64,000 bases of DNA from Amycolatopsis sp. FDAARGOS 1241 (lineage in GTDB: Bacteria; Actinomycetota; Actinomycetes; Mycobacteriales; Pseudonocardiaceae), in contig NZ_CP069526.1 in NCBI RefSeq assembly GCF_016889705.1, positions 1,860,001 to 1,924,000 on the forward strand. Reading direction: 5' to 3'. A model generated the notes under the pieces. The model was given only the letters and a program-made list of their open reading frames with translations, searched no databases and was not told the DNA's origin. Below, piece by piece: positions 1 to 64,000 of this stretch (positions within the stretch are counted from its first letter, which is position 1; each line of letters starts with the position of its first letter). Position numbers and translations under genes: made by a program.

Positions 1-1516
1 ACAGGGGTGCGAGCGGGGAGTCGTTGCCCATCGAGCCGATCGGCTCCGCGCCGGTGCGGGCCATCGGCTCGAGGATGGCCTCGAGCTCCTCCTCGGTGTA
101 GCCGAACGCCTGCTGGCGCCGAACGAGCGCGGCGTGCAGGGGTACTTCGCGGTCGCGCTCGGGGAGCTCTTCCAGCCGCAGCAGGCCGCCGTCGACCCAC
201 TCGTCGTACGGGTGCGCAGTGGCGAGCTCGCCCTTGATCTCCTCGTCCTCGATGATCCGGCCTTCGGCGGTGTCCACGAGGAACATGCGGCCCGGCTCCA
301 GCCGGCCCTTGCGCACGATCGTCGCCGGGTCCAGCTCGAGCACGCCGACCTCACTGGCCAGCACGACGAGCCCGTCGTCGGTGACCCAGTAGCGGCCGGG
401 GCGCAGGCCGTTGCGGTCGAGCACCGCGCCGATCTGCGAGCCGTCGGTGAACGCGACGAGCGCGGGGCCGTCCCACGGCTCCATGAGCGTGGAGTGGAAC
501 TCGTAGAACGCCCGCCGGGCGGGGTCCATCTCCTGGTGGTTCTCCCAGGCCTCCGGGATCATCATCAGCACCGAGTGCGGCAGCGAGCGCCCGCCCAGGT
601 GCAGCAGCTCGAGCACCTCGTCGAAGGAGGCCGAGTCGCTCGCGCCGCGCGTGATGATCGGGTAGATCCGCTTGAGGTCGCCGGGGATGAGGTCCGTCTC
701 CAGCAGCGCCTCGCGCGCGTCCATCCAGTTGCGGTTGCCCTTGAGGGTGTTGATCTCACCGTTGTGCGCCACGTACCGGTACGGGTGCGCGAGCGGCCAC
801 GACGGGAAGGTGTTGGTGGAGAAGCGTGAGTGCACGAGGCCGATGGCACTCGTCACGCGCTCGTCCTGCAGGTCCAGGAAGAACCGCTCGACCTGGTCCT
901 CGGTCAGCATTCCTTTGTAGACGATGGTGCGCGAGGACAGTGACGGGAAGTACACGTCGTCCTCGGCGAGCTCGTGCTCGGCGCGCTTGCGCACGCAGAA
1001 CGCGGAGCGCTCCAGCGCGAGGCCGTCGCGGTTGTGGCGGCGCCCGGCCAGGAACAGCTGCGTGAAGTGCGGCCGCGTCTCACCCGCGGTCGGCCCGCAC
1101 TGCGCGGCGTCCACCGGCAGGTCGCGCCACCCCACCACGCGCATGTCCTCCTCGGCGGCGATCCGCTCGATGGTGGACATGGCGCGGCCGCGGCGCTTCT
1201 CGTCGCGCGGCAGGAACGCGGTGCCCACGGCGTAGGCGCCCGCTTCGGGCAGTTCGAAGTCCACGACCTCGCGGTAGAACGCGTCGGGCACCTGGATCAG
1301 GAGGCCGGCGCCGTCGCCGGTGTCGGGCTCGGCTCCGCGTGCCCCGCGGTGTTCCAGGTTCCGCAACGCGACCAGGGCTTTCGCCACGATCTGATGATCT
1401 CGGCGCCCGGCGAGATCGGCGACGAAGGCGACCCCGCACGCGTCGTGCTCGTATGCGGGGTCGTACAGACCTGTGGTGGCCGATGTGCTGGAACCGGCAG
1501 TGGAACGGTGGGTCAC
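1..1516 (-). CDS. gltB: Glutamate synthase large subunit, N-terminal part (runs off the left edge)
   Basis: Makes glutamate from 2-oxoglutarate and glutamine; the part present is the class II glutaminase domain and the start of the central domain. The translation shows the nucleophile context [13 protein letters not shown] at about residues 24-36, then [34 protein letters not shown] and [15 protein letters not shown], all diagnostic of GltB. The GTG start at 1516 follows a GGGAGG ribosome binding site. It is unusual that the Cys is not residue 1 or 2: a leader of about 26 residues precedes it, normal for this family where a propeptide is removed. The gene is cut by the window edge, so the FMN/Fe-S half and any gltD partner are not visible. 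Confidence 0.95.
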
Positions 1517-2105
1517 GGCTGGCCGCCTCCCAAGGCGTCGGCGCGACCGGACTCACTCCATCGGGTGGTTCGACACTGAACCGGTTAACGAAGTGGTCCG
1601 GAACCGCGATGGTCAGTCGAGAAAACTCAGTCGAGAAACGGTGAGACAGGGGGAACCGCCCGTGACACCGACCCGGTCTGCATCGACCGGGCAACGGCAG
1701 GGCGGTTCCAGGTGCAGCCGCACAGCTCTGGGCGGCCACTACGAGTATCGGTGCACGGTGTTGTCGGTGCCGTGCACGAGATCGTGGGTACAGCTGCGTA
1801 GGTACTGCTGCGCACGCGCTCTTCCGGTCGGCCTGTGTGGTGGGGGGCCGGCCGGGCGCGTGGTGTTGCCCCGGGTTCTCCGGGTCTTATGACGATAGTG
1901 TGAATTCGCTGTATTCGACATATGTCGTTGCGCGCGGGTGGGAAATGCCACGCTTACGTTGACGCGCCCGGGGGTACTCCCATATGTCGGGCTCCGTCTC
2001 CCGGCTCCTGGTCGGTCAGGTCGCTGACCAGCGCAAACGGCTGTGCGGGGTGCGCGTTGTGTCACTCCGTGAGCTGGTTGACTGGACGTATGAGGCGAAC
2101 CGGCG
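1517..2105. promoter_or_regulatory. Divergent intergenic region between gltB and the YigZ-family gene, with a 14-bp-period direct repeat
   Basis: 589 bp with no convincing gene. TCAGTCGAGAAA occurs twice, at 1613-1624 and 1627-1638, about 100 bp upstream of gltB, and could be an operator for a nitrogen regulator. I looked for a GlnR-type box and did not find one with correct spacing. TTGACG at about 1957 may be a -35 element for the rightward gene, with only a weak -10. Confidence 0.35.
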
Positions 2106-2732
2106 ATGGCTGATCGTTATCTCTCCGTGGCGAGCTCGGTACTGCACGAGATCGAGATCAAGCGCTCTCGGTTCCTGTGCGCCCTCGTCCCGGTGACCGC
2201 CGAGGCGGACGCGCGCGCCGCCATCGCGGCCCGCCGCAAGGCCGAACCCTCGGCCCGCCACCACTGTCATGCCTTCGTCCTGGGACCCGACGTCCGCACC
2301 CAGCGCTCCAGCGACGACGGCGAACCCGCGGGCACCGCCGGGGTGCCCATGCTGGAGGTCTTGCGCCGCCGCGAGATCACCGACACGGTCGCCGTGGTCT
2401 CCCGCCACTTCGGCGGGGTGCTGCTGGGCGCGGGAGGCCTGATCCGCGCGTACGGGCAGGCGGTTTCGGATGCACTGGACATCGCCGGCATCGCCGAATA
2501 CCGGCGGCTGCACCTGTTCGACGTCGAGGTGGACTACACCCGCGCGGGTCGCCTGGAGAACGACCTGCGCTCGTCACCGTATGTGGTGCACGCCACGCAC
2601 TTCGACGCCGCGGCGCACTTCGAGGTCGGCCTGGCCCCGGGTGAGGAAGCCGGGTTCGTCGCCTGGCTCGCGGATCTGACCGGCGGGGCGGCGGAAGCTG
2701 TCGAGCTGGGGGAGGAGTGGGTGCGTTCCTGA
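2106..2732 (+). CDS. YigZ/IMPACT family protein
   Basis: 208-residue protein with the IMPACT/UPF0029 N-terminal domain (EIEIKRSRFLCALVPVT, then HHCHAFVLG and RSSDDGEPAGTAGVPML) followed by the smaller C-terminal domain typical of bacterial YigZ. RHFGGVLLGAGGLIRAYG is the most characteristic stretch. The family is linked to translation or RNA-related regulation in eukaryotes, but the bacterial role is unsettled, so no function is assigned. The ATG start has GAGG about 10 nt upstream. It is a single gene, convergent with the small gene at 2844-3113 and divergent from gltB. Length is normal for the family. Confidence 0.88.
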   Translation: MADRYLSVASSVLHEIEIKRSRFLCALVPVTAEADARAAIAARRKAEPSARHHCHAFVLGPDVRTQRSSDDGEPAGTAGVPMLEVLRRREITDTVAVVSRHFGGVLLGAGGLIRAYGQAVSDALDIAGIAEYRRLHLFDVEVDYTRAGRLENDLRSSPYVVHATHFDAAAHFEVGLAPGEEAGFVAWLADLTGGAAEAVELGEEWVRS

Positions 2733-2843
2733 CGCACCGACGTGGTCTTCGTCACTGACCCGGCATGCGTTGGTGTGCCGTCGATTCCGGCCGGCATCGT
2801 GTAGTACGCGTTTCAGCACCTGCGGGTGCTGACGGCTCAGGTG

Positions 2844-3113
2844 TCAGGCTGCCGTCATGGCGTTCGGTGGGCTGGATCCGTTGAGGGCCACCATCCCGGC
2901 CGCCGTCAGCACGGCGAGCACGCGGCCGCCACACGGCCCGTCGGTGGCCGGCTCGATGAGGCCGGCGCGCACGAGGCGGCGCGTGGTGGCCTGGTCGCAG
3001 CAGCTGAGGCCGTCGACGAACAAGTCCGGTTCGCAGCTGCAGCTGATCTCGGCGCGCCCCGACGCGACGGCTTTCAGGGTGGCCCGCTCACGGTGGTTCA
3101 GCTCGGTCGTCAT
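2844..3113 (-). CDS. Small Cys-containing hypothetical protein (89 aa)
   Basis: 89-residue protein with start MTTELNHRERATLKAVASG. A longer upstream reading exists, but this ATG has a strong GGAGG ribosome binding site 7-8 nt before it. The centre reads CSCEPDLFVDGLSCCDQ, a Cys cluster, followed by a helical segment ATTRRLVRAGLIEPA that resembles the recognition helix of a short winged-helix protein. Such short proteins occur widely in Pseudonocardiaceae, but I do not know a function. It lies divergent to the FAD/Fe-S oxidoreductase gene, with about 155 bp between the two starts. Confidence 0.7.
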   Translation of the reverse strand: MTTELNHRERATLKAVASGRAEISCSCEPDLFVDGLSCCDQATTRRLVRAGLIEPATDGPCGGRVLAVLTAAGMVALNGSSPPNAMTAA

Positions 3114-3270
3114 GGCGGTGCCTCCTTCCCACGCTTGCTCCAGTAGAACCCGCACCACCGACAGTTTCGGTCCGCGGAAGTCCGATGTCGTGCATTTCAC
3201 GTGTTCTCCGGGGTGGTGTCGCATCTTTTCCGGGGTCCCCCTGCACCGTCTCCGGGACGACGTGTCTTGA

Positions 3271-6072
3271 ATGGAGGACGTGGAGATCCTGACGGACACC
3301 GGCACGCTCGCGCTCTACACCACCGACGCGTCCAACTACCGCCACGTGCCCCTCGGCGTGGTGCTGCCGCGGACGGTCGACGACGTGGTCGCCGCCGTCG
3401 CGGCGGCGCGGGAGCGCGGGGCGCCGGTCGTCGCGCGCGGCGGGGGCACGAGCGTCGCCGGCAACTCGTGCGGGCCCGGGATCGTCGTGGACACCTCGCG
3501 GTACGTACGGGGCGTCGACTGGCTCGATGCCGAAGCGCGGCTCGCGCGCGTCGCGCCCGGCACGGTGCTCGACGACCTGCAGGCGCTGGCCGCGCCGCAC
3601 GGGCTGCGGTTCGGGCCCGACCCGTCGACGCACAGCCGCTGCACCCTCGGCGGCATGATCGGCAACAACGCGTGCGGTTCGCACTCCGTCGCGTGGGGCC
3701 GGACCGTCGACGTGGTGCGCGAGCTCGACGTGCTCCTCTACGACGGCACGCGTCTCACCGTCGGGCCGGCCACGCCGTCCGAAGTGGACGAGCGCGCCGC
3801 CAGGCCCGGCACGGAGGGTCGCGTCTTCACCGAACTGCGCTCGCTCGTCCGCGACAACCTGGCGCTGCTGCGCACGGAGCTGTCGAGCTTCTCCCGCCGC
3901 GTTTCCGGATACGGACTCGAACACCTGCTGCCCGAACACGGCTTCGACGTCGCCAAGGCGCTCGTCGGCAGCGAAGGGACGTGTGTGACGGTGCTGGGCG
4001 CGACCGTCGAGCTCGCCGAGCTGCCGAAGCACCGCGTGCTGGCCGTGCTGGGTTTCCCGTCCGATGTGGACGCCGCCGACGCCGTGCCGGCGATCCTGCC
4101 GTACTCGCCGTACACGGTCGAGGGCGTGGACGCCGAACTCGTCGCGATGCTCGAGCCCGGCCGGGCGCAAGGACTTCCACCCGGTGGCGCGTGGCTGTTC
4201 GTCGAGCTGGCCGGCGCCTCCCCGGCCGAAGCCGCCGCGCGCGCCCGGGAGCTGGCCAATTCACTCGGCGGCGCGCTCACCGGCGCTGTCGTCTTCGACG
4301 ACCCCGCGGCCCAGCGCCGGCTCTGGCGCATCCGCGAGGAGGGCGCCGGTTTGGCGACTCGGCTCGCCGACGGCGCCGAGGCCTGGCCCGGCTGGGAAGA
4401 CGCGGCCGTGCCGCCCGAACGGCTCGGCTCGTACCTGCGGGGCTTCAAGGAACTGATGCGCGAACACGGCCGCCGCAGTGTCGTCTACGGCCACTACGGC
4501 GAGGGCTGCCTGCACCTGCGGCTCGACTTCGACCTGCTCTCCGCACCGGGCAAGGCGCAGTTCCGGCGGTTCCTCGAACAGGCCGCCGACCTCGTCGCGG
4601 CACACGGCGGCTCGCTGTCGGGCGAGCACGGTGACGGCCAGGCCCGTTCGGAACTGCTCGGCCGCATGTACAGCTCCGAGATGATGGCGCTCTTCCGGCG
4701 CTTCAAGGGCATCTTCGACCCCGACGGCCGGATGAACCCCGGCATCATCGTCGACCCGCGCCCGGTCGACGCCGACCTGCGCGTGCGCCGCGCGCCGCTC
4801 GCGCTGGAAGATGTGACGGTGCTCGGCTACCCCGAGGACCGCGGCAGCTTCGGCCAGGCGATGCGCCGCTGCGTCGGCGTCGGGAAGTGCCGCAACACCA
4901 GCGGTGGCGGCGTGATGTGCCCGAGCTACCGCGCGACCCGCGAGGAGAAGCACTCCACGCGCGGGCGGGCGCACCTGCTCGCCGAGATGGTCAACGGTGA
5001 GGTCATCCGGGACGGCTGGCGCTCCGAAGAAGTCGCCGACGCCCTCGATTTGTGCCTGTCGTGCAAGGGGTGCCTGTCCGACTGCCCCGTCGACGTCGAC
5101 ATGGCCACCTACAAGGCCGAGTTCCTCCACCAGCACTACCGCGGCCGGCGGCGCCCGGCCTCGCACTACTCCATGGGCTGGCTGCCGATGTGGCTGCGTG
5201 CGGTGTCGCTCGCGCCGCGCGTCGCGAATTTCTTCGGCAAGCGCCGGTGGGCCGCATCGGCGTTGAAACGCTTCGGCGGCATCGCGCCGGAACGCGACCT
5301 GCCGGAATTCGCGGCCGTCCCCTTCACGCGGGCGCGCAAGGACCTGCGCCGCTGGGCGACGGGCGAACGGCGGATCGTGTTGTGGCCCGATTCGTTCAAC
5401 AACTACCTCACGCCCGACGTCCTCGACGCGGCGACCGAGGTGCTGGAGGCGGCGGGCTACGACGTCGTCCTGCCCGACGGCGGAGTCTGCTGTGGACTGA
5501 CGTGGGTGTCCACGGGCCAGCTCGACGTGGCCAAGCACGTGCTCAAGCGGACGCTGTCGGTGCTGCGCCCCTACCTCGAGGCCGGCTACGAGGTGGCCGG
5601 CCTGGAGCCGAGCTGCACGGCGCTCTTCCGCGGGGACCTGGCGGCGCTGCTGCCGGGCGACCCCGTGGCGAAGCTGCTCGCGCACCGCACGCGCACGTTC
5701 GCCGAACTGCTGGCCGACGCGCCACGGCCCCTCGAAGCGGCGCTGAACGTCCAAACCGTCACGCAGGTGCACTGCCATCAGCACGCCGTCCTCGGCTTCT
5801 CGGCCGACGAGGCGGCGCTGCAGGCGGCCGGCGTCCACAACACGACGCTCGACTCCGGCTGCTGCGGCCTCGCCGGCAACTTCGGCTTCGAGAAGGGCCA
5901 CTACGACGTGTCGAAGGCCGTCGCCGAAGACCGGCTGCTGCCGGCGCTGCGCGAGACGCCGGAGTCCACTGTGGTCCTCTCCGACGGGTTCAGCTGCCGC
6001 ACCCAGATCGCCCAGGAGTCCGGCCGCCGCGCCGAGCACCTGGCGCAGCTGCTCCGGCGCGCGTTGCGCTAG
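3271..6072 (+). CDS. FAD-linked oxidase fused to a Fe-S/CCG-domain subunit (YdiJ or D-lactate/glycolate dehydrogenase type)
   Basis: 933-residue fusion. Residues about 20-220 are a PCMH-type FAD-binding domain (RGGGTSVAGNSCGPG, then GGMIGNNACGSHS). Residues about 220-490 are the FAD-oxidase C-terminal domain ending SGEHGDGQARSELLGRMYS. Next come two 4Fe-4S motifs (CVGVGKC...CPSYRAT and CLSCKGCLSDCPVDV), then two CCG domains with GGVCCGLTW and SGCCGLAGNFGFE. This layout equals a GlcD-like and a GlpC-like protein joined, as in YdiJ, and suggests oxidation of a 2-hydroxyacid with electron transfer to the quinone pool. The substrate cannot be read from sequence. The ATG has no strong ribosome binding site. 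A TetR gene lies convergent downstream. Confidence 0.9.
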   Translation: MEDVEILTDTGTLALYTTDASNYRHVPLGVVLPRTVDDVVAAVAAARERGAPVVARGGGTSVAGNSCGPGIVVDTSRYVRGVDWLDAEARLARVAPGTVLDDLQALAAPHGLRFGPDPSTHSRCTLGGMIGNNACGSHSVAWGRTVDVVRELDVLLYDGTRLTVGPATPSEVDERAARPGTEGRVFTELRSLVRDNLALLRTELSSFSRRVSGYGLEHLLPEHGFDVAKALVGSEGTCVTVLGATVELAELPKHRVLAVLGFPSDVDAADAVPAILPYSPYTVEGVDAELVAMLEPGRAQGLPPGGAWLFVELAGASPAEAAARARELANSLGGALTGAVVFDDPAAQRRLWRIREEGAGLATRLADGAEAWPGWEDAAVPPERLGSYLRGFKELMREHGRRSVVYGHYGEGCLHLRLDFDLLSAPGKAQFRRFLEQAADLVAAHGGSLSGEHGDGQARSELLGRMYSSEMMALFRRFKGIFDPDGRMNPGIIVDPRPVDADLRVRRAPLALEDVTVLGYPEDRGSFGQAMRRCVGVGKCRNTSGGGVMCPSYRATREEKHSTRGRAHLLAEMVNGEVIRDGWRSEEVADALDLCLSCKGCLSDCPVDVDMATYKAEFLHQHYRGRRRPASHYSMGWLPMWLRAVSLAPRVANFFGKRRWAASALKRFGGIAPERDLPEFAAVPFTRARKDLRRWATGERRIVLWPDSFNNYLTPDVLDAATEVLEAAGYDVVLPDGGVCCGLTWVSTGQLDVAKHVLKRTLSVLRPYLEAGYEVAGLEPSCTALFRGDLAALLPGDPVAKLLAHRTRTFAELLADAPRPLEAALNVQTVTQVHCHQHAVLGFSADEAALQAAGVHNTTLDSGCCGLAGNFGFEKGHYDVSKAVAEDRLLPALRETPESTVVLSDGFSCRTQIAQESGRRAEHLAQLLRRALR

Positions 6073-6138
6073 TCAGCGGCCGGCCAAGTACGGGCGAGCG
6101 CGTCGAGCGGCGGGCGGGAACGACGTCGGCCGGCCCGG

Positions 6139-6708
6139 CTATTCGCTGCGTTCCAGCAACGTCCGCACCGCCGGTTCCGTGAGGCGGACGACGTCCTCGG
6201 CCGACGCGCTCGCCAGCGGTTCCTTGCGGGTCACGGCGCGGACGAGGCCGATGCCCAGCAGCCAGGCCAACGCGAGATCGGCACGCAGGGCGGCGTCCGG
6301 CTCGTCGGTCAGCGACGCGAGGACGCGGCCGTACTCCTGTCCGAGCTGTTCGCGCAGCGCGGCACCGGCCCCGTCGCTGCCGGTGGAGCGCAGGTACGTC
6401 TCGAGGGAGCGGTCGCGGCGCTCGGAGGAGTCTTCGAGCAGGTTCCGCAGCGTCTCGCCGAACAGCCGCTCCGGTGGGGTCGCCTCCAGCTGCGCGAAGC
6501 CGCCGCGCGCCATCACCGCCTCGAACAACGCCTCCTTGCTGCCGAAGTACCGGAACAGCAGCGCCTGGTTCGCGCCCGCCCGGCTCGCGATGTCCCGCAC
6601 GGTCGTGCGGTCGAACCCGCGCTCGGCGAAGAGTTCCTCGGCCGCGTCGAGCAGCGCCACCTTCGTCGCCGCGGCGTCGCGCCTGCGGGCCTGCGATTGT
6701 GCGGTCAT
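6139..6708 (-). CDS. TetR family transcriptional regulator
   Basis: 189-residue regulator. The N-terminal HTH is clear: TKVALLDAAEELFAERGFDRTTVRDIASRAGANQALLFRYFGSKEAL at about residues 15-60 is the TetR consensus. The C-terminal ligand domain is poorly conserved and gives no hint of effector. The start was taken at MTAQSQARRRDA; an in-frame ATG eight codons upstream is possible, and neither has a clear ribosome binding site. It is convergent with the FAD/Fe-S oxidoreductase and faces away from the toxin-like gene. Its target is unknown; the palindrome upstream of the P450 gene at 8276-8295 is one candidate in the neighbourhood. Confidence 0.9.
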   Translation of the reverse strand: MTAQSQARRRDAAATKVALLDAAEELFAERGFDRTTVRDIASRAGANQALLFRYFGSKEALFEAVMARGGFAQLEATPPERLFGETLRNLLEDSSERRDRSLETYLRSTGSDGAGAALREQLGQEYGRVLASLTDEPDAALRADLALAWLLGIGLVRAVTRKEPLASASAEDVVRLTEPAVRTLLERSE

Positions 6709-6811
6709 GGCGACCGAGGTTAACCGCAGCACGCGCCGTGCGGGCGGAACTGCGTTCCGTCACGGGCGGACCGTGCACTCGATCCGGTAAGAACCGGCAC
6801 CTCTTGTGGGC

Positions 6812-7329
6812 ATGGACACAGCGTGGAGCAGCAACGTCCACAAGGCGGAAGTGCTCCGCAAGGGCGACGAGATCGGCACCTACCCCGATCGGAACCACCC
6901 GCTGCGGCAGAAGAACCCGAACAGCGGGCAGCCGGACCAGCTCGACACCTGGGACGAGGTCATCAAGCGGGCCGACGCGTACCCGAACAGCAAGGGGTTC
7001 GTGATCGTGCACCGCGACGACGGGTCGAGCCACGTCATGAACGTCATCAAGGACGGTGACGGGGTCGCGTTCGTCGACGGCCAGTTCGGGAAGCTGGGCA
7101 AGCTGGACGACAACCCGCGCAACCTCGAGTACTTCCGCTACGACCCGCCCGGCCGGCAGGCCGGGGGCATCTCGCTGAACGGCCCGGCGGTGCGGCGCCG
7201 GCACCGGCGCCGGTCCACCCGCCGCCACCGCCGGCCGCACCGGTACCCGCGGGCGGTGGCGCGGCAGACGACGTGCCGCAGGAGTACCGGGACTGGCTGA
7301 CCTGGAACCAGCAGCTCACCAACGACTGA
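6812..7329 (+). pseudogene. Tox-PL (papain-fold/glutamine deamidase-like) toxin domain gene with a frameshift
   Basis: Frame 1 from 6812 gives about 125 residues with GFVIVHRDDGSSHVMNVIKD then VAFVDGQFG, matching the His...Asp-Gln half of the papain-like toxin (Tox-PL) domain. The Cys half expected upstream is absent, so this is only the C-terminal part of the usual catalytic fold. Near 7185-7195 the reading moves into another frame: from 7195 a Pro/Ala-rich linker and DVPQEYRDWLTWNQQLTND read to TGA at 7327-7329, 13 bp before the next gene. The frame change may be real decay or an assembly indel. The immunity-like gene directly downstream supports a toxin-immunity pair. Assignment rests on motif reading only. 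Confidence 0.5.
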
Positions 7330-7342
7330 CGGACGGAACCCC

Positions 7343-7783
7343 ATGGAACGACAAGAAGCTCTCGCGGGCGCGACGCGTTTTCTCGGCGACTCGCCCGGCC
7401 CGGGTCTGGTGCACCCCGCCGCTGGGCCGGTACGGCTGCGCGAGGACCTCGTCGGCGAGCACGAACTGGCGTGGATCGTGCCGTTCAACAGCATCGCCTT
7501 CCTGGACCACGGCGACCGCGAGAAGATGTGCATCCCGAGCGTGATCGTGGTGCCCAAGGCCGGGACACCGGCGTTCTTCCCACCCACCTACCTGCCCGTG
7601 CGGGACTTTCTCGACGAGGTCCGCGAAAGCGGCGAGAGCCTCGCCGCGTGGGCGTCGGAACCGGCGCCCGCCGAGACCGTCGCGCCGAGCGTGCACGACA
7701 CCGTGCTGCGCGGGCACCTCGACCCGGGCACGGGGAACTTCCTCGGCGGCCACACGCACGCGCCCGGGCAGGGTCAGCGGTAG
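7343..7783 (+). CDS. Probable immunity protein (YrhB/Imm35-like)
   Basis: 146-residue acidic, cysteine-poor protein. Its N-terminus, MERQEALAGATRFL, followed by HELAWIVPFNSIAFLDHGD and CIPSVIVVPKAG, resembles the YrhB/Imm35 immunity fold in which a short helix precedes a beta-sheet. It begins 13 bp after the end of the toxin-like gene, which fits polymorphic toxin-immunity order, so it is expected to neutralise a cognate papain-fold toxin. The 3' end overlaps the convergent cupin gene by about 10 bp. The family call is tentative: the fold pattern is suggestive rather than diagnostic. Confidence 0.5.
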   Translation: MERQEALAGATRFLGDSPGPGLVHPAAGPVRLREDLVGEHELAWIVPFNSIAFLDHGDREKMCIPSVIVVPKAGTPAFFPPTYLPVRDFLDEVRESGESLAAWASEPAPAETVAPSVHDTVLRGHLDPGTGNFLGGHTHAPGQGQR

Positions 7784-8130
7784 CCGCACCCCGGGTCGGC
7801 GGCGGGGGCGCCGAGCGGTGCGCCGTGCGGCAGGACCGCGAGTCCGATGGTCACCGCCGGCTCGGTGCCGAGGTTGCGTCCCAAGTGGACTTCGTCCACG
7901 TGGTCGATGAAGGTTTCGCCCGGCCCGAAGACCTCCGTGTGCTCGCAGTCGGCCAGGTCGTGGGTGAGGGCGCCGCTGTGGACGACGGAGCAGATCGGGC
8001 CGGGGTGCGTGTGCCACGCGGTGCCGGCGCCCAGGGCGATCGTGCGCTGGAGCAGCACGTAGTCGGTGTCGTCGGCGGTCGTCCGGGAGAACGTCGTCTC
8101 GGTGACGCCGGGTGGCGTGTGGTCGCTCAC
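7774..8130 (-). CDS. Small cupin-domain protein
   Basis: 118-residue single cupin. GTAWHTHPGPICSVVHSGALTH carries the first cupin motif with HxH; the second motif is around FGPGETFIDHVDEVHLGRN. Such single-domain cupins are dioxygenases, isomerases or sensors, and the substrate cannot be told. It starts at ATG 8130 and is convergent and slightly overlapping with the immunity-like gene. Two palindromes sharing TGAC half-sites lie 49-71 bp upstream of its start, between it and the P450 gene, and may be an operator. Confidence 0.82.
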   Translation of the reverse strand: MSDHTPPGVTETTFSRTTADDTDYVLLQRTIALGAGTAWHTHPGPICSVVHSGALTHDLADCEHTEVFGPGETFIDHVDEVHLGRNLGTEPAVTIGLAVLPHGAPLGAPAADPGCGYR

Positions 8131-8178
8131 GGCGTGGCCCCTTTCCGCTGTCTGCCGATCAAGGATGTGGCTTCTGTC

Positions 8179-8201
8179 TGACGGCCGTCAATGTGACGTC
8201 A
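8179..8201. promoter_or_regulatory. Adjacent palindromes TGACGGCCGTCA and TGACGTCA
   Basis: A perfect 12-bp palindrome at 8179-8190 and a perfect 8-bp palindrome at 8194-8201 share TGAC/GTCA half-sites. They lie upstream of the leftward cupin gene and resemble a dimeric regulator site. The regulator is not identified. Confidence 0.4.
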
Positions 8202-8275
8202 TACGGCTACGCGAAGACTTGTTGATCTCGCGCGCCCGGGTTGCTGACAAAGCGGGAGCAACCCGATACGGTGAG

Positions 8276-8295
8276 TTGTAAGCAAGCGCTTACAA
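8276..8295. promoter_or_regulatory. Perfect palindromic operator upstream of the P450 gene
   Basis: TTGTAAGCAAGCGCTTACAA is an inverted repeat with 8-bp arms around AAGC, ending 33 bp before the P450 start. Its inner part resembles TetR-family sites of the KstR2 type (AnCAAGnnCTTGnT) but deviates at two positions. It probably represses the P450-ferredoxin pair. Confidence 0.65.
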
Positions 8296-8328
8296 CGCGG
8301 ACTTTCCGCGAGATTGGGAGTTCTCCGC

Positions 8329-9519
8329 ATGACCACCACGCAGTCCGAGCCCCTCGCCTACCCGTTCAACGAGGACGCGGGGCTCGCGCTCAACGAGGCG
8401 TATGCCGCTGCCCGCGAGGCGGCGGGCATGATCCGCGTGCAGATGTCGCACGGTGAGCCGGCCTGGCTCGCGACGCGGTTCGCCGACGCCCGGTTCGTGC
8501 TGGGGGACCGGCGGTTCTCCCGGGCCATGTCGGAGCAGAAGGACGAGCCGAGGATGTCCGCACACCGGCGTTCAGGCGGCATCCTGACCATGGACCCGCC
8601 CGACCACACGCGGCTGCGCACGCTGGTCGCGAAGGCGTTCACCGTGCGGCGCGTCGAAACGCTGCGCCCGCGCGTCGCGGAGCTCGCCACCGGCCTGATC
8701 GAGGACATGAAGGCCGCCGGGCAGCCGGCCGACTTAGTCGACCTGTACGCGTTGCCGATCCCCGTCGCGGTGATCTGCGAGCTGCTCGGCGTGCCGACCG
8801 AGGACCGCCCGAAGTTCCGGGTGTGGAGCGACGCGGCACTGACCACGAGCGGGTTGACGGCCGAGGAATTCGAGCGCAACCGCGCCGAACTGCGCGAGTA
8901 CATGGCCGGGCTGATCGCGCAGCACCGCGAGCAGCCGCAGGACGACCTGATGACCGCGCTCATCGAGGCCCGCGACGTGAAGGACCGGCTCACCGAGCTC
9001 GAGCTGGTGGACCTGTGCGTCGGCATCCTGATCGCCGGGCACGAGACCACGGCCAGCCAGATCCCCAACTTCGTCTACGCGCTGCTCGACCAGCCCGGGC
9101 AGTGGCAGCGCCTCGTCGACGACCCGTCGCTGATCCCGGCCGCGGTCGAGGAGCTGCTGCGCTTCGTGCCGCTGGGCGCCGGCGCCGGGTTCGCGCGTTA
9201 CGCCACCGAAGACGTCCAGGTCGGCGACGTGCTCGTGCGCGAGGGCGAGCCGGTGCTCGTCGCGATCGGCGCGGCCAACCGCGACCGCCTGCAGTTCCGC
9301 GACCCCGAGACGATCACCTTCGACCGCGAGGACACCCACCACCTCGGCTTCGGCCACGGCGTGCACCACTGCCTCGGCGCGCCGCTCGCCCGGCTGGAGC
9401 TGCAGGAGGCGCTCAAGGCGCTCACGCGGGAACTGCCGGAGCTGCACCTGACGGGCGATATCGTGTGGAAAACGCAAATGCTGGTCCGCGGACCGCGTTC
9501 GATGCCGATCGGCTGGTGA
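8329..9519 (+). CDS. Cytochrome P450
   Basis: 396-residue soluble bacterial P450 monooxygenase. The I-helix motif AGHETTAS, the K-helix ExxR (EELLRF) and the haem loop FGHGVHHCLGAPLAR, with the axial Cys at about residue 348, are all intact. The true start is ATG 8329 with GGGAG nine bases upstream; an earlier in-frame start is unsupported. A [3Fe-4S]-type ferredoxin gene begins 3 bp after its stop and is the likely electron donor. A perfect palindrome lies between promoter and start. The substrate is unknown. The pair ends at a rho-independent terminator, so it is not co-transcribed with the nitrilase operon downstream. Confidence 0.95.
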   Translation: MTTTQSEPLAYPFNEDAGLALNEAYAAAREAAGMIRVQMSHGEPAWLATRFADARFVLGDRRFSRAMSEQKDEPRMSAHRRSGGILTMDPPDHTRLRTLVAKAFTVRRVETLRPRVAELATGLIEDMKAAGQPADLVDLYALPIPVAVICELLGVPTEDRPKFRVWSDAALTTSGLTAEEFERNRAELREYMAGLIAQHREQPQDDLMTALIEARDVKDRLTELELVDLCVGILIAGHETTASQIPNFVYALLDQPGQWQRLVDDPSLIPAAVEELLRFVPLGAGAGFARYATEDVQVGDVLVREGEPVLVAIGAANRDRLQFRDPETITFDREDTHHLGFGHGVHHCLGAPLARLELQEALKALTRELPELHLTGDIVWKTQMLVRGPRSMPIGW

Positions 9520-9521
9520 GC

Positions 9522-9737
9522 ATGACCTGGAAAGTGGAGATCGACGAGCACACCTGCATCGGCTCGGGCATGTGCGCCTCGCTCATGCCCGAGCTCTTCG
9601 AACTGGACGGCGCCGTCGCCCGCCCCCTCACCGACACCACCGAGCCCGATGAAACCGTCCTCGACGCCGCCGATTCCTGTCCGGCGATGGCGATCACGGT
9701 GACCGACGGCGCGGAGGTCGTGGGACCGCGTCCGTAG
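9522..9737 (+). CDS. P450-associated ferredoxin ([3Fe-4S] type)
   Basis: 71-residue ferredoxin. MTWKVEIDEHTCIGSGMCASLMPELFEL contains the Cx5C arrangement seen in single-cluster ferredoxins that serve P450s, and DAADSCPAMAI contains the last Cys followed by Pro. With three cluster Cys it is most likely a [3Fe-4S] protein. It follows the P450 stop by 2-3 bp and so is translationally coupled. The reductase is not in the window. A strong hairpin terminator follows at 9754-9788. Confidence 0.92.
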   Translation: MTWKVEIDEHTCIGSGMCASLMPELFELDGAVARPLTDTTEPDETVLDAADSCPAMAITVTDGAEVVGPRP

Positions 9738-9753
9738 TTCCCCGTGCCTGGAG

Positions 9754-9788
9754 AAGGGCCTCTTCACCGGCGGTGGAGGGGCCCTTTT
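9754..9788 (+). terminator. Rho-independent terminator of the P450-ferredoxin operon
   Basis: AAGGGCCTC at 9754-9762 pairs with GAGGGGCCCTT at 9776-9786, followed by a T run. It lies 17 bp after the ferredoxin stop. Confidence 0.75.
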
Positions 9789-9915
9789 GGTGCGCCGCCG
9801 GCCGAAGATCGTGTTAACGCGGAGCGTGGTGAACCGTAACCCTGCGCAGTTCTGGTAACACAGCGGTGTTCCGGACGACATCACCCGGACTCGGGAACCC
9901 GGTGCACTGTGCGGC
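9789..9915 (+). promoter_or_regulatory. Promoter region of the Nit1C-type operon
   Basis: GTTAAC (9813-9818), GTGAAC (about 9829-9834) and GTAAC (9836-9840 and 9855-9859) are clustered here. Repeated GTnAC elements suggest GlnR, which would fit a nitrogen-starvation operon, but the spacing does not match the known GlnR box. Regulation by nitrogen is inferred from gene content only. Confidence 0.3.
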
Positions 9916-11235
9916 ATGGATCTCCAGCTCGACGGCCGGCATCGGCCGGTGATCGTGGTCGGGGGCGGGCAGGCCGGGTTGTCGATGTCGCGCTGCCTGG
10001 CGGGTGCCGGGGTCGAGCACGTGGTGCTCGAGCGCGAGCGCGCCGGGCACGAGTGGTCGGCGCGGCGCTGGGACAGCTTCTGCCTCGTGACCCCCAATTG
10101 GCAGTGCCGGCTGCCCGGTTTCCCCTACCCGGGCGATGACCCGGACGGCTTCATGGTGCGCGACGAGATCGTCGAGTACCTGCAGCAGTACAAGAACTCC
10201 TTCGACGTCCCGCTCGTCGAGGGCGTCGCGGCGACGCGGCTGCGGCAGCTGCCCGGCGGCGGGTTCCGGCTGGCCACCACGCACGGTGAGCTCACCGCGG
10301 ACCACGTCGTCGTCGCGACCGGGCCGTACCAGGTTCCCCTCAAGCCGCGGCTGGCGGAGAAGCTGCCCGAGCACGTCGTGCAGCTGCACAGCTCCGAATA
10401 CCGCAACCCGCGGCAGCTGCCGGACGGGGAGGTACTCGTGGTCGGCACCGGCCAGTCGGGCTGCCAGATCGCCGAGGACCTGCACCTGGCCGGGCGGCGC
10501 GTGCACCTGGCGGTCGGGTCGGCGCCGAGGGTCGCGCGGCGCTACCGCGGGCGCGATGTCGTGGCGTGGCTCGAGGACATGGGTTACTACGCAAGGGGAA
10601 TCGACGAATTCGCCGACGCCGACGCCGTCCGGTTCCGCGCCAACCACTACGTCACCGGTCGCGACGGTGGCCACGACATCGACCTGCGCGCCTTCGCCCG
10701 CGAAGGCATGCGCCTGCACGGCCGGCTCACCGGTGTCCACAACGGACAGCTGGTCTTCGCCGACGACCTGCGCCGCAACCTCGACGCGGCCGACGCCGTG
10801 TCCGAGGGCATCAAGGACTCGATCGACGCCCACATCACCGCGCGCGGCATCGCAGCGCCGAAGGAAGCGCGCTACGTGCCCGTGTGGCACCCGGCCGACG
10901 AAGCCGGGACGCTCGATCACACGACGATCTCCGCCGTCGTGTGGAGCACCGGCTTCGGCCGCGACCACCGCTGGATCGACGTCCCGGTGTTCGACGGCAA
11001 GGGCTACCCGACGCACCGCCGCGGCGTCACGAGCTGCCCCGGCCTGTTCTTCCTCGGCCTGCCGTGGCAGCACACGTGGGGCTCCGGCCGGTTCTGCGGC
11101 GTCGGCGCCGACGCCGAGTACCTCACGCAGTGCGTCCTCGCCGGGGAACGCGCGGCGGACGTCCGCTGGATCTCCGGTACGCCCGTGAACACCGCGCCGG
11201 ACGACGACTGGATCGCGCCGAGGACGGTGGCCTGA
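9916..11235 (+). CDS. Flavin-dependent oxidoreductase, MSMEG_0569 family (NitH-like)
   Basis: 439-residue flavoprotein monooxygenase-like enzyme. [17 protein letters not shown] at about residue 12 is the FAD dinucleotide fold; [21 protein letters not shown] at about 175 is the second (NADPH-type) nucleotide site; VVWSTGF at about 340 is the typical closing motif. SDSFCL-type and [15 protein letters not shown] stretches match the MSMEG_0569 family, found only in the Nit1C / MSMEG_0565-0572 clusters. It opens the operon; its stop overlaps the next start (TGATG). The reaction is unknown; oxidation of a nitrile-derived intermediate is a guess. Confidence 0.85.
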
Positions 11236-12071
11236 TGCGCTGGCTCGCCGACGCCCACCGCCACCTCGGGGTGCTGCCCGCGCACCCGTTCTACGGCGGC
11301 CCGCCCATCGCGCCCGCGATCGGCTCGCGCGCCACGATCGCCGAGCTGCTGTCCGATCTGGACCGTGAAGGCACCGAACGCGCCCTCGTGCTCCCGAACT
11401 ACGGCGTGCCCGATCCGGCGATCGCTTTCTCCTTCAACGAACTCTGCGTCGAAGCCGCCGGCAAGGACGACCGGATCGCGGCCGCGCTGTGGGTGTCGCC
11501 GCGAGCCGAGGACGCCACCCGCACCGAAGCCGCGCTCAAGCTCGCCGGCGAACCGGGCGTGCGGGCGCTCAAGCTCAGCTTCCTCCTCGGCGGCCGCGCG
11601 AGCGATCCGGCATGTACTCCGCAGCTCGACCGGATCTTCGCCACCGCGCGGGAGCTCGACCTCGTCGTCCACGTGCACACCTCGCCCGGCGCCGCGTCCG
11701 ATGTGGACGAAGTCGGCAAGCTCGTGGGCACCTACGCCGACGACGTGAAGGTGCACCTCGTGCACTTCGGCGGTGGCATGAGCGGGCACCTCAAGCTCGC
11801 CGGCGGCCGCTTCTTCGACTGGATCGCCGCGGGCAAGCAGGTCTACACCGACCTGTCGTGGGCGATCGGCTTCACCCCCCGCTGGCTCGCCGAGGAGATC
11901 TCCCGGCGCGGGATCGGGCACGACCGCGTGCTCTTCGCCTCGGACGAACCGTGGGGCGACCACGAAGGTGAGCTCGCGAAGCTGAGCGCCGCGGTCGGCG
12001 ACGGCGAGCTGGCGGACCACGTTTTCCGGAGCACGTTCGAGGTGCTGTACGGACCGAAGAAAGGGAAATGA
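11235..12071 (+). CDS. Amidohydrolase-2 family metal-dependent hydrolase
   Basis: 278-residue TIM-barrel hydrolase of the amidohydrolase-2 group. DAHRHLG at residues 6-12 supplies the first metal HxH, LVVHVHTSPG the strand-5 His, LVHFGGG the strand-6 His and LFASDEPWGD the late Asp. The set is consistent with a mononuclear metal enzyme such as a decarboxylase or hydratase. It is embedded in the nitrilase operon (one-base overlap upstream, 3-bp gap downstream), so it likely acts on a nitrile- or amide-related metabolite. The substrate cannot be determined. Confidence 0.85.
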   Translation: MRWLADAHRHLGVLPAHPFYGGPPIAPAIGSRATIAELLSDLDREGTERALVLPNYGVPDPAIAFSFNELCVEAAGKDDRIAAALWVSPRAEDATRTEAALKLAGEPGVRALKLSFLLGGRASDPACTPQLDRIFATARELDLVVHVHTSPGAASDVDEVGKLVGTYADDVKVHLVHFGGGMSGHLKLAGGRFFDWIAAGKQVYTDLSWAIGFTPRWLAEEISRRGIGHDRVLFASDEPWGDHEGELAKLSAAVGDGELADHVFRSTFEVLYGPKKGK

Positions 12072-12074
12072 CCG

Positions 12075-12587
12075 ATGGCCGAGCTGACCGAACTCGAGAA
12101 GACCAGCCTCGACGAGATTCCGCACCCGTCGTTGCCGCAGGGTTCGACCCTCTACGGCTCCACCAAGATCTTCCCCGACTACCAGGCGGAGCTCGGTGAG
12201 TCCTACTTCACCCTGGTGCACGGCATCGCGCACGAGTCGTCGGTGAGCTTCGTGGCGATCCTGCAGGCGACGCGCGCGTTGCGGAAGGGGTTCGAGACGG
12301 CGCTCTACTTCTACGGCCCGGGCTCGCTCAACTGCCTGGCCACGCGCGGGTTCCCCACCACCGGCAACGCCGCGTTCCCGGGTGAGCTGAACATCAACGA
12401 CCAGCTCAAGACGTTCATCGCCGAGGGCGGCAAGGTCTACTGCTGCCGCTTCGGCCTGTCGCTGCACGGCGCCCGCGAAGAGGACCTCATCGAAGGCGTG
12501 ATCCCCGCGCACCCGCTCGACGTGCAGGACGCCTTGATCCACTACGCGCGCAAGGGCGCGATCATCAACTCCACCTACATGTTCTAG
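12075..12587 (+). CDS. MSMEG_0572/Sll0783 family nitrogen-starvation response protein (NitB-like)
   Basis: 170-residue protein matching the Sll0783/MSMEG_0572 family by TLYGSTKIFPDYQAELGESYFTLVHGIAHESSVSFVA, then FYGPGSLNCLATRGFP and VYCCRFGLSLHGAREEDLI. The fold resembles DsrE-like small proteins with a conserved Cys pair (YCCR), but the biochemical role is unknown. In cyanobacteria the homologous gene responds strongly to nitrogen starvation. It sits 3 bp after the amidohydrolase and 9 bp before the radical SAM gene. Full length and intact. Confidence 0.88.
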   Translation: MAELTELEKTSLDEIPHPSLPQGSTLYGSTKIFPDYQAELGESYFTLVHGIAHESSVSFVAILQATRALRKGFETALYFYGPGSLNCLATRGFPTTGNAAFPGELNINDQLKTFIAEGGKVYCCRFGLSLHGAREEDLIEGVIPAHPLDVQDALIHYARKGAIINSTYMF

Positions 12588-12596
12588 GAGGCTCGC

Positions 12597-13670
12597 GTGC
12601 GCGTTGGCACCACTGAGGACAGTCTGGACACCCGTGCGGACCTCGCTGTCCGCGGCGTGCGGATGACCGCACCCGTCCAGCGCAGCAAGGGCGCCGGACC
12701 GAGCGACGACGGCCACCTCGTCGTCGACGGTGCCAACGTCACGCTGCCCCTGAACGACGAAAGCCCGTACTCCGTGCGGAACGGGAAGATCTTCCGCGGC
12801 CCGCTCGACCTCGGCCTCTCCGTGGAACCGGTCGCCCGCCCGAAGTTCTACGACTTGTCCACAACGGACGGTGTACCGTACCGCAAGATCGCGCTGCTGC
12901 ACGGGAAGGACGTGCTCGCCAGCACGGTCGTGCAGACCTGCATCCGCTACGCCGAAGACCAACGCTGCCGGTTCTGCACGATCGAGGAATCGCTGCACGC
13001 CGGCGCCACCATCGCCGCCAAGACCACGGCGCAGCTCGCCGAGGTCGCGGAAGCGGCGGTGCGGCTCGACGGCGTGCGGCAGCTGGTGCTCACCACCGGC
13101 ACCACGGCGGGCCCGGACCGCGGTGCCCGCCACCTCGTGCGCTGCGTGCGCGCGGTGCTCGACGCCGTACCCGGCCTGCCGATCCAGGTGCAGATCGAGC
13201 CGCCCGGTGACCTCGGTGTGCTCACTGACCTGCACGAAGCCGGTACGACCTCGATCGGCATCCACGTGGAGTCGCTCGACGACGAGATCCGGCGGCGCTG
13301 GCTGCCGGGCAAGTCGAGCGTGCCGATGGCCGAGTACGAGGCTGCGTGGGACGAAGCGGTGCGCGTGTTCGGCCGCAACCGCGTCTCCACGTATCTGCTC
13401 ATCGGCCTGGGTGAAGACCCGGACGAGCTCGTCGCGGGCGCGCGCCGGTTGATCGAACGGGGGGTGTATCCGTTCGTCGTGCCGATGCGGCCGATGCTCG
13501 GCACGCTGGCCCGCCGTGACGGCGCCGTGGCTCCGTCGGCGGCTCTGGTCCGCGACGTGACAGGGCGGGTCGCCGAGCTGCTGCGGGCCGCGGGTATGAC
13601 CGGCGCCGACCAGGGCGCGGGCTGCGCGGCGTGCGGGGCGTGCAGTGTGCTGAGCGCGGCGGGAGGCTGA
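12597..13670 (+). CDS. Radical SAM protein, MSMEG_0568 family (NitD-like)
   Basis: 357-residue radical SAM enzyme. The cluster-binding motif is CIRYAEDQRCRFC at about residues 104-116, a Cx8Cx2C spacing instead of the usual Cx3Cx2C, which is a feature of this family. LVLTTGTTAGPDRG and QIEPPGDL follow as SAM and barrel elements. The C-terminus has GCAACGACSVL, a CxxCGxC group that could hold an auxiliary cluster. The GTG start has GGAGG five bases upstream. It probably performs a radical step on the pathway substrate, which is unknown. The next gene starts 2 bp downstream. Confidence 0.88.
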   Translation: MRVGTTEDSLDTRADLAVRGVRMTAPVQRSKGAGPSDDGHLVVDGANVTLPLNDESPYSVRNGKIFRGPLDLGLSVEPVARPKFYDLSTTDGVPYRKIALLHGKDVLASTVVQTCIRYAEDQRCRFCTIEESLHAGATIAAKTTAQLAEVAEAAVRLDGVRQLVLTTGTTAGPDRGARHLVRCVRAVLDAVPGLPIQVQIEPPGDLGVLTDLHEAGTTSIGIHVESLDDEIRRRWLPGKSSVPMAEYEAAWDEAVRVFGRNRVSTYLLIGLGEDPDELVAGARRLIERGVYPFVVPMRPMLGTLARRDGAVAPSAALVRDVTGRVAELLRAAGMTGADQGAGCAACGACSVLSAAGG

Positions 13671-13671
13671 G

Positions 13672-15054
13672 GTGGACCAGGACATCCTGGCGTTGCTCGG
13701 CGACGAGCGCAGCGCCGCGGCACCTGCGCCGTTCCGGATCGAACCGGCCGGCCACAGTGGACTGACGGCCTACCGCGCCCTGCGGCACGAGACGTTCGTG
13801 GTGCGCCAAGGCCTGTTCGACCGCCACGACCTCGACGACCGCGACACCGACCCGCGCACGGTGGTGCTCGTCGCCCGTGCCGGCGACGGCGGGGTGCTCG
13901 GCGGTGTCCGCCTCGGGCCCACGCACGACGGCCCGGACCTCGGTTGGTGGACCGGCGGCCGGCTGGTGGTCGCACCGGGCAGCCCGCCCGGCGTCGGCCG
14001 CGCGCTGGTCCGCGCCGCGTGTGCGCGCGCCGAGCTCGAGGGCGCGCTGCGCTTCGACGCGACGGTGCAGGTCCGCAACGAGAAGATGTTCACCCGCCTC
14101 GGCTGGCACAGCGTCCGGCCGGTGGCGGTCGCGGGCACCGACCACGTGCTGATGCGCTGGCCGATCGGGCGCATCGCCGAACTGGCCGAAGCGACCAAGC
14201 GTCCACTCGGGACACTGCTGCGCGGGATCACGGGTGTGCCGGGGTTCCTGGGCGACGACGGGGTGCCCGTGCCGGGCAGCGACCTGGTGGCGGCGTGTGA
14301 CGCGATCGTGCCGTCGATGGTCGAGCGCGACCCCGAGTGGGCCGGCTGGTGCTCAGTGCTGGTGAACCTCAACGACCTGGCCGCGATGGGTGCCGAACCC
14401 GTGGCGCTGCTCGACGCGCTCGGTGCGCGGGACGCGTCGTTCGCGGCCCGGGTGCTGGCCGGACTGCGCAGGGCCAGCACCGCCTACGGTGTGCCGGTGC
14501 TCGGCGGGCACACGCAGTTCGGCGTGGCCGCTTCGCTGTCGGTGACCGCGCTCGGCCGTACCGTCGAGCCGGTGCCCGGCGGCGGAGGCGTTGCGGGACA
14601 ACGGGTCTGGCTCACCGCCGACCTGAGTGGACGCTGGCGGCCCGGCTACACGGGCCGGCAGTGGGATTCGACGAGCGGCCGCCGTACCCCGGAGCTGCGG
14701 GATATGCTCGGCGCCGTCGCCCGCGCCCGCCCGGCCGCCGCGAAGGACGTGTCGATGGCCGGGCTCGCCGGCACGCTCGGGATGCTCGCCGAGGCCTCGG
14801 GCTGCGGCGCGGTGCTCGATGTGGCCCGGGTGCCACGGCCGGCCGGAACGTCGGTGGGCGACTGGCTCACGTGCTTCCCGGGCTTCGCCGTGCTGACGGC
14901 GGGCGCGCCCGCTCCGGCGAGGGCGGCGGTCACGGCGGAGTGCGGCGAGCTCGTGGCGGGAGCCGGCGTCGCGCTGAGGTGGCCGGACGGAGCGCTGACG
15001 CCGGCGGTCGCCGGTGGTGTCACAGGACTGGGCAGAGCCGAGGAGAGGACATGA
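13672..15054 (+). CDS. GNAT acetyltransferase fused to an AIR synthase-like domain, MSMEG_0567 family (NitE-NitF fusion)
   Basis: 460-residue two-domain protein. Residues about 20-165 are a GNAT fold (VVLVARAGDGGVLGGVRLGP, GVGRALVRAACARAELEGALRFDATVQ). Residues about 175-455 are PurM/ThiL-like, with DLVAACDAIVPSM, LVNLNDLAAMGAEPVALLDAL and DVSMAGLAGTLGML, the last typical of ATP-binding AIR synthase folds. In cyanobacteria and Pseudomonas the two halves are separate genes; here they are fused as in mycobacteria. GTG start at 13672. The stop overlaps the nitrilase start by ATGA. The combination suggests acylation and ATP-dependent activation in one pathway, but this is inference. Confidence 0.88.
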   Translation: MDQDILALLGDERSAAAPAPFRIEPAGHSGLTAYRALRHETFVVRQGLFDRHDLDDRDTDPRTVVLVARAGDGGVLGGVRLGPTHDGPDLGWWTGGRLVVAPGSPPGVGRALVRAACARAELEGALRFDATVQVRNEKMFTRLGWHSVRPVAVAGTDHVLMRWPIGRIAELAEATKRPLGTLLRGITGVPGFLGDDGVPVPGSDLVAACDAIVPSMVERDPEWAGWCSVLVNLNDLAAMGAEPVALLDALGARDASFAARVLAGLRRASTAYGVPVLGGHTQFGVAASLSVTALGRTVEPVPGGGGVAGQRVWLTADLSGRWRPGYTGRQWDSTSGRRTPELRDMLGAVARARPAAAKDVSMAGLAGTLGMLAEASGCGAVLDVARVPRPAGTSVGDWLTCFPGFAVLTAGAPAPARAAVTAECGELVAGAGVALRWPDGALTPAVAGGVTGLGRAEERT

Positions 15055-15869
15055 GCACGGTGCGGATGGCCGCGGTGGCGGCGCCGTTCGATCGCGACGT
15101 CGAGGGTGACTTCGCGCGGATCGAGAAGCTGGTCGCCGAAGCGCGAACCGAAGGTGTCGCCCTGCTCGCGCTGCCGGAAGCGGCGCTCGGCGGGTACCTC
15201 GCGAACCTCGACGGCGATGCGGAAGGCCCACCCGCGCTGGACCCGGCGGGCCCGGAGATCCGGCGGCTGGCCGCGATCGCGGGCGACCTCGTGCTGACCG
15301 CGGGCTACTGCGAACTCGACGGCGACCGGCGCTACAACTCGGCCGTGTGCGTGACCGGCGACGGCGTGCTGGGCCACCACCGCAAGGTCCACCAGCCGCT
15401 GTCGGAGGACGCGAGCTACGGCGCCGGCGAGTCGTTCACCGCGTTCGACACGCCGGTGGGCCGGCTGGGCATGCTGATCTGCTACGACAAGGCTTTCCCG
15501 GAGTCCGCGCGGACGCTCGCGCTCGACGGCGCCCAGGTCATCGTGTGCATGTCGGCCTGGCCGGGCAGCCGGACCAACCCGAGCGCGGACCTCGCCGAGG
15601 ACCGCTGGAAACGCCGCTTCGACCTGTTCGACCGCGCCCGCGCGCTGGAGAACCAGGTGGTGTGGCTGTCGGCGAACCAGTCGGGCGGGTTCGGGGACCT
15701 GCGGTTCGTCGCGAGCGCCAAGATCGTGGACCCGGGCGGCGAGGTGCTGGCCGACACTGGCGTGGGCGAGGGGCTGGCGATCGCTTCGGTCGACGTCGAG
15801 CACGCGCTGGCGACCGCGCGCCGGTCGATGGCGCACCTGGCCGACCGGCGTCCGGCCGCGTACGCGTGA
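15051..15869 (+). CDS. Nitrilase-family carbon-nitrogen hydrolase (NitC-like), active-site complete
   Basis: 272-residue nitrilase superfamily enzyme. The catalytic triad is complete: Glu43 in LALPEAALGG, Lys112 in GHHRKVHQP, Cys144 in GMLICYDKAFPE. It is the enzyme that gives the Nit1C cluster its name; homologues hydrolyse nitriles, and the cluster in Pseudomonas has been tied to growth on cyanide as nitrogen source. It starts with ATGA overlapping the upstream stop and ends with GTGA overlapping the start of a second nitrilase-like gene, so the two paralogues are translationally coupled. Confidence 0.92.
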   Translation: MSTVRMAAVAAPFDRDVEGDFARIEKLVAEARTEGVALLALPEAALGGYLANLDGDAEGPPALDPAGPEIRRLAAIAGDLVLTAGYCELDGDRRYNSAVCVTGDGVLGHHRKVHQPLSEDASYGAGESFTAFDTPVGRLGMLICYDKAFPESARTLALDGAQVIVCMSAWPGSRTNPSADLAEDRWKRRFDLFDRARALENQVVWLSANQSGGFGDLRFVASAKIVDPGGEVLADTGVGEGLAIASVDVEHALATARRSMAHLADRRPAAYA

Positions 15870-16699
15870 CGGGGCCGGTGCGCATCGCCGCGGTGGCCGC
15901 GCACTTCGGGCGGGATCTCGACTTCGACCTCCGCCGCATCGCGACGCTGGTCGACCACGCCCGCCAGAGCGGCGCGGCCCTGCTGGTGCTGCCCGACGCG
16001 GCGCTCGGCGGCTACCTCGCCGATCTGCGCCACCCCGACCCGGACGCGCTGCCGCCCGCGCTCGAGCCGGGCTGCCCGGAGCTGAAGACGATCCAGGCGC
16101 TCGCGGCCGAGATGACCGTGTGCGTGGGCTACTGCGAGGCCGACGGTGCCCGCCGGTACAACGCGGCGGTGTGCGTGACGGGTGACGGCGTGCTGGGCCA
16201 CCACCGCAAGGTGCACCAGCCGCCGGGCGAGCGCGCGGCCTACGACGCCGGTGCGTCCTTCGCCGCCTTCGACACGCCCGTCGGCCGGCTGGGCATGCTG
16301 ATCGACTACGACAAGACGTTCCCCGAATCCGCGCGCTCGCTCGCGGTCGACGGTGCCGAGATCATCGCGTGCCTCTCGGCGTGGCCGACGAGCATCACGA
16401 ACCGCGCGCCGCGGATGGCGCAGGACCGGCAGTCGCGGCTGTTCGACCTGTACGACCAGGCCCGCGCGGCGGAGAACCAGGTCGTGCTGGCGTCGGCCAA
16501 CCAGACCGGCGCGATGGGTGGCATGCGCTTCCTGGGCCAGGCGAAGGTCGTCGGGCCGGGCGGCGAGATCCTCGCGCGCACCTGGTCGAAGGCGGGGCTG
16601 GCCGTGGCGGAGGTGGACGTGGCGCGCGAAGTCGCCAACGCGCGCCGGGTGCTGCACCACCTGGGGGAACGCAAACCCGCCGCGTACCGGGAGGCCTGA
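15866..16699 (+). CDS. Nitrilase-like paralogue lacking the catalytic cysteine (probable pseudoenzyme)
   Basis: 277-residue paralogue of the nitrilase just upstream, colinear over its whole length. Only Lys115 of the triad is kept (GHHRKVHQP). The catalytic Cys position is Asp147 (GMLIDYDKTFPE; codon GAC where the upstream gene has TGC), and the catalytic Glu is Asp44 (LVLPDAALGG). The frame is otherwise intact with strong conservation, so it is not a decaying gene. It likely forms hetero-oligomers with the active nitrilase or has a regulatory or binding role. It starts at GTG 15866, overlapping the previous stop by 4 bp, and the glycosyltransferase starts right after. Confidence 0.9.
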   Translation: MTGPVRIAAVAAHFGRDLDFDLRRIATLVDHARQSGAALLVLPDAALGGYLADLRHPDPDALPPALEPGCPELKTIQALAAEMTVCVGYCEADGARRYNAAVCVTGDGVLGHHRKVHQPPGERAAYDAGASFAAFDTPVGRLGMLIDYDKTFPESARSLAVDGAEIIACLSAWPTSITNRAPRMAQDRQSRLFDLYDQARAAENQVVLASANQTGAMGGMRFLGQAKVVGPGGEILARTWSKAGLAVAEVDVAREVANARRVLHHLGERKPAAYREA

Positions 16700-16700
16700 C

Positions 16701-17804
16701 GTGCGCATCGCGTTGCTGAGCTACTCGACCAAACCCCGCGGGGGCGTCGTGCACACCCTCGCGCTCGCCGAGGCGCTCGCCGCTCGGGGCGAGGACGTCA
16801 CGGTGTGGACCCTCGGCCGCGGCGGCGACAGCGGTTTCTTCCGGCCGGTGGACCCGCGGGTGCGCACGGAGGTGGTGCCGTTCCCGGACGTGCCGGGCGA
16901 GCCGGTGGGGGAGCGGATCCTGCGGTCGATTTCCGTGCTGCGCGGTGCTTTCCGGCCGGGCGCGTTCGACATCGTCCACGCGCAGGACTGCATCTCGGCG
17001 AACGCCGTGGACCGCTGCGTGCGGACGGTGCACCACCTGGACACGTTTTCGACACCCGAGCTGGCGGAGTGTCACGAGCGGGCTCTGGTCCGGCCCTACG
17101 CGCACGTCTGCGTTTCGGCTTCGGTTGCGGCGGAACTCTCGGCAGGCTGGGGGATTTCCGCGACGGTGATCCCGAACGGTGTCGATGCCGCGAGGTTCGC
17201 CTCGGCTCCGCCGGGAGACTGGCGCGCGCGGTTCGGCGCTTACGTCCTGGCGGTGGGTGGGATCGAGCCGCGCAAGGGTTCCCTGGATCTGCTGGAAGCC
17301 ATGGCGTTGCTGCCTTCTCCGGCCCCACGCCTGGTGATCGCGGGCGGTGAAACGCTCTTCGACTACCGCGACTACCGAGCCCGCTGGGACGCGCGGGCGG
17401 CCGAGCTGGGTCTGTCGCCGGTGGTGCTGGGTCCAGTCGCGCACGAGGCGTTGCCGTCGCTGATGCGGTCGGCCGCGGTGTTCGCGTTTCCCTCCACCAA
17501 GGAGGGCTTCGGGCTGGCGGCGATGGAGGCGCTGGCCGCCGGGGTGCCCGTGGTGACCCGGGATCTCCCGGTGTTGCGCGAGGTCTTCGGCGGCGTGGCC
17601 CGGTTCGCGTCCACGCCGGCGTCGTTCGCCGCGGCGTTGACTGCCGCGTTGTCGGCCGCGTTGTCGGCCGGCCCGGACGACCGCGCGGCCGGCCTGGCCC
17701 TGGCACGGCGCCACACATGGGCGGCGGCCGCCGAGGCGCACGTCGCGCTGTACCGGTCGCTTGCGGATCGAGGAACTGCTTTGCCGTGCGGCGCCGCAGG
17801 CTGA
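16701..17804 (+). CDS. Glycosyltransferase, MSMEG_0565 family (GT4-like)
   Basis: 367-residue GT-B glycosyltransferase. The N-terminal VRIALLSYSTKPRGGVVHTLALAEAL is the MSMEG_0565 family opening; VLAVGGIEPRKGSLDLLEAM and FAFPSTKEGFGLAAMEALAAGVPVVTRDLPVLREV are the GT4 nucleotide-sugar motif with the EGFGLAAMEA donor loop. It ends the operon and starts at GTG 16701, 1 bp after the previous stop. It presumably glycosylates the product of the pathway or a carrier; donor and acceptor are unknown. A broken PQQ-propeller gene follows immediately. Confidence 0.88.
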   Translation: MRIALLSYSTKPRGGVVHTLALAEALAARGEDVTVWTLGRGGDSGFFRPVDPRVRTEVVPFPDVPGEPVGERILRSISVLRGAFRPGAFDIVHAQDCISANAVDRCVRTVHHLDTFSTPELAECHERALVRPYAHVCVSASVAAELSAGWGISATVIPNGVDAARFASAPPGDWRARFGAYVLAVGGIEPRKGSLDLLEAMALLPSPAPRLVIAGGETLFDYRDYRARWDARAAELGLSPVVLGPVAHEALPSLMRSAAVFAFPSTKEGFGLAAMEALAAGVPVVTRDLPVLREVFGGVARFASTPASFAAALTAALSAALSAGPDDRAAGLALARRHTWAAAAEAHVALYRSLADRGTALPCGAAG

Positions 17805-17816
17805 TCCGATGGGGCC

Positions 17817-18423
17817 GTGTTCGAACTGAAAGTGGTGTTCGAACCGAAGTGGGAACGAGAGTTGCACCAACGGCCCGGGTCCGACGGGTTGGCGGTCGCC
17901 GACGGTGACGTCCTGGTGCACGAGCGGTCCCCCCGCCTCGTCCGCCTCGCCGGGGCCATCGGCGCGCTGCGGTGGGACGTCCCGCTGGAAGCGTGGCCGC
18001 GCGTGGTGGTCGTCGACGCAGCCGACGTGTTCGCCCTGCCGCAGCTGCCCGGGTGGCGGTCCGGCTTGGTGTGGTCGCGGAGAAGTGCGGTGGAGCACCG
18101 ACGTCGGCTGAACGACGGGGCACGTCGTGGCCTCGCCGGGTCGTGCTGGCGGGGCGTTGGCGCGGGTACACGCCGGTGCGCGGGTTGGACCGGGTGACCG
18201 GGGAACTGCGCTGGAGCCATCGCCGCGGGACGGTCGGGCCTATGGGCCGGGTGCTGCGGTTGCTCGCTTCGGTGAATGGATCGAGTGGCTCTGGGTGCAT
18301 TGGCCTCGGCCGATGGTCGAATCCGACCTCGCGCCTCGCCGCGAGCCGGAGGTGGCCGCTCGACTTGTCCACAACTCGGGTCGGGTGTGGATACCGGGGC
18401 TGAGCAGCGGGTTTCGTCGGTGA
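17817..18423 (+). pseudogene. Broken PQQ-like beta-propeller gene
   Basis: Frame 1 from 17817 encodes LAVADGDVLVHERSPRLVRLAGAIGALRWDVPLEAWPRVVVVDA, a PQQ-propeller blade pattern (LvrL...tGalrWd). The continuation is in a second frame (GRWRGYTPVRGLDRVTGELRWSH, near 18155-18230) and then a third (LAPRREPEVAARLVHNSGRVWIPG, ending 18423). At least two frameshifts interrupt one ancestral reading of about 200 codons. It begins 12 bp after the glycosyltransferase stop and may once have been part of that operon. Confidence 0.55.
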
Positions 18424-18517
18424 GCGCCGGTAGAATGAATCATGGGCGGGCCCGGGAGGGTGGGTATTGCCGTCGCGCGGAGAGGCTGGCGCTCAGCAGG
18501 ACGGAGTGCAGGACGCA

Positions 18518-18579
18518 GAGCGAAGCCGGGGCGCGGGAGGGTGCGCGGGGCGGAACCGGAGCGAGGCGTGGAGACGGGC
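18518..18579 (+). repeat. Left copy of a roughly 63-bp direct repeat flanking a priA fragment
   Basis: 62 bp nearly identical to 18947-19009. Both contain GTGCGCGGGGCGGAACCG and GCGAGGCGTGGA. The similarity continues weakly upstream (GCTCAGCAG). Confidence 0.7.
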
Positions 18580-18588
18580 CCGCGGCTC

Positions 18589-18935
18589 GTCCAGGCGCGG
18601 GTGGGCAGCCGGCGGCGGCGCTGTGCGAGCAGCTGTCCGCCCGAACCCGCCGACGAGCAGGACGACTTCGTGGCGTGCGCGCGGTCCATCAGCACGTCGC
18701 GCACGTGCGGGTAGGGCGCGTGCGGGTCGAGGTGCAGGTCGTCGCCGTCGTCCCGACCACGAACAGGCCCGCATCGGCCACCGGGGCGAACATCGCCGCG
18801 CGCGTGCCGACGACGACGCCCACGCCGCCGCGCAGCACGGCGAGCCAGCGCCGGTACCGCTCCGCCGGACCGAGACCCGCGATCAACGCGCCCACCGCGT
18901 CTTCGCCCAGCAACGCGACGACGGGCCGGTGCTCA
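18589..18935 (-). pseudogene. priA: Fragment of primosomal protein N' (priA)
   Basis: On the minus strand 18689-18913 reads LGEDAVGALIAGLGPAERYRRWLAVLRGG then VVVGTRAAMFAPVADAGLFVV, which is the PriA helicase core with the GTRAAxFAP motif. Continuation in other frames gives PHVRDVLMDRAHATKSS and VVLLVGGFGRTA, again PriA-like but frameshifted. Only about 110 of some 650-700 residues are present, and no start or stop belongs to it. It lies between two copies of a 63-bp direct repeat, so it looks like a displaced piece rather than the native gene. Confidence 0.6.
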
Positions 18936-18946
18936 GCAGCACCGCC

Positions 18947-19009
18947 GAGCGAGGCTGGGGCGCGGGACGGGTGCGCGGGGCGGAACCGAAGCGAGGCGTG
19001 GATACGGGC
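18947..19009 (+). repeat. Right copy of the roughly 63-bp direct repeat
   Basis: 63 bp aligned to 18518-18579 with a few substitutions and one extra base. Together the copies bracket the priA fragment. Confidence 0.7.
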
Positions 19010-19069
19010 GGCGCGGTGCGAGCTGGGGCCCGGCGTGATCGTCGTGGCGGGTAAGGGGACCGTGGCGGT

Positions 19070-20047
<978 letters not shown>

Positions 20048-20329
20048 GTGCCCTCCCGTGAAACCCGGTCGGTGACCATTGAACGGCACAACCGGCCCAC
20101 CGCGCACCCGCCGGCTACCGGCTGCGGCTTTGGGGCCGCACAACTCACGTTCGCCGCCGCTTAGATGCGACGCGCTTCACCGGCGAGTGTCCGCTTCGGT
20201 CTGCGGAAATCCGGCGGTCGCATGCTTTGCGGCCGGCGACGCAAAGCGCCTTGCAGCTGGACGTCCGTTGGCGCTCGGCGTGACCGGCGGTCACTGTGCG
20301 CCGGCTGGCGGTCAAGCAACAGCGCTCTC

Positions 20330-21500
20330 CGGCGCACCCCGGAAGCTGGTATCGGTTGCTCCTCGCGCGTGGTCACCGGCTTCCAGCCGGTGACCACGCG
20401 GCGGCGGAGCGTTCCGGCGCGCCCGGACGCTGAAACCGGTGGTCAAAATTGTGGCGGTCCACCGCGATGCGGTCGGCAGCTGTGCTGGCGGCGGGGTGTT
20501 CTGGCGCGCCCCGGCTGTTGACGGTGGCTACGTGCGTGGCGGTCCACCGCGCTGCGGTCGGTGACTGCCAGCGGCGGAGCGCCCTGGTGCGCCCCGGATG
20601 CTGAATCGAGTGGCCATGTGCGCGACGGTCTACTGCGATGCGGCTGGTGATTGTGCAGCGGCGGAGTGTTCTGTTGCGCCCGGGATGCTGAAGCCGGTGG
20701 CTACGTGCGTGGCGGCCCACCGCGATGCCGCCGGTGACTGTGCTGGCGGCGGGGTGTTCTGGTGCACCCCGGATGCTGAAGCCGGTGGTCACTTGCGTGG
20801 CGGTCCGCCGCCGTGCGTCGGTGACTGCGCAGCGGGGGAGTTCTGGTGCAGCCCGGATGCTGTATCGAGTGGCCATGTGCGCGACGGTCTACTGCGATGC
20901 GGCTGGTGATTGTGCGGCGGCGGAGTGTTCTGGTGCGCCCGGGATGCTGAAGCCGGTGGTCACTTGCGTGGCGGTCCGCCGCGACGCGGTCGGTGGCTGT
21001 GCCTGCGGCGGGGTGTTCTGGTGCATCTTGGATGCTGAATCGAGCGGCCATGTCCATGGCGGTCTACTGCGATATGGCTGGTGATTGTGCGGCGGCGGAG
21101 TGCTCTGGTGCGCTCAGCGAATGCTGAAGCCGGTGGCTACCGGCGACGCGGTCCACCGTGCTGCGGTCGGCGGTTGTGCGGCGGCGGAGCGCCCTGGTGC
21201 AGCCCGGATGCTGGATCGAGTGGCCTGTTCGTGACGGTCTACTGCGATGTGGCTGGTGATTGTGCGGCGGCGGAGTGCCCTGGTGCGCCCCGGACGCTGA
21301 CGATGGCTATTGGCGCGGCGGCCCACCGCGATGAAGCCCGTGACTGTCCATGGGCTGAGTGTCCCGGTGCGCATTGCACGCTGATACCGGTGGCGACTTG
21401 CGAGGCGGCCACCGGGCTGCGGCCGGTGACTGGCCAGCAGCCGAGCCCTCTTGCGCACCGGAGGCCGAAAATCGGTCGCCACCGGCGGGGCCGGTCCACC
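20330..21500. repeat. Degenerate tandem repeat array, period about 87 bp
   Basis: About twelve to thirteen units anchored by GCGGCGGAG or GCGGCGGGG at roughly 20401, 20488, 20571, 20658, 20745, 20831, 20916, 21005, 21091, 21180, 21265 and 21350. Each unit holds a GGTCCACCGCGATGCGG-like part, the anchor, TTCTGGTGCGCCC and GATGCTGAAGCCGGTGG. Two unit classes alternate (GTCTACTGCGATG versus GTCCACCGCGATG). A 29-residue period would keep frames open on both strands, but no ribosome binding site or family match supports coding. I regard it as a minisatellite. Confidence 0.8.
20366..20400. repeat. Perfect 16-bp-arm hairpin at the edge of the repeat array
   Basis: 16-bp arms (20366-20381 and 20385-20400) separated by TCC, with core GTGGTCACCGGCT and its complement. 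No T run follows, so it is not an ordinary terminator. It lies at the left edge of the 87-bp repeat array. Confidence 0.75.
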
Positions 21501-21503
21501 ACG

Positions 21504-21909
21504 ATGCGGCCGGTCGCCATCGAACGCCAGAACCCGCCCGGCCTGCACGCCACCCCCGGGTACCACCACGTGACGACCGTGTCCGCCCGCACCGCCGTGC
21601 ACCTGGCCGGCCGGTGCCCGCTGGGTCTGGACGGCGCCGTCGTGGCCGGTGGTGTGCTCGAGCAGGTGGATCAGGTCGTCGCCAACACCGCGACGGCGCT
21701 GGACGCGGTCGGTGCCACTCCCGACGACGTGGCGCGCACCGTGATCTGCGTGGCGACGGCCGACCGGGCGGTGCTCTCGGCGGTGTGGGACCGGTTCACC
21801 GCGTCCGCGATCGGCGCGGCTTCAGCACGGCCGGCACCCTGGTGGGCGTGACTGCCTTGCCTACCCGGGTCAGCTCGTCGAACTGGACGTCACCGCCGCC
21901 ATGTCATAG
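21504..21909 (+). pseudogene. Frameshifted RidA-family gene
   Basis: From ATG 21504 the frame gives YHHVTTVSARTAVHLAG, then VVAGGVLEQVDQVVANTATALDAVGATPDDVARTVICVA, a clear RidA (enamine/imine deaminase) pattern. Near 21810 it shifts to GFSTAGTLVGVTAL and near 21855 to YPGQLVELDVTAAMS ending at TAG 21909. Two frameshifts in about 130 codons disable it, unless they are assembly errors. The stop abuts the convergent deacetylase stop. Confidence 0.7.
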
Positions 21910-22701
21910 GCCCGCCATCAGGTCGGTCTCCGTGATGCCAGGGCCTTGGCCGGCGCGCATGAACCACTCGGTGCCGAACGCGCCGCGGAACCCCTCGTCG
22001 GGCATGGCGAGGAACCACGACTCGGCGCTGATCTGGCTCGCGTGCGCCCGCATGGCGGCGCGCTTCGCATCGAGGAACGGCGTGACGTCGACCGCCGCCG
22101 TGATGTCGGCTTCGGCCGTGCCGAACTGCTGCTGCTGTGCCTCGAAGTCCGGCAGCTGGTCCGCCGGGATCGCGCCCATCTCGACGGCCGCCTCGAGCCC
22201 GCGGCGCATGTGGTCGCGGTTCGCGGTGGCCTCGTAGACGCGCGGGGTGCCCGCCAGCTCTCCCGCCCGCGCCCCGACGCGGTGCACCTGGATGTGGTCG
22301 GGGTGGCCGTAGTTGCCGTGGTCGTCGTAGATGGTGAGGACCTCGGCGTTCTCCTCGCGCAGGATCGCCGCGAGCCGCCCGGCCGCCTCCTCGACGTCGG
22401 CCGTCCAGAACGTGCCCGGTCCGTCGTTCGTCGCCTCGCCCATCATGCCGGAATCGCGGTACCCCAGGAACTCGACGCGCTTGACCCCCAGCACCTCGGC
22501 CGCCGCGTGGGTCTCGCGCACGCGGCGCTCCCACAGCTGCTCGCCGTCGGCGAGGAACCCGTCGGGCACCTCGCCCAGCTCCCCGCGCGTCGCGACGACC
22601 AGCACCACGCGGTGCCCCTCGTCGGCGGCCTTGCGCATCACACCCCCGGTGACGATGCACTCGTCGTCCGGGTGGGCGTGGAACGTCACCAATGTCGCCA
22701 T
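21904..22701 (-). CDS. PIG-L/LmbE family deacetylase (mycothiol-type)
   Basis: 265-residue metal-dependent deacetylase. TFHAHPDDECIVTGG at residues 5-19 is the AHPDD zinc motif and YGHPDHIQVHRVG the second His motif. This pattern is shared by MshB (GlcNAc-inositol deacetylase) and Mca (mycothiol conjugate amidase) of actinobacteria, and the exact member cannot be assigned from motifs alone. Start at ATG 22701. It is convergent with the broken RidA gene. Length is somewhat short for Mca (about 290) and within range for LmbE-like enzymes. Confidence 0.85.
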   Translation of the reverse strand: MATLVTFHAHPDDECIVTGGVMRKAADEGHRVVLVVATRGELGEVPDGFLADGEQLWERRVRETHAAAEVLGVKRVEFLGYRDSGMMGEATNDGPGTFWTADVEEAAGRLAAILREENAEVLTIYDDHGNYGHPDHIQVHRVGARAGELAGTPRVYEATANRDHMRRGLEAAVEMGAIPADQLPDFEAQQQQFGTAEADITAAVDVTPFLDAKRAAMRAHASQISAESWFLAMPDEGFRGAFGTEWFMRAGQGPGITETDLMAGL

Positions 22702-22756
22702 GTCACCGAACCTACCCGCGGCGGCCGACAAAAACGGCGTCCGTCCGGCCCAGCGC

Positions 22757-23190
22757 TCACGGCCAGGTCTCGCCGGGGTAGGGCGACCAGCGGTAACCCG
22801 GCGAGAACGCGCCGAACTCGCCCGGTTCGCCGCCGCGGCGCCACACCTCATCGCTGACGACGAGGCCCGGGAATCCGCGGAGGTCGTCGCCGCGCAGCTC
22901 GGCGAAGCTGCGGAACTCGTCGGTCTCGACGCCGGCGAGCGCGAAGCGGTAAAGCGGTGGCGCGGTGCGAAGCCGTTCGTAGAGCCGGTGCCGGCCGCGG
23001 ACAGGGCCGCTGCATCCGCGCGCGAATTGGCGTCGGACCGGCTCGAGCCCGCCGGTACCACCTCGCACCACCAGCCGGTGCCGTCGTGGAAGATCCGGGG
23101 CGGCCAGTGCGCGAAGTGGGTCGCCAGCTGACGGGCGGCGCGTTCGGGCGGTCCGCATTCAGCGTTGAGGGCGCAGAGCCGAGCTACCGG
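22757..23190 (-). pseudogene. Frameshifted hypothetical gene
   Basis: The 5' half (from about 23190) reads CGPPERAARQLATHFAHWPPRIFHDGTGWWCEVVPAG. The 3' half, in another frame, reads LYERLRTAPPLYRFALAGVETDEFRSF then GLVVSDEVWRRGGEPGEFGAFSPGYRWSPYPGETWP, ending 22757. Both are strongly protein-like, so a single frameshift near 22975-23000 splits one gene. I do not recognise a function. The start is uncertain. Confidence 0.5.
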
Positions 23191-23240
23191 TCACGGCCGC
23201 GAGATTCGGTTCGAGGTCAGGGCGGCAGCGTAGGGACTGC

Positions 23241-24119
23241 TCATCTCCGCAGTGACGTCTCCTCCGCCATGTGCGACAGCTTCTCCGGGTTCCGCACCGC
23301 GTAGATGCCGGTGATGAGCCCGTCGTCGATGCGCAGGGCCAGGACCGTGTCCAGAGCGCCGTCGAAGTGGACGGTGAGGGCGGGGTAGCCGTTGACCTGG
23401 GCGGGGGCGTGCGTGGCCGTCGCGAGGTTGGCGAGGCCGGCGGCCAGGAGGCGCGCCACCCGGTCCGCGCCGACGATCGGGTTGGGCACGGCCTGCTTGA
23501 TGCCGCCGCCGTCGCCGAGGAGGACGACGTCCGGGGACAGGATGTCGAGCAGGCGTCGCAGGTCGCCGGTTTCGATGGCGTGCTGGAAGGCGGCGACGGC
23601 GTCGCGCGTTTCGGCGCGGGACACCGGCCCGCGGGGGCGCCGGGCGGCCACGTGCTCCCGCGCGCGGTGGGCGATCTGCCGCACGGCCGCCGGGCTCTTC
23701 CCGACGGCCTCGGCGATCTCGCCGTACGCCAAGTCGAACACCTCACGCAGCACGAACACGGCGCGTTCCGTCGGCGCGAGCGTCTCGAGCACGAGCAGCA
23801 TGGCCATCGAGACGTTGTCCGCGAGCTCGACGTCCTCGGCCACGTCCGGCGCGGTCAGCAACGGCTCCGGCAGCCACGACCCGACGTAGGACTCCTTGCG
23901 GCGCCCGAGCGTCCGCAGCCGGCCGAGGGCCTGGCGCGTGGTGATGCGCACGAGGTACGCGCGGTGGTTCTGCACCTCGTCGAGGTCGACGTCGACCCAG
24001 CGCAGCCACGTCTCCTGCAGCACGTCCTCGGCGTCGGCGGCCGAGCCGAGCATCTCGTAGGCGATGGTGAACAGCAGGTTGCGGTGGGCGACGAAGACGT
24101 CGGTGCTGCGGTCGGCCAT
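23241..24119 (-). CDS. sigJ: ECF41-family sigma factor (SigJ-like)
   Basis: 292-residue sigma factor. Residues about 5-70 are sigma-2 (HRNLLFTIAYEMLGSAADAEDVLQETWLRW), about 105-160 are sigma-4 (LETLAPTERAVFVLREVFDLAYGEIAEAVGKSPAAVRQIAHRARE), and about 175-285 a SnoaL-like extension. The extension carries GDGGGIK and NPEKLSH, variants of the DGGGK and NPDKL motifs that define ECF41, where this domain replaces an anti-sigma factor. Start ATG 24119 with an AGGGGGA site. The gene faces an AhpD-like partner through a mirror-image promoter region, the standard ECF41 arrangement. Confidence 0.9.
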   Translation of the reverse strand: MADRSTDVFVAHRNLLFTIAYEMLGSAADAEDVLQETWLRWVDVDLDEVQNHRAYLVRITTRQALGRLRTLGRRKESYVGSWLPEPLLTAPDVAEDVELADNVSMAMLLVLETLAPTERAVFVLREVFDLAYGEIAEAVGKSPAAVRQIAHRAREHVAARRPRGPVSRAETRDAVAAFQHAIETGDLRRLLDILSPDVVLLGDGGGIKQAVPNPIVGADRVARLLAAGLANLATATHAPAQVNGYPALTVHFDGALDTVLALRIDDGLITGIYAVRNPEKLSHMAEETSLRR

Positions 24120-24152
24120 GCGCGGGTCCCCCTTCTGTCCGGACAGTGTCCC

Positions 24153-24218
24153 CCACCAGATGCCGGCGGCCGCCGTTTCGTGACATGTCACAGCGGCGGG
24201 GGCCGCGGCATCTGGTGG
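24153..24218. promoter_or_regulatory. Mirror-symmetric divergent ECF41 promoters
   Basis: 66-bp inverted repeat centred on TGACATGTCA (24181-24190) with 13-bp perfect outer arms (24153-24165 and 24206-24218). Rightward: TGTCACA 24186-24192, 16 bp, CATC 24209-24212. Leftward: TGTCACG 24185-24179, 16 bp, CATC 24162-24159. The known ECF41 consensus is TGTCACA-N16-CGTC, so both sites differ only in the second -10 base. Confidence 0.8.
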
Positions 24219-24251
24219 TCGACCGTCGGGAAAACCACGAGAGGACGATCG

Positions 24252-24734
24252 ATGACCCGCATGAACCTGATGGAGAACGAGCTCGCCGCCAAGTTCGCCA
24301 AGCGCTTCGCCGGCGCGAGCCTGCTGCTGGACCGCTCGGCGCTCGCGCCGGCGACGCAGGAGCTCGTCAAGATCCGCGCCAGCCAGATCAACGGCTGCGG
24401 TTTCTGCCTCGACATGCACACCAAGGACGCCACGGCCGCCGGCGAAACGCCGCTGCGGCTCGCGCTCATCGCCGCCTGGCGCGAGACCACGGTGTTCACC
24501 GAGGCCGAACGCGCGGCCCTCGCGCTCACCGAGGAGGCCACCCGCCTCGCCGACACCGCCGGCATCTCGGACGACACGTGGGCCGCCGCCCGCAAGCACT
24601 TCGACGACGACGAGCTGGCCGCCCTCGTGTGCCTGGTCGCGATGATCAACGCGGCCAACCGCATGAACGTCATCGTGCGCCAGCAGGGTGGAGCGTACGA
24701 GCCGGGGATGTTCGCGGAGTTCGTGGCGAACTGA
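24252..24734 (+). CDS. AhpD-like carboxymuconolactone decarboxylase family protein
   Basis: 160-residue alkylhydroperoxidase D-like protein. The redox centre is INGCGFCLDMHTKDA with CxxC and the following His, flanked by LVKIRASQ. Such proteins are the classic target of ECF41 sigma factors, and this gene lies divergent from the sigma gene behind a shared symmetric promoter. It likely acts as a peroxidase or thiol-dependent reductase in an oxidative or electrophile response. Start ATG 24252 preceded by GAGAGGA. Confidence 0.9.
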   Translation: MTRMNLMENELAAKFAKRFAGASLLLDRSALAPATQELVKIRASQINGCGFCLDMHTKDATAAGETPLRLALIAAWRETTVFTEAERAALALTEEATRLADTAGISDDTWAAARKHFDDDELAALVCLVAMINAANRMNVIVRQQGGAYEPGMFAEFVAN

Positions 24735-24778
24735 CGCGTGGTCCGGCCCGGAGGGTGGGGTGCTCTGGGCCGGGCCGG

Positions 24779-25131
24779 TCACCAGATCCAGGCCTGCCCG
24801 GTCCCAGTGCGCAGGTGCGCGGCTTCCGGCCCTGGGCGTGACTCGGCGTCGAGGGGAATCGCGAAGCGGTGTTCGCCGGAATCGACGGCAAGATAGCGGT
24901 CCGGAAAGGGTGCGCACTCGTCGATGGTCTCGCCGATGAAGTAGCGCATGATGGTCGGCGAATTGCCGCGCGGGAGACGTCAGCTGACGCAGCCGTATCG
25001 ACCCCACAGGTTGGTGAATGCACGCAGGCCGCTCCGTCGAAGTGCAGTTCGACGGAGTCGCGGGCGAAGCGCAGCGAGCTGATCTCGCGGCCGATCAGCG
25101 TCCGCAGCGGGGCAGCGGGATCTTCAGTCAC
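24779..25131 (-). pseudogene. Disrupted small hypothetical gene
   Basis: The start MTEDPAAPLRTLIGREISSLRFARDSVELHFDGAA (25131) continues in another frame as FTNLWGRYGCVS, an in-frame TGA, then RLPRGNSPTIMRYFIGETIDE and EHRFAIPLDAES, ending with WIW and TGA at 24779. The TGA falls where Trp might be expected before RLPRGN, and one frameshift is near 25020. No function recognised. Confidence 0.5.
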
Positions 25132-25204
25132 CGCGCCGGGTTCGCAGAACGGGTGTGGCTCCTGCGCCCTGATTTCCCGGCCCTGTGCTCCTTCGCCGGG
25201 GTGG

Positions 25205-25822
25205 TCAGTTCGCCGAAACCGTCGCCTCCCAGGCGAAACCGTCCGGATCGGTGAACGACGCGGTGCCGCCCACGGTGAGGCGGTGGGAGCCGCTGCCTTC
25301 GGGCGCGACGTCGGCGTCCTTGGCCAGCGCGCGGCGCCGGTAGAGACCCAGCCGGACGGGGCTTTCGCCGGTGTCGAATTCGACGTACATGCGCCCGAAG
25401 CTCTTGCCGACGTCGAGGCCGTGCTCCACGTAGAAGCGTTTGCTGGCCGCGACGTCGCCGACGCCGAGCAGGAGGACGAGGCGGTCGAATGTGCGCGTCG
25501 CCGGGCCGATGTTCTTCTTCGCCGACGTCGCGACCTTCCAGATCGCGCCGTCCGGGGCCTGGACCACGCCGCCGTAACCCCACAGGGACTTGGCGGCCGG
25601 CTTGAGCGTCGTGGCGCCGGCGCGGGTGGCGGAGTCGATCAGTGCGTCGACGTCGGCGGGCTGCGCGACGGTGAGGGAGAGCGTGTAGCCGCGGAACCCG
25701 CTCGTGGGCTCCTGCGCGGCGCGGAACCGCAGGCGGTCCTGCAGCCCGAAGGCGTCGGTGTAGAAGCGTTCGGCCGCCGCGGGGTCGGCCACTTCGAGGG
25801 TGATGGTGTCGATGGAGGTCAT
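25205..25822 (-). CDS. VOC family (glyoxalase/bleomycin-resistance fold) protein
   Basis: 205-residue protein with two VOC half-folds: ITLEVADPAAAERFYTDAFGL and the repeat LVLLLGVGDVAASKRFYVEHGL, each followed by the beta-alpha-beta-beta-beta pattern, ending TASFTDPDGFAWEATVS. Metal ligands are not obvious in every position, so dioxygenase, isomerase or binding roles are all possible. Start ATG 25822; a longer upstream in-frame extension is rejected for lack of VOC homology. It is divergent from the DUF2891 gene. Confidence 0.85.
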   Translation of the reverse strand: MTSIDTITLEVADPAAAERFYTDAFGLQDRLRFRAAQEPTSGFRGYTLSLTVAQPADVDALIDSATRAGATTLKPAAKSLWGYGGVVQAPDGAIWKVATSAKKNIGPATRTFDRLVLLLGVGDVAASKRFYVEHGLDVGKSFGRMYVEFDTGESPVRLGLYRRRALAKDADVAPEGSGSHRLTVGGTASFTDPDGFAWEATVSAN

Positions 25823-25958
25823 GTCAGGAACAGTAAGTGCGCACGCCTGACCAGTGCTTCTCCATTCCTGCTCGGTCCGCACGCGGTCGATGCCGACGCC
25901 TGCCGGCCCGGCTTTCCCGTACCGTCGTGATCTCAGGGCGACGAAAGGTACACACCGC

Positions 25959-26984
25959 ATGGAGTCCAGGCGAGCCCAGCTGCTGTCCCGAGCCGGCGAG
26001 TTCAGCGACGTGACCCTGCGCGCCGTCAAGCAGGAGTTCCCCCACGACATCCGCCGCACGATGCGGCATCCGGGGGACTTCCCGCACCGCCCCAGCGACG
26101 TGCACCCGGCCTTCTACGGCTGCCTCGACTGGCACTCCTGCGTGGAAATGCACTGGGTGCTCGTGCGGCTGCTGCGCACGGTCCCGGACGCGGTACCCGC
26201 CGGCGCCATCCGGGCCGCACTGGACGAGCACCTGACCGCGCGGGCGCTCGCGGTGGAGGCGGAGACGTTCCGGGCCGCGCCGGGGCGAGCGCGTCCGTAC
26301 GGCTGGGGCTGGGCGCTCGCGCTGCACCACGAGATCGCGACCTGGGCCGACCCGGACGCCGAACGCTGGTCGGCGAACCTCGCCCCGCTGTCGGAGGCGG
26401 TCGCCGAAGCGTTTCTGCACTGGCTGCCGAAGCAGACCTACCCCGTGCGCGGCGGTCTGCACAACAACAGCGCCTTCGGCTTGTCCCGGGCCCTCCCGTA
26501 CGCGCTCGCCCGGGGCGGTGCCCTGCTCACGGCGATCCGCGACGCGGCCGGCCGCTGGTACAGCACCGACGCCGACTACCCTGGCAGCTGGGAGCCCTCG
26601 GGCGCCGATTTCCTGTCTCCCGCACTCACCGAGGCGCAGCTGCAGGCGAGTTTGCTGGCGCCGACGGCCTTCGACAGCTGGTTCACCCGCTTCCTCCCCG
26701 CCATCGCCGACGCGCAACCCGCCGCCCTCTTCACCCCCGCCACCGTCTCCGACGACAGCGACGGCCAGATCGCCCACCTGCGCGGTCTGAACTTCAGCCG
26801 CGCGTATTGCTGGCTGCAGCTGGCCGACCGCCTCCCCGCCGGGGACCCCCGCGTCGAGGTGATGCGATCCGCCGCGCGGCAGCACGCGGAGCCCGAACTG
26901 GCCCACGTCGGCGGCGGGGAATACCTGGTCGAGCACTGGCTGGCCTGTTACGCGGTGCTTTACCTGACGTCGGGCGCCGAATGA
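25959..26984 (+). CDS. DUF2891 family protein
   Basis: 341-residue protein of the DUF2891 family, recognisable by HPAFYGCLDWHSCVEMHW near residue 50, YGWGWALALHHEIATW near 112 and VRGGLHNNSAFGLSRALPYA near 165. The family is an alpha-helical toroid-like domain found alone in many actinobacteria and proteobacteria. Conserved His, Trp and Asp suggest an enzyme, but no reaction is established. Start ATG 25959 with GAAAGG upstream. Intact and of usual length. Confidence 0.85.
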   Translation: MESRRAQLLSRAGEFSDVTLRAVKQEFPHDIRRTMRHPGDFPHRPSDVHPAFYGCLDWHSCVEMHWVLVRLLRTVPDAVPAGAIRAALDEHLTARALAVEAETFRAAPGRARPYGWGWALALHHEIATWADPDAERWSANLAPLSEAVAEAFLHWLPKQTYPVRGGLHNNSAFGLSRALPYALARGGALLTAIRDAAGRWYSTDADYPGSWEPSGADFLSPALTEAQLQASLLAPTAFDSWFTRFLPAIADAQPAALFTPATVSDDSDGQIAHLRGLNFSRAYCWLQLADRLPAGDPRVEVMRSAARQHAEPELAHVGGGEYLVEHWLACYAVLYLTSGAE

Positions 26985-27007
26985 CCGATCCCGTGGTGGA
27001 TCCGGGG

Positions 27008-27469
27008 TCAGTACTCGTTCTTGATGACGAAGTAGGAGCCGCGGATGGTTCCGGCCAGCTTCGACTTCTGGCGGGCGAACTTGAACGAGGCGAGCTCCGC
27101 GGGGACGTCCATCCCGTCGGAGAGCTTGAAGCCGACCGCCCGTTTCCCGGAGTCTTCGACGGTGTACATCACGTTGATCGACAGGCCGTTCTCGTAGAAG
27201 ACGTAGGCCATCCGGATGTTCTCGACCTGGAACGCGGTCGCTTCGAGCGGGCGCGAGGAGATGACGATGCCGCGCTCTTCCTTGAGGATCCGGTGCACCC
27301 AGTCGATGGTCGACGTGGCGCTGCTCGCGGGCTCGACCGTGAAGACGTGGCCGTACTTGTTCTTGAAGTACCGGGCCTCGTTCGCCCGCAGTCCGGCGAG
27401 TGCGGCGGCGACCGGCGACGACTCCAGGCCGACCGTCGATACGGTGTCGAAGTCCACGGCGTAGGGCAT
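27008..27469 (-). CDS. Hypothetical protein (153 aa)
   Basis: 153-residue protein, MPYAVDFDTVSTVGLESSPVAAALAGLRANEARYFKNKYGHVF, with mixed alpha/beta character, no signal peptide and no membrane segment. The start has an excellent GGAGGAAT site, so the gene is very likely real. I do not recognise the family. A perfect-hairpin terminator separates it from the secreted protease gene upstream, so the two are not one operon. Confidence 0.75.
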   Translation of the reverse strand: MPYAVDFDTVSTVGLESSPVAAALAGLRANEARYFKNKYGHVFTVEPASSATSTIDWVHRILKEERGIVISSRPLEATAFQVENIRMAYVFYENGLSINVMYTVEDSGKRAVGFKLSDGMDVPAELASFKFARQKSKLAGTIRGSYFVIKNEY

Positions 27470-27587
27470 GGCTGATTCCTCCGTGTGCGTGTCCGGTCGG
27501 TAGAGTCGGGCATCTTCCACCTGAAAGTAGGACTCAGCGTATGCGCTGGTGGCGAAGGCAGACGACTCGGACACTCGGGGTGGGGGC

Positions 27588-27638
27588 CGCACGCCGGCGT
27601 GCGCTTGCGGCCCGCCCCGTGGTGGGGCGGGCCGCAAG
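27588..27638 (-). terminator. Strong hairpin terminator after the subtilase gene
   Basis: CTTGCGGCCCGCCCC (27604-27618) pairs perfectly with 27624-27638 around GTGGT, next to a 16-bp palindrome at 27588-27603. It lies 12 bp past the subtilase stop. Confidence 0.75.
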
Positions 27639-27649
27639 GGGTGAGGGGG

Positions 27650-30600
27650 TCAGCGGAGGCCGAAGGCGCGGACGATCGTCTGGGTGACGGAGTTGCCGGC
27701 GGAGTCGGTGGCCTTCACCCGGAGGGAGGCGAAGCGCGCCTTTTTCGGTGCATCCAGGTGGTAGGCGCCTCGATGATCGTCGGTGAGGCGGGTCCAGGTG
27801 GTGCCGTCGTCGTAGGAGACCTCGACGAGGGGCGAGCCGGCCGTGCCGCCGCCGGCGACCGACACCGGGGTCAGGCCCACTGAGACGGGGGCGCGTTGTT
27901 CGACGGTGACGCCGAACTTCGACTCGCGGGGCACGGATCCGGAGGCGTCCGGGTCGATGTCGTAGCGGATCTGCAGGAGCGGGAGCAGGTCCTGTTCACC
28001 GGGGGCCTTCGGGGCGGCGGAGGTGAACGCCCACGCTGTCGTGGTCGAGGACGAATACGGGCTGAGGGACGCGTCGCGCTGGTTCGCGACGACCAGGCGG
28101 TACTGCCGCGGCGCGGCGCTGGGGGCGGTCGGGTACATGATGAGTCCGTTGTCGGACATGGCCAGCTGGGTGTCGCCCTGGTAGAGGGTCACGGTCTGAC
28201 TCGAGTGCTGCAAGTCCGAGATCGCGCCGACGTGGTCGGCGTTGCCGTACCCCGGCACGTCGATCCGCAGCTGGTTGCCCGTGCGCGTCGGCCCGAGGTA
28301 GTTGTTGTTGAGGTAAGGCCGCTGGATGGGCGTGAACCACTCGTCGCTCGACACCGTGCCGGGTTGGTACGTCCGGGCGACGCCCCACTCGCCCAACAGA
28401 CCGTCGTTGACTTCGTGGCCCCACCGGTTCGCGCCGTCGGTGGTGACCCAGTCCGTGCGGCGGGCACTGGCGGCCATGGCGACGTAGTTCCCGATGCCCC
28501 ACTCCGAATACGACGGGAAGTCGTACCGCCATTCCTGACCGCCGCCGCTGGGGACGGAGCCGGCGAACGTCTCGTCGACGCGCGCGAGGTTCTTGCCCGA
28601 CGCGTGGACGACCATGTCCTGGGGCACCTCGTTGCGCCAGGTGTGCATGAGGTCGTACACGTAGGCCGGTGCTGGGTGCGACTCCGTGCGCAGCACGGCG
28701 TTGCGCTGCTGGGCCTGGGCGATGAGCTTGTCGCCCTCGTCCGGGCTGAGGAGCCCGACGTCGACGGGGCTCGGGTGCAGCGAGTCCGTGCCGAAGAACA
28801 GGCTCTGCCGCCCGGGTCGGTCGTTGGCCACCAGGAGCAGCTTGACGCCGGCGTCTGCCGCCGTCTCGGCGAGCGCGGCCGGGGTCGCCGACGCGGTGCG
28901 GCGGACGACCACCGCTTTGCCGCGCGCGCCGAGACCCGCGTAGTCCGCCGGCGCCCCGGCACCCGCGAAGACGAGTGGCAGGGTCCGGGTTCCGTCGGGC
29001 AGCGCGGTGACGCCCGTCTGCCGGAGGACGTCGGTGTAGTCGGTCCCGCGCGCGGACACCGTCAGCGCCGGCTGTTCTTTGCGCCACCGTGCACCGACGA
29101 TGAAGTCGCCGTGCGTCACCTTGCCCTGCGGCTGGATCCACAGGCTGTCGAAGCCGGCGCCGGCCAGCTCGAAGTCGTGCCAGCGGCCGTTCTCGTTGAG
29201 CATCCGCGAGTACTCGAGCCGCAGGTAGCTGGGGACGCCGGGCTGCGGGGTGGTCTCGTCGACCGGCCGGACGTGGCCGGCGTCCAGTGTGATCGTGCGG
29301 TCGCCGTCGAACGTGAAGTCGGGATCGCCGAGCAGCGCCACCCCTTGTGACCGCGGGCCGTGGACGCCGGGCACGGTGAGGTACCCGAGCGCCGAGTACT
29401 GGTCGTCCGGCGTGTAGAAGCTCACCGTGCCGTCCACCGGGATCGGTATCGGGTTCGGATCGCCCGCCCGGAGCACCATGACGAGGGCGGAAGCGGGTTT
29501 TCCCGCGGCGTCCTTGACGTTGATGGTCATCAGGTGCGCCGGCGCGCCGAGTGAGACCGCGGTGTGCGCGGCGAGCGCGCCGTCCGCTCCGGTGGCCAGG
29601 ATCTGCGCGCTGAAGCCGTCGGACGCGCCGGGCGCGGCGTGCGGATCGATGGTCACGGTGACCGTGGCGGTGCTGTGCGCGGGCACGGTGACCCGGTTCT
29701 CCGAGAGCGCGAACATCCCCGCGGGCGCGCCGGGCGCCGCGATCGACAGGGTGAGGTTCACCGGCGTGGCGCCGAGGTTGGTGTACGTCACCGGGCGGCG
29801 GACCGGCCCGGCCGCGTCCTGCGCGGCGTACGCGGTGGCGGAAGCGAAGATCCCGGCGCGGGCGGCGGCTGCCGCGTCCACGCGGCCGCTGCCGGCCTGG
29901 AACGCGGTGTAGCCGGGAGTCTGCTCGGCGGTGCTGGTCAGCAGGTCCTTCAGCTGGGCGCCGGTGAGTTCGGGGTGCTTCGCGGCGAGCAGCGCGGCGG
30001 CGCCGACCACGTGCGGCGTGGACATCGACGTACCGCTCAGCGTTTGGTAGAAACCTTCCCCTTCGGAGGCGTACTGCGACCGCGCGGCCAGGATGTCGAC
30101 GCCGGGGGCGGTGATCTCCGGCTTGAGTGCGCCGTCGCCGACCCGGGGACCTTGGCTCGAGAACTCGGCGAGGTGGTCACCGCTGTCCACCGCGCCCACG
30201 GTGAGGGCCGCGTCGGCAGCACCGGGCGAGCTGACGGTACCGGGGCCGGAGGTGTTGCCCGCCGCGATCACGAACAGCGCACCGGTCTGCGCGCTGAGCC
30301 GGTTCACCGCCTGCGACATCGGATCCGTGCCGTCGGAAGGCGCCTGGGTGCCCAGGCTCATGTTGATGATCTTGGCGTGCTCGTCGACCGCCGCCCACTC
30401 CATGCCGGCGAGGATCTCGGAGTCGCTGCCGGAGCCGGAGTTCGCCAGCACCTTGCCGATGTGCAGGCGAGCGCCCGGGGCGACACCCTTCTCGGTGCCG
30501 CCGGACGCGGCGCCCGTGCCGGCGATGGTGGAGGCGACGTGGGTGCCGTGGCCGTGGAGGTCCTTGACGTCCTCGCCGGGGATGAAGCTGCGGGTGTCGG

Positions 30601-31363
30601 CGATGCGTCCTGCCAGATCGGGGTGGCCTTCGTCCACACCTGTGTCGAGGACCGCGACATCGACGCCCTGCCCGGTGTCGCCACCGGTCCAGACCTCGGG
30701 CGCGCCGATCTGCGCGACCGATTCGGCCAGGTCCGCGTAGACCTTGCCGTCGAGCCAGATCTGTTTGATGCCGTTGGCGAAACCCGGTGCTGCCGCACCC
30801 GACGCGAAGGACGACGGCGTCCCCGCCGTCACAGCGGCCCAGAAGTCCCGTGCCTGCGCGTGGTTCTCGGTGACGGCGGCGCCGTCGACACTCGCCAGAG
30901 GCCGGACCAGCGCCGATCCCGGCGGCGCGGTGTGCGCGCGGAAGCCCTGGTCGGCATAGGACACGATCAGCGGCAGGTCGCCGCGGTGAGCGTCGTCGTA
31001 GCCGTCGGCGATCAGGTCGGTGACGTCGAAGAGCCGCCGGTCGAGCACCCCTTTGGCGAGGTAGGACACCGCCGAGTACGGGAAGACGTACACGTCTCCC
31101 GCCGACTCCAGGATCCGCGCGTTGGCGGGTCCGCCGTCCGGTCCCTTGACCGAGATCGTCCCCCCGCTGTCACCGGCGTCACCGGTCGCGTTCACCGTGA
31201 CGACATCGCCGGTGATCAGGGTGACGGTGTGGGTCTGCGGGGCCGTGCGCCCCGATGATCCGCCGGGAGCGGCCGACGCCGAACCGGCCACCACGATCGA
31301 GCTGAGCGACGACGCGAGGCACGCGGCCGCCGCAATGGCCCGACGCTTGCGTGAAGTTCTCAA
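27650..31363 (-). CDS. Large secreted S8 family serine peptidase (subtilase)
   Basis: 1237-residue secreted protease. A signal peptide (RKRRAIAAAACLASSLSSIVVAGSASA) is followed by a prodomain and the subtilisin core: DVAVLDTGVDEGHPDLAG (Asp), HGHGTHVASTIAG (His), FVIAAGNTSGPG (oxyanion Asn region) and GTSMSTPHVVGAAALLAAKHPEL (Ser). After the catalytic domain come beta-rich segments typical of large actinobacterial subtilases. The start is TTG 31363, with AAAGGA eight bases upstream. The frame stays open 372 codons further upstream, but that part overlaps the divergent regulator and is not coding. It is divergent from an HTH regulator that may control it. Confidence 0.93.
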   Translation of the reverse strand: MRTSRKRRAIAAAACLASSLSSIVVAGSASAAPGGSSGRTAPQTHTVTLITGDVVTVNATGDAGDSGGTISVKGPDGGPANARILESAGDVYVFPYSAVSYLAKGVLDRRLFDVTDLIADGYDDAHRGDLPLIVSYADQGFRAHTAPPGSALVRPLASVDGAAVTENHAQARDFWAAVTAGTPSSFASGAAAPGFANGIKQIWLDGKVYADLAESVAQIGAPEVWTGGDTGQGVDVAVLDTGVDEGHPDLAGRIADTRSFIPGEDVKDLHGHGTHVASTIAGTGAASGGTEKGVAPGARLHIGKVLANSGSGSDSEILAGMEWAAVDEHAKIINMSLGTQAPSDGTDPMSQAVNRLSAQTGALFVIAAGNTSGPGTVSSPGAADAALTVGAVDSGDHLAEFSSQGPRVGDGALKPEITAPGVDILAARSQYASEGEGFYQTLSGTSMSTPHVVGAAALLAAKHPELTGAQLKDLLTSTAEQTPGYTAFQAGSGRVDAAAAARAGIFASATAYAAQDAAGPVRRPVTYTNLGATPVNLTLSIAAPGAPAGMFALSENRVTVPAHSTATVTVTIDPHAAPGASDGFSAQILATGADGALAAHTAVSLGAPAHLMTINVKDAAGKPASALVMVLRAGDPNPIPIPVDGTVSFYTPDDQYSALGYLTVPGVHGPRSQGVALLGDPDFTFDGDRTITLDAGHVRPVDETTPQPGVPSYLRLEYSRMLNENGRWHDFELAGAGFDSLWIQPQGKVTHGDFIVGARWRKEQPALTVSARGTDYTDVLRQTGVTALPDGTRTLPLVFAGAGAPADYAGLGARGKAVVVRRTASATPAALAETAADAGVKLLLVANDRPGRQSLFFGTDSLHPSPVDVGLLSPDEGDKLIAQAQQRNAVLRTESHPAPAYVYDLMHTWRNEVPQDMVVHASGKNLARVDETFAGSVPSGGGQEWRYDFPSYSEWGIGNYVAMAASARRTDWVTTDGANRWGHEVNDGLLGEWGVARTYQPGTVSSDEWFTPIQRPYLNNNYLGPTRTGNQLRIDVPGYGNADHVGAISDLQHSSQTVTLYQGDTQLAMSDNGLIMYPTAPSAAPRQYRLVVANQRDASLSPYSSSTTTAWAFTSAAPKAPGEQDLLPLLQIRYDIDPDASGSVPRESKFGVTVEQRAPVSVGLTPVSVAGGGTAGSPLVEVSYDDGTTWTRLTDDHRGAYHLDAPKKARFASLRVKATDSAGNSVTQTIVRAFGLR

Positions 31364-31519
31364 CGACGGGATTCCTTTCTGCGCAGGGGCAGACCGGTGG
31401 GCGCTACTGCCACACCGGAACGGCCGAACAGTGCCAGCCGCCACCACCCGCCACAAGATCTCCACGTGGCTGCTCACTGCCAGCTGGCACAATTTCGACA
31501 ACTCGGGTAGGACTGCGCC
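31364..31519. promoter_or_regulatory. Divergent promoter region with TGCCA half-sites
   Basis: TGCCAGCTGGCA at 31478-31489 is a perfect 12-bp palindrome, and further TGCCA copies occur in the same region. They may be the binding site of the adjacent HTH regulator. Confidence 0.4.
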
Positions 31520-32515
31520 ATGGAGCTCGCGGTCCTGGGGTTGTCCGCCGACGAGGAGCAGGTCTACGAAGCGCTGGTCGCCCTTCCGGGGTCGACGGTC
31601 GCCGCGCTCGCCGACCACTTGTCGAGCCCGGCGGGCGCGTTGCAGCGGACCCTCGCGGCCCTCACCGCGAAGCACCTGGTGACCGGTAGCGGCAGCCCGG
31701 CGCGGTACCTGGCCGCTCCGCCGGACATCGCGATCAACCAGCTCGTGCAGCAGCGGGAGCGCGAACTGAGCGCGGCGCGCGCGAAAGTGCATTCGCTGTC
31801 GGAAATCCACCGCAGCGCGCACCGGACGAGCGCCGAACTCGTGATCGAGCAGCTGACCGACCGGGAAACGATCGCCGCGGCCGTCGCCCACCTGGAATCC
31901 GGGGCGCACCACCAGGTCCGCGTGTTCGACACGCCGCCCTACTACGAGCCGCCCGGGGGTGAAGGCGCCGCCAGGAACACCCAGGCGCAGATCGCCCGCC
32001 ACCAGAACGACGGCGTGGCACACCGCGTGATCTACAGCCTGGACGCGGTGACCTGGCCCCGGAAACTGGAAACCGACATCCTGCCCGCCGTGCGCGGCGG
32101 CGAAGAAGCCCGGACGCGCCGGACCCTGCCCATCAAGCTGATCATCCGCGACGACCAGGACGCCCTCATCCCGTTCGACCTCAGCCGCAGCGGCCTGCAG
32201 GTCGCCTACCTCGTGCGGCGCTCCCCGCTGCTCACCGCCCTCGAAGCCCTGTTCGAGGGCGAATGGACCCAAGCCGCCCCGCTCGACGCGTCCGCGGTGA
32301 CGCCCGGTGCCTGGGGCGGCATCTCCCGGCCGGACGAGGAAACCCGGGCCCTGCTCACGATGATGATGGCGGGCTTGACCGACACGGCCATCGCTCGCGT
32401 GAACGGCTGGAGCACCCGGACCACGTACCGCCGGCTCCAGCGCGTGATGACCGAACTCGGAGCTTCGACCCGCTTCCAAGCCGGCTGCCTAGCGCAACGC
32501 CGCGGCTGGCTGTGA
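31520..32515 (+). CDS. TrmB-like/LuxR-type HTH transcriptional regulator
   Basis: 331-residue regulator. The N-terminus (LGLSADEEQVYEALVALPGSTVAALADHLSSPAGALQRTLAALTAKHLV) is a TrmB/IclR-like winged helix; the C-terminus (ETRALLTMMMAGLTDTAIARVNGWSTRTTYRRLQRVMTELGASTRFQAG) is a LuxR-type HTH. This double-HTH family is common in Streptomyces and Amycolatopsis beside secreted subtilases. It is divergent from the subtilase gene with 156 bp between starts. ATG 31520 has GTAGGA upstream. Confidence 0.85.
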   Translation: MELAVLGLSADEEQVYEALVALPGSTVAALADHLSSPAGALQRTLAALTAKHLVTGSGSPARYLAAPPDIAINQLVQQRERELSAARAKVHSLSEIHRSAHRTSAELVIEQLTDRETIAAAVAHLESGAHHQVRVFDTPPYYEPPGGEGAARNTQAQIARHQNDGVAHRVIYSLDAVTWPRKLETDILPAVRGGEEARTRRTLPIKLIIRDDQDALIPFDLSRSGLQVAYLVRRSPLLTALEALFEGEWTQAAPLDASAVTPGAWGGISRPDEETRALLTMMMAGLTDTAIARVNGWSTRTTYRRLQRVMTELGASTRFQAGCLAQRRGWL

Positions 32516-32958
32516 GCGGGTGCTGCCGGACCGAAGCCGATCAGCGGGCCACCCGGCGCTCTCCGTCGGTTGCGGTGGAGTCTCCTGTTACAAGGCCGGC
32601 AATGTTTTCCGCAGGAATTCCGTCGTCCGCGCGCCGAGCATCGATGTGGGCGCGCGCCGGCACTCGGTAAGCAACCGGACTGCTACGTCTGGGAACACGG
32701 CGACATCCGAGCGCGGAATGAACTGGCCCCGGCCCCCGAGACGGAGTGCGTTTGTTTACGTATTGGGACTCGCGCGATGCGTTTGTTCAGAACACCTCGA
32801 CACGGCCAATTTCCGCGGTGACGGCATCTTCGACGGGTTCTCGCCGCCGAAGAAGTCCGCGCTCCGCGGTACGGGAGTGCGATTGTGCTTGTATCACGTG
32901 CTCTCACCAGTGCGAGACAGACCAGCCTGGACTGCCGCGCGTGTGGAAGAGTGGTGTC
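32516..32958. other. Intergenic region with a 50-bp remnant of a dienelactone hydrolase gene
   Basis: No intact gene. 32696-32745 matches 34330-34379, inside the dienelactone hydrolase gene, at 46 of 50 positions. It appears to be a leftover of a duplicated gene or a partial recombination product. Confidence 0.5.
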
Positions 32959-34054
32959 ATGCAATTGCCAGTCCCCACCGTCCGCCCCGACGAGGTGCAG
33001 CATTACGTCGCTCTGCTGGACGCTCAGGCGCTACCGTCCCAGGCATTGTGCTTCACCGCGGTGCGCGGGTTGTCGGTCGACGAGGCATTGCACCGCTTCG
33101 ACGGGTTCGCCGCAAGTCGGGAAATCACCCTGGCAGCCGCCGGCCAGACCAGCGTCAATGCCTTCCCGGACGCACTCCCGCTCGTCGTTGCCGGTCACTG
33201 GGACGGCTGGACACTGCTGGCCGAAGACAACGGTTCCCACGGCTCCAAGCCAGATGCCGAGCGTGTACTGGAACGTCAACCTCGTCAGCCGAATCAGCCT
33301 CGCGCAAGACGGCCGGGTGCTGGCTGCTTTCGACTTCGTCACGGGCGGTGCTCCAGCGGGGGAGGAGCCGGACGCGATCGGCCGTTTCCTCGATGGTCTC
33401 GACTTCGATGACCCCTATCGGAAGTGCGCTGCGGCGCTCGCCTTTGTGGAGCGGGTGAGCGGCGTGCGCGTGACTGCGGACTGGTCCGGCCGAAGCCACC
33501 CCGCCTCGGTGATCGTCAATCCCGCTAGATTCGAGCTGCCCAGCTCCTGGCTCTCGATCAACGCGCCCGGTATCGCTGCGGCCATACCCGAGACGAACCG
33601 GCAGGAATTGCGGACGCTGGCCACCGTGGCGGCGACCCACGCCTGCGAAACGGCCGGCGTCGAGGATCCCGCCGTACTGGCCACCCTGGCCGACAACGCG
33701 GACGCCCTGCCGGAGCTGGAGCGCATCCAGCGCCGTGATCAGATCGCTGTCCGGGCGTACCAGGATTACCGACACGGCCTCGAGCTGCGCTGGAACCGCT
33801 GTCAACCGCCGGACACGAGGCTGGACGCCCGTGCAAGGCTCCGCGCCGCCGCCGGACGCCGAAACGCCGACACCTTTCCCGAGCGCGCCCTGTGCGCCCG
33901 CGCTCATGCACTCGCCGCCGTCTGCTCACATCTGGCAGACGACCCCGCCGACGCACTGGCAGCGGCCATGTTCAACGCCTGTCAGGCCAACCGGAGCAAC
34001 TGGCCGGCCCTGCTCGGCGGGCTCACCACCCGCCTGCTCGCTGATGGAACTTGA
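32959..34054 (+). pseudogene. DUF6461-like gene with a deletion and frameshift
   Basis: From ATG 32959 the frame reads CFTAVRGLSVDEALHRFDGF and VAGHWDGWTLLAEDNGSHGSKPD. Then, after a shift near 33255, VYWNVNLVSRISLAQDGRVLAAFD and the rest to 34054 follow in another frame. This is the DUF6461 pattern, but the stretch usually found between the EDNG and YWNVN motifs is shortened, so a deletion caused the shift. The 3' part continues about 260 codons. Function unknown; probably inactive unless the junction is an assembly error. Confidence 0.55.
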
Positions 34055-34164
34055 GCTCACGTACCGTGGCCGGCCAGAAGCGAACGTCAACGACGATTCC
34101 CCGCCCTGAACGACTCCACCGGCACGTCCCGGCTGATCGGCATGAGCGGGGCGTGCTGTCGCCT

Positions 34165-34866
34165 TCAGGCAGGCAGCGTCCGCCTGAGAAACTCCACCGT
34201 CAGGTCCCACGCTCGCGCCGCCGCTTCGGGCCGGTAGAACATCGGCGCCACCCGGTTGTGGAACGCGTGCCCGGCATCTTCCTGCACGTGGATCTCCGCG
34301 CCGGGGTGAGATGCCACCGCCGCCTCCACCACGGCGACATCCGTGCGCGGAATGAACTGGTCCCGGCCCCCGAAATGGAACTGGATCGGGCACGAAACCG
34401 ACGAAAGCAGTCCGATCTGCCCCGCCACCGTGGACCCGTAGAACGATACGGCGACAGACGGATCCCCGGCCGCCGCGGCGGTGAACGCCAGGGACCCGCC
34501 CAGGCAGAAGCCGAGCACGCCGGCCCGGGGGCCGACCTCCGGTAGGGAGCGCCGATGCGTCAGGGTGGCCAGCACGTCCGACAGCCCCGACGCCGGGTCG
34601 AACTGCGATGAAACCTCCATCGACCGTGCGACGCCGGCTGCGTCGTGGGACGAAGACCAGCCGGGGGCGAAGCGGTGGAACAACTCGGGCACCGCGACCA
34701 CGTAACCCAGCGATGCCAGCGAAGCAGCCACTTCCGACAAATACGCGTCGAGCCCGAAGATCTCCTGGATCAGCACCAGGCCGGGACCGGAGCCGCCGGC
34801 GGGTAGCCACACGGGCAGCGACACGGCGCCGTCGGACAGGGAAAGGCGGTCAATGCGAGTGGGCAA
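34165..34866 (-). CDS. Dienelactone hydrolase family protein
   Basis: 233-residue alpha/beta hydrolase. The triad is visible: Cys in [13 protein letters not shown], Asp in FGGRDQFIP, His in [28 protein letters not shown] near the N-terminus is the standard DLH opening. The start was taken as TTG 34866 because GGGAGG precedes it directly; a GTG 17 codons upstream is possible but lacks a site. It is divergent from trpB. The substrate may be a dienelactone or another cyclic ester. Confidence 0.88.
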
Positions 34867-34966
34867 CTTTCCTCCCGGAAGATTCCACTGTGGACAAGCA
34901 CAATCGGGACTGGCCACGGGCCGTGGCGAGATCTATGTTGAGGATTCCAGAACGCGAGGAGGCGTG

Positions 34967-36319
34967 ATGGCGGAGCGGACGAAGTACATCCTTGACGAAG
35001 CCGATCTCCCGACGCGGTGGTACAACGTGGTGCCCGACTTGCCCGAGCCGCCGCCACCGCCGCTGCACCCGGGCACGCGCGAGCCCGTCGGGCCGGACGA
35101 CCTGGCGCCCCTGTTCCCGCAGGCGCTCATCGCGCAGGAGGTGACGGCTGAGCGGTACGTGGACATCCCCGAGGAGGTCCGCGACGTCTACCGCCTGTGG
35201 CGTCCCTCGCCGCTGTACCGGGCGCGGCGCCTGGAGAAGGCGCTGGGCACACCAGCGCGCATCTACTACAAGTACGAGGGTGTGAGCCCGGTCGGGTCGC
35301 ACAAGCCGAACACCGCGGTGCCACAGGCGTTCTACAACGCGGCGGAGGGCGTCACACGGCTGACCACCGAGACGGGCGCCGGCCAGTGGGGCAGCGCGCT
35401 CGCGTTCGCCTGCGCGCAGTACGGGCTCGAGTGCGAGGTGTGGCAGGTCCGCGCCTCCTACGACCAGAAGCCCTATCGCAAGCTCATGATGGAGACCTTC
35501 GGAGCGACGGTGCACCCGAGCCCGTCGGCGCTCACCGAGTCGGGCCGCAAGATCCTCGCGGACGACCCGGAATCCACCGGCAGCCTCGGCATCGCCATCA
35601 GCGAGGCCGTCGAGCAGGCCGCGGCGGACCTGAACGCCCGCTACGCGCTCGGCAGCGTGCTCAACCACGTGCTGATGCACCAGACCGTGATCGGCGAGGA
35701 GGCGCTCAAGCAGTTCGAGCTCGCCGGGGACACCCCGGACCTCCTCGTCGGCTGCACGGGCGGCGGCTCCAACTTCGGCGGCCTCGCCTTCCCGTTCCTG
35801 CGGGAGAAGCTCGCCGGCCGGATGAACCCGGTGATCCGCGCGGTCGAGCCCGCTGCCTGCCCGACGCTCACGCGCGGCACGTACGCGTACGACTTCGGCG
35901 ACACCGCGGGCCTCACGCCGCTGCTCAAGATGCACACGCTCGGCCACGGCTTCATCCCCGACCCGATCCACGCGGGCGGCCTGCGCTACCACGGCATGTC
36001 GCCGCTCATCTCGCACATCTACGAGCTGGGCTTGATGGAGGCGCTCGCCGTCGGGCAGCAGGAGTGCTTCGCCGCGGGCGTCCGGTTCGCCCGCGCGGAG
36101 GGCATCATCCCGGCGCCCGAGCCGACGCACGCGCTCGCCGCTTGCATCCGGGAAGCGTTGCACTGCAAGGAAACGGGCGAGGAGAAGGTGATTCTCACGG
36201 CCCTGTGCGGCCACGCCCACCTCGACCTCCCCGCCTACGGTGCCTACCTGTCCGGCGAAATGGTGGACAACGACCTGGCCGAAGACGCGCTCGCCGACTC
36301 GCTGGCCGCGTTGCCCTGA
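34967..36319 (+). CDS. TrpB-like PLP-dependent enzyme (TrpB2 type)
   Basis: 450-residue tryptophan synthase beta-like protein of the longer TrpB2 branch. The PLP Lys is in [40 protein letters not shown] and [18 protein letters not shown] are the phosphate and glycine-loop regions. No trpA adjoins it. TrpB2 proteins often act as stand-alone serine-utilising or indole-salvage enzymes, so the true substrate is uncertain. ATG 34967 with GAGGAGG immediately upstream. Confidence 0.9.
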
Positions 36320-36359
36320 GCACGACCGGGCCGCGGGTCACCCGACCCGCGGCCCGGGC

Positions 36360-37952
36360 TCAGCGTTCCTTCGACACCGTCGCCAGCAGTTCGGGGCCCT
36401 GGGCGACGAGCCGTTGCCGCGCGAGCCCGCCCCACCACCACGCGAGCACACCGCCGACGGCGATCCCGACGGGCACGCCGAGCCACTGCAGCACCGGCGA
36501 GCCCGTGACGGCACCGGCGATGCACAGCGCGAGCACCGGCAGCGCCCCGACCCCCATCAGCAGCATCGTCGCGAACATCAGCAGCAGCCGCGCACAGCCC
36601 GGGCGACCGCCGGACGACCACGGGCTCGAACTCTTGCGCTGATCGGGCAGCGGGAACGCGAGGAACACCGACTGCAACATCAGCACGCCGGCACCCGCAC
36701 CCAGCAGCGCCGGCACCAAGCTGAACACCCACGGGTACGCGCCGGTCTCACCGACCGCGCCCGGCAGGACCGCGGCCAGCACCAGCGCCACCGGCGCGAC
36801 GATCAGTGCCCACGCGAGCTGCCGCCCGCGGACGTCGGCTCGTTCGGCACCCGGCACACTGAGCGTGTGCCACAGGGCGCTGCCGTCGAAGCCGTACAAG
36901 TTGCCCGATTGCATGCACGCGAAGAACACCACCGCGACGCCCAGGTAGGGCACGATCGCCGGCCGCCCGCCGCCGGACAGCGCCGGGATGACCGTGACCA
37001 CGACCCCAACGATCAGCGTCGACAGCAGCGCGACGCGGCGGCGCGCGTCGCGCCACCACGTGAACAGCTCCTTGCGCGCCACGGCACCCACGGGAGTCGG
37101 CGGCAGCAGGCCGCGGCGCGCGCGGGCGCCCCCGGCCCGGACCTTCGTGCGCGACGCGCCGCGGAACGACGGGCTCGTCACCTGCCGCACGAGCAGCGCG
37201 CCCCACGCGGCGATCAGCACGGCGATCAACGCGAGCATCGCGACGAGCAATCCGAGCGCGGTGCCCCATTCGCCGGCGCCCGCCGCGTGCACGGCGACCG
37301 TGCCCCAGCCCGACGGCAGCACGTGCATGACGTTCACGAAGCCGGGCACGTGCCCGTTGATGATCGCGGGGCCGAGCTTGTTGATCGCGAAGTTCACGCC
37401 GACACCGGACAGACCGGTCAGCGCCACCAGGATGATGCCGAGTTCCTTGCCCTTGCGCGACGTCAGCAGAGCACCGAGCGCGGCCATCACCACGCGGTAG
37501 AGCAGCACCACGAACGCCAGCTGCAGCACCGTGAACACGAGCCCGACCAGCGCCGCACCCGCGCCGAGCCGCAGGCCGTAGGCGAACAGGCCGAGGAACG
37601 CGATCAGGCTGACCACCGTGGTCACCCCGACGAAGCTCGCGGCCAGCAGGCCGACGGCCAGCTTGCGGCGCCCGATCGGCAGCAGCGCGAAGTGCTCCGG
37701 ACGCAGCGTGTCGTCCCCGCCGCCGGTCGCGATGGGCGCGAGGACCCAACCGGCAGCCCACGCCGCGTACACCGCAGCCAGCAGGTCGACCGTGATCTCG
37801 CTGCCGCCGCGGATCGGGACGACCGCCAGCACGATCGTCAGCACCGCCGCGATCAGGCCGACAACGCCGCCGATGACCATGCCCGCGACCTGTCGGCCGC
37901 GCAGGGAGTTGCGCAGGACGCGCAGCTTCAGTCGGACGAGGACGCCAACCAC
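36360..37952 (-). CDS. ABC transporter permease
   Basis: 530-residue integral membrane protein with roughly a dozen hydrophobic segments, such as VAGMVIGGVVGLIAAVLTIVLAVVPI near the N-terminus and repeated LLVAMLALIAVLIAAWGAL-type spans. It is the membrane half of an exporter with the ATPase encoded just upstream, whose 3' end overlaps its start by 25 bp. GTG start 37952 with GGAAGGA. No substrate can be inferred; such two-gene exporters often handle lipids or peptides. Confidence 0.82.
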   Translation of the reverse strand: MVGVLVRLKLRVLRNSLRGRQVAGMVIGGVVGLIAAVLTIVLAVVPIRGGSEITVDLLAAVYAAWAAGWVLAPIATGGGDDTLRPEHFALLPIGRRKLAVGLLAASFVGVTTVVSLIAFLGLFAYGLRLGAGAALVGLVFTVLQLAFVVLLYRVVMAALGALLTSRKGKELGIILVALTGLSGVGVNFAINKLGPAIINGHVPGFVNVMHVLPSGWGTVAVHAAGAGEWGTALGLLVAMLALIAVLIAAWGALLVRQVTSPSFRGASRTKVRAGGARARRGLLPPTPVGAVARKELFTWWRDARRRVALLSTLIVGVVVTVIPALSGGGRPAIVPYLGVAVVFFACMQSGNLYGFDGSALWHTLSVPGAERADVRGRQLAWALIVAPVALVLAAVLPGAVGETGAYPWVFSLVPALLGAGAGVLMLQSVFLAFPLPDQRKSSSPWSSGGRPGCARLLLMFATMLLMGVGALPVLALCIAGAVTGSPVLQWLGVPVGIAVGGVLAWWWGGLARQRLVAQGPELLATVSKER

Positions 37953-38698
37953 GACAGTCCTTCCGCTCCGCCGGTCCGCCCGCCCACGATGTGCACGAAA
38001 GCGTCTTCCAGGCTGCCGCCGCCACGCACGTCCTCGACGGCGCCCGCGGCCATCACCCGGCCGCGCGTGATCACCGCGACGTGGCTGCACAGCTGCTCCA
38101 CCAGCGCCATCACGTGACTCGACAGCACCACCGCACCGCCGGAGGCGACGAAGCGCTGCAGGATCGTCCGGATCGTCGACGCCGACACCGGGTCGACCGC
38201 CTCGAACGGCTCGTCCAGCACCAGCAGGCGCGGTCCGTGCAACAGCGCCATCGCCAGGCCGATCTTCTTGCGCATCCCGGCGGAGTAGTCGATCACGAGC
38301 GTCCGCTCGGCCTCGATCAGCTCGAGCACGCCCAGCAGCTCCTGGGCGCGCTCGGCGACGGTCGCCGGCGCCAGACCGCGCAGGAGCCCCATGTAGGTGA
38401 GCAGTTCGCGGCCGGTGAGCCGTTCCGGAATGGACAGTCCGTCGGGCAGCACGCCGATCAGGCCCTTCGCCCGCTCCGGCTCGCGCCAGACGTCGACGCC
38501 GAACACGTGCGCCTGCCCGGCGTCGGGGCGCAGGAGGCCGACGGCCATCGACAGCGACGTCGTCTTGCCGGCGCCGTTGGGCCCGACCAGGCCGAAGAAC
38601 GAGCCGCGCGGGACTTCCAGCGTGACGTTGTCGACGGCGAGGGTGGTGCCGAATCGTTTGGTCAGCCCGTACAGGCCCATTGCGGCGTCATCGGCCAC
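37928..38698 (-). CDS. ABC transporter ATP-binding protein
   Basis: 256-residue ATPase. Walker A GLVGPNGAGKTTSLSMAVG, signature YSAGMRKKIGLAMALLHGP, Walker B RLLVLDEPFEAVD and the switch His in SSHVMALVEQL are all present. It drives the overlapping permease gene. The signature is the degenerate YSAGM form common in actinobacterial exporters. It is the last backbone gene before the mobile element, and its 5' side faces a G/T-rich spacer. Confidence 0.93.
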   Translation of the reverse strand: MADDAAMGLYGLTKRFGTTLAVDNVTLEVPRGSFFGLVGPNGAGKTTSLSMAVGLLRPDAGQAHVFGVDVWREPERAKGLIGVLPDGLSIPERLTGRELLTYMGLLRGLAPATVAERAQELLGVLELIEAERTLVIDYSAGMRKKIGLAMALLHGPRLLVLDEPFEAVDPVSASTIRTILQRFVASGGAVVLSSHVMALVEQLCSHVAVITRGRVMAAGAVEDVRGGGSLEDAFVHIVGGRTGGAEGLSWLASSSD

Positions 38699-38967
38699 GA
38701 GTGCCCCCTTCTGTGGTCAGGCACGCGAGGTTACGCGGGTTGGGGAGGGTGTGCTCGGTGTTTGGGGAGGATCGTGGGGGGAGTTCTGCGTGGGCGGGTT
38801 TCAGGTGGTTGGTATTGGTGATGCGGGTCCTCGCGGGGCGGCTGCGGTTGGTCTGTGGGTTGATGCGGGGCCCTCGCTGGGCGTGTTGCGGGGTGTTGTG
38901 GTTGGGATGCGGGCCCTCGCGGGGCGTGTTGCGGTGCGTATGCACCCCGAAGCGCGAGTGTGACTAC
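38699..38967. other. G/T-rich intergenic spacer left of the mobile element
   Basis: No gene. The + strand is strongly G+T-rich with short repeated words such as GATGCGGGYCCTCGC. A similar G/T-rich spacer lies right of the element (59862-60092), so the two were probably one spacer before integration. Confidence 0.4.
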
Positions 38968-39018
38968 GGCCGCCGACCCCGTGTCAAGGCGGGAAAGGCG
39001 GACACTCTTTTGTTTACC
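38968..39018 (+). repeat. Left terminal inverted repeat / putative attL half-site
   Basis: 51 bp that match the reverse complement of 59811-59861 at 43 positions, the outer 23 without mismatch (core GACCCCGTGTCAAGGC), then GGCGGAC and TTTTGTT at the same offsets. Confidence 0.8.
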
Positions 39019-39040
39019 CACATGTGACCTGCGGGGACCC

Positions 39041-39160
39041 CGGCCCAGCCGTCCCAACCCGTCCCGGCAGCGGGACACCTCACGCTCACGCTCTAGCTGC
39101 GAAAACATTGGTTGGGACGGGTAGGACACGTACCCCGCATCCTGTCCCAGCCGTCCTCGA
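39041..39160. repeat. Cluster of GTCCC repeats near the left end
   Basis: CCGTCCCAACC (39049-39059) and its reverse complement (39110-39120), a GTCCC hairpin (39061-39076), and the direct repeat CCCAGCCGTCC around 39045 and 39146. This could be a transfer or replication locus or part of integrase binding. No gene here. Confidence 0.4.
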
Positions 39161-39201
39161 CAGCCGCTCGATCGCCGGTTTCGAGACGCGTCCGGTTGGC
39201 G

Positions 39202-39552
39202 TCACGCACGCTCAATCGCTTCGAGCTCGACGAGGTAATGGCCCCACCGCGAACGCACGGACACGCTCGACCGGCCTGGAAGAAGACTGATCATCGTTTC
39301 GTTGCGTATGCAAGCCGACGCGTCCACAGAGCACCGATAGTCCCAGCGGCGCCGTTCGGTGTCCCACACGTACACCGCCCCATCGAGTTCAAGGACGAAC
39401 CCAGTGAGCCATTCGGCAGCCTGCACCGGCGTAGTCAGAACCTTGACAAGCTGACCTTGCAGACGTGCCGACTTCTCCGATCGAGGGTCGCAGGTGTCAT
39501 CAGCCAGGTGGTACGCCCTCCAACGCGGACCCTGCTCGTGAACACCCGTCAC
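39202..39552 (-). CDS. Hypothetical protein, last gene of the leftward operon
   Basis: 116-residue protein of unknown function. The start is GTG 39552, chosen because it overlaps the stop of the upstream winged-helix gene in a GTGA, the same coupling seen between all genes of this operon. The sequence contains VLTTPVQAAEWLTGFVLELDGAVYVWDTERRRWDYRC, suggesting a small beta-rich protein. No signal peptide or membrane span. It is the operon member closest to the left end of the element. Confidence 0.6.
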   Translation of the reverse strand: MTGVHEQGPRWRAYHLADDTCDPRSEKSARLQGQLVKVLTTPVQAAEWLTGFVLELDGAVYVWDTERRRWDYRCSVDASACIRNETMISLLPGRSSVSVRSRWGHYLVELEAIERA

Positions 39553-39902
39553 CGCTGCCGCCGCCCACGCCTTGCCGCTGCGACGATCTTTCGAACGCTG
39601 GCGACGACACGCCCCAACGCCGCTACATGTTCGTTCAGCCGTTCCGCTCCCACGGCTGAGAGTCGCCACGACGAGCGTCGACCGTCTGTAGCCTGCCGCG
39701 CCTCAACATGGCCAGCCTTGCGCAGAGTCGCGAGCTGCTTCGACAACGCCGCCGGACTCAGCCCCAAAGACTCGCGCAGGGCACCGAACTCATGCCACTG
39801 CTGGTCGGCAAGCGTCGCGGCGATCAACAGTCGCACCGGCGGCACAAGGGCCGGATCGATCCCTTCCGTGGAACTCTCCACATGCACAAACCGGGCCATC
39901 AT
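39549..39902 (-). CDS. Small winged-helix transcriptional regulator
   Basis: 117-residue protein. LVPPVRLLIAATLADQQWHEFGALRESLGLSPAALSKQLATLRKAGHVEARQATDGRRSSWRLSAVGAERL is the MarR/YjcL-like winged-helix pattern with helix-turn-helix and wing. It overlaps its neighbours on both sides by 4 bp (ATGA and GTGA). It may regulate the element's excision or transfer genes; the shared operator-like sequence at 40539-40560 lies upstream of this operon. Confidence 0.78.
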   Translation of the reverse strand: MMARFVHVESSTEGIDPALVPPVRLLIAATLADQQWHEFGALRESLGLSPAALSKQLATLRKAGHVEARQATDGRRSSWRLSAVGAERLNEHVAALGRVVASVRKIVAAARRGRRQR

Positions 39903-40135
39903 TCGCCCGCCTGTAGCTCAGTATCGGTCGGCAAATACCGCAGGCACGTCACACACGGCATCCCACTCAGCGGAGCCACAACCTCCAACTCAGCAGGCCC
40001 GAAGTCCGCGCCACAGCAGGCACTGAGCCGGGACGGTGACGCTTCTTCGGACGACACGGGAAACACGTGCACGACTCGACAAGTCTCGCCAACCGTTCCG
40101 CGCATGGGGCGGGCAAGGATCACGCGCACCGTCAC
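39899..40135 (-). CDS. Small Cys-containing hypothetical protein (78 aa)
   Basis: 78-residue protein starting at GTG 40135 with a GGAGG site 6 bases upstream. CCGADFGPAELEVVAPLSGMPCVTCLRYLP contains a Cys pair plus CxxC, a possible small zinc-binding motif. The 4-bp overlaps with both neighbours show it is a real operon member. Function unknown. Confidence 0.6.
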   Translation of the reverse strand: MTVRVILARPMRGTVGETCRVVHVFPVSSEEASPSRLSACCGADFGPAELEVVAPLSGMPCVTCLRYLPTDTELQAGE

Positions 40136-40476
40136 TGCGCACCTCCGGCGGACACCCGCAGCGGCTGTGCGCGGCGGTAGCCACGCAATCGAGACCACAG
40201 CGACGCCTTGCCCGCCCGACTTCGCTGGCTCGACGGCAGTTCCGGCCGCGCGAACACAATCGCGTGGCACGCCGCGCACGGCCGCGCTGGCGGCAGAAAC
40301 ATCGACCCCACAACCACCACGTGCCCGCACACTGAGCCGTAGCGCCCCGCCGACTTCGCGCGCCGCCCCCTGGCAAACTCCTCATCGGTCACGGCGTGGT
40401 CCCGCCCGTCACAGGTACACGTCTGCCACGCCACGTACCTCCGCGCGGCCACGCGACCGCCCTCTTCACTGCACAT
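40132..40476 (-). CDS. Cys-rich small protein, first gene of the leftward operon
   Basis: 114-residue protein, start ATG 40476 with AAGGGG. CTCDGRDHAVTDEE and later CGHVVVVGSMFLPPARPCAACH provide paired Cys and His that suggest a zinc ribbon. It leads the operon and faces the divergent TPR regulator. Similar small Cys-rich proteins accompany actinobacterial conjugative elements. Function unknown. Confidence 0.6.
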   Translation of the reverse strand: MCSEEGGRVAARRYVAWQTCTCDGRDHAVTDEEFARGRRAKSAGRYGSVCGHVVVVGSMFLPPARPCAACHAIVFARPELPSSQRSRAGKASLWSRLRGYRRAQPLRVSAGGAQ

Positions 40477-40538
40477 GTCAGCCCCTTCGACGCCGGCGCT
40501 CGGCCAGCCCATCAACCTCCGATAGCTGAAATAAGCGT

Positions 40539-40560
40539 GACTTGTGAGATCATTTAGTCG
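40539..40560. promoter_or_regulatory. Operator-like sequence shared with 52723-52745
   Basis: Its reverse complement reads CGACTAAATGATCTCACAA; the copy at 52723 reads CGACTAAATCAGCTCACAA. The two sites lie in the two main divergent control regions of the element. Confidence 0.55.
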
Positions 40561-40619
40561 GAAGGTCAAGCGAGGGCCATAGCGGGGACAGTCCTGGGCC
40601 AGGACCGCGAGGAGAGGGC

Positions 40620-41783
40620 ATGCCAGGCAACGAACGAGTGCGACAGCCGCGAACCCTGCTTGAGCAGAAGATCTGGGAGCGCAAGCAGACACTGTCCGAG
40701 TTCGTCCGGTTCGCCGAAGAGTTCGCCCGCCAGTTCGGCGAGCGGGGGACATTGAGCGAACGCCATCTCAAACGCCTGGTCGCTGGTCGCGCGGCAACTG
40801 GAACTCAGATCGGCCGTCCGCGCCCCGCCACGGCAAGCCTGCTCGAACGCATCTTCGGCATCGACGTCGACGCACTTTTATCACCGGTCGTCGTCGCCGA
40901 CGACGACGACAGCGACGCGCAAGAGTTGCGTACGACGCTGGACGCCGCCCGTCGAATCACCCCCTCCATAGTCGCTCTGCTCCAAGACCAGTTGGCGAGC
41001 GTGCGACGACTCGACCGACAGCTAGGCGCCGTGACCGCGCACGATGAAGTAGCAGTCAAGATCGACCAGGTAACTCGCCTGCTCAGCCACAGCCTCTCCG
41101 CAGGAGTGCGCGAACAACTCGCAGCACTCCGCGCCGAGCTGGGAACCCTCGCCGGCTGGCAGGCACTCGACTTGGGCCGGGTCTCCGAGGCATGGCACCA
41201 CTACGAGCGGGCGAAGCAAGCTGCTAGCCAGTCCGGAATCCGCGCCTTCGAGATCCACACTTCCGCCGAACAGGCCTTCGTACTGCTGGACCTCGGCGAA
41301 ACGACAGCCGCTGTTGAACTCCTCGCCACGATCGAAGCACTGGCGCACCGCAAAGCCGACCGTTTACTGCGCTCCTGGCTGGCTGCCGCACACGGAGAAG
41401 CGCTTGCCGCGAACGCCCAGCGCTCGGCTAGCCTGCGCGCGTTTGACCGAGCGGAAGCGCTGTTGCCGTCCCATCAGTCCGAGCAACACGGTCCTTACGT
41501 CGCTCTGGATGCCGTACACCTCGCGCGATGGAGAGGGCACGCCCTTGCTCGGATCGGCGAACCGGAGGCCGTGAACGTGCTCGAAGCAGCCCTGAACGAC
41601 CTAGATCCGACATTTACGCGGGCCGAAGCTGCGCTGCGAGTCGACCTGGCCACAGCCTTCGTCGCACGAGGAGACCACGAGGCAGCATGTGCCCACATCA
41701 CCAAGGCACGCTTGCTCGCAACGGAGGTCGGCTCAAGCCGTCAGCTACGCCGACTTAGCGCACCACAGCTTCGCAACCAATAA
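40620..41783 (+). CDS. HTH/TPR regulator (paralogue of the gene at 50928)
   Basis: 387-residue protein. A short N-terminal DNA-binding part (about residues 10-85, LSEFVRFAEEFARQFGERGTLSERHLKRL) is followed by a TPR-like repeat domain (YERAKQAASQSGIRAFEIHTSAEQAFVLLDLGETTAAVELL). The same AWxHYERAKxAA repeat occurs in the XRE-TPR gene at 50928-52055, so the two are paralogues. Such signal-peptide-sensing regulators control quorum-like functions in actinobacteria. ATG 40620 with GAGGAGAGG. It faces the small-gene operon. Confidence 0.8.
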   Translation: MPGNERVRQPRTLLEQKIWERKQTLSEFVRFAEEFARQFGERGTLSERHLKRLVAGRAATGTQIGRPRPATASLLERIFGIDVDALLSPVVVADDDDSDAQELRTTLDAARRITPSIVALLQDQLASVRRLDRQLGAVTAHDEVAVKIDQVTRLLSHSLSAGVREQLAALRAELGTLAGWQALDLGRVSEAWHHYERAKQAASQSGIRAFEIHTSAEQAFVLLDLGETTAAVELLATIEALAHRKADRLLRSWLAAAHGEALAANAQRSASLRAFDRAEALLPSHQSEQHGPYVALDAVHLARWRGHALARIGEPEAVNVLEAALNDLDPTFTRAEAALRVDLATAFVARGDHEAACAHITKARLLATEVGSSRQLRRLSAPQLRNQ

Positions 41784-42231
41784 CCATCAAGCGCCCCACG
41801 GAGACTCGCACGCTCCGGGCCGAAGTCTCACTCGCCTACGAACGAGCTTCTCGCGCGTCCTTCATTAGGCAACCTATCAGGAGTGCTTGCCCTCGCCCCT
41901 TCGACGTGGTCCACACCGATCGTCCCATGACGGCGAGCACCGCGCCTCGGTTGGCAGCGGGGCGACGTCCGACCATCGGACGTAGCGGCGAGGGCACCCT
42001 CAAGCACCTACGACATACCGTGACAATCCCGGAGCAGAAAGTGACCGGAGCGCCACGCGACTGCACAGACCAGCGGCAATACCGCGCAGACCGGCACTGT
42101 AAACCAAGACTTGGAGGGCACACTCCAACCCGGCATTAAGCGACAATCTCATAACGCCGCGACTATGAGAGTAACAAGATCGACGTACTAGACGCTAACA
42201 CCCAGAAAGCAGACTGAAACCAAGGAGACCG
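41784..42231. other. Spacer before the defence-type cargo
   Basis: 448 bp with no gene found on either strand. A GTCCGA...TCGGAC inverted repeat occurs around 41970-41985. G+C falls sharply from about 42150, marking the start of the foreign cargo. AAGGAG precedes the start at 42232. Confidence 0.4.
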
Positions 42232-44652
42232 ATGGCAGTCGACAACGAACGTATCGCCGCATTTATCGGCGAGAGTCCGCTCCGCCAACAGGTCGCAAGC
42301 GTTCTGCAACGGGCCGGCTTCCTGATAGTGTGGGTCTTCGAGGAAGCGAACGGCTCCCGCTGGGGCCTGTACCTAAAGCTGCCACCAACACTGAAAGAAC
42401 TATTCGGAACAGGACGCGAAGTACTGTTCTGGGTAGTCCAGTCGGCCGATTTTCAGGCGCGCACAATCACGCAGGCGGATAGTCATATCCGCAAAAATCG
42501 CCCGAGACTATGTGAAGATTTCGCGATCGTCGCAACACATGACAAAAGTACAGCAGAACATGCAGCTGAAACCGCATCAACGCTTAGCACCATATTCGTT
42601 GGATTTAACCTTGATCACTTCAAGGAATATGAGCCATGGGGACCACGCAGCTTTGTAAGGGAACTCCAGGCCCAGCTGTACTCTCATGATCTATATGATC
42701 TACCTGGCGCCGTTACGCGCTCAGAGGATTTTTTCGGTCGCAGAGAAATAGTAACCGAAATAGCCTCAAGGTTGCGTCAAGGAAGCCGCCATGTCGGGCT
42801 ATTCGGATTGCGCAAGATTGGAAAGACGTCCCTACTTTACAGACTAAAATCCACACTACTCAATGTCGACAACGTTTATGTAACCCATATCGACATCGAG
42901 AGACTTGACGCGATCAATGCAACTGCGGAGTACTTAATATGGAGCCTGGGCGAATCGATCTACGACGCTCACAGGCACATGCGACGAATCACGGGACTCC
43001 TCCTATTCGGGAAATATCGAATATTCACAGAGGTCGACGACAAAGCCTCTGTATTTGAACTGTTTGATCACGACCTTCGAAAAGTTCTCTCGTCTACAAA
43101 GCGTCCAATTGTCGTGCTGCTAGACGAAATTGAATTGCTGTCACCTGATTTGCCCGGGTCAAAATGGGGTGGTGCATTTGTTCGAGTCTGGCGCCTTCTC
43201 AGGGGTATAGATCAGCAATTTCCAGGAAGAATCAGCTACTTCACAACGGGGACGAACGCAAGTATATTCGAATCAAATTTTGTCGGAGGGCAGGAAAACC
43301 CTGCGTACAACTACGTTTCAGTCGAGTACCTCAAACCGCTCCACCGAGAAGATGTCTCTAAACTCCTTGTAGGCCTCGGAAGTCGAATTGGGCTCACATG
43401 GGACGAAAAATCGACTTCTCGAGTCTTTGATGCAACCGGAGGACACCCCGCCCTTGTACGATCGTTGGCATCGTTAATTCATCGCACAAATCGAAGCTTC
43501 GAATCAGTGAAGACCATCACAAGCGACGATGTAGATCTAGCGATCAAGAACTTCCTCAACGAACGTAGCTCCCTACTCGGGCAAATTGTAACCGTGCTAG
43601 ACGAACAATACCCCGACGAGTACCTACTTCTCGAGTTTCTAGCTACCGGCCGGGTCGCAGAATTTCGGCAGTACGCCGCCGAATTTCCATCAGACGTCGC
43701 TCACCTTCTCGGATATGGAATTTGCACAGATCCAAATTCCAGCCGTAGGCTTGAGATTGAACTTCTTCAAACTTTCATACAGCGCCGCGAGAGATCGAAA
43801 GCCCTTGCGGCTACCGGAACGGTGGGTTTGCCACCCGGAAGTATGATCGACGAGTACAAAATAGTTTCGTCCATCGGTCACGTTGGCGGCTACTCAACAG
43901 TGTACGCAGCAGACACTCCAATTGGTTCAACTGTTGCCGTTAAAGTATTCCGGAGTGGCCTACTGAGCATCTTGCAGAGAGAACTAGAGCCGCTGCAAGA
44001 AATATCCCACCCAAATGTTGTCAAGGTTCTAGATTATGGCAAGACCGCCGACGGCCTCGTCTACATGGTCACGGAGTACCTAGAAGGCGATAGTCTGCGC
44101 GCGTACTGTACACGTTCGACTCGTGCATCGGAGCGAGTTGTTGCGAGCTGGCTCGCACAGCTCCTATCCGCGATGGTGTCGTTTCACCCTAATGACGCGA
44201 AGGTTCAGAGACTAAGGTCTGCCGATGAGCTATCGGTCGACGATCTAGGAGACCTCGAAGAAGCGCGACACGGGTTTGTTCATCGAGACATTAAGCCAGA
44301 AAATATCATTGCCAGCAATCGCGGAGTAGTGCTCATTGATTTCAATATCTCCTCTCAAGCGTCCATGCCAGTTATCACCGAAAGCGGCACCCTTGGATAC
44401 CAGCCGCCGGACGGCGCAGGCGTCCGGTGGACACCTGATGTCGATCTTTACCAACTTGGCATAACAATGTTGCAAGTATCGTTGGGTATCGAGTTCACAG
44501 GCGATAATGTCGAAGACATTCGGACGCTTGCAAACGAAGAATTGAGCTCTCAGCTTGGGAGAATTCTGCTAAAGATGACAGCGCCTAGTCGCGCACAACG
44601 ATACGCCAATGCCGACGGTGCACTGGGTGCCGTCCGAGCTCTTCAGATGTAG
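42232..44652 (+). CDS. Fusion of a STAND-like/AAA+ ATPase with a PglW-like Ser/Thr protein kinase
   Basis: 806-residue three-part protein. Residues about 1-175 are an unrecognised N-terminal domain. Residues about 180-420 are a P-loop ATPase with GLFGLRKIGKTSLLYRL (about 189) and Walker B VVLLDEIELL (about 293), followed by a TGGHPALVR sensor-like motif. Residues about 540-806 are a protein kinase: IGHVGGYSTVYAA glycine loop, VAVKVF with the ATP Lys, HRDIKPEN near 684, but DFN instead of DFG near 703 and GTLGYQPPD as activation segment. The LIDFNIS form is typical of PglW/BREX-associated kinases. It is visibly AT-rich (29 of 60 G+C in 43201-43260), so acquired. The nuclease-NTPase gene follows 17 bp downstream. 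Confidence 0.82.
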   Translation: MAVDNERIAAFIGESPLRQQVASVLQRAGFLIVWVFEEANGSRWGLYLKLPPTLKELFGTGREVLFWVVQSADFQARTITQADSHIRKNRPRLCEDFAIVATHDKSTAEHAAETASTLSTIFVGFNLDHFKEYEPWGPRSFVRELQAQLYSHDLYDLPGAVTRSEDFFGRREIVTEIASRLRQGSRHVGLFGLRKIGKTSLLYRLKSTLLNVDNVYVTHIDIERLDAINATAEYLIWSLGESIYDAHRHMRRITGLLLFGKYRIFTEVDDKASVFELFDHDLRKVLSSTKRPIVVLLDEIELLSPDLPGSKWGGAFVRVWRLLRGIDQQFPGRISYFTTGTNASIFESNFVGGQENPAYNYVSVEYLKPLHREDVSKLLVGLGSRIGLTWDEKSTSRVFDATGGHPALVRSLASLIHRTNRSFESVKTITSDDVDLAIKNFLNERSSLLGQIVTVLDEQYPDEYLLLEFLATGRVAEFRQYAAEFPSDVAHLLGYGICTDPNSSRRLEIELLQTFIQRRERSKALAATGTVGLPPGSMIDEYKIVSSIGHVGGYSTVYAADTPIGSTVAVKVFRSGLLSILQRELEPLQEISHPNVVKVLDYGKTADGLVYMVTEYLEGDSLRAYCTRSTRASERVVASWLAQLLSAMVSFHPNDAKVQRLRSADELSVDDLGDLEEARHGFVHRDIKPENIIASNRGVVLIDFNISSQASMPVITESGTLGYQPPDGAGVRWTPDVDLYQLGITMLQVSLGIEFTGDNVEDIRTLANEELSSQLGRILLKMTAPSRAQRYANADGALGAVRALQM

Positions 44653-44668
44653 GAGGCGGGAGACCCTA

Positions 44669-46987
44669 GTGTCAGACTATGACTTCCGCACCCTCTCGCC
44701 GCTCGACTTCGAGTTGCTCATTCGCGATCTTCTTAGTGCCGACCATGGATTGGCATACAGCTCCTATGGCGCTGGACCCGATGGTGGAATTGACTTGCTT
44801 GCTTATGATGAATCGTCACACGGCATGACAGTAGTTCAGTGCAAGCAACGCCCGGATTTGACTGGCTCACGTCTAGTACAATCGCTAAAAAAAGAGGCTA
44901 TCGGTCGAAATTGGAGCGTCACACCAGACCGCTACCTGCTTGCCACGTCAGCCTCGATTTCACCACAGTCTGAAGCTAAGTCACGATCGGCTCTAGCCCC
45001 GCTTCCTGTACCAATTGACGGGATTCTTCATAGAGGAAGATTAAATGGTCTCCTCAGTGCGCATCCAGAAGTGGAGCGAAGACACTTCAAACTCTGGTTG
45101 GCCTCAGGAGCATCTCTTGACAGGATAAGTAACGCCGGCCAATGGGAGAGAAGCGAGGAGCTTCTACAGCGCGTGACAGACCGAGTCCGATTGTACGTCG
45201 ACACAGCGGCATACGACGCGGCGTTGAGCACCATCGAAGCGCAAAACATTGTGACAATAACCGGACCTCCTGGCGTCGGTAAGAGTACGACAGCCGAGAT
45301 GCTTCTCCTGTCAATGTGGCATTCCGGCTGGACTGTCATAGATGTGACTTCCAGCATCGAAGAAGCGTGGAGGTTGTTACGCCATCCAATTCCGAAGCAG
45401 GTCTTCTACTACGATGATTTCCTCGGCCAGACCAGTTCCGAAGAGCTAGCAAAAAACGAATCCGCAAGTATCGCAAATCTCATTGAGGCAGTCAGACGGG
45501 GCGACGGCGGACGACGGCTTGTAATGACCACGCGAGACCAGGTTCTTGCTCAAGCCCGTGTTGGAAGCGATGACCGACTGCGTCGCATGCCGATTGATTC
45601 CTCCAGGGTTCGGGTCCAAATATCAGAGATGACGAGAGTCCAACGAGCGCGTCTTCTATTCAACCACCTTCATTTTAGCTTGAATAAGCCTTCTGACCGG
45701 GAATACGCAGCGAACAACGTCGACCAAAATCTTGCCATAATTGATCACGAAAACTTCAGTCCGAGACTCATTGAGTCCGCCACCATGCGCACAACATTCG
45801 ATAGCTGCGTTGACCTCTACGCCAGACTGACCAGCGCTCTAGAAAATCCGGAGGAGTTATGGGCCGGCAGCTACACCGGCTTATCTCTGCTCTCAACAGC
45901 CATACTGAACCAGCTGGTGACACTGCCAGGTGGAGACATCGACATCGATGCGTTACATTCTGCTGTCGGAAAGCCGGAAAGTCGTGCGTGGAGAGAATCC
46001 CTGCGAGTATTGGAAGGTTCATGGATTAGGATTACGGCACCAAACCGATGGCACCTTTCCGGCACTGCCAGCCTATTCGATGGAAGCAGGCGTGACTTCT
46101 TACTGGGACGCCTTGAAAATAGAACTGCTGCGGAGGAAGTGCTAGAGCAGACCTTCTGGATCGAGCAGGTTGACTACCTAACGAGACTGAGTGGTCTTAG
46201 CAACCATTTCGCGGTAACGCCACAGCCGGAGAAGGGATACCGAGCGACTCTTAGCAGCTTCAAGGACCAACTCGCTTATGCCGCGGTGAGGGTCGTTGAC
46301 GCCGAGATCGATTCGTGGCACAGAGAAGACCAGCTCACGCCCGGCTCCAACCAACCTGCCTATCGAAGAAACTCGAACTCGAGATTTTCGAATGTGCTTA
46401 CGTCCGCCGCAATTGTGTTGCGGTCTTGCGGGGCGTTACGCCGAACCGAATGGCTTTGCCGACGATTGGATGAGTTCTTGTCGAGCATTGATTCCACGAA
46501 GTATGTGGTGACGGCTTCCGACTTGTTGAGTTTAGCCGAAGAGTACACAGCATTTACTTCAATAGACTGGGACTCAAGGATGGAGGCAATACTGGCAGCG
46601 GCGACTGCAAGTCTAGAAACCGCGGACGAGCTTGACCGTTACGACGCAGCGATCGCTGGCCGACCGGAGCTGCGACCAAGCACCACGGTAGTCAGCCGAG
46701 TCATCGACGGGGAAATTGACGGAGCGCGCCAGCAAAGTGATCACGAAGTTGTAAGTCAATGGATCAACGATATTCGGGAACTCGGCGATAGATACGGATT
46801 AGATCCGGATCTGGAAGCTCTGTATGAGCTTGAGGAGAACCTAAAAAAGCGCAAGTCGACGCCACTGGAAAAAATTGACTCGTTGACTGGGCCAAATGAG
46901 CAGGCGGGAAGTGTTCGAAAAACTGAGGACAGCGAAATAGTTACCTTGTTTATGCGGTTGTCCGGTTCCGACGGTCCCAACTCATAG
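44669..46987 (+). CDS. Mrr-like restriction endonuclease fused to an nSTAND3 NTPase
   Basis: 772-residue protein. N-terminal Mrr-like nuclease (about residues 5-110): LSPLDFELLIRDLLS supplies the helix Glu, GPDGGIDLLAYD the catalytic Asp (about 38-42) and VVQCKQR the QxK (about 57-59). Central NTPase: GPPGVGKSTTAEML Walker A (Lys about 205) and QVFYYDDFLGQ (Asp about 249), the signature of nSTAND3. The C-terminal half is helical, probably a sensor. STAND NTPases with nuclease effectors are abortive-infection proteins (Avs-like). The start was taken as GTG 44669, 17 bp after the kinase gene, with GGGAG upstream, making a two-gene operon. Confidence 0.85.
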   Translation: MSDYDFRTLSPLDFELLIRDLLSADHGLAYSSYGAGPDGGIDLLAYDESSHGMTVVQCKQRPDLTGSRLVQSLKKEAIGRNWSVTPDRYLLATSASISPQSEAKSRSALAPLPVPIDGILHRGRLNGLLSAHPEVERRHFKLWLASGASLDRISNAGQWERSEELLQRVTDRVRLYVDTAAYDAALSTIEAQNIVTITGPPGVGKSTTAEMLLLSMWHSGWTVIDVTSSIEEAWRLLRHPIPKQVFYYDDFLGQTSSEELAKNESASIANLIEAVRRGDGGRRLVMTTRDQVLAQARVGSDDRLRRMPIDSSRVRVQISEMTRVQRARLLFNHLHFSLNKPSDREYAANNVDQNLAIIDHENFSPRLIESATMRTTFDSCVDLYARLTSALENPEELWAGSYTGLSLLSTAILNQLVTLPGGDIDIDALHSAVGKPESRAWRESLRVLEGSWIRITAPNRWHLSGTASLFDGSRRDFLLGRLENRTAAEEVLEQTFWIEQVDYLTRLSGLSNHFAVTPQPEKGYRATLSSFKDQLAYAAVRVVDAEIDSWHREDQLTPGSNQPAYRRNSNSRFSNVLTSAAIVLRSCGALRRTEWLCRRLDEFLSSIDSTKYVVTASDLLSLAEEYTAFTSIDWDSRMEAILAAATASLETADELDRYDAAIAGRPELRPSTTVVSRVIDGEIDGARQQSDHEVVSQWINDIRELGDRYGLDPDLEALYELEENLKKRKSTPLEKIDSLTGPNEQAGSVRKTEDSEIVTLFMRLSGSDGPNS

Positions 46988-47106
46988 GCGTGATCCCACT
47001 CATCGAGGTCGAGGGTGCAGCCGAGGTTTAGAGCCGGGAGGTTTTCGAGCGAGCATCGCACGATTTTCTTGAAGCACACACCGTACTACGAGATCGTGGC
47101 GTTGGT

Positions 47107-47880
47107 TTAGCTGCGAACTGCGCTCATGGTGTTATCCAGGGTCGCAGTGATGTACTCCGCGCTGCCAGGGCCGCAGGTGATGATGTCGTCACCACTGGCG
47201 CCGTCCTGAATAAAGGTAAGAACTCGCCCGGTATCGGCCGTGTCTACAACGGTCAGAGGAAGGCTGGACGACCGCGTACTGTTGGCGCGCGCTGCCACAT
47301 AGAACTGATGGACGGCGCCCCTCCGGGACGCCATTAGCGTGCGAAGTTGATCAGCTTCGCTAGGAAGGGTGTAGTCACTGGTCACGTCAAGCGAGTAGAA
47401 CTCGCTGACCAGGTTTGCCGAGTACTCGGACCGAGCCACCGAGAACTCCCTAATGCCAGCCGGCCGACAGTCAGGTAGCGTGTCGACGACCGCTTGCAGC
47501 GCCCGACTCGCCGGAATTCGTTCCAAGGTGACTAGGTCATCGTTAACAGTGATCAGCAACCCGGACCGTGAGTTGTAGGTCGCCAACACCGCCGAAGGCT
47601 GGCCTTCACGAAAAGCCGAGAAGCAGTAGCATTCGGACTCCGCATTGGCGATGCCCAGCAGCAAGTCCCGAAACTCGCCGACAATCCGCTGACGGCGGAG
47701 ATCGTAGAACCCCGGCTCCGCTAGCGCCTGTCGAATCAGGTCATCAACTTTGGCGGACACGTCGTCTTCGAACCACACGTCGACGATACCGAGCACGGGA
47801 TGCGCTGGGCCGATCTGTTCCCATTCCCACGCTCTGGCAACTGCGAGGCGCGGCACCGTCACCGGTTCTTCGAGCAACAT
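47107..47880 (-). CDS. EspG-family ESX secretion-associated protein
   Basis: 257-residue protein with the EspG pattern: VDDLIRQALAEPGFYDLRRQRIVGEFRDLL early, SVLATYNSRSGLLITVNDDLVTLERIPASRALQAVVDTLP centrally and GRVLTFIQDGASGDDIITCGPGSAEYITATLD at the end. EspG proteins chaperone PPE-type substrates of type VII secretion. The start at ATG 47880 (or GTG 47883) lies just after the PPE-like gene stop. The pair with a PPE-like gene directly upstream is the expected order. Confidence 0.85.
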   Translation of the reverse strand: MLLEEPVTVPRLAVARAWEWEQIGPAHPVLGIVDVWFEDDVSAKVDDLIRQALAEPGFYDLRRQRIVGEFRDLLLGIANAESECYCFSAFREGQPSAVLATYNSRSGLLITVNDDLVTLERIPASRALQAVVDTLPDCRPAGIREFSVARSEYSANLVSEFYSLDVTSDYTLPSEADQLRTLMASRRGAVHQFYVAARANSTRSSSLPLTVVDTADTGRVLTFIQDGASGDDIITCGPGSAEYITATLDNTMSAVRS

Positions 47881-47888
47881 CACGAGCG

Positions 47889-49157
47889 CTATTTCCCGAT
47901 GACGGGCGGCGTCGCCTTGCCGTCGTAGCCGAACAAGGCGTTTGGGTCAGGTTCAAGAAGGTAGGGGGCGGACTTCTTCTCCTTGTCCTCTTCCTTGCTG
48001 CCCTTGCCCGCTCCGGCGCCCATCGGCACACCGTTCGCGCCACGCGCACCCGTGGTGCCTGGACCGCCCTTCACAACCGGTTCTTCCACGGCGCCGAAAC
48101 GGCCGGCGCCAGTCGATCGGCCAGGCCCGCCAAGAACGCCGGAGCGTGAGCCGGTCCCCGGCGTGTTTGCCCCGCTGCCAGCGCCTGGGACCGGCTCAAC
48201 TGAACCCGGTGCGCCCCGCACGAACGCTCCGCCGAAGCCAGATCCAGTACCAGGCGTGGACGAGCTACCCGAGCCTATTGGGCCAAGCCTCACGGCATCC
48301 GTACCGCGCGAACCGCCGGTACCCGGTTCCGCTGGGGGCACGAATCCCGATGTGCCGGTGCTGTCGTCTGTGCTGGCGGCGGGTACCTCGATCTCGCCCG
48401 ACGAACCGCCGAGACCACCCCCGGCTTGGTGCTGTCCTGGCGACGAACCTGCGGGAGCGTTTCCCGGCCCGGAGTGGGAGGTGAACGACGTTGGCCCGCT
48501 GTCCTGCCCGGACGATTGCGACCACGGTCCTGCGTCCGTGCCACTCGCTATGCCAGAATCCGGCCCGGTCGACGGCTGCTGTACCGCGAACGTGCCTTGA
48601 GGTGTGTCAGGCACCTGGCCGTAGTCTGTCGGCATCTTCTGCGCGTGGCCGTCACTGGTCGAGGTGAAGCTCTGATAAATCTGATTGTTCTGCTGTATCG
48701 CGGCGTTGCGCTGGTTGATCTGGTCCTCGGTGTCGGTGTCCCAGGGCGTCACCACGTCGACCACGCCACGTGACGGGGGATCGTCGGACACGTCCTGCAT
48801 CGAATCGCGCGTCGACTGGAAGGCGTGGCTCTGGTCAGTCAGCGCGTTCTGGCTGTTGTTCAATGCCGTCGACGCGGATGCTGCCACGTCAGCCAAGGGC
48901 CGAAGGCCAGCCCTCGCGGCATCGCCGCTCTGGCCAGACCACGCAGCCTCCAGGCGGCCGACGGCCGCCATTGTGTCTGACTCAATGCTCTGCTGCTCCT
49001 GGGCCTGCAGCGCGCTCGCGTTTTGGGCTTCCCCGAGGCTCGCCGGCCCAGGCCCGGCCTTGACACGCCGGACCAGCTCGCCCGGCAGGATGATCTTGCC
49101 CTCCGCCTGCTGCTGTTGGAGGTAGAGCCTGAGTGTTTCTGCAGGGCCCGACGCCAT
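47889..49157 (-). CDS. PPE-like type VII secretion substrate with long Gly/Pro-rich tail
   Basis: 422-residue protein. Residues about 1-180 are a helical bundle with AAWSGQSGDAARAGLRPLADVAASASTALNNSQNAL, which contains the WxG-type turn, fitting a PPE/WXG domain. The rest is a long low-complexity Gly/Ser/Pro region with repeated GTGGSRG, GSGFGGAF and GTGSRSG. It is expected to be secreted by an ESX system with EspG as chaperone. Start ATG 49157 (one-base overlap with the lipoprotein stop), preceded by GAAGGGCGG. Confidence 0.8.
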   Translation of the reverse strand: MASGPAETLRLYLQQQQAEGKIILPGELVRRVKAGPGPASLGEAQNASALQAQEQQSIESDTMAAVGRLEAAWSGQSGDAARAGLRPLADVAASASTALNNSQNALTDQSHAFQSTRDSMQDVSDDPPSRGVVDVVTPWDTDTEDQINQRNAAIQQNNQIYQSFTSTSDGHAQKMPTDYGQVPDTPQGTFAVQQPSTGPDSGIASGTDAGPWSQSSGQDSGPTSFTSHSGPGNAPAGSSPGQHQAGGGLGGSSGEIEVPAASTDDSTGTSGFVPPAEPGTGGSRGTDAVRLGPIGSGSSSTPGTGSGFGGAFVRGAPGSVEPVPGAGSGANTPGTGSRSGVLGGPGRSTGAGRFGAVEEPVVKGGPGTTGARGANGVPMGAGAGKGSKEEDKEKKSAPYLLEPDPNALFGYDGKATPPVIGK

Positions 49158-49774
49158 CACGCACCGCCCTTCAAGGTGGTGATCGCCAAGTCGGCGACCT
49201 TGCGTGCGTCGTCGCATGGGTCGCCCTGCCCGACCACGGCGTTCGCCACCCGTACGTCGGCCTCGAAGGCGGCGTTGTTGGCGATACCGATCGCGACATT
49301 GCAGAAGCCCTTGGAGCGGTCATCCGACGGCCCGTAGGCGACGACCGGGTACCCCTGAACAGGCGCAAGCTCTTTGAAGAATCCACGGCCCTGTGTCGCG
49401 TACACAGTGCCAAGGCCGTCCTTCCAGGAGTACACGAGCTGGATGCCGATCTGCGAACCCCGGTCGACATCACTCCACGAGCACGACTTGGCAACGCCGG
49501 TGTCCTCGGCAGCGCCGCGCTGCGGAGGACGAGAGAACAAGGAATCAACCTGCGAGGAAGTCAGAACTGCGCACGGATCGCCCTGAATCAACGAGGCTGG
49601 TAGCGGGTTCGCGATCTCAGGGGCCGCTGAACCGGATTGCTGCCCGCCGGTCGTGGGCGACGGATTCCCGGTTGACATCGGGCTAGCGGTTCCGGACGTG
49701 CCCGAACACGCCGACACGGCGCAGATAACGGCGAGCCCGACGATCGCAATGCTGACGTGTCGTGCGCGAGCCAT
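49157..49774 (-). CDS. DUF3558-type lipoprotein
   Basis: 205-residue protein starting ATG 49774. A signal peptide (IAIVGLAVICAVSACSG) ends in a lipobox Cys, followed by a Thr/Ser/Pro linker and a DUF3558-like domain with GDPCAVLTSSQVDSLF and KSCSWSDVDRGSQIGIQLVY, the paired Cys of that family. It is anchored to the cytoplasmic membrane exterior. It sits between the PPE-like gene and the small first gene with one-base TGATG overlaps, so all four genes form one operon. Confidence 0.85.
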   Translation of the reverse strand: MARARHVSIAIVGLAVICAVSACSGTSGTASPMSTGNPSPTTGGQQSGSAAPEIANPLPASLIQGDPCAVLTSSQVDSLFSRPPQRGAAEDTGVAKSCSWSDVDRGSQIGIQLVYSWKDGLGTVYATQGRGFFKELAPVQGYPVVAYGPSDDRSKGFCNVAIGIANNAAFEADVRVANAVVGQGDPCDDARKVADLAITTLKGGA

Positions 49775-50199
49775 CAGAAGTGACTCCCGCTGCCCTGGGC
49801 ATTGATTGCCTGCCTTGCCTGCTCGTCGTTGGCCTGGTGCATCCCGAGCGCACTCTCCATCTTCGCGATGATCACGCCGAGATACTCGCCTTGGCGTATG
49901 AGGTGATCGTGGTAGAGATTTCCAGAGTTGTTGCTGGCGACGGTGTTTCGCAGAGACGCGGGGTCCTGCCCCGGCGATTGGATCGACCACATCGGAAGCG
50001 CCTTGCGAACTTGGGATGTAATCCGATCCTGCAACTGCTTGAGGTTCGCGAGCTCTGCGGTCATCGCGTCGCGGCTGAGATAGAACCCTCCGCTGGCCGA
50101 AGTGCCCGAGGTGCTTCCGCCGGCACCGTCGGAGACCACGAAGGTCGTAGCGCCGAGGGCGCGTACCTGCTCAGCGCCTCGCGCAACCTGCTCCGCCAC
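49774..50199 (-). CDS. Small helical protein, first gene of the ESX-accessory operon
   Basis: 141-residue protein, MAEQVARGAEQVRALGATTFVVSD, predicted mostly helical with ANLKQLQDRITSQVRKALPMW and EYLGVIIAKMESALGMHQ. It resembles the small helical proteins that accompany PPE-like substrates in Pseudonocardiaceae ESX-accessory operons, but it lacks a clear WxG. GTG start 50199 with GGGGAGG. Function unknown; a role with the PPE-like protein is inferred. Confidence 0.65.
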   Translation of the reverse strand: MAEQVARGAEQVRALGATTFVVSDGAGGSTSGTSASGGFYLSRDAMTAELANLKQLQDRITSQVRKALPMWSIQSPGQDPASLRNTVASNNSGNLYHDHLIRQGEYLGVIIAKMESALGMHQANDEQARQAINAQGSGSHF

Positions 50200-50393
50200 G
50201 TGCTTCCTCCCCTGACACCTGCCTCACACTGATAGTAGCCAATTGGCAACAATGTGTCCGACGAACAGCGCAGGTCACACTCCGCGGACACGATCAACGC
50301 GCTGACCTGGGCAAACGTTCGGCTGGTTGCCCGTGGCGAACGACGGCGCCGAGCATGCCCAACCAACCTCTCGCGGCCCGTAGGCTGCGAGGC
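50200..50393. promoter_or_regulatory. Divergent region between the ESX-accessory operon and the NUDIX gene
   Basis: Contains the perfect palindrome GCCAATTGGC at 50238-50247 next to a TACTAT sequence that could be the -10 of the leftward operon. The -35 is weak. Confidence 0.35.
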
Positions 50394-50942
50394 GTGGCTG
50401 ACGAGTACGGGTCTTGGAAGACGTTCGGTGAGCGGCTGGTCTACGACAACCGGTGGGTGAAGCTCGGGTTGACCGACGTGGAGGCGCCGAACGGTGAGCG
50501 CTGGGAGTACCACGTGGTGCACCTCGCGCGGATCGCTATAGCGCTGATCGTCAACGAGCGGGATGAAGCGCTGATGCTCTGGCGCTACCGGTTCGCCACG
50601 GAGCAGTGGGGATATGAGCTGCTCGGCGGCATGGTCGATGACGGTGACGACTCTGCCGGCACCGCGGCGAAGGAAGCGGCGGAAGAAAGCGGCTGGAAGC
50701 CGATCGGCGAGCCGGAGCACCTGGTGAGCTTCGAACCACTCCCAGGGCAGGTCACGGCGCCGATGGATGTCTACCTGTGGCGGGAGGCCGAGCACATCGG
50801 CGAGCCAACGGAGACCGAAGAGGTTGGCCGAGTGGAGTGGGTGCCGCTGTCGCGGGTCAACGAGCTGGCGCAGAAGCAGCAGTTGCTCGGTTCCGGGACG
50901 TTGGTGTCGCTGCTCTACTACCTCAACTCACGCCGAGCGTGA
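50394..50942 (+). CDS. NUDIX hydrolase
   Basis: 182-residue enzyme with the Nudix box GGMVDDGDDSAGTAAKEAAEESGW near residue 80, in which the first Glu is Asp and the conserved Arg is Lys, both tolerated changes. It hydrolyses a nucleoside diphosphate linked to another moiety; the substrate is unknown. The GTG start at 50394 has GAGGC upstream. The 3' end overlaps the convergent XRE-TPR gene by 15 bp. NUDIX genes beside XRE-TPR regulators are frequent in these elements. Confidence 0.82.
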   Translation: MADEYGSWKTFGERLVYDNRWVKLGLTDVEAPNGERWEYHVVHLARIAIALIVNERDEALMLWRYRFATEQWGYELLGGMVDDGDDSAGTAAKEAAEESGWKPIGEPEHLVSFEPLPGQVTAPMDVYLWREAEHIGEPTETEEVGRVEWVPLSRVNELAQKQQLLGSGTLVSLLYYLNSRRA

Positions 50943-52055
50943 GTCACCCGGCAGCACGAGGCGTTCCAGGCGGCGACGGAGCCGCACGGAGCCGACCTGG
51001 GAGATGATCCGCCGGGCCTGCTGCGCATAGGCCCGTGCGGCGTCCCGGTCACCGCCCGCGCCGTGGGCAAGGGCCAAGTCGACGTACACGGCCGCGCTCG
51101 CACGGACGAAGGATGATTGCATCCCGCTGACCAGGCCTTCCAGGTGCTCGATCGCTTCGGGGGCGCCGAGGTGAACGAGGGCGTTGCCGCGCCAGCGGGC
51201 GAGGTGAGTGCCACCGAGGAACAAGAACGGCAGCTCCGGGTGGACCACCTCCGAGGGGAGCAGCGCGTCTGCCTGATCAAACGCCCGGAGTGCGGCATCC
51301 CGGTGCCCGGCGATGGCGTGCCCCTCTCCCTCGGCGGCCGCCAGCCATGCGCGCAGCAAAGACGGGGCTTTCTCGCCGACGGCGCGCGCCTCAGCGAACA
51401 GCATCAACGCGTCCTCCAAGTTGCCTGCGTCGATCAGCACGAAGGCTTGTTCGGCGGTGGCGTGTGCCAGCAACGCGTCCGATCCAGCTTCCAGAGCGGC
51501 TGTCTTGGCGCGTTCGTAGTGGGACCAGGCCTGTCGAAGCGAACCAATGTCCAGTGAGTTCCAGCCGGCCAGCGTGGACGCCTCGACCAGCACGGACGCG
51601 AGTGGGGCGCGATCGCGGCGCAGCAACGTGTATTGAAGCCGCTCTTCGACCTCGGTGATGTGAGAGCGAAGGCGTTCCAGGCGGGCCGCCGACCCGAACC
51701 GGCGGTCGGCGTGGCGGACGCCGTCGACCTCGCCCCGAAACATCGCGACCGTCTCCGGATCGACGCGGCCCGCGATGACCAGCCGCTCCGCCAGCTCCTC
51801 GCCGAACGCGCCGTCGCCGGGCGGGAACCCCAGCTCGGCGTCCGTGCGGCCGTAGATCTCGCGGAGAACCGCGCGCATGGGCGGTTCCGGCGTCACTCTG
51901 CCGTTCTCCCATCGGGAGATGTCTGTCTTGCGACTGGTGATCGGCCGGATGGCCAGACCATGGGCCACGGCGCGGGCGTTGATCGCTCGCGCGAGCTTTT
52001 CCTGACTCCAGCCAAGCGCCGTCCGCGCGGCTCGCAAAGCGCTTTCGTCTGTCAC
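50928..52055 (-). CDS. XRE-type HTH regulator with TPR repeats
   Basis: 375-residue regulator. N-terminal HTH: LRAARTALGWSQEKLARAINARAV...KTDISRWENGRVTPEPPMRAVL, the classic XRE pattern with the WENG turn. Residues about 120-370 are TPR-like repeats with AWSHYERAKTAALEAGSDALLAHATAEQAFVLID, homologous to the other TPR gene of the element at 40620. The GTG start at 52055 lies 30 bp after a near-consensus promoter. Such proteins bind small peptides in quorum-type circuits; the inducer here is unknown. Confidence 0.85.
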   Translation of the reverse strand: MTDESALRAARTALGWSQEKLARAINARAVAHGLAIRPITSRKTDISRWENGRVTPEPPMRAVLREIYGRTDAELGFPPGDGAFGEELAERLVIAGRVDPETVAMFRGEVDGVRHADRRFGSAARLERLRSHITEVEERLQYTLLRRDRAPLASVLVEASTLAGWNSLDIGSLRQAWSHYERAKTAALEAGSDALLAHATAEQAFVLIDAGNLEDALMLFAEARAVGEKAPSLLRAWLAAAEGEGHAIAGHRDAALRAFDQADALLPSEVVHPELPFLFLGGTHLARWRGNALVHLGAPEAIEHLEGLVSGMQSSFVRASAAVYVDLALAHGAGGDRDAARAYAQQARRIISQVGSVRLRRRLERLVLPGDSRSA

Positions 52056-52091
52056 GAGGCGATCCCCCGATAACCCCTACGACCTGCGGAA

Positions 52092-52120
52092 ATAACACGA
52101 GCTAACACGTCCTGTGTCAA
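52092..52120 (-). promoter_or_regulatory. Near-consensus promoter of the XRE-TPR gene
   Basis: Leftward TTGACA (52120-52115), 17 bp, TGTTAT (52097-52092). CGTGTTA/TGTTA is repeated over the -10, suggesting autoregulation. The start codon is 30 bp downstream. Confidence 0.7.
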
Positions 52121-52229
52121 CCGCTGCCAGCTGTAGACGGCCGCGAAAATGCCGTTTCTTAGTGGCATGACGAAGAACGCGAACAGCACCCAGTCGGCAG
52201 CCGTGACCGACCGGGAAAAGGGATTCCCC

Positions 52230-52616
52230 TCAGGCGCCGGTGTTTCTGTCACGACGCTTCAGGTCGGCGAGGTGGTCGTTGAGTTCGGCGAGGTGGTCGG
52301 TGATCTCCGTCAGCCGCTGCTCGATCACGGCCAGCCGGGCGGACACCGGGTCGTCCATGTCCTCGCGAGGCTGGCCGGGGGCCGGCGGGATGCGGCCGTG
52401 CAGCACGGCCAACAGATGTTGCGGGTGCAGCCCGAGCGCCAGGGCCAGCGCCTCCAAGGTGCGATCGCTGCGCTTGCGCTCGACGGTGTGGTTCTGGATC
52501 TCGCGGACGATCGCCTGGGAGACCTGCGAGCGTTCGGCCAGTTCGCGCTGTTTCCACCCGAGCGCTTGAACGCGCTCGTTGATGGTCTTCGCGACCGCCG
52601 CCCAGTCTTCCGACAC
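52230..52616 (-). CDS. Small XRE-family HTH regulator
   Basis: 128-residue protein. GTG 52616 was chosen over an ATG 11 codons upstream because GGAGG lies 5 bases before it. The HTH is NERVQALGWKQRELAERSQVSQAIVREIQNHTVERKRSDRTLEALALALG. The C-terminal half, RLAVIEQRLTEITDHLAELNDHLADLKRR, is a heptad-rich coiled coil. It is divergent from the Xis/WhiB/transfer operon and probably represses it through the operator-like site at 52723-52745. Confidence 0.82.
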   Translation of the reverse strand: MSEDWAAVAKTINERVQALGWKQRELAERSQVSQAIVREIQNHTVERKRSDRTLEALALALGLHPQHLLAVLHGRIPPAPGQPREDMDDPVSARLAVIEQRLTEITDHLAELNDHLADLKRRDRNTGA

Positions 52617-52722
52617 CCATTCCTCCGTGGTCCGCCTCAGCGCCGACATTAGCGCTCGACGGAATCCGGGGCGCAGAGATCGACATCGCGTCGCGCATTC
52701 GGAGTATTGCTGCGCCCTCGTA

Positions 52723-52745
52723 CGACTAAATCAGCTCACAAATTC
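52723..52745. promoter_or_regulatory. Operator-like sequence before the transfer operon
   Basis: CGACTAAATCAGCTCACAA matches the site at 40539-40560; TCAGCTCA is repeated at 52731 and 52744. It sits between the XRE repressor gene and the Xis-like gene. Confidence 0.55.
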
Positions 52746-52780
52746 AGCTCAAATCATCTTTCGATCTTTAGGGACCAACC

Positions 52781-52975
52781 ATGACGAAGAAAATGCCCAA
52801 CGCCGGTGGCCCGGCGTTCTACACCCTCGCCGACGCCGCGTGGATTCTCGGCGTCGAGCACGACCAGCTCCACCACGCCATCCGGGTGGGCGTCTTGCCG
52901 GTTGTCCGGCGTCGCTCCCGCCTGGTGATCCCCGCCGACGCGCTTCGCCGCGTGCTCGAAGGCGGTGCCCGATGA
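52781..52975 (+). CDS. Excisionase-like small HTH protein
   Basis: 64-residue protein. FYTLADAAWILGVEHDQLHHAIRVGVLPVVRRRSRLVIPADALRRVLEG is the MerR/Xis-type winged-helix found in excisionases of actinobacterial elements. ATG 52781 with AGGGA. It starts the main rightward operon and overlaps the WhiB-like gene by 4 bp. Its likely partner is the serine recombinase at the right end, although serine-integrase directionality factors are diverse. Confidence 0.75.
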   Translation: MTKKMPNAGGPAFYTLADAAWILGVEHDQLHHAIRVGVLPVVRRRSRLVIPADALRRVLEGGAR

Positions 52976-53304
52976 CCGAGCACGACTACGAAAAGACGGC
53001 TGCCCGCCTCGACCGATACGCCGAGGCACCCACAACCACACTCGCGGACCTCGTGACCAGGGAAGGACTTTGCTTCTGGGCGTTCACCCGCGACGACATA
53101 CCCGAGCTGACCGGCGACAGCCCACCCGACCGGGAGCTTGCCGCGCGGCTCTGTGCGGGATGCCCGGTGGTCGATCAGTGCCTTGAACTCGATCTCCGCA
53201 CTTATGGGCCGGGAACGCTCGGAGTGTGGGGCGCGTTGCCAGACACAGACCGGCGAGCCCTCCACCCCGTGTGGCGACGACGCCGGGCAGGTGAGGCGCG
53301 ATGA
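52972..53304 (+). CDS. WhiB-family iron-sulfur regulator
   Basis: 110-residue protein. Four Cys (GLCFWAF, then LCAGCPVVDQC) and the GVWGALPD turn define the WhiB fold, which binds a [4Fe-4S] cluster and works with sigma factor region 4. WhiB-like genes are common in pSAM2-type elements. It is coupled by ATGA overlaps on both sides. The C-terminal RRRRAGEAR tail is basic. Confidence 0.88.
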   Translation: MTEHDYEKTAARLDRYAEAPTTTLADLVTREGLCFWAFTRDDIPELTGDSPPDRELAARLCAGCPVVDQCLELDLRTYGPGTLGVWGALPDTDRRALHPVWRRRRAGEAR

Positions 53305-53630
53305 CACTCAGCCTCACCTCGACGCAGGTTCTCGCCGGTGCGGGCGTCCTGCTTGCGCTGTTCGTCGTGTGGCGGTTCGGCGCGCGGAAAGCGCGCCGGG
53401 CGGCCGAGGCGGCCCGTACCGGAATCGGTGTGGTCTCGCTGGCCGGCCGGGTCCTGTTCACCGGTGCCGCGTTCACTGGCGTTCAGTGGCTGGTGATCAC
53501 GCACCCCGGCAATCCGACGCTCTTGCTCGTGGTGCTCGGCGTGCCGAATCTGATCACGGCGCACGTCCTGACGCGCGCCATGACGGTGACCTCCCTGGAC
53601 AACCCACGCCGGGGAGGTGGCCGCCGATGA
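53301..53630 (+). CDS. Small membrane protein of the transfer operon
   Basis: 109-residue protein with two or three hydrophobic segments (VLAGAGVLLALFVVW, VLFTGAAFTGVQWLVI, TLLLVVLGVPNLITAHVL) and basic ends. Small membrane proteins in this position correspond to spread (Spd) genes of actinobacterial elements. It overlaps both neighbours by 4 bp. Exact function unknown. Confidence 0.72.
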   Translation: MTLSLTSTQVLAGAGVLLALFVVWRFGARKARRAAEAARTGIGVVSLAGRVLFTGAAFTGVQWLVITHPGNPTLLLVVLGVPNLITAHVLTRAMTVTSLDNPRRGGGRR

Positions 53631-54100
53631 ACAAGGATGAATCGAAACCTCGCCTCGCCACCGTGCTCCGGCTGCCCGCTCCGGGCTCACCGACTCCAGC
53701 ACAGCGCCTCGCCGAGCAAGCCGCGCAAGCGGCAGACGTCAGGCGTTGGCAAAGCCACCCGGACGTGGTGGCCCTGCAAGTCGAACGCGTCCGGGTCCAA
53801 GTCGATCGGCTGTGCTGGGCCGGGATCATCCTCGGCTTGGCGTTCACCACGGCGAACGTGCAGTGGTTCGCGGCCGCCGGTGCCGTGCCCGGTTCGCTGC
53901 CGTGGCTGACAGCGTGGCTTCTAGACCCGACGGTGTCCTTGGTGTTGCTGGCGATCCTGCGCGCCGAGCAGGTCACCGCGCGGTACCAGGTGCGGACCGG
54001 CACGTGGGTCCGGGCGGCGAAGTGGCTGACGCTGGCGGCCACCTATGTCATGACGCTTCTATGTTTGTCAAGGCGTTCGTGTGCTGGTGGTGTGGGTGGT

Positions 54101-55159
54101 TCAGGCGAGTGTGGGCGTGGTGTTGAGAGTGCGGAAGAGTTCGCGGGCGACGTAGCGCTTGAGCATGCGCCGGATTTCGCGGTCGCTGTTGCCCTGGGCG
54201 CGGCGTCGAGCGATGTAGTCGTGGGTTCGGGTGCAGGCGCGCCAGCGAGTGAGAACGATCGCGTGCAGGGCGCAGTTGAGTGCTCGATCGCCGCCGCGGT
54301 TGAGCCGATGCCGGGCGGTGCGTCCGCTGCTGGCCTCCAGTGGGCTGGCTCCGGCCAAGGCGGCGAACGCGGCCTCGTTGCGGCAGCGTCCTCGATGCGA
54401 CCAGGACACGATGGCCTGGGCTGCGGAGACGGGGCCGACGCCGAGCTTGGCGACCAGCGCGGGGGCCATCTCGGTGACGATCGTGGTCAGCTCCCTGGTG
54501 TTCGCGGCCAGGTCGGCGGTGGTGTCGCGGATGCGGGTGGCCAGGCGTGCAGCCTCGCTCCGGCGGACGGTCTGCTCACGGGTCTCGCCGGGAGCAGGGG
54601 CACGGTTGATGATCGCGTCGAGGTGCTTGCCGGCGAATTGTTTGGGCCGGTTGAGGGCGCGGTCGGTGTCGTCGCCGGTGATCAGCAGCGCGCGGAGTTG
54701 ATTGATGCTCCGTCGGCGGGTGTCGCCCAGCTCCTGGCGGGCGGTGAGCAGGATGCGCAGCGCTTCGCGGTCCCCGTCGGCGCGCGGGGTGGGCAGCTTG
54801 TCAGTGTCCAGGCGCAGAGCGTGGATCGCGGCCAGGTGAGCGTCGATCGCGTCGGACTTGCCCCGGCGCCGCTCGTGGCCGCGTGGCTGCTCGATCTCCA
54901 GCACCAGGACACCGGCGGCGTTCAGGGCGCGGGCAAGGCCGACACCGTAGCTGCGGCTGCCCTCGACCGCGGCGGCGATCCGGGGACCGGGCGCGTTCTG
55001 GTTGATCCAGGCCAGGGCCTGGGCAGCGCCGGCATCGGTGTTGGCCACGGTCAGCGTCGAAAGAGTCACCCCAGTCGCCGTGGTGATCTCCAGCGTGTGG
55101 GTATCGCGGTGGGTGTCCGCGCCCACCACTGCGTCGATCACATCGGCCAGCTTCGTCAT
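54101..55159 (-). CDS. IS110-family DEDD transposase/recombinase
   Basis: 352-residue enzyme. N-terminal DEDD residues: Asp in VVGADTHRDTHTL, Glu in AAVEGSRSYG, Asp pair in GKSDAIDAHLAA. The C-terminal serine-containing domain shows ASPLEASSGRTARHRLNRGGDRALNCAL. These are the RuvC-like and Tnp domains of IS110. ATG 55159. It is encoded opposite to the transfer operon and needs a bridge RNA from the 5' non-coding end. Confidence 0.92.
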   Translation of the reverse strand: MTKLADVIDAVVGADTHRDTHTLEITTATGVTLSTLTVANTDAGAAQALAWINQNAPGPRIAAAVEGSRSYGVGLARALNAAGVLVLEIEQPRGHERRRGKSDAIDAHLAAIHALRLDTDKLPTPRADGDREALRILLTARQELGDTRRRSINQLRALLITGDDTDRALNRPKQFAGKHLDAIINRAPAPGETREQTVRRSEAARLATRIRDTTADLAANTRELTTIVTEMAPALVAKLGVGPVSAAQAIVSWSHRGRCRNEAAFAALAGASPLEASSGRTARHRLNRGGDRALNCALHAIVLTRWRACTRTHDYIARRRAQGNSDREIRRMLKRYVARELFRTLNTTPTLA

Positions 55160-55445
55160 CGAACAGTCGGTTCCCTTCCACAATGGTCGGACTCGGGAAA
55201 GGCGCCGGCCTGGGTAACGACCACCGAGCGGCACTTCTGTGAGGAGTCACGCGGCCGCCGCCGCGGACAAGCTTCTGATCAAGCCAACAGGTGGCACAGG
55301 ACAGCGCCGGTGAGCGGGAGGACATGTCATGACCAAGACACACGTCCTGCCGGACGCGGTCACAACACATGCGAGTCACTCCTGAACACCGGCACCGATC
55401 CTGCTAGCGGACCAGACCGGAACCGCCTATCGACACACTCACAGA
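55160..55445 (-). ncRNA. Putative IS110 bridge RNA
   Basis: Non-coding 5' end of the IS. In RNA order it contains GGTGTTC (55390-55384, equals the left target plus core), GTCATGA (55333-55327, complementary to core plus right target), AGAAGC (55276-55271, equals the right IS end) and CTCACAGA (55243-55236, complementary to core plus left IS end). This is the target-loop then donor-loop order of known bridge RNAs. AGGACGTG/CATGTCCT may form a stem at the target loop. Confidence 0.7.
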
Positions 55446-55805
55446 ACACCTGGTCGTCGTGGGCGGCGGGCTCGCCGGCCGGGGTGGTGCTGCACTCCGT
55501 ACCGCCCATGGTCGTGTTCGTGGCAGCCGAGGCGGTGACCGATCTGCGGGACAAGCTCACGGCCGCTGTGAGCGTCGCGTTCATGAACGCCTCTGAACGG
55601 ATCAGAGTTCATGAACCGCCCGCCCGCCGAGGCACATCCGTCCGACGCACGACGTTCGCGGACTATCTCGCGACGGCGCGCCAGGCCTGGACGCCGGACA
55701 AAGACATCACTCCGGCCTGGGTCCGGCAGGTCACCGGTTGCTCGCGTGGCTTGTCTTCGCGGCTGGCGGCGGCCCTGTCGTCCGAAGTGGCGGAGGGAGC
55801 GCGGC

Positions 55806-57974
55806 ATGACCGGTGAGCACGGCGCCGAGTTGGCGCGCGCGGAGTCGCGAGACGTCGAACACGTAGGCCCGATCTTGGACGGAGAACTGATCGATGACAC
55901 CTTGCCCCAACCCCGCGCCCGGAAGGTTCGACGTCGGTTCGTGAGGTGGTGGCTGCACTCTCCTCGGGTGCCGCTCTGGCTCAAGAGCAAGCCGCAGTCG
56001 ATTCAAGCTTGCAAGGACGCGATTGCCTGCGTGGTCAAGGCGCCGTGGCGCTACGTCGGCGCTGTGGTGCGAGGCCTGGTCGTCGGTGCCCGATGGTGGC
56101 GGAACTGGGTCAAGGTACGCGACTACCGCACGGCGGCCGAAGAATCGGAGAAGCTGGCAGACAAGTTCACGGAGATTCGCGAACTCACCCAGTTCCGATG
56201 GAAGGTTACTGGTGCCGTACTCGCCGTCTCGGCGCTGGCGGTCGCCGTGACGGACCTCGTCTACGGTCCGGATCCACTGTGGATCGCAGGCGCAGTGCTG
56301 TCGGTCGCCCTGGCGATCCTCGGACGACGAAAAGACGGCAGCCCCGGCCGGAAGCCTGCGCTCGCCGGACCGCGAACGCTCACCTGGACCATGGACCCGC
56401 AGATACTCGTGGACGCGTTCCGGGACGCGAAGCTGATCGGAAAGGACGAGTCGCTCCGCCTGGTCGAACGAGCGACCCGCGTCGGCGACGGCTGGGCGAT
56501 CACGGTCGACCTGCCCGCGACCCGCAATGCCGCCGACGTGGTGAAGAACCGGGACGCGCTCGCGTCGGCGCTGGCGGTCGATGAAGTGCAGCTCATCGCG
56601 GAACGGGTACGCGGCAACGGCGGGCACGCCGGACGGGTGTCGATGTGGGTCGCAGACGAAGACCCCTACGCGTCGCCCCCGCTGCGAACACCCCTGCTCG
56701 GAGTGACGAAGTGGGACGCCTGGCGGCCCGTACCGTTCGGCCGGGACGCGCGTGATCGGCGGATCGACCTCCCGCTTGTGTGGACGTCGCTGCTGGTCGG
56801 CGCGATCCCACGCCAGGGCAAAACGTTCGCGGCCCGGCTCGCCGCATCCGGGCTGATCCTGGACGCGTGGGTGCGGCTGTACGTAGCGGATTTCAAGGCG
56901 GGGAAGGACTGGGACGCCGCCGGCCACGTCGCCTACCGGTTCATGTCGGGTGACGAGTCCGAACACGTGCTCACGCTCGTGGATTGGCTGGTGGAGCTGG
57001 TCGGCGAGGTCCAAGGCCGCTACCGGCGCATGCGCGACCTGGACGACCTGACCTGCCCCGAGTCGAAGGTGACACCGGAGATGTCCAGGGACTCCGCCCT
57101 GAACATGCCGATCACGGCAGTGTTCATCGATGAGGTCCAAGTTCCATTGGAGGATCGGACTCCCGTCGCGGTGCAGGGAAGGAAGCTCACGGCGGGCGAG
57201 TACATCGGCGAACTGCTCACCTGGCTGGCGAAGAAGGGACCAGCTGCCGGGATCGTGCTGGTCCTGGCGACCCAGCGGCCGGACTCGAAGACCATCCCAT
57301 CCGGCCTCCGGGCGGTACTGGGCTCACGCTTCGCGCTCCGGGTGATGGACTGGCGTGACTCGAACATTGTGCTGGGCGAACAGATGAACACGAGAGGGTA
57401 CGACTCCAGCCGGCTGCTGCCGTCGCACAAGGGCGTCGGCATCCTCCGGCCGGATGGCGACACGGCCGCAGGTGCGGACCTGCTAGCGATGACCGTCCGC
57501 ACGTACTACATGCCGAACGAGGATTGGCAGGCCATCTGCCAGCAAGGTCGGGCGCTCCGAGAAGCCGCCGGGACGCTCGCCGGTCACGCCACCGGGCAGG
57601 ACACCGTGCCGAATCTCGACCACTCGGCCGTGGCGCGTGCGATCGGTGCAAGCGACTCGTTGGGAGGCGACACGACGCAGCCAGCCGAGCTCCCGGAACC
57701 GCTGGCATCGGTCGTGTGCTACCTGGGTGAGGACGTCGATAGCCGCACCTTCGTTCCGACAGCGGAGCTGGTCGAAGCACTCGAAGTCGAACCGACCGCG
57801 TTCGGCCGCCAGATGGGCGAACACGGGTGCAGCCCGACCCGCGAGCGCGTACCCGGCGCCGACGGCGAAGTGAGGCGAGTCCGGGGCTACCTGGTCGCCG
57901 ACGTACGCGCCGCTGTCGAACGAGCGCTAACGGCTGCGGAGTCCCGCGACGAGAGGGACATCTATGACAGCTGA
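55806..57974 (+). CDS. FtsK/SpoIIIE-type DNA translocase (TraB-like transfer protein)
   Basis: 722-residue protein. Two hydrophobic segments (GAVLAVSALAVAVTDLVYG and PLWIAGAVLSVALAILG, about 140-180) anchor it, followed by a motor domain: LLVGAIPRQGKTFAARLAASG (Walker A) and ITAVFIDEVQVPL (Walker B), then LVLATQRPDSKTIPSGLRAVLGSRFALRV. The C-terminus is wHTH-like (ASVVCYLGEDVDSRTFVPTAELVEAL). In actinobacterial elements one such protein moves double-stranded DNA between hyphae. ATG 55806, overlapping the interrupted gene's stop by 11 bp. Confidence 0.9.
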   Translation: MTGEHGAELARAESRDVEHVGPILDGELIDDTLPQPRARKVRRRFVRWWLHSPRVPLWLKSKPQSIQACKDAIACVVKAPWRYVGAVVRGLVVGARWWRNWVKVRDYRTAAEESEKLADKFTEIRELTQFRWKVTGAVLAVSALAVAVTDLVYGPDPLWIAGAVLSVALAILGRRKDGSPGRKPALAGPRTLTWTMDPQILVDAFRDAKLIGKDESLRLVERATRVGDGWAITVDLPATRNAADVVKNRDALASALAVDEVQLIAERVRGNGGHAGRVSMWVADEDPYASPPLRTPLLGVTKWDAWRPVPFGRDARDRRIDLPLVWTSLLVGAIPRQGKTFAARLAASGLILDAWVRLYVADFKAGKDWDAAGHVAYRFMSGDESEHVLTLVDWLVELVGEVQGRYRRMRDLDDLTCPESKVTPEMSRDSALNMPITAVFIDEVQVPLEDRTPVAVQGRKLTAGEYIGELLTWLAKKGPAAGIVLVLATQRPDSKTIPSGLRAVLGSRFALRVMDWRDSNIVLGEQMNTRGYDSSRLLPSHKGVGILRPDGDTAAGADLLAMTVRTYYMPNEDWQAICQQGRALREAAGTLAGHATGQDTVPNLDHSAVARAIGASDSLGGDTTQPAELPEPLASVVCYLGEDVDSRTFVPTAELVEALEVEPTAFGRQMGEHGCSPTRERVPGADGEVRRVRGYLVADVRAAVERALTAAESRDERDIYDS

Positions 57975-58167
57975 CGAGGTCCCGGACACCGGGGATGCCG
58001 AGGTACCGCCCCAGCGCACCACGTCGCAGATCAGTGAGGAGTCCCGTGCCTACTGGCGCCCCATCGTTGCAGCGATGGAACCGATGACTGATGAGGACAT
58101 CGCCGACGTCGCGGAGGTCATTCGGAGGAGTCGCGCGCGTAGGTTTCAGGAGGAGCAATCGTCGTGA
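57964..58167 (+). CDS. Small hypothetical protein after the translocase
   Basis: 67-residue acidic protein, MTADEVPDTGDAEVPPQRTTSQISEESRAYWRPIVAAMEPMTDEDIADVAEVIRRSRARR. It overlaps the translocase stop by 11 bp and ends just before a strong terminator, so it is a real operon member. No function recognised. Confidence 0.6.
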   Translation: MTADEVPDTGDAEVPPQRTTSQISEESRAYWRPIVAAMEPMTDEDIADVAEVIRRSRARRFQEEQSS

Positions 58168-58173
58168 CACACG

Positions 58174-58207
58174 AGAGGTGCCCGGGAACCTCGTCCCGGG
58201 CACCTCT
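58174..58207. terminator. Bidirectional terminator between the transfer operon and the recombinase gene
   Basis: AGAGGTGCCCGGGA (58174-58187) pairs perfectly with TCCCGGGCACCTCT (58194-58207) around ACCTCG. It lies between two convergent genes and can serve both. Confidence 0.82.
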
Positions 58208-58228
58208 TACTTCTTGGTCTTGTACTTT

Positions 58229-59797
58229 CTAGGAGCGGTCGTTCCCCCTCTGCGCATGCCAAATCGCAACGACGTTGGCAAATTCCTCGGAGTCGTGCAC
58301 CTGCAACCGCGTCCGGTCGAAAACTCGCCGACCGCTCAGGTCACCCGGCATCACGCACAGTTTGTCCAAACCCAACGCCTTGGTCAGCATTGCACGGCGC
58401 ACCGCCACATCGCCGCCAAGCCATTCGGCTTCAAGCTCCGCTGAGGATTGCGCTTCTGTCGGACCTGCGGTGGCTCCAGCGGACAGCGTCTCGCGTTCGG
58501 CGTTCAGGCGGGCAAGATCCGCCGCAAGCGGCTCGTTCGCCACGTCGAAGGCATCAAGCGTGATCTTCCTCCGGCCCAGTCGTTCGGACAGGCTCCTTTG
58601 CAGGGTTTCAACTTCGCTGATCTCCTGTGCGATGGCCTTGAGCCGTTCGCCCTCCTGCTCCACCACACTCGCCAAGCGCGCCGCCTGACGTTCGTCGGAG
58701 AGCCGAGCAACTGTGAACGCGAGCAGTTCCGCGTCGACCCTCGCTCGATCGACAAAGATCTTCCCGCACCCACGTCGGTGGCGAGCGCAGATGTAGGCAC
58801 TGCGCGGTGTTCCGTCGGCGTAGAAACGCTTCTGATCCTTGCGGCCAGTCAGCTTGGACCCGCACCTACCACAACGAAGGATCCCCGTGCCGATGTAGGA
58901 CAGCCCAGGAACGCGCCCACGTTTCCGCCCTGCGAAGAAGGCTTGCAGCCGATCGTAAGTGCGCTTGTCGAGAATGGGCTCGCCTTCGAGCCTCCCGACG
59001 ATCTTGCCGTCGTGAACCAGGTGACCACCGAGCGAAGCGCGCTTCAACGTTGCGACAACCGTCGCGGGGATCCACTCCAGTCCGTAGACAGAGTGGATAC
59101 CCGCCGCGTTCCACTGGTCAGCCACCTTCTTGCCGGAACCGCCTTCGGACAGCAGCAGTGTTGCCGCGTCGCGGAGCGCTTGCCGCTCCCGTTCGACCAG
59201 CTCCGCGGAGACCTCCGGGCGGTCCGCCTTCGTCTCGCCTTCCGCAGGAACCCACGTCAGGTCTTTCCCGGGAAATCCGAACCGACGGGGACCACCCGTT
59301 TCCCGCCCCTGCGACCTGAACGTCTCAAACCGCCGCTTCAGCCGTCGCGACGTGTCGTCGCTCGACCGCGCTGCGTGCGCGACCTCGATCCGAAGGATGA
59401 ACCGGTCATCCGGGTCGGCCAGATCACGCGCGCCGTGCGCAGAGAAGACCTTGTAACCGTTCTCAGCGAGGTCAATGAGCGCTTCCAGGTCGCGCGGCTG
59501 CCTGAACAGCCGGTCGGTGTGCCACACCACGCACCCGTCCGACTCCCCGGACTCGACCCTGGCGAGAAGGGTCTCCCAACCCTTCCGGCGAACGCCTCGC
59601 TTCCACGCCGACAGCCCGTCGGACAGCTCAAGCCCGAGCGTGCCGCCCACCCGACCGATCACCTTCCGATTGTCGGCATGCTGGGTTTCGATCTTCTCCA
59701 GCTCCCCGGTCTCCGGCACCTGCGACAGTCGCCCGTAGGAGTCCAGGACCAGCCGCCCAGGCTCCCCACCAGCGCTAACCTCGTCCTTGTTGACCAT
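58229..59797 (-). CDS. Large serine recombinase (element integrase)
   Basis: 522-residue site-specific recombinase. The catalytic Ser is in LVLDSYGRLSQ (YxRxS), followed by GRVGGTLGLELSDGLSAWKRGVRRKGW and WHTDRLFRQPRDLEALIDLAE (resolvase core). Residues about 190-400 hold the recombinase and zinc-ribbon domains (ILRCGRCGSKLTG and ICARHRRGCGKIF, four Cys), then a coiled coil. ATG 59797 was chosen; GTG 59803 or 59806 are possible and no site is clear. It lies just inside the right terminal repeat, which is the position expected for the element's own integrase. Confidence 0.92.
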   Translation of the reverse strand: MVNKDEVSAGGEPGRLVLDSYGRLSQVPETGELEKIETQHADNRKVIGRVGGTLGLELSDGLSAWKRGVRRKGWETLLARVESGESDGCVVWHTDRLFRQPRDLEALIDLAENGYKVFSAHGARDLADPDDRFILRIEVAHAARSSDDTSRRLKRRFETFRSQGRETGGPRRFGFPGKDLTWVPAEGETKADRPEVSAELVERERQALRDAATLLLSEGGSGKKVADQWNAAGIHSVYGLEWIPATVVATLKRASLGGHLVHDGKIVGRLEGEPILDKRTYDRLQAFFAGRKRGRVPGLSYIGTGILRCGRCGSKLTGRKDQKRFYADGTPRSAYICARHRRGCGKIFVDRARVDAELLAFTVARLSDERQAARLASVVEQEGERLKAIAQEISEVETLQRSLSERLGRRKITLDAFDVANEPLAADLARLNAERETLSAGATAGPTEAQSSAELEAEWLGGDVAVRRAMLTKALGLDKLCVMPGDLSGRRVFDRTRLQVHDSEEFANVVAIWHAQRGNDRS

Positions 59798-59810
59798 GCC
59801 CACCACGGTA

Positions 59811-59861
59811 GGTCAACAAAAGAAGGTCCGCCAAGCGTGCCTTGACACGGGGTCGGCGGCC
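59811..59861 (-). repeat. Right terminal inverted repeat / putative attR half-site
   Basis: Reverse complement of 38968-39018 at 43 of 51 positions. It lies 14 bp from the integrase start at its inner end; the outer 23 bp are identical to the left copy. Confidence 0.8.
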
Positions 59862-60092
59862 GTGTTTTGGCTTCGGATCGAGGTGCCGGGCGGGGGCTGG
59901 GTGCATCCTTGTTGCGTAGTTTGGTGGCGGTTGCGTAGGTGGGGTGCGTCGCCGTTCGAGGTGGTGGGTGGGGCTTCGCGCATTTTCGTTGCATCGTTGG
60001 GCTGCGTAAGTGGGTTTGCGTCGCTTTGGGGTGTGGTTGGTGGTGGGAGCGGGGCGCTTTGCGTTGTCGGTCGGTGGTTGCGTAGTGGTGAG
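59862..60092. other. G/T-rich spacer right of the element
   Basis: No gene. Repeated TGCGTA and TTGGTGG words on the + strand. It matches the left spacer in composition and is probably the other half of the original attB-containing spacer. Confidence 0.4.
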
Positions 60093-60975
60093 TCACGTGG
60101 CCGGTCGAGTGTCGAGGAACGCCGTTACGGCGGGGTCCGGTTCGGTGCTGCGGTGCAGGAGGTCGAAGTCGACGGTGAGGTCCGGGTCCGTCAGCGGCCG
60201 GTACTCGACGTCGGGGACGGCGGCGCGTTGCACGCCGGCCGGGACGATTGCGGCGCCGGCGGAGACGAGGGCGAGGACGGTCAGGGTGGTGTCCGCGCGG
60301 TGGCGGGCCGGGGTGGGCCGCAGTGTCAGCGCGGCTTGGGACAGCACTTCGGCCGCTGTGTTGTCCCGGTTGTCGCCGAGGGAGTATTCGATCAGCTCCT
60401 CGCCGAGGAGGTGGTCGGCGGTCAGCTTCCGGTGCCGGGTCAGGGCGTGCCCGGTGGGAAGGGCCACCGGGAACGACAGGGACCCGATGTGCGCCGAGGC
60501 CAGCCGGGGTTCGGTGGGTGGTGCGGGGAGGGCGCTGAAGCCGACGTCGAGCTCGCCGGCGAGGATCGTGCAGCGCTGGCGGGCCGGGCCGGCTTCCCGG
60601 AGGTCGAGCCGGACGCGGGGCCGGGCGGTGTGGAACGCGCGGAGCTGCCCGGCCAGCAGGTCGCCGAGCACCGTCGCGCCGGCGACACCGATCCGCACCC
60701 AGCCCGGTCTCGCCGGCCAGCGCCAGCCGGGCGGTGGTCTGGGCCTGGTCGGCCTGGGCCGGCACGCGGCGGGCTTCGACGAGGAACGCCCGACCGGCCG
60801 GCGTGAGGCTGGTCCGGCGCGCGCCGCGGTCGAACAGTGGCCCGCCGAGTTCGCGCTCCAGGTCGCGGACCTGCATGCTCAGCGTGGGCTGGACCACGTG
60901 CAGCCGGCTCGCCGCCCGGCTGAACCCGCCCTCCTCGGCGACGGCGACGAAGTACCTGAGGTACCGCAGCTCCAT
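60093..60975 (-). pseudogene. LysR-family regulator gene with a frameshift
   Basis: The start MELRYLRYFVAVAEEGGFSRAASRLHVVQPTLSMQVRDLERELGGPLFDRGARR at 60975 is the LysR HTH. At about 60700 the frame changes: ALAGETG in one frame is followed by VRIGVAGATVLGDLLAGQLRAFH in the next, then the effector domain to 60093. A single-base indel accounts for it. Divergent from an amidohydrolase pseudogene, which it would have controlled. It may be intact if the indel is an assembly error. Confidence 0.75.
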
Positions 60976-60985
60976 CGCGCCTCCT

Positions 60986-61000
60986 ATCAGTGGCACTGAT
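60986..61000. promoter_or_regulatory. Palindrome in the LysR-amidohydrolase divergent region
   Basis: ATCAGTGGCACTGAT has 7-bp perfect arms around one G, 11 bp from the LysR start, and fits an autoregulatory LysR site. Confidence 0.5.
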
Positions 61001-61085
61001 CCACGGATCAGAAGCAAGTGTTGGACTTTGTCGTCGCCCACACTCACCGTGGAGGGAGACCGCCAAGATCGAATCGAGGTGCCCG

Positions 61086-62070
61086 ATGCGGATCGTCACG
61101 CTCGAAGAACACTGGTCCGACCAGGCGGTGTCCGCCGCGGCCTGGCCGAACTCGTCCCCGGGTACGAGGCCGTGTCCGGCGCGGGCACGGGGCTGCCCTA
61201 CACCGAGCGGGCGGCCCTGATGCCGGACCTCGGCGCCGCCCGGATCGCCGACGTGGACCGCAACGGCATCACCACGCGGGTGCTCTCGTGCCTGAACACG
61301 TCCCTGCCGGCCGAGGTCGCGCCCGCGCTGACGCGGGCCGCCAACGACACCGCCGCCAAGGCGGTGCAAGCCCACCCCGGCCGGTTCGCGGCATTCGCCA
61401 CGCTGCCCACGGCGGTGCCGGACGCGGCAGCCGACGAATTGCGCCGTTGCGTGTGCGAGCTCGGCTTCGTCGGCACGATGATCATGGGCCGCACCGACGG
61501 GCAGTTCCTCGACGAGCGTAGCTTCGACCCGATCCTGCGCGCGGCGAGCGAGCTGCCGGTGCCGATCCACCTGCACCCGGCCCCGCCGCCGATTGCGGTC
61601 AGCGAAGCCAACTATGCGAGCGACTTCGCCCCCGGCGTGTCCGCGGCGTTCCGGCCGGCGGCCCGGGGCCGGCACCAGGAGAGGCCGTGCACTTCCTGCA
61701 CCTGGTTCTGTCCGGTGTCCTCGACCGCCACCCGGACCTGCAGTTCATCCTCGGGCACTGGGGCGAGTTCATCCCGTTCTACCTCGACCGGCTCGACGAG
61801 GCGCTGCCGGCGCGGCTGACCCGGCTCGACTGCACGTTCCGGGAGCACTTGCGGCACAACGTGTTCATCACGTCCAGCGGGATGTTCAGCCCGGCGCAGC
61901 TGCGCTACAGCGTGGACACCGTCGGCGCCGACCGCATCCTCTACTCGGCCGACTTCCCGTTGATCGGCAACGAAGGCGCCGCAGCGTTCCCGACCGAGGC
62001 GGAGCGGTCCGAAGAGGACAGGGCGAAGATCGCCCACGGCAATGCCGAGGAGCTCCTCGGCCTGAGCTAG
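61086..62070 (+). pseudogene. Amidohydrolase-2 family gene with several frameshifts
   Basis: The start MRIVTLEEHW at 61086 keeps the first metal Glu/His, then the frame shifts: GYEAVSGAGTGLPYTERAALMPDLGAARIADVDRNGI and VPIHLHPAPPP are in the second frame, and HFLHLVLSGVLDRHPDLQFILGHWGEFIPFYLDRL onward is in a third to 62070. The pattern is that of the gamma-resorcylate decarboxylase/ACMSD group (amidohydrolase-2). At least two shifts break it. The stop overlaps the convergent VanW gene by 4 bp. Confidence 0.72.
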
Positions 62071-63860
62071 GGCTCGCAGGTGATCTTCGGCTGCGGGTTG
62101 TAGCGCACCGTCCGGGTGTGGCGTGAGATCTCCCGGCCGGTCGACGCGTCCTTGAGCACCCGCGTGTCCGTGGTCGTGAAGCCGGGCGCGCCGTTGGATG
62201 CGTGACAGTTCTCGGCCGGGCCCGGTTTGGTCTCCGGCGGCGTCGGGTTGGTGTGCTCGCCCGGGATCGACTCGACGGTGTAGCGCTTGGTTCCCCACAG
62301 CTTCACCGTGATCGACGACGGCGTCCAGATCGTCTGGATCGCGATGCCGGTGCCGGAGTCGTTGGTGAATTTGAGATCGATGACGCTGGAACCGTCGGGG
62401 TTCTGGAAGACGGTGGCTTCGCGGGCCGCCGGGTAGCGGCTGATGTAGTAGCTGTGTTCCTTGTGCCCGGCGTCCTTCATGCCGGCGAAGTACGACGCGT
62501 TGTAGAGCGTGGTGGCGAACTGCGAGATGCCGCCGCCGACTTCGCGCGCCGGGGCACCGTTCTCGATCACGCCGGCCTCGACGTAACCCTGCGGTTTGCC
62601 GCGCGGCCCGGTGAACCCGTTGAGGCTGAAGGTTTCGCCCGGCTTCACGATGGCGCCGTTCACCTTCTGCGCCACCACGCGGATGTTCACACCCGAGTCG
62701 GCGGCGAACCCCTTCGTGGTGAACTCGCCGACGACCTCTTTCACGCCCAGCGCGTTGGCCTGCTCGGTGGTGACCTTCGCCGGGCTGTTCTTGTACACGG
62801 CCTTGAGCTCGCGCTGGTCCGCGCGCTTGAGCACGTCCGGCAGCGGCTTGAGGCTCGGTTCCCAGTCGACCGTCTTGCCATCGACGGACGGCTCGACAGC
62901 GGGCTTCCCGCCGCTGAACCCGATGGTCGCCTCCCGGCCCTGCTTCTCGGTGGACTTCAGCTGCGGCCCGGCGGCGTCGGCGAGCTTCTTCTGGTCCAGC
63001 TGCGGCGTGAGCCCGCCGCCGTCGGCCGGGGTGAACGTGAGCGCCGCCGCGATGTCGCGCGGCTGCAGCCTCGCGTCGGCGCCCTCGCCCTTGATCGTCA
63101 CAGGCGCGGCGACCGCGGGCTTCGCGAACTGCTCCAGCGCCGCCTGCACGCCTTCAGGCGTCGTGCGCACCGGCGTCGGCACCACCGGCAGCGCGAGCTC
63201 CTCGCCCGACGCCCACTTGCCCAGCACGGCGGCCTTCGCGGCGGCGACGTCGAGCTTCTGCCCGGGCTGCGGCGGCACGGCGACGGGCGAGGTGCCGTCG
63301 AAACGCACCGTGCCCTCCACGGCGTCGCGATCGACCCGGCCGCGCAGGTCCTCCAGCGCCGGGTCGAGCAGGTCGCCCTCGGCGTGGGACACGACGCCGA
63401 CCTCGCGAGTGGTGAAGAACGACGCGAGCCGGGTGAACGGGTTCAGCGGCTGGTCACCGGCCTGGTCCAGGGTGGCGGACCAGTCGAGGCGCAGGCCCGC
63501 GAGCGTCGGCGACAGCGTGGTGCGCGCCGCCCCGGCGGTGACGGTGAGCGGCCGCGTGAGCCGCGGTTCGATCGTGCCGCGCAGCTCGCGTTCGGCCACC
63601 GGCCGGTCGAGGCCGCCGACGTCGACACCCGCCACGGTGACCCCGCGCGGCACGCTGCCCTGGCTGGTCAGCAGGTCGATCAGGTACACGACGAGCAGGA
63701 CCGCCAGCACGCCACCGGTGATCCACCCGGCCTTGCGCAGGCCCGGGCGCGGCTCGCGCTCGGCACCGGGCGGTTCGGTCCCGGCCGAAGGTGCGACAAC
63801 CGGTAGGACTTCCGTTTGCTGGTCGTCGTCGGACTCCGGCCAGCGCGGTTCGTACGGCAC
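62067..63860 (-). CDS. VanW-family membrane-anchored protein
   Basis: 597-residue protein. A cytoplasmic N-terminus with acidic residues, one transmembrane segment (AGWITGGVLAVLLVVYLIDLLT, about 65-85), then repeated extracellular peptidoglycan-binding-like segments (VTVAGVDVGGLDRPVAERELRGTIEPRL), and a VanW/YkuD-adjacent C-terminal domain with FSLNGFTGPRGKPQGYVEAGVIENG and EVGGGISQFATTLYNASYFAGM. It acts at the cell wall; the exact role of VanW proteins is unclear. Start chosen as GTG 63860 with GGGAGG upstream. Confidence 0.85.
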   Translation of the reverse strand: MPYEPRWPESDDDQQTEVLPVVAPSAGTEPPGAEREPRPGLRKAGWITGGVLAVLLVVYLIDLLTSQGSVPRGVTVAGVDVGGLDRPVAERELRGTIEPRLTRPLTVTAGAARTTLSPTLAGLRLDWSATLDQAGDQPLNPFTRLASFFTTREVGVVSHAEGDLLDPALEDLRGRVDRDAVEGTVRFDGTSPVAVPPQPGQKLDVAAAKAAVLGKWASGEELALPVVPTPVRTTPEGVQAALEQFAKPAVAAPVTIKGEGADARLQPRDIAAALTFTPADGGGLTPQLDQKKLADAAGPQLKSTEKQGREATIGFSGGKPAVEPSVDGKTVDWEPSLKPLPDVLKRADQRELKAVYKNSPAKVTTEQANALGVKEVVGEFTTKGFAADSGVNIRVVAQKVNGAIVKPGETFSLNGFTGPRGKPQGYVEAGVIENGAPAREVGGGISQFATTLYNASYFAGMKDAGHKEHSYYISRYPAAREATVFQNPDGSSVIDLKFTNDSGTGIAIQTIWTPSSITVKLWGTKRYTVESIPGEHTNPTPPETKPGPAENCHASNGAPGFTTTDTRVLKDASTGREISRHTRTVRYNPQPKITCEP

Positions 63861-63950
63861 CTGTTCGACCCTCCCGTTGCTGCGTCCCGCGCACAGGGTA
63901 CGGGCTGAGCCGGACATGCCGGACTAGTGCCCCTTGGAGGAACAAACCGG

Positions 63951-64000
63951 TCAGCGGGCGTCGGGTTCCGGGTTGGCGCCCGCGCGGGCCAGGAAGTCGA
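63951..64000 (-). CDS. C-terminal end of an unidentified gene (runs off the right edge)
   Basis: Minus-strand codons DFLARAGANPEPDAR followed by TGA at 63951. Too short to identify. It is read in the same direction as the VanW gene. Confidence 0.35.
   Translation of the reverse strand, partial: DFLARAGANPEPDAR

What the first reader, a model, noticed from the sequence alone, without database searches (positions are those of the whole stretch)
42232..46987. Two-gene candidate anti-phage system: ATPase-kinase fusion plus Mrr-nSTAND3 NTPase
The first gene joins an unrecognised N-terminal domain, a P-loop ATPase and a PglW-like kinase; the second joins an Mrr-like PD-(D/E)xK nuclease to an nSTAND3 NTPase with a long helical sensor. 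They form a tight operon (17 bp apart) in an AT-richer block inside a conjugative-type element, flanked by unrelated cargo. STAND NTPases with nuclease effectors and PglW-like kinases are both linked to phage defence separately; I do not know this exact pair. One reading is that the kinase part sets the activity of the nuclease NTPase.
Basis: partly seen in the sequence, partly recalled or inferred. Interest (0 to 1): 0.85.

Follow-up and report, generated by a model that had tools for sequence, protein, structure and literature searches.

The report
Two neighbouring STAND-type defence genes
A mobile element in a bacterial chromosome carries two adjacent genes that look like anti-phage sensors, one ending in a protein kinase and one beginning with a DNA-cutting enzyme; elsewhere the two are mostly found apart, so they look like two separate defence genes sharing a transcript rather than one fixed two-part system.

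Summary
Gene 1 (42232-44652, 806 aa) is a family-specific N-domain, a STAND-like NTPase and a Hanks-type kinase. Gene 2 (44669-46987, 772 aa) is an Mrr-type nuclease, nSTAND3 and a helical C-terminus. They are co-directional, 16 bp apart. Gene 2 matches PADLOC candidate PDC-S73; its model's best Foldseek matches are Avs5, SAMD9 and Avs4 (low TM-scores), so it reads as Avs5-like with a nuclease in place of SIR2. "PglW-like" is not supported. The pair is not a fixed system: 0 of 8 other gene 1 neighbourhoods (8.0-9.5 kb per side) hold gene 2. Their neighbours are a type IV restriction enzyme, PDC-M34, type I RM genes, or nothing recognised. A syntenic element in a same-family genome carries gene 2 without gene 1. 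Gene 1's N-domain/NTPase module also occurs with a HEPN-like domain in the kinase's place, and one distant kinase-bearing protein branches with those. Best reading: two separable defence genes as element cargo, the kinase being the output of its own NTPase switch. Nothing here tests phage defence or kinase targets.

The parts
42232..44652 (+). gene 1: STAND-like NTPase-kinase, 806 aa
42232..42711 (+). gene 1 N-terminal alpha/beta domain (about residues 1-160), no Pfam family
42712..43521 (+). gene 1 NTPase (about residues 161-430): GLRKIGKTS, DE, GGHP
43522..43806 (+). gene 1 helical part after the NTPase (about residues 431-525)
   Evidence: secondary structure of the model
43843..44649 (+). 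gene 1 Hanks-type kinase (residues 538-806), catalytic residues present, DFN in place of DFG
44651..44656 (+). AGGAGG motif over the gene 1 stop codon, 12 nt before the GTG of gene 2
   Evidence: read from the sequence printed
44669..46987 (+). gene 2: Mrr nuclease-nSTAND3 protein, 772 aa (PADLOC PDC-S73)
44669..45118 (+). gene 2 Mrr-type nuclease (about residues 1-150), E15, D42, Q57, K59 invariant
45194..45676 (+). gene 2 nSTAND3 NTPase (residues 176-336)
45677..46984 (+). gene 2 mostly helical C-terminal part, probable sensor
   Evidence: sensor role inferred from Avs5
40620..41783 (+). NsdA-family regulator gene before the cargo slot
   Evidence: NCBIfam NF053720 130.9 bits over cut-off 75; counterpart in L128 at 64% DNA identity
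55611..57974 (+). FtsK/TraB-like gene of the element
   Evidence: scores under the curated cut-offs for the window ORF
58229..59806 (-). large serine recombinase near the right end of the element

Best explanation
Two separable anti-phage genes travel as neighbouring cargo of an integrated mobile element and are probably transcribed together. Gene 2 works like Avs5: the helical C-terminus senses a phage product, nSTAND3 binds ATP and oligomerises, and the N-terminal Mrr-type nuclease, standing where Avs5 has SIR2, cuts DNA. Gene 1 is a second switch: its N-domain and C-flanking helices hold the STAND-like NTPase, and on activation the C-terminal kinase phosphorylates host or phage proteins; the kinase is the output of its own NTPase, not the regulator of gene 2. 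Shown: domains, catalytic residues, linkage, separate occurrence, domain exchange on the module. Inferred: phage triggers, oligomerisation, kinase targets, anti-phage activity, co-transcription.
For: Gene 2 absent from 8 of 8 other gene 1 neighbourhoods. Other neighbours: type IV restriction enzyme 77 bp downstream in G968 (PADLOC mREase_IV 929.9 bits), PDC-M34A/B 344 bp downstream in G862 (241.2, 226.5 bits), hsdM and hsdR next to a copy in G255 that lacks about its first 87-98 residues, no recognised partner in G126, G395, G1189, G1589. G493 has a syntenic element with gene 2 at the slot after the NsdA-like gene and no gene 1 match in the 19.9 kb held. The N-domain/NTPase module carries a HEPN-like C-terminus in place of the kinase in a sister group, and one kinase-bearing protein (L125) branches with that group at support 0.978. 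Avs5, SAMD9 and Avs4 chains fill Foldseek ranks 1-10 for gene 2.
Against: The 16-bp gap with AGGAGG over the stop codon suggests coupled translation. P0018 and P0123 (78.6% and 62.4% identical) both have 4957 bp as longest contig, so the pair probably exists once more and has lasted through divergence. TM-scores of gene 2 to Avs5 are only 0.27-0.31 with rmsd over 22 A, and VIA-align's 50 rows are generic AAA+ NTPases without Avs5. The HEPN reading is weak: 1 of 19 by Pfam, under the cut-off; hhalign probability 10.8%. L125 lacks the GLRKxGKTS and GGHP patterns. Only 8 neighbourhoods were seen, genes called by a home-made script.
Confidence: 0.55

Rival explanations
1. One reading: an obligate two-gene system in which the kinase of gene 1 phosphorylates gene 2 and sets the activity of its nuclease-NTPase.
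For: 16-bp gap, AGGAGG over the stop codon; a probable second instance of the same pair on one metagenome contig.
Against: 0 of 8 other gene 1 neighbourhoods hold gene 2; gene 2 without gene 1 in a syntenic element and on a Streptomyces plasmid whose annotated neighbours include no kinase; more relatives found for gene 2 (451) than for gene 1 (203), both from capped candidate lists.
Confidence: 0.15
2. A recent functional partnership in this lineage: each gene works alone, but in this operon they act as layered defence, with the kinase dampening or backing up the nuclease.
For: Conserved arrangement in the one inferred second instance; PMC13373217 (passages seen) shows a kinase pair, of another fold, controlling adjacent immune operons.
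Against: No interaction evidence; only one other instance; CapK is a GHKL kinase acting through a repressor, CapS, and no such partner was identified here.
Confidence: 0.18
3. The genes are not defence genes but element-borne regulators or stress genes.
For: No phage data; kinases and STAND NTPases also serve other signalling.
Against: Mrr nuclease-nSTAND3 architecture, PDC-S73 match at 326.1 bits, defence genes beside gene 1 in three other genomes.
Confidence: 0.1

Closest known systems
Avs5 (AVAST type 5)
   Same: N-terminal effector, nSTAND3, helical repeats at the C-terminus (PMC12931631, passages seen); Avs5 chains are Foldseek ranks 1, 3-6, 8 and 9 for gene 2
   Different: Mrr-type nuclease in place of SIR2; TM-scores 0.27-0.31, identity 10-13%
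PADLOC PDC-S73 (phage defence candidate)
   Same: gene 2 matches at 326.1 bits over model positions 2-501 of 752; the G493 copy at 375.6
   Different: the model's last third is not covered; a candidate without a paper found
MADS kinase MAD6 and single-gene kinase PD-T4-6
   Same: best NCBIfam (107.5 bits) and best PADLOC (97.9 bits) models for gene 1
   Different: the PADLOC rows shown match only the kinase part; MAD6's match begins at residue 481, is far under its cut-off of 460 and does not cover the N-domain/NTPase
Kinase-lacking relatives of gene 1 (AAA_35-type proteins, e.g. on Klebsiella plasmid pF13_1)
   Same: same N-domain/NTPase module, 245-313 bits in P0101-P0121
   Different: HEPN-like C-terminus instead of a kinase
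CapK/CapS
   Same: a kinase gene beside diverse immune operons (PMC13373217, passages seen)
   Different: GHKL kinase plus STAS repressor; not homologous in domain content

Membership tests
Avs5 / Avs-type STAND | nSTAND3 NTPase with intact P-loop | tested here: met
   148.8 bits; P-loop core invariant in 38 rows
Avs5 / Avs-type STAND | N-terminal effector, helical C-terminal sensor | tested here: met
   Mrr_cat over its cut-off; helical C-terminus in the model
Avs5 / Avs-type STAND | SIR2 effector (Avs5 proper) | tested here: not met
   nuclease domain instead; Pfam lists no SIR2 family at E up to 1
Avs5 / Avs-type STAND | whole-chain fold like Avs5 | tested here: inconclusive
   Foldseek top ranks but TM 0.27-0.31; not in the VIA-align rows shown
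Avs5 / Avs-type STAND | activation by a phage protein, filament or oligomer formation | not testable with these tools
   -
PDC-S73 | match to the PADLOC model | tested here: met
   326.1 bits, positions 2-501 of 752
BREX PglW | match over the curated PglW cut-off | tested here: not met
   24.7 bits, cut-off 990
MADS (MAD6) | match over the curated MAD6 cut-off | tested here: not met
   107.5 bits, cut-off 460
MADS (MAD6) | other mad genes alongside | tested here: inconclusive
   only the five proteins at 40.6-49.2 kb were scanned against PADLOC; weak mad3 and mad8 matches (14.6, 19.9 bits) to the NTPase of gene 2 only
STAND NTPase (gene 1) | Walker A, Walker B and a conserved GxP-like motif after the NTPase core | tested here: met
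   GLRKIGKTS, DE, G-H-P invariant or nearly so; that GxP marks STAND is recalled
STAND NTPase (gene 1) | match over a STAND family's cut-off | tested here: not met
   ATPase_2 25.0 (33.2), nSTAND6 15.2 (27.7), nSTAND1 13.2 (27.1), so the label STAND-like is by resemblance

The most novel reading that the evidence does not exclude
Gene 1 founds an unnamed family of immune switches with interchangeable outputs: one N-domain/NTPase module that ends in a protein kinase in one lineage and in a HEPN-like RNase in another, the kinase having been joined or kept more than once, so that protein phosphorylation serves as the lethal or protective output of a bacterial STAND-like sensor.
Probability: 0.35. 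Interest if true: 0.6.

Novelty: new variant of a known kind. Interest (0 to 1): 0.4.

Why it matters
If true, phosphorylation would be a direct output of a bacterial NTPase switch, exchangeable with an RNase, and finding the kinase substrates would show what such immunity targets. Gene 2 would extend the Avs5 plan to a DNA-cutting effector. Both are directly testable. The claim that the two form one new system matters less, since the evidence is mostly against it.

Tried and rejected
Rejected: PglW-like kinase. Rejected as unproved: gene 1 as dedicated partner of gene 2. Considered: N-domain of gene 1 as a dead Mrr-like nuclease; its alpha/beta order looked suggestive, but hhalign against gene 2's nuclease gave 0.4% probability, and the two NTPases 0.5%. 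The fold searches of gene 1 were filled by kinases, so its N-domain fold stays untested.

Viral, plasmid and phage searches gave no match covering 80% or more of gene 1. The N-domain search found 7 proteins, the window's own included, all kinase-bearing. No att repeat: longest shared string 11 bp, below the median of 12 for random segments. No empty site: four relatives share the right flank from 60104-60134 on, but nothing left of it in 364 kb of the genome. A sigma-70 scan found no promoter before gene 1 (1 site, inside it; 3.6 expected). PDC-S73 occurs in no paper of the library. I found no paper on the gene 1 family; that is no proof of absence.

Searches of gene 1 by genome: 3 of 394 (own included; two further partial matches dropped, G209 kinase part only and G200 without kinase), 1 of 297 (own), 2 of 300, 0 of 5, 1 of 392, 2 of 245 (the same two as), 2 of 145 (one distant at 1.5e-95), and of 6 genomes reached by loci one full-length match (G397 matched only residues 25-500 and was dropped).

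Full report
What is there. Gene 1 (42232-44652) and gene 2 (44669-46987) lie on the + strand in a stretch of 49-53% GC. The gap is 16 bp; AGGAGG overlaps the gene 1 stop codon, and no terminator-like site lies between the genes. Co-transcription is likely but inferred.

Are they a pair? Gene 1 is rare: see the counts in Tried and rejected. Eight neighbourhoods other than the window's were read, 8.0-9.5 kb per side. None holds gene 2. G968 has a type IV restriction enzyme 77 bp downstream (929.9 bits), G862 PDC-M34A/B 344 bp downstream. G255 has hsdM and hsdR upstream, and its copy of gene 1 lacks the first 87-98 residues, so it may be a remnant. G1605, a distant relative, is followed by an acetyltransferase gene. 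G126, G395, G1189 and G1589 show no recognised partner; G126 has a 150-aa same-strand ORF without Pfam match, and G1589 a 565-aa ORF 85 bp upstream that was not scanned. In G1189 the gene lies 85 bp from a convergent ORF with a weak integrase match (19.6 bits, cut-off 27.1) near an FtsK-like gene, so it too seems to be element cargo. Gene calls came from my own script.

The reverse case. Of 110 own-family genomes, 2 have gene 2: the window's own and G493. G493's contig carries a syntenic element (64-75% DNA identity in six blocks), and gene 2 (39.6% identical over 412 residues, read in two overlapping frames) lies 323 bp after the NsdA-like gene, where the window has gene 1; gene 1 has no match in the 19.9 kb held. 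Hence the slot can take gene 2 without gene 1.

For the pair: P0018 (78.6% to the last 490 residues of gene 1) and P0123 (62.4% to 591 residues of gene 2) both report 4957 bp as longest contig and the same source. One contig with both genes is the likely reason, but I could not fetch it.

Exchange of outputs. The gene 1 module (about residues 1-525) occurs without kinase in P0097-P0121. In 19 aligned such proteins, 17 have R-x(1-2)-DAH near the C-terminus. Pfam gives HEPN_Swt1 in 1 of 19 (18.2 bits, cut-off 27.5). hhalign to the HEPN_Swt1 protein of L117 aligns up to 114 columns with the R...AH motifs together, at E 0.0029 but only 10.8% probability; the spacing between R and H is one residue shorter in most. 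So HEPN-like, not proved. In a FastTree of 103 modules, midpoint-rooted, 76 of 77 kinase-bearing ones form a clade (support 0.961); the 77th, L125, groups with 19 HEPN-like ones, a viral one and P0099 (support 0.978). L125 has the HRDxKPxN motif but not the GLRKxGKTS or GGHP patterns. PMC8195603 (passages seen) lists S/T/Y kinases among effector domains in NTPase conflict systems, so a kinase output is a known theme.

Verdict. Two separable defence-like genes, neighbours by cargo gathering, possibly cooperating. The mechanism of gene 1 is inferred from architecture only. No phage experiment bears on it.

Noticed in passing
window 54054-55443: A segment with an IS110-family transposase (54101-55234) is absent from the syntenic element of G493, whose matching blocks abut at L128:4311-4312: a likely insertion.
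   Followed up: partly
window 47107-49217: An EspG-family gene (114.5 bits) and a PPE/WXG-like gene (below cut-off) of type VII secretion type lie in the element beside the pair.
   Followed up: no
L108 8400-9300: The gene 1 copy of G255 has lost about its first 87-98 residues and begins at the end of an hsdR-like gene.
   Followed up: partly
L155 4923-6926; L089 9758-11785: Kinase-lacking relatives of gene 1 with a HEPN-like C-terminus on a conjugative Klebsiella plasmid and a viral contig.
   Followed up: partly
window 60104-62063: The right flank (LysR-type and amidohydrolase genes) is shared by 6 of 49 other genus genomes at 74-76% over about 1.5 kb or more; their left neighbour differs.
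   Followed up: partly
P0109, P0115: The gene 1 module fused behind a cold-shock domain and TPRs (for P0109; for P0115).
   Followed up: no
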